This document shows positions 1-20,815 of a DNA stretch of 20,815 bases, in pieces. The translations under genes were made by a program, and so were the position numbers. The DNA comes from a virus, in IMG/VR virus record IMGVR_UViG_3300044614_001239, positions 1 to 20,815 of that record, one strand, 5' to 3'. The first letter of the stretch is position 1. Every line of letters starts with the position of its first letter. The notes under the pieces are model-generated. The model saw only the letters and a list, made by a program, of their open reading frames with translations. It did no database searches and was not told the origin of the DNA.

Positions 1-258
1 CAGCAGCTGCCGGGCCCTGTCTTCGGCGCGATCGCGGTCTTCGAGCGCAAGGGTGGCGGCCACGTCGGCATCGTGACCGGACGCACCGCGTCTGGCGGGC
101 TGGTGATCTATGGCGGCAACCAGGCCGACGAGGTCAACGAGCGCGAGTTCTCGGCCGCCCGGCCGCCGATCACTTGCCGCTGGCCGCCCGGGCTGATCCT
201 GCCGTTCGTCGAGCCGCCACCGATCGCCGCCGCGTCTCGCTCGACGAGCGAGGCCTGA
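1..258 (+). CDS. Phage lysin, TIGR02594/CHAP-like, C-terminal part
   Basis: The gene is already open at base 1 in frame 1 and stops at 256-258, so only its last 85 residues are visible. The stretch reading GAIAVFERKGGGHVGIV, then a turn and YGGNQADEVN, matches the second half of the TIGR02594 type of phage cysteine peptidase/amidase fold: a GDIVVF-like strand, the GGGHVG segment carrying the expected catalytic His (about residue 21 of the visible part), and a GGNQ strand. Such proteins cut the cell-wall peptide or amide bond during lysis. The catalytic Cys would lie upstream of the window and cannot be checked. The tail after the fold is Pro/Ala/Ser-rich. A wall-degrading function inside the virion is an alternative. 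The spanin pair lies about 8 kb downstream, so lysis genes are split here. Confidence 0.75.
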   Translation, partial: QQLPGPVFGAIAVFERKGGGHVGIVTGRTASGGLVIYGGNQADEVNEREFSAARPPITCRWPPGLILPFVEPPPIAAASRSTSEA

Positions 259-274
259 TCCATCAAGAGCCCAT

Positions 275-292
275 CAAGAACAAAAATTCTTG
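275..292 (+). other. AT-rich inverted repeat after the lysin gene
   Basis: CAAGAA, a six-base CAAAAA loop and TTCTTG form a perfect 6-bp inverted repeat 17 bases after the lysin stop. It is unusually AT-rich for this window. The octamer CATCAAGA also occurs twice just before and within it (261-268 and 272-279). It lacks a GC-rich stem and a trailing T-run, so it is not a standard terminator; function unknown. Confidence 0.3.
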
Positions 293-301
293 CGTGGCCA
301 C

Positions 302-356
302 GGAACTTTGGTGCGTACAGCCGCTCAGATCGGCTCCTGATCAAGAACGGAGCCGA
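302..356 (+). promoter_or_regulatory. GGAACTT box plus SD-sequestering hairpin, copy A
   Basis: The site starts with GGAACTT (302-308), has CAGAT at 326-330, and ends in an 8-bp stem TCGGCTCC (330-337) / GGAGCCGA (349-356) with an 11-base loop. The right arm contains GGAG, the only Shine-Dalgarno candidate for the TTG start at 360, so the folded RNA would hide it. The arrangement recurs at 3245-3296 with the same 24-base distance from GGAACT to CAGAT, and the second stem pair is C-G here but G-C there. Whether GGAACTT belongs to a promoter, an operator or the RNA element cannot be decided by eye. Confidence 0.65.
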
Positions 357-359
357 CCC

Positions 360-551
360 TTGCCAGCAGAGATCACCCTCGCCGACGTCGTGCGCAACAC
401 CGCCCTGAGGGATCTGCCGTCCCTCGAGGCCTGGGGTGTGAAGTGCATCGGCGCGCCGCCGGCGCTCTTCGTCGACCGCGGCAAGGCCGAGGCCTACGCT
501 GCCCAGCACCGCGGCCGCCTGGTCCGCCTCGTCGAGGAGGCCGCGCTGTGA
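360..551 (+). CDS. Small phage protein of unknown function (63 aa)
   Basis: A 63-residue protein with a TTG start at 360. This start is preferred because GGAG lies 7 bases upstream (349-352) and because the upstream element aligns with the one before the ATG at 3298. The frame is open further upstream, but that would run through the hairpin region and lacks a ribosome site. The sequence mixes a helical N-terminus (AEITLADVVRN), a short ALFVD strand and a basic helical tail (AYAAQHRGRLVRLVEE). I do not recognise the family. The stop overlaps the GTG of the next gene (GTGA at 548-551), suggesting coupled translation. It is the first gene after the hairpin element and so its likely target. Confidence 0.6.
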   Translation: MPAEITLADVVRNTALRDLPSLEAWGVKCIGAPPALFVDRGKAEAYAAQHRGRLVRLVEEAAL

Positions 552-871
552 AGCTGGCTCCTGGCGTGATGGTGATGGTGGTGAGGCCCGGCTCCCTGAA
601 CGCCGGCCGCACGGGCGTCATCAAGAGGTGGTCCGATGTCCGCGAGGCCTTCCCGTCGGAGGGATCGCCGCCCGTGTTCGCGTGGTCGCGTGAACCGGGG
701 TGGGTCGTGGAGGCGTCAGGCCTCTTCGGTGCTCAGTGTGAGCAGCCATTCGGGCAAATGATCTTCCGCCGCTTCCGGGAGCTGCCCTGGCGGCCGGCTG
801 ATCTGGTCGCCATCGCCGGCCCGTCGGTCGACACCGAGTCCACCGAGACGCGGGAGCTCGAGCATGCGTGA
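548..871 (+). CDS. Phage protein, SH3/KOW-like fold suspected (107 aa)
   Basis: GTG start at 548 overlaps the previous stop; an ATG at 569 is an alternative but would lose the first strand. The N-terminus (PGVMVMVVRP...NAGRTGVIKRW) looks like a small beta barrel of the KOW/SH3 kind, with an NAG-x-TG turn. It continues with a WSREPGWVVEA segment and a closing motif in which an aromatic-proline stretch (LPWRPADLVAIAG) ends the fold. Similar small proteins of unknown role occur in many phages of proteobacteria; this is recognition from general pattern, not a search. It overlaps the next gene by 8 bases (864-871). The last 17 residues are acidic and probably disordered. Confidence 0.55.
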   Translation: MKLAPGVMVMVVRPGSLNAGRTGVIKRWSDVREAFPSEGSPPVFAWSREPGWVVEASGLFGAQCEQPFGQMIFRRFRELPWRPADLVAIAGPSVDTESTETRELEHA

Positions 872-1298
872 GCCCCCGTTGGACGCACTACTGTCCGCCC
901 TGCGCGCCACCCAGGAGGCCCTGGACCAGCTGATCACCGCGACCCATGTGGCGGCCGCCGGCGGAGCTGCGGTGGGCAAGGCCATGGCCCGCGCCCGCGC
1001 GCTGCTGCCCGATGGCTTCCACAACGCCTACCGCGGCCCGGCCGACTTCCTGCTGCCACACCAGCGCCGCGCCTACGCCGAGCACCTGGTGCTCGAGGCC
1101 CGGCTCGAGGCCCTGCGCGGCTTCCTGGCCAGCCCCCAGTTCGAGGCCGCCGACCAGCGCGACCTGCTCCTGCAGCAGGCCACCCACATGGAGCGCTACG
1201 CCCTGGTGCTGCGCCAGCGGCTCGAGGCCTGGGGCATCAGCCCGCAGCCCGGGCCGGATGGGGCGCCGGCGCTGAGGGAGGAGGTCGGCCATGGCTGA
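864..1298 (+). CDS. crAss001_48-related helical protein (144 aa)
   Basis: ATG at 864 follows GGGAGC. Residues about 65-122 have the pattern of the small phage family called crAss001_48-related: a start HQRRAYAEHLVLEARLEAL, then GFL-x-SPQF, a DQRDLLLQQ stretch, and MERYALVLRQRL. That pattern is two amphipathic helices joined by an F-containing turn. The family is widespread in phages and its biochemical role is not settled to my knowledge. The first 60 residues form an Ala-rich helical region not typical of the short family members, so this may be a fusion. The last 20 residues are Pro/Gly-rich. The end overlaps the next ATG at 1291. Confidence 0.6.
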   Translation: MREPPLDALLSALRATQEALDQLITATHVAAAGGAAVGKAMARARALLPDGFHNAYRGPADFLLPHQRRAYAEHLVLEARLEALRGFLASPQFEAADQRDLLLQQATHMERYALVLRQRLEAWGISPQPGPDGAPALREEVGHG

Positions 1299-1518
1299 GG
1301 GCTTCCTGAGCCGGCTCTGGGCCGACGTCGATCGCATGACCGATCCGCTCCTGCAGGTGCGTCGCCTCTCGGCGCGGTGCGACACCCTGCGCGACGAGGT
1401 GGCCGCCACCGGCGCGCTGCCGGGTGAGTTCCGCGTGGTGATGCTCTATCGGCGCAACGGCAGAGCCAGGGGCGAGCAGGGCGTGATTCCGCCCGACCTG
1501 GTTCCGGAGATCCGATGA
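1291..1518 (+). CDS. Small phage protein, unknown (75 aa)
   Basis: ATG at 1291 has a strong GGAGGAGG ribosome site at about 1276-1283 and overlaps the end of the upstream gene by 8 bases. The first 40 residues are predicted helical (FLSRLWADVDRM, LQVRRLSARCDTLRDEVAATG). The centre (FRVVMLYRRNG) looks like a beta strand, and the C-terminus is short and Pro-rich. No catalytic motif or membrane segment is visible and I do not recognise the family. The stop overlaps the next start as ATGA (1515-1518), so it is translated with the Tat-signal protein. Confidence 0.55.
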   Translation: MAEGFLSRLWADVDRMTDPLLQVRRLSARCDTLRDEVAATGALPGEFRVVMLYRRNGRARGEQGVIPPDLVPEIR

Positions 1519-2027
1519 TCGCCCGCCGCAGCTTACTCGCTGGCATCCTGGCCGCCAGCGCCGCCCCAGCCATCGCCAGGGCTGATAGCCTGATGAGGGT
1601 GGTGCCGGTGCGGGCGCTTGATCCCTTCTGGGCTGGAGTCGCGCCGCTACGGTTCGCCATGCGCGGACCTAACGGAGGCTTCGTGGCCACTGTCCACCCC
1701 GACTGGCAGGCCGATCTTGCGCGCGAGCTTCCCGATGGGCCGCGACTGCGCCGGTACGTTGCCACGCCGCCCGACGCCTCTCAGATCATCCGCGGGGAGA
1801 TCGGCCCTGTCGACGACCGCGTCCGGTTCATAGAGACTCCGCTCACGGATGCCGACATCGCGAAGATGCGCCGCGACATGGACCTCGAGTACCGCGAGAT
1901 GCTCGAGCGCATGCCATCGAGCCGGTCGGACTTCCTGGGCAAGTTCCAACTCCAGCCGCGCGACGTGGGCGCCGAGATCCGCAAGATCTCCGCCGACTCG
2001 GGTGGCCGCAAGCGCTGCCGCTGGTAG
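1515..2027 (+). CDS. Exported protein with twin-arginine (Tat) signal (170 aa)
   Basis: ATG at 1515, with GGAG shortly upstream, starts a textbook Tat-type leader: a positive n-region with ARRSLLAG (Arg4-Arg5), a hydrophobic Ala/Leu core, and a probable signal peptidase site ARA|DS after residue 23. The mature part (about 147 residues) has a strand-rich segment (RVVPVRALDPFWAG, PLRFAMRGPNGGFVATV) and then a helical, charged C-terminal half (AKMRRDMDLEYREML). I cannot assign a family. The leader implies export of a folded protein to the periplasm by the host Tat machinery, unusual in a phage accessory block. The leader could also be used by the Sec system; the paired Arg favours Tat. Confidence 0.65.
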   Translation: MIARRSLLAGILAASAAPAIARADSLMRVVPVRALDPFWAGVAPLRFAMRGPNGGFVATVHPDWQADLARELPDGPRLRRYVATPPDASQIIRGEIGPVDDRVRFIETPLTDADIAKMRRDMDLEYREMLERMPSSRSDFLGKFQLQPRDVGAEIRKISADSGGRKRCRW

Positions 2028-2059
2028 GCTTGGGCGGATGAGCGAAGAGAGCACGAACC

Positions 2060-2677
2060 ATGGCCAGGCGTAAGCAAGACGACGCGATCGACTGGGTCGC
2101 CATCGAGCGCCACTACCGCATAGGGCAGAAGTCAAACCTGCAGCTCGGCGCGGAATACGGCGTCGATCCGTCTGGAATCGGCAAGAGGGCCAAGAAGTAC
2201 GGCTGGGTGCAGGACAAGCGACAAGAGGTTGAGCAGACAACCAATTCGCTGCTTATACAGGCGGCTTCCGGGCGGTGTGATCCGAATTCCACGCCAAATC
2301 CGACCGAGATCAAAGTCGCCGCCCAAGCCGCCGCCGACGTGGTCCTCGAGCACCGCCAGGGCCTCAGGCGCCTGAAGAAGATCCACGCCGATCTGCTGGC
2401 CCAGATGGAGGGCGTCGTCTCGAGCATGACCGCGATCGAGGAGATCGTGCTCATGGTGCGCAACCCCGACGAGCGCGGCGTTGACCGGGCGAACGATGCC
2501 ATGCGCCGGGCGATGGAGCGGCCGCAGCTTGTCGAGGACCTGAAGAAGTTGGCCGACATCGACGAGCGCGTCCGCAAGGGCGAGCGCGAGGCCTTCGACC
2601 TGGACAAGGACGACAAGAAGAGCTCGGTGTACGAAGACATGCTCGAAGCCCTTGGCCGCCAGGCGGCGCAGTCATGA
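2060..2677 (+). CDS. Putative terminase small subunit (DNA-binding)
   Basis: A 205-residue protein. Residues about 9-52 have the look of phage small-terminase N-termini: IDWVAIERHYRIG, then a helix-turn-helix (LQLGAEYGVDPSGIGKRAKK) and YGWVQDK. The middle (about 85-140) is a long helical region suited to the oligomerisation domain, and the C-terminus is strongly charged. Small terminase subunits bind the packaging site and load the large subunit. The upstream ribosome site is weak (AAGAGAG). The large subunit begins 3.2 kb downstream, not next door as usual, with eight small genes between. It could instead be a DNA-binding regulator of similar make-up; the helical tail and the presence of terL favour terminase. 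Confidence 0.6.
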   Translation: MARRKQDDAIDWVAIERHYRIGQKSNLQLGAEYGVDPSGIGKRAKKYGWVQDKRQEVEQTTNSLLIQAASGRCDPNSTPNPTEIKVAAQAAADVVLEHRQGLRRLKKIHADLLAQMEGVVSSMTAIEEIVLMVRNPDERGVDRANDAMRRAMERPQLVEDLKKLADIDERVRKGEREAFDLDKDDKKSSVYEDMLEALGRQAAQS

Positions 2678-2985
2678 GGTGGGACCCTGTCCAGGCCTTC
2701 CCCGAGGGCAATCTGCGCCCGCGCCCCGGCATGTGGCGCCCGGGCGTGGTCGAGCCCCCGCGGCCGCCTGACCGCTCGCTGACGCCGCGCGAGTCCGGGG
2801 TGGCTGCGCTGGTGCTCGAGGACCGCACGGCAGCCGAGATCGCCGCTGCCGTGGGCCTGGCCGGTGCCGGCGAGGTGGCGCTGGTACTGGACTCGATCGC
2901 GCGGAAGGTTGGGGCGCGCACGAGGTGGGGGCTTGCCTTGCGGCTCAGGGGCCTGCTCGATCGCGACGCTGTCGAGGCGGCATGA
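2674..2985 (+). CDS. LuxR/GerE-like helix-turn-helix protein (103 aa)
   Basis: The start overlaps the putative small terminase stop as ATGA (2674-2677). Residues about 36-95 resemble a LuxR/GerE DNA-binding domain: LTPRESGVAALVLEDRTAAE matches the LTPRE...EG.s..EIA pattern, followed by a helix and a final KVGARTRWGLALRL matching the LGV.sR..L end. The recognition-helix region is GAGEVALVLDS, poor in the polar residues usual there, so DNA binding is plausible but not assured. The first 35 residues are Pro/Arg-rich. There is no receiver or ligand-binding domain. A role as a phage regulator is inferred from the fold only. Confidence 0.5.
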   Translation: MRWDPVQAFPEGNLRPRPGMWRPGVVEPPRPPDRSLTPRESGVAALVLEDRTAAEIAAAVGLAGAGEVALVLDSIARKVGARTRWGLALRLRGLLDRDAVEAA

Positions 2986-3236
2986 GCCTCGCGCAAGATC
3001 CCAAGACCCAGGCCCTGGTTTTTCATTGCGCGCGCGCGATCCTCGAAGGCCAGGAGCGCATCACGGTATCGTGGAACCGCGGGGCCAAGCCGCCCGGCTT
3101 CCCGACTGGCGAGCTGCTCAGCGTCGGCACCAACGGCTCGCGCAACCACAGCGTCAGCCCGGTGCGCGTGCTCGAGTGGGTCCACCGCAGGATCGTCGCC
3201 GAGAGGCTGGCCGCAGACGGGCATCGGATCGGGTAG
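2982..3236 (+). CDS. Small conserved-looking phage protein (84 aa)
   Basis: ATG at 2982 overlaps the preceding stop (ATGA). The protein opens with a helix (TQALVFHCARAILEG), has a WNRGAKPPGFPTGELLSVG core, and closes with a helix (PVRVLEWVHRRI). The FP-x-GELLSVG segment followed by a PV-x-VL-x-W helix is a pattern I associate with small uncharacterised phage proteins, with no known activity. No membrane segment or metal site is visible. It is the last gene before a 61-base gap holding the second copy of the hairpin element. Confidence 0.55.
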   Translation: MSLAQDPKTQALVFHCARAILEGQERITVSWNRGAKPPGFPTGELLSVGTNGSRNHSVSPVRVLEWVHRRIVAERLAADGHRIG

Positions 3237-3244
3237 CGCCGCGC

Positions 3245-3296
3245 GGAACTTCCTGACGCGCCAGCGATCAGATGGGCTCCATCAACAAGGAGCCCA
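3245..3296 (+). promoter_or_regulatory. GGAACTT box plus SD-sequestering hairpin, copy B
   Basis: GGAACTT (3245-3251), CAGAT (3269-3273) and an 8-bp stem TGGGCTCC (3273-3280) / GGAGCCCA (3289-3296) with the 8-base loop ATCAACAA. The right arm holds the GGAG ribosome site for the ATG at 3298. It matches copy A at 302-356 in order, spacing and loop motif (ATCAA). The second stem pair is changed on both sides (C-G to G-C), as expected for a selected RNA stem. Confidence 0.7.
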
Positions 3297-3297
3297 C

Positions 3298-3588
3298 ATG
3301 GCATTTCTCATCTCCTTCATCATGCTCGTGGCGATCATCTCGATCGCCGCCGTCTGGAGCGGCTTCGTGCTCTCCATCCTCTGGGGATGGTTCGCCGTTC
3401 CGACCTTCGGCCTCCCGCCGCTCAGCATCCCGGCCGCCATCGGCGTGTCGATGATCGCGAGCTACCTGACCTACCAGTACGGCCTCAAGTCCGCGGACGG
3501 CGAGGATGGCGGCAAGTCGCTGCTGAATTTCCTGCTTCGGCCGCTCATCGCGCTGATGGGGGGCTGGGTCGTTCACCAGTTCATGTGA
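3298..3588 (+). CDS. Small integral membrane protein (96 aa)
   Basis: ATG at 3298 with AAGGAG (3287-3292) upstream, partly inside the hairpin. Three hydrophobic segments are visible: about residues 2-30 (starting FLISFIMLVAII), 41-60 (LSIPAAIGVSMIASYL) and 78-94 (LLRPLIALMGGWVV). A short charged loop (KSADGEDGGK) separates the second and third. The size and three segments would suit a class I holin, but nothing in the sequence proves it. A membrane protein involved in superinfection exclusion is equally possible. The hairpin that hides its ribosome site suggests tightly controlled synthesis, which would suit a toxic membrane protein. Confidence 0.65.
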   Translation: MAFLISFIMLVAIISIAAVWSGFVLSILWGWFAVPTFGLPPLSIPAAIGVSMIASYLTYQYGLKSADGEDGGKSLLNFLLRPLIALMGGWVVHQFM

Positions 3589-3595
3589 GGCGGCC

Positions 3596-3904
3596 GTGCT
3601 CCGCTGCACCATCGATCTCATCCCCCGCGGCGACGAGTCGCGCAAGCGAACGCTCGGCATCGTCGAGATCGCCAACGACGGCACTGGAGCGCCTGAGCGT
3701 GGCAACTACCGCGTCGTGCTCACGAAGACGGCGCCGTTCCCTGGTGCTCTGCGTGCGGCTTGGAAGAAGGGCCTCCTCGAGGGCGAGGACGATGACGCCA
3801 TCGCGGCGTACGTCGAGGGCCACCACCGCACGCGGCGCGGCGTGTACGACCTGCTGTACCGCGCGCTGCGTGCTTGCGGACTGGACAAGAGGAACCCAGC
3901 GTGA
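3596..3904 (+). CDS. Conserved-looking phage protein (102 aa)
   Basis: GTG start at 3596 with GAGG 5 bases upstream. The N-terminal half is a beta pattern (LRCTIDLIPRGDESRKRTLGIVEIANDG), followed by GNYRVVLTK, and the protein ends with RRGVYDLLYRALRACGL. The IDLIP-x-GDE start, EIANDGTG centre and RG-x-DLL-x-AL end form a recurring pattern in phages of Burkholderiales and related hosts. I know of no assigned function. A Lys/Asp/Glu-rich insert (KKGLLEGEDDDA) lies between the two halves. Its stop overlaps a GTG at 3901 that opens a very short reading frame, see the separate entry. Confidence 0.6.
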   Translation: MLRCTIDLIPRGDESRKRTLGIVEIANDGTGAPERGNYRVVLTKTAPFPGALRAAWKKGLLEGEDDDAIAAYVEGHHRTRRGVYDLLYRALRACGLDKRNPA

Positions 3905-3954
3905 TCATCGCCGAAGTCTGCGTGGCCGCTGCAATGCAAGCGTGGCGGGCCTAA
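3901..3954 (+). pseudogene. Possible truncated gene start (17 codons)
   Basis: GTG at 3901 overlaps the preceding stop in the same GTGA manner as neighbouring genes, and encodes IIAEVCVAAAMQAWRA before a TAA at 3952-3954. That TAA lies inside the left arm of the inverted repeat at 3949-3981. The normal overlap followed by an abrupt end suggests a gene cut short by arrival of the segment that begins with the repeat. It could also be a chance frame. Confidence 0.25.
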
Positions 3955-3981
3955 CGTTCGAGGAAAGCCGCGCCGTTAGGC
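3949..3981 (+). repeat. 8-bp inverted repeat, attC-core-like
   Basis: GCCTAACG (3949-3956) and CGTTAGGC (3974-3981) are perfect inverted copies 17 bases apart. The outer seven bases equal the common R box pair of integron attC sites (RYYYAAC and GTTRRRY). The 33-base element lacks convincing L boxes and is shorter than known functional attC sites, and an 8-bp inverted repeat can arise by chance in a window this size. There is no T-run, so a terminator is unlikely. The rest of the 3905-4038 gap contains GTTATGC (3999-4005) and otherwise nothing recognisable. Confidence 0.35.
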
Positions 3982-4038
3982 GCCGGCTTGTGCGAGGGGT
4001 TATGCAGCGCCTGGTGGCGCACAAACCAAGGAGCAGAG

Positions 4039-5022
4039 ATGCAAACCAAGTATCGAAAGAAGCCCGTCGTGATTGAGGCCGTGCAGCTCACGGAAGCCTT
4101 GCGCGACGCCATTGTTTTGGATGGCGCGGAGTGTCCTGCTGGCGTCAAGCGTGGCGCGGCAAGCTGGCACCAGAAAGACCGCAAGGTTTGGCGCGCGGAC
4201 TTCTACATCGAGACGCTTGAAGGCCGCATGGAGGTGAGCCTTGGCGACTGGATCATCACCGGCATAAAGGTGGAGCACTACCCCTGCAAGCCGGACATCT
4301 TCATGGCGACCTACGAGCCCGCTGAATTGGGGCCGGTGGCGGAAGCGCACGGAGAGGGTGCGATAACCGGGCAAAATGACGGGGTTATCCCCGGGAAGCT
4401 GCAAGACGCTGCGCAGGCCGAGCAGCCGGCGCAGGGGCTGGCTGACGAGCGGGCGGCGTTTGACCGCTGGCTGCGCGACAGCGGACACTGCGAAGGCCAA
4501 CACGAAGACATGCTGATGCCGCTTCAGCGCAGCCTGAACGAGCTTCTGTGGTCGGCGTGGAATGGCCGCGCCACCCTCTCGTCCGCGCCGCGGGAACTGG
4601 CGCTGAAAGAAGCCATCGCTGGCCTGCGAGCGGCTGCCGATGGACTCATGGCCGCGCACGCCGAGATTCAGCGGTTGCAGGCCGCCCTCGCGTCCGCATC
4701 ACGGGCGCCGCTGACGGAGAGGCAGATTCAGGACGCATTCGACCGTGCTGACATGCGCCAACCTCGCGGCGAAGCAACGCGCATGGCGTTCGCCCGCGCC
4801 ATCGAGCGCGCACACGGAATCGCCGCCCCGCAGCCAGATGGGGCGCCGCAAGGGGCCGCTCCAGACGCCGCGGACTTCTTCCGCCGCGCCCTCGAGGACC
4901 TGGTGGCCAGCGCCAAGGAGTGCGGCCTGGTGCTCACCGTGGAGCAGGTCAACCTGCAGCCGCCTCGGGCGGGCCACTACGAGACCAGGGTGTCGGTTCG
5001 TCCGGCGCGCGGGAGGTACTGA
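4039..5022 (+). CDS. Mosaic phage protein, PGDYG-like N-terminus (327 aa)
   Basis: ATG at 4039 with AAGGAG at 4028-4033. An upstream in-frame start at 3988 would run through the gap and lacks a ribosome site. Residues 1-95 resemble a common phage module: KYRKKPVVIEAVQL at the start, then LEGRMEVSLGDWIITG and YPCKPDIFMATYE. Then come a flexible linker, an ADERAAFDRWL segment seen in Ea22-type phage proteins, a coiled region (210-240), and LTERQIQDAFDRAD...ARAIERAHGI (about 230-270). The last 50 residues (DFFRRALEDLVASAKE...VSVRPARG) return to the CTC-GAG codon style of the flanking genes. Before that, GAA, AAA and GCG codons are more frequent than in neighbours. Function unknown; likely a recombinant accessory protein. 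Confidence 0.6.
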   Translation: MQTKYRKKPVVIEAVQLTEALRDAIVLDGAECPAGVKRGAASWHQKDRKVWRADFYIETLEGRMEVSLGDWIITGIKVEHYPCKPDIFMATYEPAELGPVAEAHGEGAITGQNDGVIPGKLQDAAQAEQPAQGLADERAAFDRWLRDSGHCEGQHEDMLMPLQRSLNELLWSAWNGRATLSSAPRELALKEAIAGLRAAADGLMAAHAEIQRLQAALASASRAPLTERQIQDAFDRADMRQPRGEATRMAFARAIERAHGIAAPQPDGAPQGAAPDAADFFRRALEDLVASAKECGLVLTVEQVNLQPPRAGHYETRVSVRPARGRY

Positions 5023-5321
5023 TGCGCGTGCTCGAGACTCGCAGGCTGCGCTCTGGCATCAAGCGCCGCACCTACAGCGACGGCGACCGCAAGGTCAGCA
5101 CCTACGAGCTGCCTTCGAGCGTGGTCAAGGCCATCGGCATGCGGCGTGTCGAGGAGCTGCTCGCGACCTGGCGCCGCGGCGAGGATGCTCGCATCAAGGC
5201 CGCAACGCTTCGCAAGGAGGTGCTCGCGCGCCCGGGCTGGAAGTCGACTGCGCTGGCCCACCATCTCAACGTCACCGAGGCGCGCGTGCGCCAGATCCGC
5301 AAGGAGGCCAAGAAGCCATGA
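5022..5321 (+). CDS. Small DNA-binding-like protein (99 aa)
   Basis: ATG at 5022 shares one base with the preceding stop (TGATG); GGAGG lies 6-10 bases upstream. Residues 1-40 are basic and strand-like (LRSGIKRRTYSDGDRKVSTYELP), and 40-60 are helical. Residues about 65-97 have a helix-turn-helix look: GWKSTALAHHLNVTEARVRQ, then IRKEAKKP, close to the final region of sigma-like or ParB-like recognition domains. A DNA-binding role is therefore inferred; no named family was recognised. The stop overlaps the next start (ATGA at 5318-5321). Confidence 0.55.
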   Translation: MRVLETRRLRSGIKRRTYSDGDRKVSTYELPSSVVKAIGMRRVEELLATWRRGEDARIKAATLRKEVLARPGWKSTALAHHLNVTEARVRQIRKEAKKP

Positions 5322-5671
5322 AGAAGCCAGCCCTGCGCCACCAGGACGTGCTCGACGTCCTGCAGTCCATCGGTCCGATGACCTCCATCGAGGTGAAGGC
5401 CTTTTTCCCGCTGCACGAGCAGCGCCACGTCGCCGGGGCTCTTGGGCGCCTGCGATCGCGGTACAAGATCAAGAAGGTCCGCATCTGCGACTGGGTGCCC
5501 ACATCGGCGCCGCAGGTCCTCGCCCCCGTGTACGAGGCCTCAAGCCTGCCGTGCAAGAAGCGCCCGCGCGCCGGCACCAACGCCGAGGCGTGCCGCGCGT
5601 ACCGCCAGCGCCGCAAGCCGGTGCGCGGCGTCGCCAGTGTGTGGGACCTGGCTTCCGCGTTCTCGGAGTGA
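5318..5671 (+). CDS. Winged-helix-like small protein (117 aa)
   Basis: ATG at 5318 with a strong AAGGAGG about 10 bases upstream. Residues about 5-58 follow a winged-helix pattern: RHQDVLDVLQSIGPMTSIEV, a second helix with HEQRHVAGALGRLRSR, and a YKIKKVRICDW strand. MTS-x-E-V resembles the turn of MarR/ArsR-like domains. The C-terminal half is basic, with a motif resembling small phage proteins (NAEACRAYRQRRK). It may regulate transcription or bind DNA near packaging. Gene order and overlap link it to the upstream helix-turn-helix gene. The family is not recognised. Confidence 0.5.
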   Translation: MKKPALRHQDVLDVLQSIGPMTSIEVKAFFPLHEQRHVAGALGRLRSRYKIKKVRICDWVPTSAPQVLAPVYEASSLPCKKRPRAGTNAEACRAYRQRRKPVRGVASVWDLASAFSE

Positions 5672-5673
5672 CT

Positions 5674-5708
5674 GGAACGCGCTGCGCCTGCGACCATCGA
5701 AGGTCGCA
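5674..5708 (+). promoter_or_regulatory. Hairpin on the start codon of the next gene
   Basis: After GGAACG (5674-5679), a 7-bp perfect stem TGCGACC (5689-5695) / GGTCGCA (5702-5708) with loop ATCGAA ends on the A of the ATG at 5708. AAGG at 5700-5703, the only ribosome site candidate, is partly in the loop. The stem differs from the elements at 302 and 3245, but the GGAAC start and the position in a short gap are similar. Confidence 0.5.
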
Positions 5709-5899
5709 TGAGCACCAGCATCAAACGCCGACACCCAGCCGTCCAGGCCGCCATCGAGGCCTGGGCTGAGCACCAGCGCCGAGAGGCCGCGCGCAAGTCC
5801 CTCGTCGACGACGTCATGCGCCAGCTGCGAGCGAACGCCGACGCGCGCATGAAGCGAGATGCCGCGGCTGCGATCGAGAAGGCGAAGCGCGGGCGATGA
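5708..5899 (+). CDS. Small basic helical protein before terL (63 aa)
   Basis: ATG at 5708 lies directly on the hairpin described separately. The protein is almost entirely helical and charged: HPAVQAAIEAWAEHQRREAA, then VDDVMRQLRANADARMKR and a Lys/Arg-rich end. It overlaps the large terminase start by ATGA (5896-5899), so it is probably translated together with terL. A packaging accessory role is possible given the position, but nothing in the sequence proves it. No family recognised. Confidence 0.55.
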   Translation: MSTSIKRRHPAVQAAIEAWAEHQRREAARKSLVDDVMRQLRANADARMKRDAAAAIEKAKRGR

Positions 5900-8232
5900 G
5901 CGAGAAGGACCATCGACTCGTCGGGCTGCAGCTGCTGCGGGACAATCTGGAGGTCTTCTGCGCGCACTGCCTGAAGGTCAAGGACAAGAGCGGGGCGCTG
6001 GTCCCATTCATATGGAACCGAGCCCAGCGCTTCATCCACGAAGCGCTTGAGCGCCAGAGGGCCGAAATCGGTTACGTGCGAGCGATTACGCTCAAAGGTC
6101 GGCAGCAGGGTTGTTGCTTGGCGGGCCACCATAAGGTGCTCATGGAGGACCTTTCTTGGCGCACTCTCGACAGCGTGCGCGTCGGAGATCGCCTAGTGGC
6201 CGTCGACGAGAACGTCGGCGACTCTGGCTTGACGAAGCTGGATCGCAAGACCTGCCGACGCTTCAGGATCGCGACCGTTGAGTACGTGGCTCGCTTCAGG
6301 AAGCAGGCGTTCCGGGTGCGCTTGGCCTCTGGACGCGATCTGGTGGCCACTGGCGACCATCGCATGCTTTTCAAGCAGCGCGGCGGCGTCATGACGATCT
6401 GGCGCGACATCGATTGGGCCAAGCCGGGGGACAAGATCAGGTCCGCGTTCCGCGCGCCGCCGACGCTGCTGGACTACGAAGACGGGTGGTTCGCTGGGAT
6501 CATCGATGGCGAGGGTCATCGCTCGTCGCGCGGCGAGTCCAAAGTGGCGCTCACCGTCAGCCAGGTCGAGGGGCCTGTGCTGATGCGGATGCGAGGCTGG
6601 CTGGATGCGCTCGGGGTGCGCTACTCGGAGACGGTCGATCGTCGCTGCGGCACGAGTTCAAAGCTTGGCGCCAAGCCTGTCCATCAGCTTGAGGTTGGCC
6701 GAATCGCAGACGTCGCTTACGTCATGAACCGCTGCCGCACTTCGCGCGTGCAGTTCGATGCCAGCGACCTTGAGGGCCGCAAGATCGGCGGCAATCGTGC
6801 GGTCGACGGGGGCGGTAAGCAGGAGTCATGGGACGAGATCATCTCCATCGAGCCGGTGGGCGAGATCGATGTGGTGGACCTGCAGACCTCGTCGAAGACC
6901 TTCATCGTCGATGGCTTGGTCTCCCACAACTCGACCTACATCAGCTCGCGCTACTACCACCGCACCACCACCGTCCGCGGCCAGAGCGCATTCATCGTTG
7001 CCCACGAGCAGAAGGCGACCGACAACCTATACACGATGGTGCGTCGCTACCACGACCACAACCCAATGCCGGTCAGCACCGGCGCGACCAACGCCAAGGA
7101 GCTGATCTTCGACAAGCTCGATGGCGGGTACAAGTTGGCGACAGCTGGAACGAAGGACGTGGGCCGCTCCAACACCGCTCAGCTGCTGCACGGCTCGGAG
7201 GCCGCCTTCTGGCAGAACGCCGAGGCGCACATGGCGGGCCTGGGCAACACCATCGCCGACATCCATGGCACCGAGGTCATCCTCGAGAGCACAGCCAACG
7301 GCCTGGGCAACTACTTCCACAAGCTGTGGCAGGACGCCGAGGCCGGCAAGACTAGCTACCAAGCCATCTTCGTGCCGTGGTACTGGCAGCCGGAGTATCG
7401 CGCCAAGGTGCGCAAGGACCTTGAGCTCACAGAGGAAGATGAGCAGATCCAGAAGCTGTACGGCCTTGATCTGGAGCAGATGCAGTGGCGCGCGAACAAG
7501 ATCGCCAGCTATGGCGAAGGTTTTGCTTGGCTGTTCAAGCAGGAGTACCCCCTTACAGCTTCTGAGGGTTTCCAGAGCGGCACCCAGAACCCGCTGGTCA
7601 ACCCGCACTACGTCCACGCCGCCTCTGCCAGCGACTACTACGACGAGTCCGGCGCACTGATCATCGGCTGCGACCCCGCGAGCGATGGTGCGGGCACCAA
7701 GGACCGTACCTGCATCGTCTTCCGCCGCGGCCGTGTCGTGTTCCGCGTGGAGTACCACGAGAAGCTGAACTCCATGCAGGTCGCCGGCAAGCTGGCCGAC
7801 TACTACCGCGAGTTCCACCCTGACGCGATGTTCGTCGACAAGGGCGGCATCGGCACCGGCATCGTCGACCGCCTCCAGGAGCTGAACGTCCCCGTGGTGG
7901 GTGTGATGTTCGGCCAGGCCGCCAGCGACAGCGAGATCTACGCCAACAAGAAGGCCGAGATGTGGTGGCGCATGAAGGACTGGTTCGAGGAACAGCCTGT
8001 CCGCATCGTCAACAACCCGGCGTTCATCGCCGACATCTGCGCGCCGCAGCCCGACACGTCCAGCAACGGCCGCAAGCTGCTCGAGCCGAAGGAGAAGCTC
8101 GAGAAGCGCGGCATCCGCAGCCCTGACGGCGGCGACGCTCTGGCGCTCACGTTCACCGAGTTCGTTCTGCCGAAGCACATGAGCGGCGGCGGCGGCAAGA
8201 ACTACGAGGCGGCCTCGAAGGCTGGCTACTGA
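5896..8232 (+). CDS. terL: Large terminase subunit, intein-interrupted
   Basis: The 778-residue precursor becomes a 506-residue terminase once residues 74-345 (intein) are removed. The ATP-binding loop is built from KGRQQGC (67-73) joined to ST (346-347), the usual phage form of motif I. HGSEAAFW with Glu435 gives the Walker B position, and ESTANG (from 464) the coupling motif. The RuvC-like nuclease domain shows GCDPA (Asp593), MFVDKGG (Asp648) and SPDGGDAL (Asp744/Asp747). The enzyme pumps and cuts DNA at the capsid portal. The start overlaps the previous gene by ATGA; the ribosome site is weak, so coupling is likely. Without splicing the ATP loop is broken, so the protein should be inactive before splicing. 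Confidence 0.95.
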   Translation: MSEKDHRLVGLQLLRDNLEVFCAHCLKVKDKSGALVPFIWNRAQRFIHEALERQRAEIGYVRAITLKGRQQGCCLAGHHKVLMEDLSWRTLDSVRVGDRLVAVDENVGDSGLTKLDRKTCRRFRIATVEYVARFRKQAFRVRLASGRDLVATGDHRMLFKQRGGVMTIWRDIDWAKPGDKIRSAFRAPPTLLDYEDGWFAGIIDGEGHRSSRGESKVALTVSQVEGPVLMRMRGWLDALGVRYSETVDRRCGTSSKLGAKPVHQLEVGRIADVAYVMNRCRTSRVQFDASDLEGRKIGGNRAVDGGGKQESWDEIISIEPVGEIDVVDLQTSSKTFIVDGLVSHNSTYISSRYYHRTTTVRGQSAFIVAHEQKATDNLYTMVRRYHDHNPMPVSTGATNAKELIFDKLDGGYKLATAGTKDVGRSNTAQLLHGSEAAFWQNAEAHMAGLGNTIADIHGTEVILESTANGLGNYFHKLWQDAEAGKTSYQAIFVPWYWQPEYRAKVRKDLELTEEDEQIQKLYGLDLEQMQWRANKIASYGEGFAWLFKQEYPLTASEGFQSGTQNPLVNPHYVHAASASDYYDESGALIIGCDPASDGAGTKDRTCIVFRRGRVVFRVEYHEKLNSMQVAGKLADYYREFHPDAMFVDKGGIGTGIVDRLQELNVPVVGVMFGQAASDSEIYANKKAEMWWRMKDWFEEQPVRIVNNPAFIADICAPQPDTSSNGRKLLEPKEKLEKRGIRSPDGGDALALTFTEFVLPKHMSGGGGKNYEAASKAGY
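6115..6930 (+). mobile_element. Intein with LAGLIDADG homing endonuclease domain
   Basis: This 272-codon insert starts at Cys74 of the terminase precursor (CLAGHHKVL, block A), has a block B GRDLVATGDHRMLF, and ends with block F/G features TFIVDGLVSHN before Ser346. All splicing residues are present: Cys1, the TxxH motif (T-G-D-H), penultimate His, last Asn and +1 Ser. Between the splicing blocks, GWFAGIIDGEGH (precursor 197-208) is a LAGLIDADG motif with its acidic residues, followed by strand and helix segments for one such domain. I see only one motif, so the endonuclease would act as a dimer or be decayed. The start is set at the second Cys of the CC pair because terminases carry one residue between QQG and ST. 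Confidence 0.93.
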
Positions 8233-8285
8233 TGGAACTCTCGGCGCGCAGATGAATCCGACCTGGCCAACCACCTGGAGATCGC
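8233..8285 (+). promoter_or_regulatory. Gap after terL with GGAACT box
   Basis: This 53-base gap begins with GGAACT (8234-8239) and holds CAGAT (8249-8253), as at 302 and 3245 but 15 rather than 24 bases apart, with no matching stem. ACCTGG occurs twice in direct orientation (8261-8266, 8273-8278). CTGGAG before the ATG at 8286 is a clear ribosome site. A promoter or related control site is possible but weakly supported. Confidence 0.3.
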
Positions 8286-8594
8286 ATGTCTGAACCATCG
8301 CCACAGCAGCCCAAGTACGCCGAGGGCCTCGTCTCGCAGGAGGCCGTTCTGCACGTCTTCGCCAAGGCCACCGGAGACAACCAGCGGGGGTACATGCTCA
8401 ACGTCGCCGACGGGATCATGCAACTGCAGCGGCTCAGCCTGGAGCGCTACAAGCCGATGACCTACGCCGAGTCGCTTGAGCTCTACTCGGGCGATCTTGC
8501 GCCCACCCGAGAGAAGCTCGAGCCACGGGAGGCCGTCATGCTCGCATCGCGCATGGAGCGCCTGGTGCTTGGGAAAATGGGCATCGCGCGGTGA
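8286..8594 (+). CDS. Phage protein of unknown function (102 aa)
   Basis: ATG at 8286 with CTGGAG 6 bases upstream. After a short Pro/Gln-rich start the protein is mainly helical: GLVSQEAVLHVFAKATGD, MLNVADGIMQLQRLSLERY, then LEPREAVMLASRMERLVLG. No signal, membrane segment or catalytic motif is visible and I do not recognise the family. Its stop overlaps the GTG of the Rz gene (GTGA at 8591-8594). It lies between terminase and spanins, so a lysis or packaging link is only positional. Confidence 0.55.
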   Translation: MSEPSPQQPKYAEGLVSQEAVLHVFAKATGDNQRGYMLNVADGIMQLQRLSLERYKPMTYAESLELYSGDLAPTREKLEPREAVMLASRMERLVLGKMGIAR

Positions 8595-9118
8595 TCGGCC
8601 TGCTCAAGGCCCTCGGCCTGCGCGACTGGATCATCGTCGCCTTGCTCGCTTGCTGCGGCGCTCTCGCGCTGTCGCACTGGTGGGCAAGCTCTCGTCTTGA
8701 TGCCGCGGTTGCCGACGCTGCCATGTGGAAGGCGGCCCATGGGTCGCTCGTCGACAACGTCAAGGTCGCCCAGGCAGTCGCTGACACCAAACTGAAGGAG
8801 CGTGAAGATGCCATGCAAGCCCGCCTCTCCGAGGCTGTCGAAAAGGAGCGCGCTGCTGCCGCGCAGAACGAGCGCCGTCTGCGCGCTGCTGTCGCTGGTG
8901 AGCGCGCTGATGCTGTCAGCCTGCGCGACCAGCTCGCCGAGCGTCTCAGTTGCCCCGCAGCGCCAGCTGGAGATTCCGCGGCCTCCGGTGGTGACGCCGC
9001 CGCCGCCATCGGGGACGTACTGGCAGAGGTACTGCGAGCTGCGGCAGAGGCTGCAGGAGCGGCTGAGCGTCACGCTTCCGACGTCCGAAAGCTGCTCGAC
9101 GCTTGGCCAACCCAATGA
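8591..9118 (+). CDS. Rz: Rz-like inner-membrane spanin (i-spanin)
   Basis: GTG start overlapping the previous stop. The 175-residue product has one N-terminal membrane segment (about residues 13-31, WIIVALLACCGALALSHWW), then a long charged coiled-coil region (residues about 50-130, with AVADTKLKEREDAMQARL and KERAAAAQNERRLRAAV), and an Ala-rich helical end. This is the architecture of Rz, which spans the periplasm and, with the Rz1 lipoprotein, fuses the inner and outer membranes at the end of lysis. The assignment is supported mainly by the nested lipoprotein frame at 8808, the classic Rz/Rz1 arrangement. Its stop overlaps the next gene's ATG. Confidence 0.85.
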   Translation: MIGLLKALGLRDWIIVALLACCGALALSHWWASSRLDAAVADAAMWKAAHGSLVDNVKVAQAVADTKLKEREDAMQARLSEAVEKERAAAAQNERRLRAAVAGERADAVSLRDQLAERLSCPAAPAGDSAASGGDAAAAIGDVLAEVLRAAAEAAGAAERHASDVRKLLDAWPTQ

Positions 9119-9170
9119 GGCGCCACCAGTCCAAGGACGCAAAGAAGCGGCGCAAGCGCCAAGGCTTTGA
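8808..9170 (+). CDS. Rz1: Rz1-like outer-membrane lipoprotein (o-spanin), nested
   Basis: This frame lies mostly inside Rz, in another reading frame. ATG at 8808 has AAGGAG (8795-8800) at good spacing; a GTG at 8802 is too close to it. Residues 24-39 form a lipoprotein signal ending in the lipobox LSAC (Cys39). The mature part is proline-rich (IPRPPVVTPPPP), as usual for Rz1, followed by a helical YWQRYCELRQRLQERL and a short tail. The predicted mature protein is about 82 residues, larger than the lambda protein. The last 52 bases extend beyond Rz into the next gene, so bases 9115-9118 are read in three frames. Confidence 0.85.
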   Translation: MPCKPASPRLSKRSALLPRRTSAVCALLSLVSALMLSACATSSPSVSVAPQRQLEIPRPPVVTPPPPSGTYWQRYCELRQRLQERLSVTLPTSESCSTLGQPNEAPPVQGRKEAAQAPRL

Positions 9171-9690
9171 GCCGCTGCACAAGCTGCCGCGTCCGCTCGG
9201 CACGCTGAGGCGCGGCATCCCGGCTAGATCGCCCCGCGGCCGGCGCTATACGCTCTACCCTGGCGGCTGGGACACAGAGCACGGCGGCCACCCCAACGAC
9301 CGCATTGAGGTCTTCGTCTCGCGCACCAGGGCCCGCATGCTGCGCGACGGCTTCCTGGTGACGGGCTCCAGCCACGACTGGAGTACGCAAGGCTTCTTCG
9401 TCAACCGCGTCAGCACGATCGGACCCAAAAGCCGCGTTCACGGAGATCGTCGGTTCGTGCGCTTCGGCGGCGCCACAATCGGCGTCGTCTTCTTGAACGA
9501 GCGTGATTGGATGCAGAAGCCCAGCGAGCTCGGGTCACACGAGATGGTGCATGCCGGCATGGCCTACATGCGCCTGAAGCAGATCGATCCGGTGGCCGGC
9601 AACGTGCAAGAGGAAGCCCTTGCGTACACGATCGGCTGGCTGGTCAAGCAACTCAACAACGTCTGGTACGCGCACCGCTTCCGCCTATGA
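9115..9690 (+). CDS. Putative zinc metallopeptidase-like protein (HExxH)
   Basis: ATG at 9115 overlaps the Rz stop (ATGA); a TTG four codons upstream is less likely. The 191-residue product starts with a very basic stretch (KDAKKRRKRQ). Residues 142-146 read HEMVH, a zinc-binding HExxH motif at the start of a helix (SHEMVHAGMAYMRLK). Glu166/Glu167, in a second helix (EEALAYTIGWLVKQL), could be the third ligand. This helix pair resembles minimal metallopeptidases and a group of uncharacterised phage proteins with HEMTHA-type motifs. A preceding strand (GATIGVVFLNE) fits the edge-strand seen in such folds. Substrate unknown; a virion or host-protein protease is inferred. Confidence 0.6.
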   Translation: MRRHQSKDAKKRRKRQGFEPLHKLPRPLGTLRRGIPARSPRGRRYTLYPGGWDTEHGGHPNDRIEVFVSRTRARMLRDGFLVTGSSHDWSTQGFFVNRVSTIGPKSRVHGDRRFVRFGGATIGVVFLNERDWMQKPSELGSHEMVHAGMAYMRLKQIDPVAGNVQEEALAYTIGWLVKQLNNVWYAHRFRL

Positions 9691-10127
9691 CCACGATCGC
9701 CGCCGACGCCTCCCTCGGGATCATGTGCAGCGACTCGTGCTGGAGCGACGGCATCGAGAAGGCGCCGATCAGGAAGGTGTGGCGCATCAAGGGTCGGCTC
9801 TGCGGCTTCGCGGGCGACCTCGACGAGATCATGCTGGTGCGGTGGTGGATGACGAGGGGGATGAAGGGCGACAAGCCCCCCGTCGAGAACGTGCAGGTCC
9901 TGGCCATGGGGGACAAGAGCCTCTTCAGCTGGACGCCGGTCGACGGGTGGATCGAGGTGCCGCGGCGCTACGCCATCGGCAGCGGAGGCATGGCAGCAAG
10001 GGCCGCCATGGCCGCCGGGAAGAGCCCCGCGGAGGCGGTGGCCATCGCCAGGGAGATCGACGCCGGAACACACGGCAAGACGAGGACCTACAGGCTCCAG
10101 AAAGGCACCAGTGCCCAAGGCAGTTGA
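9687..10127 (+). CDS. HslV-like Ntn-hydrolase (proteasome-type protease)
   Basis: ATG at 9687 overlaps the previous stop. The 146-residue product begins MTTIAAD, as HslV does, so Met removal would expose Thr2 as nucleophile. CSDS (Asp16 candidate), RKVWRIKGRLCGFAGD (Lys30 at the HslV Lys33 position) and AIGSGGMAARAAMAAG (Ser99) align by eye with the HslV segments around Asp17, Lys33 and its IGSGG motif. HslV is the peptidase core of HslUV; no unfoldase partner is visible here. The phage form is shorter than the bacterial 175-residue protein. It may process phage proteins, modify host turnover, or form its own ring. It overlaps the next gene by 17 bases. Confidence 0.8.
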   Translation: MTTIAADASLGIMCSDSCWSDGIEKAPIRKVWRIKGRLCGFAGDLDEIMLVRWWMTRGMKGDKPPVENVQVLAMGDKSLFSWTPVDGWIEVPRRYAIGSGGMAARAAMAAGKSPAEAVAIAREIDAGTHGKTRTYRLQKGTSAQGS

Positions 10128-11292
10128 CACCATAGACCCAGGCCTCTTGCAGTTCGCGACGCCCCGTCAGCTCGAGATCGCCGAGGCCGTCGAGCGCGAG
10201 GGCAGCATGCGCAAGGCGTGCAAGGCCCTCGGGATGGAGCCGACGGCGGCCAGGCACTCGATCGCCCGCCTCAAGGCTCGAGCGGCCTTGGCCGGCTACT
10301 CGCCCGGGCACGACTGGACCAAGCCGGTGCCGCCGACGCACATCGCCAAGGGTGTGTCGACCTACTACGACGCCGACGGCAAGGTGCGCGGACAGTGGGT
10401 GAAGGCGGACGTCAGGCGCGGCGAGGTGGAGCGCATCGTGCGCGCCATCGCCGAGGATCTGGCCTCCGGCGTGCCGCGCGAGGCGCCGGCGCCGGCTCCC
10501 GTCGAGCCGCGGCGAGAGGAGCTGCTGACGCTGTACACGTTGACAGACAGCCACGTTGGCATGCTGGCCTGGGGCAAGGAGACCGGGCACGACTGGGATC
10601 TGGACATCGCTGAGCGCGTGCTGACCGGATGCTTCGAGCACATGGTGGCCGGGTCTCCGGCCAGCGGCGTGGCGATCGTCAACCAGCTCGGCGACCTCCT
10701 GCACCAGGACGGCATGCAGCCGATCACCCCGACCAGCGGCCACATCCTGGACGCCGACAGCCGTTTCGAGAAGGTCGTGAAGGTGGCGGTGCGGATCCTG
10801 CGCCGAGTGATTGCCGTAGCCCTGGCGAAGCACGATCGCGTGATTGTGCTGATGGCCGAGGGAAACCACGACATCGCGAGCAGCGTATGGCTGCGCACCC
10901 TCTTCGCGGCCCTGTACGAGAACGAGCCTCGCGTGACCGTGATCGACTCGCCGCTGCCGTACTACGCCGTGCAGCACGGAGAGACGATGCTTGCCTTCCA
11001 CCACGGCCACCTCAAGAAGAACGACCAGCTGCCGCTGCTGTTCGCGTCTCAGTTCTCGCAGATGTGGGGCTTGACGGCAAAGCGCTACTGCCACACGGGC
11101 CACCGCCATCACGTCGAGGAGAAGGAGCACAGCGGGATGACCGTGATTCAGCACCCCACGCTGGCGGCGCGCGATGCGTACGCGGCACGGGGCGGCTGGA
11201 TTGCGGAGCGCCAGGTCTCTAGCCTCACGTACCACAAGCAGTGGGGGCAGGTCAGCAAGATCACCGTCGTCCCGGAGATGCTGCAGGCTTAG
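10111..11292 (+). CDS. Calcineurin-like metallophosphoesterase with HTH front
   Basis: GTG start at 10111, with AAAGG upstream inside the previous gene. Residues about 16-60 form a helix-turn-helix (ATPRQLEIAEAVEREGSMRK, then KALGMEPTAARHSIARLK), as in phage genes of this type. From residue 140 the five phosphoesterase motifs appear in order: TDSHVG (Asp146, His148), LGDLLH (Asp195), GNHD (251-254), HHGH (297-300) and GHRHH (330-334). These bind two metal ions and hydrolyse phosphodiesters or phosphomonoesters. With the DNA-binding front end, a nuclease role in phage DNA handling is likely but the substrate is not shown. Length 393 residues. Confidence 0.88.
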   Translation: MPKAVDTIDPGLLQFATPRQLEIAEAVEREGSMRKACKALGMEPTAARHSIARLKARAALAGYSPGHDWTKPVPPTHIAKGVSTYYDADGKVRGQWVKADVRRGEVERIVRAIAEDLASGVPREAPAPAPVEPRREELLTLYTLTDSHVGMLAWGKETGHDWDLDIAERVLTGCFEHMVAGSPASGVAIVNQLGDLLHQDGMQPITPTSGHILDADSRFEKVVKVAVRILRRVIAVALAKHDRVIVLMAEGNHDIASSVWLRTLFAALYENEPRVTVIDSPLPYYAVQHGETMLAFHHGHLKKNDQLPLLFASQFSQMWGLTAKRYCHTGHRHHVEEKEHSGMTVIQHPTLAARDAYAARGGWIAERQVSSLTYHKQWGQVSKITVVPEMLQA

Positions 11293-11393
11293 GCTTCCGC
11301 GTTCACGGGTAGCCCTGGGCCGCCCGGTTGGCTATGGTCGCGCGCTACAAGCTATTACGACCCGGCGCCAAGGCGCCACAACCGGAGTGCCAC
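11293..11393 (+). promoter_or_regulatory. 101-base gap with inverted repeats, possible control region
   Basis: The gap holds TAGCC (11310-11314) / GGCTA (11330-11334) and a compact GGCGCC-AA-GGCGCC repeat (11364-11377). TTGGCT (11328) and CTATTA 18 bases later could be a poor sigma-70-like pair. CGGAG precedes the ATG at 11394. No T-run follows either repeat, so a terminator is not supported. It is the largest gap apart from 3905-4038 and separates the enzyme genes from the virion-like block. Confidence 0.3.
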
Positions 11394-11555
11394 ATGGGCG
11401 AAGCCGACTACACCTTCCCGTTCATCGACGCGGGCCCCGCATTCTTCGTCGTCCTGGCCCTGGTGGCTGTGGTCGCCGTGGGAGCCTTCCTGTGGAAGAG
11501 CAAGAGCGGCGACAAGCAAGACGACGCCGGATCCGACAGCAACTTCGGAGCCTGA
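11394..11555 (+). CDS. Small single-pass membrane protein (53 aa)
   Basis: ATG at 11394 is chosen because CGGAG lies 6 bases upstream; starts at 11328 (TTG) or 11334 (ATG) would add about 20 residues but lack a ribosome site. The product has one membrane segment (about residues 14-34, starting AGPAFFVVLALVAVV), flanked by a short acidic N-terminus and a KSKSGDK then Asp-rich C-terminus. Positive residues on the C-terminal side suggest that end faces the cytoplasm. A holin-like or virion membrane role cannot be told apart. Confidence 0.6.
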   Translation: MGEADYTFPFIDAGPAFFVVLALVAVVAVGAFLWKSKSGDKQDDAGSDSNFGA

Positions 11556-11556
11556 C

Positions 11557-11727
11557 ATGCCGTCCAGCACCAAGCAGATGAAGTCGCAGGACGCCTCGTA
11601 CCAGAAGGCCTGGAGCGAGAGCCCGAAGAAGTTCGAGGCCTGCGCAAAGTGCCCCTCGCCGGGCTACTGCAAGGCCAACGGCTGCCAGTCCAAAGAAGCT
11701 GCCAAGCTGAAGAAGCTCGGGGGCTGA
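11557..11727 (+). CDS. Cysteine-rich mini-protein (56 aa)
   Basis: ATG at 11557, one base after the previous stop, with GGAG upstream. The product is very Lys/Ser-rich and carries four Cys in the order CAKC-x5-C-x4-C (Cys29, 32, 38, 43), centred on a GYCKANGC segment. The spacing could bind one zinc ion, as in small zinc-ribbon or knuckle proteins, but no family is recognised. Codon use (AAG, GAG, CTG, GCC) matches the neighbours, which supports it as a real gene. The next gene starts two bases after the stop. Confidence 0.55.
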   Translation: MPSSTKQMKSQDASYQKAWSESPKKFEACAKCPSPGYCKANGCQSKEAAKLKKLGG

Positions 11728-11728
11728 G

Positions 11729-12352
11729 GTGAGCCTGCGGCGTCGGCTGCGAAAGGCCGTCAGCGGCCTGCCTGGCATGTCGGCCATCCAGAAGGTGGTC
11801 GGCAAGGATCCCATCGCCCAGAAGGTCATGAAGGTCGACCCGCTGGCGCGCCAGTTCGCGATGGATCACGGCCTGGTTGCTGAGCGTCAGACCGGCGGCC
11901 AGCCTGCCGCGGCCGCGCCGGCGGCGCCCGAGATGCCGGCCCCCCCCCGCGCCGCTCCGTGGCAAGAGGAGCGGATGGCCGCCCTCAGGGTCCGCTTCGG
12001 GCGCCCGAGGGCTCCTGCCGCCGCCGCGCCTGCCGTCCAGCCGCCTGGCGGAGGCCAGATGGCCGGCGGCGACGCATTCGGCTCAGTGACGGCGGCCAGG
12101 CCTGTCGCGTCTGGCGCGCGGCCGCCTGCTGATGGCCCGTCCGCCGCGCTGGCGCGCATGTTCGGCGGAGCTGTCTCGGCGCCGATTCCGGCCCAGCCGT
12201 CGGGCGTCAAGAGCGCCATGCCGGTGACAACGAAGCCGATCACCAGTGCGCAGCCCGGCACGATGGCAGACAGCCCGATCGTGGCCCAGCCGGCCAACCC
12301 CGCGGCCGCCGACATGGCCGCCTACAAGAACGCCTGGCAGAGCCTGGCCTGA
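11729..12352 (+). CDS. Ala/Pro-rich phage protein, possibly virion (207 aa)
   Basis: GTG start at 11729 with a G-rich stretch upstream. Residues 1-48 are basic and helical (SLRRRLRKAVSGLPG, SAIQKVVGKDPIAQKVMKVD). The rest (about 55-190) is low-complexity Ala/Pro/Gly/Thr, likely disordered, broken by short helical islands (EERMAALRVRFG, SAALARMFGGA) and ending in a small helix (AAYKNAWQSLA). No catalytic motif. Long disordered proteins near the virion block of phages often act as scaffolds or ejected proteins; that is inference only. Confidence 0.55.
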   Translation: MSLRRRLRKAVSGLPGMSAIQKVVGKDPIAQKVMKVDPLARQFAMDHGLVAERQTGGQPAAAAPAAPEMPAPPRAAPWQEERMAALRVRFGRPRAPAAAAPAVQPPGGGQMAGGDAFGSVTAARPVASGARPPADGPSAALARMFGGAVSAPIPAQPSGVKSAMPVTTKPITSAQPGTMADSPIVAQPANPAAADMAAYKNAWQSLA

Positions 12353-12357
12353 CCATC

Positions 12358-12729
12358 ATGCCCAAGATCGACCCCGCCGAGATCCGCAACCCGAAGCTGA
12401 CGATGATGCGTCGCGAGAAGGAGGCCGGCCTCGAGGGGCCTCCGGTCGGCGGCCTCGTGCCGCAGGGTGAGAAGGACAGCGGCCAGCTGATGTTCACCCG
12501 CCCTCTGCCTGTCGACCCCGCGAAGAAGAAGCGCCAGGATCGCCAGTTCCAGGAGCTCATGCGCAAGCGCGAAGAGGAGCGCCGCAAGCGCGAGCGCGAG
12601 TTCGAGAAGGGCTTCCGCGAGGAGACCGGCGAGCCCCCGCTGACCAGCGCCGCCCTAGCGGCTCGAGAGGCCGTCGCGGGGCGCGGCCTCAAGGAGGCGG
12701 AGGAGTACGAGTCCGCCTACAACTCGTGA
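12358..12729 (+). CDS. Charged coiled-coil phage protein (123 aa)
   Basis: ATG at 12358, five bases after the previous stop, with no clear ribosome site, so translation is probably coupled. Residues about 58-90 are an extremely charged helix (KKKRQDRQFQELMRKREEER, then RKREREFEKGF). This probably forms a coiled coil or single stable helix. The N-terminus has IDPAEIRNPKL and a VGGLVPQG turn. The C-terminus is Ala-rich then acidic (EAEEYESAYNS). A head-assembly or adaptor role is possible from position but no family is recognised. Confidence 0.5.
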   Translation: MPKIDPAEIRNPKLTMMRREKEAGLEGPPVGGLVPQGEKDSGQLMFTRPLPVDPAKKKRQDRQFQELMRKREEERRKREREFEKGFREETGEPPLTSAALAAREAVAGRGLKEAEEYESAYNS

Positions 12730-12738
12730 GGAAGAAGA

Positions 12739-13038
12739 ATGCCACTCGACATCACAGAATACACCTCTCTGGCGAGTGACTCGTCTGGGAACGTCATTCC
12801 GACCGGCCTGGAGCCTTCGAGGCTGGTGCAGCAGGTTCAGATCACTGGAGCAAGCGCGCAGTCGGCGGCAGTTGGTGACGTCACTCGCTTCGTGAGGATC
12901 CACACGGACGCGACGTGTCGCATCGCCTTTGGCGCCAACCCGACCGCCACATCCGGAAGCCAAAGGCTGCAGGCCGGCGGCACCGAATTCTTCGGCGTGC
13001 GGCCTGGCACCAAGATCGCAGTGATCTCTTCCACCTGA
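12739..13038 (+). CDS. Probable small virion protein (99 aa)
   Basis: ATG at 12739 after GAGGAAGAAG. The product has a beta pattern: LDITEYTSLA, a turn, PSRLVQQVQITG, VTRFVRIHTDATCRIAFG, then NPTAT and a closing FFGVRPGTKIAVIS. The repeated short strands with the sequence FG-x-NPTAT are typical of small phage virion decoration or fibre-base proteins that I have seen without functional labels. It opens a run of genes (to 16246) that alternate beta-rich and helical proteins, as in a distal tail block. Confidence 0.55.
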   Translation: MPLDITEYTSLASDSSGNVIPTGLEPSRLVQQVQITGASAQSAAVGDVTRFVRIHTDATCRIAFGANPTATSGSQRLQAGGTEFFGVRPGTKIAVISST

Positions 13039-13048
13039 CGGAGCGAAC

Positions 13049-13648
13049 ATGAATCACATGATGAGCGCTCCCGTGGCGGCGTCACTCGCTCAGGCGATCG
13101 ACCTCGTTTCCATTCTCTCGCTCGCCAAGGACACAGACGCCATGAAGGCGGCCCTGATGGAGTTGCGAGCCGCGCGCGATGAGGCGACTGCCGAGATCGA
13201 TGCCGCCAGGGCCGCGAAAGAGGAGGCGAAGCTCGCCCAAGATGAGGCCAAGAGCGCCCGGGACGAGGCCCTGTCGGCCGGCAACGAGCTCGCGGCTCGA
13301 GTGGCAATGCTTGACGAGCGCGAGGCCGGCATCGAGAGCATGAGGCGCGAGCTGGCGCGAGACCATGAGGGCGCCATCAAGAACGCCTCCATGCGCTCCG
13401 AAGCGGCCGAGGCCGCCGCAGCTGAGCGAGAGCGCATCGCCGCCGAGCAGATCGCGGAGACGCAGCGCCAGCGCGACGCCGCAGCAGCCGCAGTCGACAA
13501 GATCATGGCCGAGCTCAGCGACAAAGCGGAGGAGCTTCGCAAGGCCACCAACGATGCCGCAGAAAACAGCGCCGCCGCGCTGGCGGCCCGCGCCGACTAC
13601 GAGGCTCGGCTCAGCAAGCTCAAGGCCGCAGCGGCCTCTCTGGAGTAA
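13049..13648 (+). CDS. Long coiled-coil protein (199 aa)
   Basis: ATG at 13049 follows GGAGC. Residues about 30-195 are an almost unbroken Ala/Glu/Lys/Arg helix with heptad character, for example RAAKEEAKLAQDEAKSARDE and AEAAAAERERIAAEQIAETQ, and a final RADYEARLSKLKAAA. The first 30 residues are less charged (AASLAQAIDLVSILSLAK) and could be an anchoring helix. It may act as a fibrous linker or chaperone for neighbouring virion proteins. Low complexity makes homology calls unreliable, and I make none. Confidence 0.6.
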   Translation: MNHMMSAPVAASLAQAIDLVSILSLAKDTDAMKAALMELRAARDEATAEIDAARAAKEEAKLAQDEAKSARDEALSAGNELAARVAMLDEREAGIESMRRELARDHEGAIKNASMRSEAAEAAAAERERIAAEQIAETQRQRDAAAAAVDKIMAELSDKAEELRKATNDAAENSAAALAARADYEARLSKLKAAAASLE

Positions 13649-13651
13649 CAC

Positions 13652-14158
13652 ATGCCACTGATTGCTGCAGACTTCGTGGCGCGTCTTTCCGGGGGCGCAG
13701 CAAACTCCAGCGGCAACGCCTCGCTCGGCGGCGCCAAGAGCTCCAACGCAGCTTCGGCAGCCGTCGACTCGCTGTTCGACCAGGTGTCAAGCGGCGAGGC
13801 CGCGGCCGGAAGCGTCGAGTACAGGTGCATCTACCTGCACAACGGCAACGCATCTTCGACCATGCTGAGCGCAGTCGTATGGGTGGCGGGCAACACGCCG
13901 AACACATCGACTACGCTGGCCGTCGGAGTTGGCACAGCAGCCGTGAACGGCACCGAGCAAACGATCGCCAGTGAGACGACGGCTCCTACGGGCGTGACGT
14001 TCTCAGAGCCATCAACGCAGGGCGCCGGCTTGGCCTTGGGCGACATCCCGGCCGGCCAGCACAAGGCCGTCTGGCTGCGCCGCACCGTGACCGCATCCGC
14101 TCCGGCCATCGCCAACGACACTTGGTCGCTGGGCTTCGCGGCAGACTTCATCAACTGA
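13652..14158 (+). CDS. Phage virion beta-sandwich protein (168 aa)
   Basis: ATG at 13652 with GGAG upstream, three bases after the previous stop. The sequence follows a pattern I know from uncharacterised phage structural proteins: RLSGGAANSSGNASLGGAKS at the start, a SLFDQVSSGEAAAGSVEYRC stretch, then YLHNGNASSTML, VGVGTAAVNGTEQTIA, LALGDIPAGQHKAVWLRR and NDTWSLGFAADF. It is all-beta, and the AGQHKAVWLRR strand resembles immunoglobulin-like virion decoration domains. Likely a tail or head surface protein. Confidence 0.65.
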   Translation: MPLIAADFVARLSGGAANSSGNASLGGAKSSNAASAAVDSLFDQVSSGEAAAGSVEYRCIYLHNGNASSTMLSAVVWVAGNTPNTSTTLAVGVGTAAVNGTEQTIASETTAPTGVTFSEPSTQGAGLALGDIPAGQHKAVWLRRTVTASAPAIANDTWSLGFAADFIN

Positions 14159-14168
14159 GGAGAACGCC

Positions 14169-14645
14169 GTGCCCGACAACGTAGCCCTGCCACCGTCAGC
14201 CGTCAAAGCGGCGACGCGAGAGGTGTCGTGGAGCGGCGAGCTTGCTCATGTGCAGGCCGTCGGCCTGGTGACGCTCGACGGCCCCGACGACGCCCAGACC
14301 GCCACCAACGTCGGCCAATCCAACGGGCTTCCCGTCACCGTCTACGGCGAGGCGATCGAGGCGCTGGAGGCCATGCGCCTGGCCGTGCAGGCCCTCACCC
14401 GCACCGTGGGCCAGATGCAGCCCGACACAGCGGCCCGCATGCGTGTGGCCTTGGACAGCATCACCGCCGGCCTCACGCTGGCGACGATCACCACCGTGGG
14501 CACGGTCACGACCGTCAGTACGGTCACGACGGTGGCCACGCTCACGAACCAAACGCAGGTCGGTGGCTTTTCGGCCACTGAGCAAATCCCGTCGCTGATG
14601 CGACTGGGCGCCGACTCCGCGCGCCGCAACATCTCGGTGACCTGA
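14169..14645 (+). CDS. Virion protein with TTVxTV repeat (158 aa)
   Basis: GTG start at 14169 with GAGGAGAA upstream. After a small N-terminal strand region, residues 57-105 are helical (EALEAMRLAVQALTRTVGQM). Residues 108-125 hold three copies of the hexapeptide TTV-x-TV with x = Gly, Ser, Ala (TTVGTV, TTVSTV, TTVATL). The DNA copies are 18 bases long (14490-14543). Such Thr-Val runs occur in phage structural proteins and may form a beta fibre on trimer assembly. The C-terminus (IPSLMRLGADSARRNI) is typical of the same proteins. Function is inferred as virion structural. Confidence 0.6.
   Translation: MPDNVALPPSAVKAATREVSWSGELAHVQAVGLVTLDGPDDAQTATNVGQSNGLPVTVYGEAIEALEAMRLAVQALTRTVGQMQPDTAARMRVALDSITAGLTLATITTVGTVTTVSTVTTVATLTNQTQVGGFSATEQIPSLMRLGADSARRNISVT
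14490..14543 (+). repeat. Three 18-bp tandem repeats coding TTVxTV
   Basis: Three in-frame, imperfect 18-base units (14490-14507, 14508-14525, 14526-14543) within the gene at 14169. The second and third share long stretches around ACGGTCACG. The units keep the TTV-x-TV pattern at protein level. Confidence 0.75.
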
Positions 14646-14646
14646 C

Positions 14647-16083
14647 ATGCCTACCACCAACGGCAACCGCAAGATCCTCGATCTCAAGCGCTGGGAGTTC
14701 TGCGCCCCGCTGCCCGCCGCGACTGCGGCGGCGCACTGCGTCGTGTCCAGCAGGCACTACCGTCAGCAGCAACTGCTGGTGCAGAGCAACACCTCCGCGT
14801 TTTTGTACAGCCCGCTGGAAGACGGCTTCATTCAGGTGCCATCGCCGGCCCTGGCCGGCACGTTCGGCGCGGGTGCCACGGGCACGGCCGCCAGCTTCAG
14901 CACCGGCGCCACCGTCGGCGCATCGAGCCTGACGGCCACGGCCGGCACGGTCAACGGAATCACCACTAACCAGACCCTGGCCCGCGATCTGCGCGGCTAC
15001 TCGGTGCTGTTCGTGGGCGGCACCAACGCCGGCCGGCTCAAGACCATCGCATCCAACACCATCGGGCCGAACGCGGTCATCACGTTCGAGGGCGCCGAGG
15101 CGGTGGCCTTCGACAACACCAGCCAGTACCGGCTCAAGACCCCGGTGTTCTTCGTGGTCGGCGCGGGCACGTTGGCGGCGGGCAGCTTCCGGAAATACTG
15201 CTTCGCCACCAACACCTGGGCGACGCTGGCTCACACCGGCCTGCCCGCCAGCTTGGGCACAGACGGCAAGATGTGCGGCACACCGGCTTGGATCGACGGC
15301 GGGTTCAAGGGCTTCGCCACCGGCACCGCCACGTCTGCCACCGGCACGACGCTGTCGAACAGCGCGAAGACCTGGACCACGAACCAGTGGGCCAATTCCC
15401 AGGTCCGCATCACTGCGGGCACGGGGCAAGGCCAGATCAGGACAGTCGCATCCAACACCGGCACCACGCTGACCGTCAGCGCAGCCTGGACGACGACGCC
15501 CGACGCGACCAGCCAGTACAGCATCGAGGGCAACGACGATTTTCTGTATTACTTGGGGAGCAACGCGGTCACGATGTACCGGTACAGCATCTCCAGCAAC
15601 ACATGGACAACGCTGGCGCCCACGGCAGCGCGTGGCGGCGCTCCTGGCGCGGGCATGTCGGGCCACTGGATTCACAGCGTTACGGACGCCGACTGGAACA
15701 ACGAAAGCGCGATTCGCAACGGGCGCTACCTCTATTCGTTCCGCGGCGCTGCGGGTGCCTTACTCGACCGCTACGACATCGCCCTGAACACCTGGGAGGC
15801 CGTGAGCTACTCGCCGGCCGCGGAAACCTTCGCCGCGGGCACGAAGTACGCCTACTGTAAAGATCGCCTCTACATTCAAAAAGAGGCCACCGGCCGCTGG
15901 TTCGCTTTCGACTTTGCCGAGTTCGCCATGCAGCCCTGGAGCACCATGACGTACACGCAAGGTGCGGCGGTGTTGGGTGACACCGCATTCGACGCGACCT
16001 ACAAGGACGGGGCGACCGAGATCGACTACATCTACATTGGACTCAACACCAGCACGGTGATGCTGCGGCAGATGGTGGTGTGA
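14647..16083 (+). CDS. Propeller-like virion protein with duplicated domain (478 aa)
   Basis: ATG at 14647, one base after the previous stop. Residues about 79-163 and 226-293 are two copies of a beta module: a GTA-x-S start, a TLS/SLT-type strand, an NQ...RI/LF-x-GG or GTG turn, an RTVASNT/KTIASNT core, and a D-x-TSQY-x-I/L end. The module is common in phage tail proteins and resembles a small beta barrel. Around it, kelch-like blades appear: FRKYCFATNTWATLAHTG, MYRYSISSNTWTTLAPT and LDRYDIALNTWEAVSY, each with the Y-N-TW pattern. The protein is probably a trimeric or propeller-shaped tail or baseplate component. Confidence 0.7.
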   Translation: MPTTNGNRKILDLKRWEFCAPLPAATAAAHCVVSSRHYRQQQLLVQSNTSAFLYSPLEDGFIQVPSPALAGTFGAGATGTAASFSTGATVGASSLTATAGTVNGITTNQTLARDLRGYSVLFVGGTNAGRLKTIASNTIGPNAVITFEGAEAVAFDNTSQYRLKTPVFFVVGAGTLAAGSFRKYCFATNTWATLAHTGLPASLGTDGKMCGTPAWIDGGFKGFATGTATSATGTTLSNSAKTWTTNQWANSQVRITAGTGQGQIRTVASNTGTTLTVSAAWTTTPDATSQYSIEGNDDFLYYLGSNAVTMYRYSISSNTWTTLAPTAARGGAPGAGMSGHWIHSVTDADWNNESAIRNGRYLYSFRGAAGALLDRYDIALNTWEAVSYSPAAETFAAGTKYAYCKDRLYIQKEATGRWFAFDFAEFAMQPWSTMTYTQGAAVLGDTAFDATYKDGATEIDYIYIGLNTSTVMLRQMVV

Positions 16084-16084
16084 C

Positions 16085-16246
16085 ATGAGCATCAACGACC
16101 TCATCCTCATGTGCGAGCGGCAGCTCACCAGGCTGTCGCAACTGCGCGCCTCGGCCGAGGCGCTGGGCGATCTGCAGCAAGTCGCCGCCATCGACACGCA
16201 AGACGCCGAGACGCGCGCCACGCTCAACCTGCTGCGCGCGCTCTGA
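16085..16246 (+). CDS. Small helical phage protein (53 aa)
   Basis: ATG at 16085, one base after the previous stop, with GGTGGTGTG upstream. The product is two helices joined by a turn: INDLILMCERQLTRLSQLRA, then an ALGDLQQVAAIDTQD turn and ETRATLNLLRAL. The pattern of a short helix, QLRASAE-x-LGD, an ID-x-x-x-A/ET turn and TL-x-x-L-x-AL recurs in small phage proteins located between tail-fibre genes. Function unknown; a helical hairpin that helps fibre assembly would fit the size. Confidence 0.6.
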   Translation: MSINDLILMCERQLTRLSQLRASAEALGDLQQVAAIDTQDAETRATLNLLRAL

Positions 16247-16266
16247 CCAACTAGCCCGCGCCGCCC

Positions 16267-16800
16267 ATGCTGCTGCTGCTCTTCGCCGCAGATGCGGCGC
16301 CCCCGAGCGGCGCCGCCGGTCTTCTGTCTGGGTCTTGGTCTGTCCGCAACCGCACATCCGGGTCTCTGGCCTCCGAGTGGACGGTTCGCAACGAGTCCGC
16401 ATCCACCTTTGGGTCAGCCTGGAGTGTCGGCGGCGGCGACTTGGCGAGCCTTTCTGGCGGATGGTCGGTGCGCAACTCGGCGTCTCGGAGCTTTAATGGC
16501 GCATGGTCACTGCGAAACTCTGAGTCCAGGTCGTTCTCCAGCTCCTGGTCCATCAGGAGCCCCGCCTCGGGTGCCATCGCCGGAGCGTGGAGCCTTCGAA
16601 ACGCCGCGGCCGGTGGCGTGGCAGGAGCCTGGTCGCTGCGCAATGCGCAGTCCGCTTCCAGGGCGGGCTCTTGGAGCCTGCGCAACGCGACCGCAATGAG
16701 CTTTGGTGGTGCGTGGTCGATGGAGGGCTTCATTGTTTCAGACTCGTCGTCCTCCGTGAGGATGATGGTCTACCCGGGCACGCTGATGGGGCGCCATTGA
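16267..16800 (+). CDS. 14-residue tandem repeat protein, probable fibre (177 aa)
   Basis: ATG at 16267 is the first start after an in-frame stop at 16252. No ribosome site is visible. After a 23-residue head (LLLLFAADAAPP), Trp recurs at residues 24, 38, 52, 66, 80, 94, 108, 122, 136 and 150, always 14 apart. The unit is roughly WS[V/L]RN-x6-[F/A/V]-x-[G/S]. Eight of ten units keep a W-[ST]-[VLI]-R or close relative, and the third is degenerate (WSVGGGDLAS). The regular alternation suits a beta-solenoid or stacked fibre with Trp on one face. The last 28 residues leave the repeat (VRMMVYPGTLMG). Similar Y/W-x-[IV]R repeats occur in phage tail proteins. The name is inference; the repeat is direct. 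Confidence 0.7.
   Translation: MLLLLFAADAAPPSGAAGLLSGSWSVRNRTSGSLASEWTVRNESASTFGSAWSVGGGDLASLSGGWSVRNSASRSFNGAWSLRNSESRSFSSSWSIRSPASGAIAGAWSLRNAAAGGVAGAWSLRNAQSASRAGSWSLRNATAMSFGGAWSMEGFIVSDSSSSVRMMVYPGTLMGRH
16336..16713 (+). repeat. Nine 42-bp tandem coding repeats
   Basis: Nine full units of exactly 42 bases, with a tenth begun at 16714. The period never slips, but DNA units have diverged in sequence more than the encoded protein pattern. This suggests selection for the 14-residue spacing rather than recent expansion. Confidence 0.85.
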
Positions 16801-16851
16801 TTCCGTGAACGCGCTCCAAATCCAATGACGTTGAAGCTATAAACGCCGCCG
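16801..16851 (+). promoter_or_regulatory. Gap before the fibre gene with TATAAA
   Basis: This 51-base gap is AT-richer than its surroundings and contains TATAAA (16838-16843), without a convincing -35 box at 17 bases. A tiny frame MTLKL (16825-16842) is present. No Shine-Dalgarno sequence precedes the ATG at 16852. A promoter is possible but not demonstrated. Confidence 0.25.
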
Positions 16852-19800
16852 ATGGCCACGCCACAGTCAGACCTCTACTCGGCCGCATCAGGGCCGATCT
16901 ACGCCGGCCGGGCTGCGCCATCGGCGCCTCCGCCTCCTCCGGCCCCAAGCCTCACTCTGAGCTCAGACGGAGCGGCCACCGTGGGGGTTGCCGAGGCGCT
17001 GACTGTCACTGCAGCCAACATCACCGCACCCGCATCGGTGACCGTGGCGCGCGTAAGCGGCCCGGCCGCGACCATCGACCCCGTGCCCGTCACGCCCGCC
17101 CCCGGCGAGCTGACGAAGCTGGCCTACGCCACAGCGGCTGCCGTCGGAACTCTGAGGCTGCAGGCCTCTGCCACCATCAGCGGCAGCCTGGTGCAGTCCA
17201 ACGCCGTGGACATCGTGGTGAGCGCGGCGCCAACGCCGCCGCCGCCGCCTCCGCCTCCGCCGCCAGCGGCCGGCACGACGATCACCGCCCTGGCGCTCAA
17301 TGCCACGACCACCGGGACGCACCCGTGGGCCTGCGGCCACGCATTCCGACAGGGCGATCTGCCATCTGGCACCTCGCTTGCCGGGGTGCAGTGCATTGTG
17401 TTGACCACCTGGCCAGACAACTCGGCCAAGTTCGCCGTCTTGGCCGGCTCCACGGCGCTTACCGCCAACGTCGACGCGACGGTCAACCTCACCACCGGCA
17501 TCGCCCCGGCCGGCGCGGCCCTGACCACGGCCAACTTGCCCGCCATGACGGCCGTAATCGCCGGCAGCGTGAGCGGGTCTGCCACGTTCACCGGTGCGGA
17601 CTGGGTCAGCCCGTTCCGCACGGTCGTCACCGGCCCGCTAATGTCGTCCTGGGTCTACCGCAAGACCATCGACGCCACGCTGCACGCCTACGTCGAGGTA
17701 CGGCTGTGGGCAGGCGGGGCTGTGGAGGTGCTGCCCTGGTTGGAGAACGGCTACGTCATGGTGGCCGGCGCGACCAGCCGCAACGAGACGTGGACCTTCG
17801 ATCTGGGCGGCACGCAGCGCGAGAGCATCACGTTGGACTTCTGCGGCCGTCAGCGCCTGTACCTGCTGACGGGCACGAAGCTCGCGCACTGGCTGGCGAC
17901 TGACCCGGACGTGTTCATCCGGCACAGCGCCGCGTACATCGAGGCCACCAAGCTGGTCCCGAACTATTCCGCGACGAGCCCTGACAGCGCGATCACCTCG
18001 TGGTCCGAGAGCATCACCAGCCCGCACGAGCAGGGTCTGTACCCCAACGGCATGGGGGCTGGTGGATACCACCTGTCCATCGGCCTGCTGCCTCGCTGGG
18101 ACGCCATGGTCTACACCAACGGCAGCCGCAAGGCATACCGCGTGGCCCAGCAGCACGCCTACCGCGCTGGCCGCTATGGCGTCTACTACCGCGACGAAAA
18201 CACCCTGAGCCCGCCGCGCTTGCTGGACCACGCGACGCGGATCATCGGCAACAGCAGCGCGGGCATCGGTGACACCGGATCGGGTGCGTCTCAGAGCGCC
18301 ACGCAGACCGGCTCAGTGCCGCCCACTTGGAAAGTGTCGCACCTCCCGTCAATGGGGTTTGTGTCCGCCTTGATCTCGGGCCGCTGGTGCCACATCGAGA
18401 CGGCGCAGTTCAACGCTTCGTTGGCGATGATGCACGCCAGCACGTCATTCCGCCAGAACGGCGACGGCGTGCTTCAGACCTTCTCGTACCTTCAGGTGCG
18501 GGGAGTCGCCTGGGCACTGCGCGCCATCGCGCAAGCCGCGGCCATCAGCCCCGACGATGACCCGCTGCAAGCCGAGTTCGAGCGGCAACTGTCGAACACC
18601 GCCGCGTTCAACCACTCGCGCTACGTGGCCCAGTCCAGTCACCCGTTTGGCTGGATGAACTCGATCCTGCCGGGCTTGACGGACGGCTACACGCCGGGCA
18701 CGACGCCGCCCCTAGCCGCGGCATCGTGGATGCAGGACTTCGTCACGGCGGCGGTGGGCTACGCCCGTCACCTGACAGGCGACGGCATCGCCGAGGCCGC
18801 CAAGCTCGCGGGCTGGTTCGAGTTTCTCGGCAAGTCTGTCGCCACGCGGACCACCGACGACTTCAGCGCAGCCGGCTACCCTTACCGCTACGCTGGCGCG
18901 TTCGCCTTCGGCACCGCGGCGCAGGACAACGCCAACTGGAACGACGGCAGCGGCCCGTGGCCCGCAACGCCAGGTGACATGTGGCGCTGGACGTGGGCCG
19001 AGCCCTCTGGCGCCGAGTCGTCGTTCACCGCGCTGTGGAGCCAGCAGCCCGGATGCAGCGCCCCGCCGACCAAAGAGCTTGGCGACGGCTCGCTGCTGTT
19101 CGGCGGCATTGGTAGCGTCGGCAGCTACTGGCACAACCTGATGCCCGCGCTGTCGTACTGCGCGGAGTTTGGGATCCCTGGCGCCGCGGCCGGCTACCAG
19201 CGCGTCGTGAGCGCTCCGAACTTCGCCAGCGGTGTCGCAGCACAAGACGCGGGCGACCCGACTTGGGCCGTGCGCGCCAGGTCAACAGAAACATGGGGTG
19301 CGGGCTCCGAACTCGGCACCCTGGTGGGCGATGTCTGGACGCCAGGCCGCGATGCTCAAGGGCGCGTCAATCTGGCGTCCTGGAACACCGTGCCCACGGG
19401 CCGATGGATCGAGGTGGGTGGCTCGCGCATCGACACGCAGCTCACGGCCGCCGTCCAGGCCGTTTCCGCCGGGTGGAGCCTGCAGCAACTCTGGGGCTTC
19501 TCGAACTCGTCCAACCTGATGCAGTCGTGGTCTGGCTTCACGATTGACCAGGCGAACGCGCGACTGTGGTTCCTCGGCGGCGGCCACTCTGACGGCTACA
19601 ACAATGGGCTGTACCGGTTCGACTTCTACCGGATGCAGTGGGCCATCGAATGCCCGCCTAGCCCGCGCTCAACCATGAGCACGGCCTACCTCACCAACGG
19701 GAGCAGCACCAACCACCCTCAGAGCACCGCCACGGCGGCGGCCAACTTCAACGCAAACAACGCGGCGGGGCTGACGACTGGCGTTCTGGTGCCAGCCCTG

Positions 19801-20622
19801 AACGGGCCGATGTACGACGAGATCCCCACCGACGGCAAGCCCACGGCGCGGCACAGCTATCAGGGCTTGGTGTACGTGCCGACCGTTGGCGCTCAAGGGT
19901 CGGTGTTCATGCACGCACGGCGCCTGTGGCGGTACGACATCGCCACGGGACAGTGGGTCCTCAAGCGCCTGGTCAACGATCAGATTCGCAGCACTGGGGG
20001 CGCCGCGCCGAACGCCACTGGCGTCATTGAAATTCACGCCGCCGAGCAGTCTCTGGCGATCTGGGATGAGGCTACGAACCGGGTGCTGTGCAGCGCCTCC
20101 GGGTCGGCGGGTCAGGGCGCCTACGCCTACAACTGGAACACACAGACGTGGGCGGGCTGGAGCGGCGTCTACGGCCTTAACTTCAATGACGCGGCTGTGG
20201 TGCGGCAGGGTCGCACGGTGGTGTCTTTCAACGCCCCCGCCGCAACCGGCGGACGGGCAGGGCGCTACTGGGTTCACAACCTGGACACGGGCGTCACCGC
20301 AACTGGCACCGACGTGCAGCTCGGTGGCGGCCTGACGCGGGCCAACTTCCAGCCGGCCGACGCCTTCTACGACGCGTACTCGATGGTCTACGTGCCGCCG
20401 CTGAATCGGTACTGGGTCTGGACGCGCAACAACGTGGGCGGCATGCAAGCGCTGCAACTTGACCCGACCACGACACCGTGGACTCTATCCCCGCTGAGTT
20501 TTGCCAACGCGAGCCCGATTCAAGAGCGACTTGCACAGGGTCGCACTCACTGGATTGAGGCTCTGAACGCGGTGCTGGTGTGGGACCACTGCTTCGTCGG
20601 CGCGAAGCTCTACAAGTTCTGA
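16852..20622 (+). CDS. Giant multidomain tail fibre/spike candidate (1256 aa)
   Basis: ATG at 16852 is the first possible start after an in-frame TAA at 16840. Residues 31-125 form an Ig-like beta domain. A run of ten prolines (about 129-138) is a linker. Residues about 143-370 resemble the RIFT-barrel entry domain of PcRGLX/YetA-type rhamnogalacturonan lyase-like proteins (AFRQGDLPSG, then TWPDNSAKFAVLAG). About 380-800 is a large aromatic helical region (RVAQQHAYRAGRYGVYYRD, WMQDFVTAAVGYARHL), suitable for an alpha/alpha toroid. From about 843 a kelch-like propeller begins (WNTVPTGRWIEVGG; GGGHSDGYNNGLYRFDFY near 907). Such a layout suits a receptor-binding spike that holds or cuts surface polysaccharide. 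Catalytic residues cannot be assigned by eye. Confidence 0.7.
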   Translation: MATPQSDLYSAASGPIYAGRAAPSAPPPPPAPSLTLSSDGAATVGVAEALTVTAANITAPASVTVARVSGPAATIDPVPVTPAPGELTKLAYATAAAVGTLRLQASATISGSLVQSNAVDIVVSAAPTPPPPPPPPPPAAGTTITALALNATTTGTHPWACGHAFRQGDLPSGTSLAGVQCIVLTTWPDNSAKFAVLAGSTALTANVDATVNLTTGIAPAGAALTTANLPAMTAVIAGSVSGSATFTGADWVSPFRTVVTGPLMSSWVYRKTIDATLHAYVEVRLWAGGAVEVLPWLENGYVMVAGATSRNETWTFDLGGTQRESITLDFCGRQRLYLLTGTKLAHWLATDPDVFIRHSAAYIEATKLVPNYSATSPDSAITSWSESITSPHEQGLYPNGMGAGGYHLSIGLLPRWDAMVYTNGSRKAYRVAQQHAYRAGRYGVYYRDENTLSPPRLLDHATRIIGNSSAGIGDTGSGASQSATQTGSVPPTWKVSHLPSMGFVSALISGRWCHIETAQFNASLAMMHASTSFRQNGDGVLQTFSYLQVRGVAWALRAIAQAAAISPDDDPLQAEFERQLSNTAAFNHSRYVAQSSHPFGWMNSILPGLTDGYTPGTTPPLAAASWMQDFVTAAVGYARHLTGDGIAEAAKLAGWFEFLGKSVATRTTDDFSAAGYPYRYAGAFAFGTAAQDNANWNDGSGPWPATPGDMWRWTWAEPSGAESSFTALWSQQPGCSAPPTKELGDGSLLFGGIGSVGSYWHNLMPALSYCAEFGIPGAAAGYQRVVSAPNFASGVAAQDAGDPTWAVRARSTETWGAGSELGTLVGDVWTPGRDAQGRVNLASWNTVPTGRWIEVGGSRIDTQLTAAVQAVSAGWSLQQLWGFSNSSNLMQSWSGFTIDQANARLWFLGGGHSDGYNNGLYRFDFYRMQWAIECPPSPRSTMSTAYLTNGSSTNHPQSTATAAANFNANNAAGLTTGVLVPALNGPMYDEIPTDGKPTARHSYQGLVYVPTVGAQGSVFMHARRLWRYDIATGQWVLKRLVNDQIRSTGGAAPNATGVIEIHAAEQSLAIWDEATNRVLCSASGSAGQGAYAYNWNTQTWAGWSGVYGLNFNDAAVVRQGRTVVSFNAPAATGGRAGRYWVHNLDTGVTATGTDVQLGGGLTRANFQPADAFYDAYSMVYVPPLNRYWVWTRNNVGGMQALQLDPTTTPWTLSPLSFANASPIQERLAQGRTHWIEALNAVLVWDHCFVGAKLYKF

Positions 20623-20629
20623 GGACCAC

Positions 20630-20815
20630 ATGGCCGTCACCACCATCACTACCGAAGCGGGCCTTGCCGCCTGGATCACCGCGCGCAATGCCCAGACCGT
20701 CTGGACTGAAGACGAGATTGCAGAGATCGATCTTGCAGCGCTCAACATCGGTTCGGGGTCGCTGACCCTCAACCCCGGCGGCAGCGGCTTCCGCGCGGTG
20801 ATTCGACCCTCCAGC
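20630..20815 (+). CDS. Start of a further virion-type gene (partial)
   Basis: ATG at 20630 with GAGGA just upstream, seven bases after the previous stop. The frame is open to the last base, giving 62 residues. The opening (VTTITTEAGLAAWITARNAQ) and a LTLNPGGSGFRAVIRPS strand suggest a beta-rich, perhaps right-handed beta-helix protein as in tail spikes. The gene is cut by the window end, so its nature is open. Confidence 0.5.
   Translation, partial: MAVTTITTEAGLAAWITARNAQTVWTEDEIAEIDLAALNIGSGSLTLNPGGSGFRAVIRPSS

Follow-up and report, generated by a model that had tools for sequence, protein, structure and literature searches.

What is a 272-residue insert doing within the ATP-binding loop of a phage large terminase, and by which route did it come there? 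The question is raised by one gene of the window, i.e., the 20,815-nucleotide virus record analyzed here, in which the original prediction, made from the letters of the sequence, had recognized an intein. According to our reading, to which a probability of about 0.9 is given, this is a class 1 intein that is mobile, encloses a LAGLIDADG endonuclease with a single motif and interrupts the Walker A loop of the terminase; we infer that it splices, that its endonuclease cleaves DNA and that the unspliced precursor is inactive.

The intein-containing gene of the large terminase subunit occupies positions 5896..8232 of the plus strand, on which all its parts described below are located, and encodes a precursor of 778 aa, within which the intein lies in frame; there is one copy of it in the window. 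The N-extein (5896..6114) can be aligned without gaps to intein-free relatives and ends in the first part of the P-loop, KGRQQGC (residues 67-73; 6094-6114). It is followed by the intein (272 aa, residues 74-345; 6115..6930) and by the C-extein (6931..8232), that starts with +1 Ser and the P-loop Thr (6931-6936) and comprises the remaining part of the ATPase domain and the nuclease domain, as indicated by gapless alignment and the profile of T4 gp17. The spliced product would have 506 aa (778-272), and the original prediction was right to the residue in the intein coordinates, its residues and this length.

The motifs which it had named, namely Cys1, T-G-D-H, terminal His-Asn and +1 Ser, were all located in the open reading frame. 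The N-terminal nucleophile of a class 1 intein is Cys74, i.e., intein Cys1 (6115-6117), and a Cys is found here in 39/39 distinct members of the P-loop family presented further below. Block B has the Thr-x-x-His motif as TGDH (6349..6360), with TxxH or SxxH in 39/39 members, while the C-terminal splicing blocks F and G, DLQTSSKTFIVDGLVSHN (6877..6930), end with VSHN, so that the junction reads VSHN/ST (a slash marks the intein border here and below); HN is present in 39/39 members. The profile search for a Hint domain returned Intein_splicing (Pfam) with E 5e-6 for the window, which for this member falls short of the curated cut-off, and the same profile matches 7/7 family members (best E 3e-9). 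TIGR01445 (intein_Nterm) gave 0.003 with the window, and NF038136 (NCBIfam) matches it at 1.5e-14 through the intein part of that model. The profile matches of the window intein are not due to chance. The AlphaFold2 model of the intein, for which the input was only a two-sequence alignment, has a pLDDT of 33.6.

The exact junction is shown by the intein-free relatives, since more than 20 IMG/VR loci run without gaps through KGRQQG-x-ST, with QQG and ST separated by a single residue, and thus provide the precise in-frame empty site. The x residue is Cys in L003 and L017 and Ile, Val, Ala or Gly elsewhere; L003 is the closest intein-free relative (extein identity 87%). It follows from this alignment that Cys73 is an extein residue and the intein begins at Cys74. 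Two further loci, L002 and L026, which share an identical terminase gene, have an intein at the site of the window that is 65% identical and is preceded by Ala. Compared with the window, their terminase is a mosaic, with ~60% identity in the middle but ~98% in the last third, a pattern that suggests intragenic recombination.

Is the interrupted protein indeed a large terminase? None of the Pfam terminase models matched the intein-free relatives; the host protein is identified through PHROG, the profile match to gp17 and the fold. An intein-free relative has a match in PHROG 2 (terminase large subunit), and when 17 relatives were combined into a profile, T4 gp17 (E 4e-6) and the phage E217 nuclease domain were matched. 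The structure predicted for the L003 protein (pLDDT 80) has T4 gp17 (E 1e-17), Sf6 gp2 and the HK97 terminases among its fold matches, so the intein-free relative possesses both the ATPase and the nuclease domain of the terminase fold. In the gp17 alignment SRQLGKTT is paired with GRQQGxST, and the insert falls between the equivalents of Lys166 and Thr167 (numbers are chain positions within the profile alignment). Both the terminase host and the split between the two halves of the P-loop were thus correctly foreseen. The position of the Walker A lysine is occupied by a residue other than Lys in this terminase family, by Cys73 in the window, and Lys67, with which the motif begins, does not vary in the alignment. 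An early lysine in the Walker A motif is known from other terminases. The window also contains a terminase small subunit (PHROG 1206; 2060-2677), ~3.2 kb ahead of the large subunit and with several frames between them, as well as two frames with Kelch-repeat matches in the structural region (14647-16083 and 16852-20622), one of which has 1256 aa.

The original prediction made no mention of an endonuclease domain. Approximately 120 residues of the intein (6451..6810, limits approximate) contain a single LAGLIDADG-type motif with its acidic residue, WFAGIIDGEG (6487-6516), that is conserved across the family. The matches of Pfam LAGLIDADG_3/Hom_end in the window intein are weak; yet, at this P-loop position L120 (904-1431) and L183 have a mini-intein of 176 aa from which only the endonuclease block is gone, and in the intein of L177 the motif is degraded. 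Against L026, dN/dS comes to 0.35 and 0.26 in the N-terminal and C-terminal splicing parts, respectively, to 0.18 in the endonuclease and to 0.24 in the adjoining C-extein; the values are rough because dS is high. By this rough measure (~0.18) the endonuclease part looks conserved and gives no sign of decay.

The following mechanism can be proposed. The intein sits between Cys73, which takes the place of the Walker A lysine, and the Ser-Thr pair that is expected to coordinate Mg-ATP. It would most likely excise itself post-translationally by the class 1 pathway, i.e., an acyl shift at Cys1, transfer to Ser+1 and Asn cyclization, and splicing would restore KGRQQGCSTYI, yielding the 506-aa ATPase-nuclease. 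The unspliced precursor should be inactive in packaging, and it is very likely, as a sound deduction, that splicing has to precede packaging. During mixed infections the endonuclease probably cuts the corresponding conserved codons of terminase genes that lack the intein, and cleavage of such empty alleles would allow the element to spread, while its location in an essential loop would make imprecise loss costly.

The window intein belongs to a larger family. When the window intein was used as a query, alone or together with its sister, only the sister records were found; the family emerged only with an alignment of seven inteins as the query, which gave 59 loci. The intein directly follows KxRQxG or KxRQxGx in 47 loci (window counted), 39 of them distinct, and the +1 residue of the distinct P-loop inteins is Ser in 34, Thr in 3 and Cys in 2. 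Pattern matches in L121, L123, L125 and L126 were rejected as chance, being short frames with no intein. The P-loop inteins constitute one clade (99/96) of the intein tree, separate from relatives in other proteins, and the terminases that host them include close relatives as well as proteins that can hardly be aligned. Inteins of the same lineage are inserted one residue upstream in L157, L158 and L165 (KGRQQG/C...HN/CTTY), which recalls the TerL1-a/b pair. Relatives of the window intein were also seen in an apparent uracil-DNA glycosylase and an apparent family A DNA polymerase (L176 and L180; GEAPGRNEVEQGRPF/C and WELVSFDY/C...HN/SQIEMRLM, respectively). A close terminase relative, L023 (4174-8106; 1310-aa frame), has no P-loop intein but is interrupted elsewhere by two inteins of 367 and 355 aa; their sites are the Walker B region (LLHG/C...SN/SEFGFW) and the position after QEYPA (QEYPA/C...HN/TAALAF).

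How did the inteins come to be distributed in this way? Their presence is patchy and requires at least 5-7 gains or losses on the host trees. The clade of the window includes 29 terminases, only 2 of which contain the intein, and the nearest terminase by tree, L003, lacks it; the window intein itself clusters with inteins from another terminase clade (99/96, intein tree). Patchy presence and partly discordant intein and host trees are what is expected for a mobile allele family, and horizontal spread across the P-loop family is likely, whereas for the window intein itself it is suggested, short of proof. One may ask whether the intein was instead ancestral in these terminases and was inherited mostly vertically, with many losses and little recent homing. 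The single clade that unites all P-loop inteins would fit such a history, as would the divergence between the window and L026 inteins, comparable to that of the neighboring N-extein, and the host-monophyly test (single host clade; conflict of host and intein trees), which was borderline (p 0.063). However, the rarity of the intein in the window's clade and the endonuclease without decay argue against it, and so do L142 and L156, sister terminases whose inteins belong to different supported clades, although long branches call for caution here. We consider the mostly vertical history unlikely, at about one chance in five. The clade that contains the window also includes sequences of Cupriavidus, Janthinobacterium, Polaromonas, Hydrogenophaga and Polynucleobacter, and on the basis of these genera the window phage probably infects Burkholderiales.

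It was also proposed in the original prediction that splicing may respond to redox or metal state through Cys1 and Cys73; in such a switch, a Cys73-Cys1 disulfide formed upon oxidation, or metal binding, would delay packaging until conditions change. The adjacent Cys pair at the junction invites this idea, and sensitivity to oxidation is known for DnaBi1, a P-loop intein from M. smegmatis (PMC6195587). The raw counts seem to agree, since within the KGRQ group Cys is present in 16/24 intein-bearing and 5/79 intein-free terminases, but this excess stems mostly from one clade. Of seven independent pairs in which one partner has the intein and the other lacks it, ~2.4 have the Cys on the intein-bearing side and 0.4 on the intein-free side, whereas the partners do not differ in the Cys in 4.2, which is not significant. 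The residue at -1 of the 39 P-loop inteins is C in 14, M in 10, A in 6, F in 4, G in 3, I in 1 and V in 1, the sister allele having Ala; conversely, Cys occurs at this position in 5/73 distinct intein-free segments (the intein-free terminases L003, L017, L048, L053 and L055). A partner Cys conserved along with the intein was not seen among the 39 alleles, the phylogenetically corrected association being not significant. Moreover, a disulfide that joins adjacent residues is strained. A redox gate via Cys73 is therefore not supported by the sequences compared, it is possible in single lineages, and as the explanation of this locus the switch appears improbable. The same low credence is given to the broader proposition that a large undescribed P-loop intein family has spread among divergent environmental phage terminases via K[GA]RQxGx/ST codons and, in addition, that lineages with -1 Cys, including the window phage, conditionally hold back packaging by splicing.

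That the terminase gene is dead and the insert does not splice, which could be entertained insofar as splicing of the window intein is deduced from its sequence, is the least probable of all, because the catalytic residues are all intact, the frame is open from end to end, dN/dS against L026 (rough, with high dS) is low in intein and extein alike and the terminase gene is essential in tailed phages.

Of the original account, the intein, its terminase host and the exact junction stand; the Cys gate is unsupported, and the implied novelty of a split within the P-loop is wrong. In mycobacteriophages the terminase is the commonest host of inteins, and among the P-loop inteins of the phage large terminase TerL1-a lies between the invariant P-loop Lys and Thr, with TerL1-b one residue off (PMC5050341). 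The insert of the window is found at the structural position of TerL1-a, as given by the gp17 alignment, and this placement was thus already known, although the Lys itself is Cys in the window. The two differ in that TerL1-a resides in Terminase_1 of actinophages with the Lys present, whereas the window's host is a distinct terminase family in which the Lys is absent, the intein-free relatives have no Pfam terminase match and the phages are probably those of Burkholderiales; TerL1-a was not seen among the intein matches in phage records. Assays demonstrated splicing for five terminase inteins and cleavage of empty alleles for two (PMC5050341).

The closest relatives from isolated phages are the Pham3880-g inteins of C1 mycobacteriophages (e.g., LinStu gp250, ScottMcG gp245), which are ~30% identical over the full 272 aa and likewise have a single LAGLIDADG-type motif; the ScottMcG intein splices in a reporter assay (PMC5050341). 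However, Pham3880-g sits at the end of the ATPase domain of a terminase-like protein, outside the P-loop. M. smegmatis DnaBi1 shares the P-loop site, with the P-loop Ser doubling as the +1 splicing residue, but is a class 3 mini-intein of the DnaB helicase, and its oxidative sensitivity is experimental (PMC6195587). Cyanophage Mic1 has two terminase inteins, for which control of packaging was proposed by the authors, but their sites are in the ATPase and nuclease domains, with +1 Thr and Cys (PMC7156551).

The window intein joins the terminase P-loop inteins described before and extends the picture by the size of its family and the spread of that family outside actinophages, of which no description was found in the literature searched (few subscription papers were covered). 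Since full, degenerate and endonuclease-free forms occur at one site, these alleles lend themselves well to tests of homing between phages and to the question of whether P-loop inteins act as switches or are no more than parasites. As a non-actinophage case, probably from a Burkholderiales phage, the intein described here extends the range of the terminase P-loop inteins known from TerL1-a and TerL1-b.
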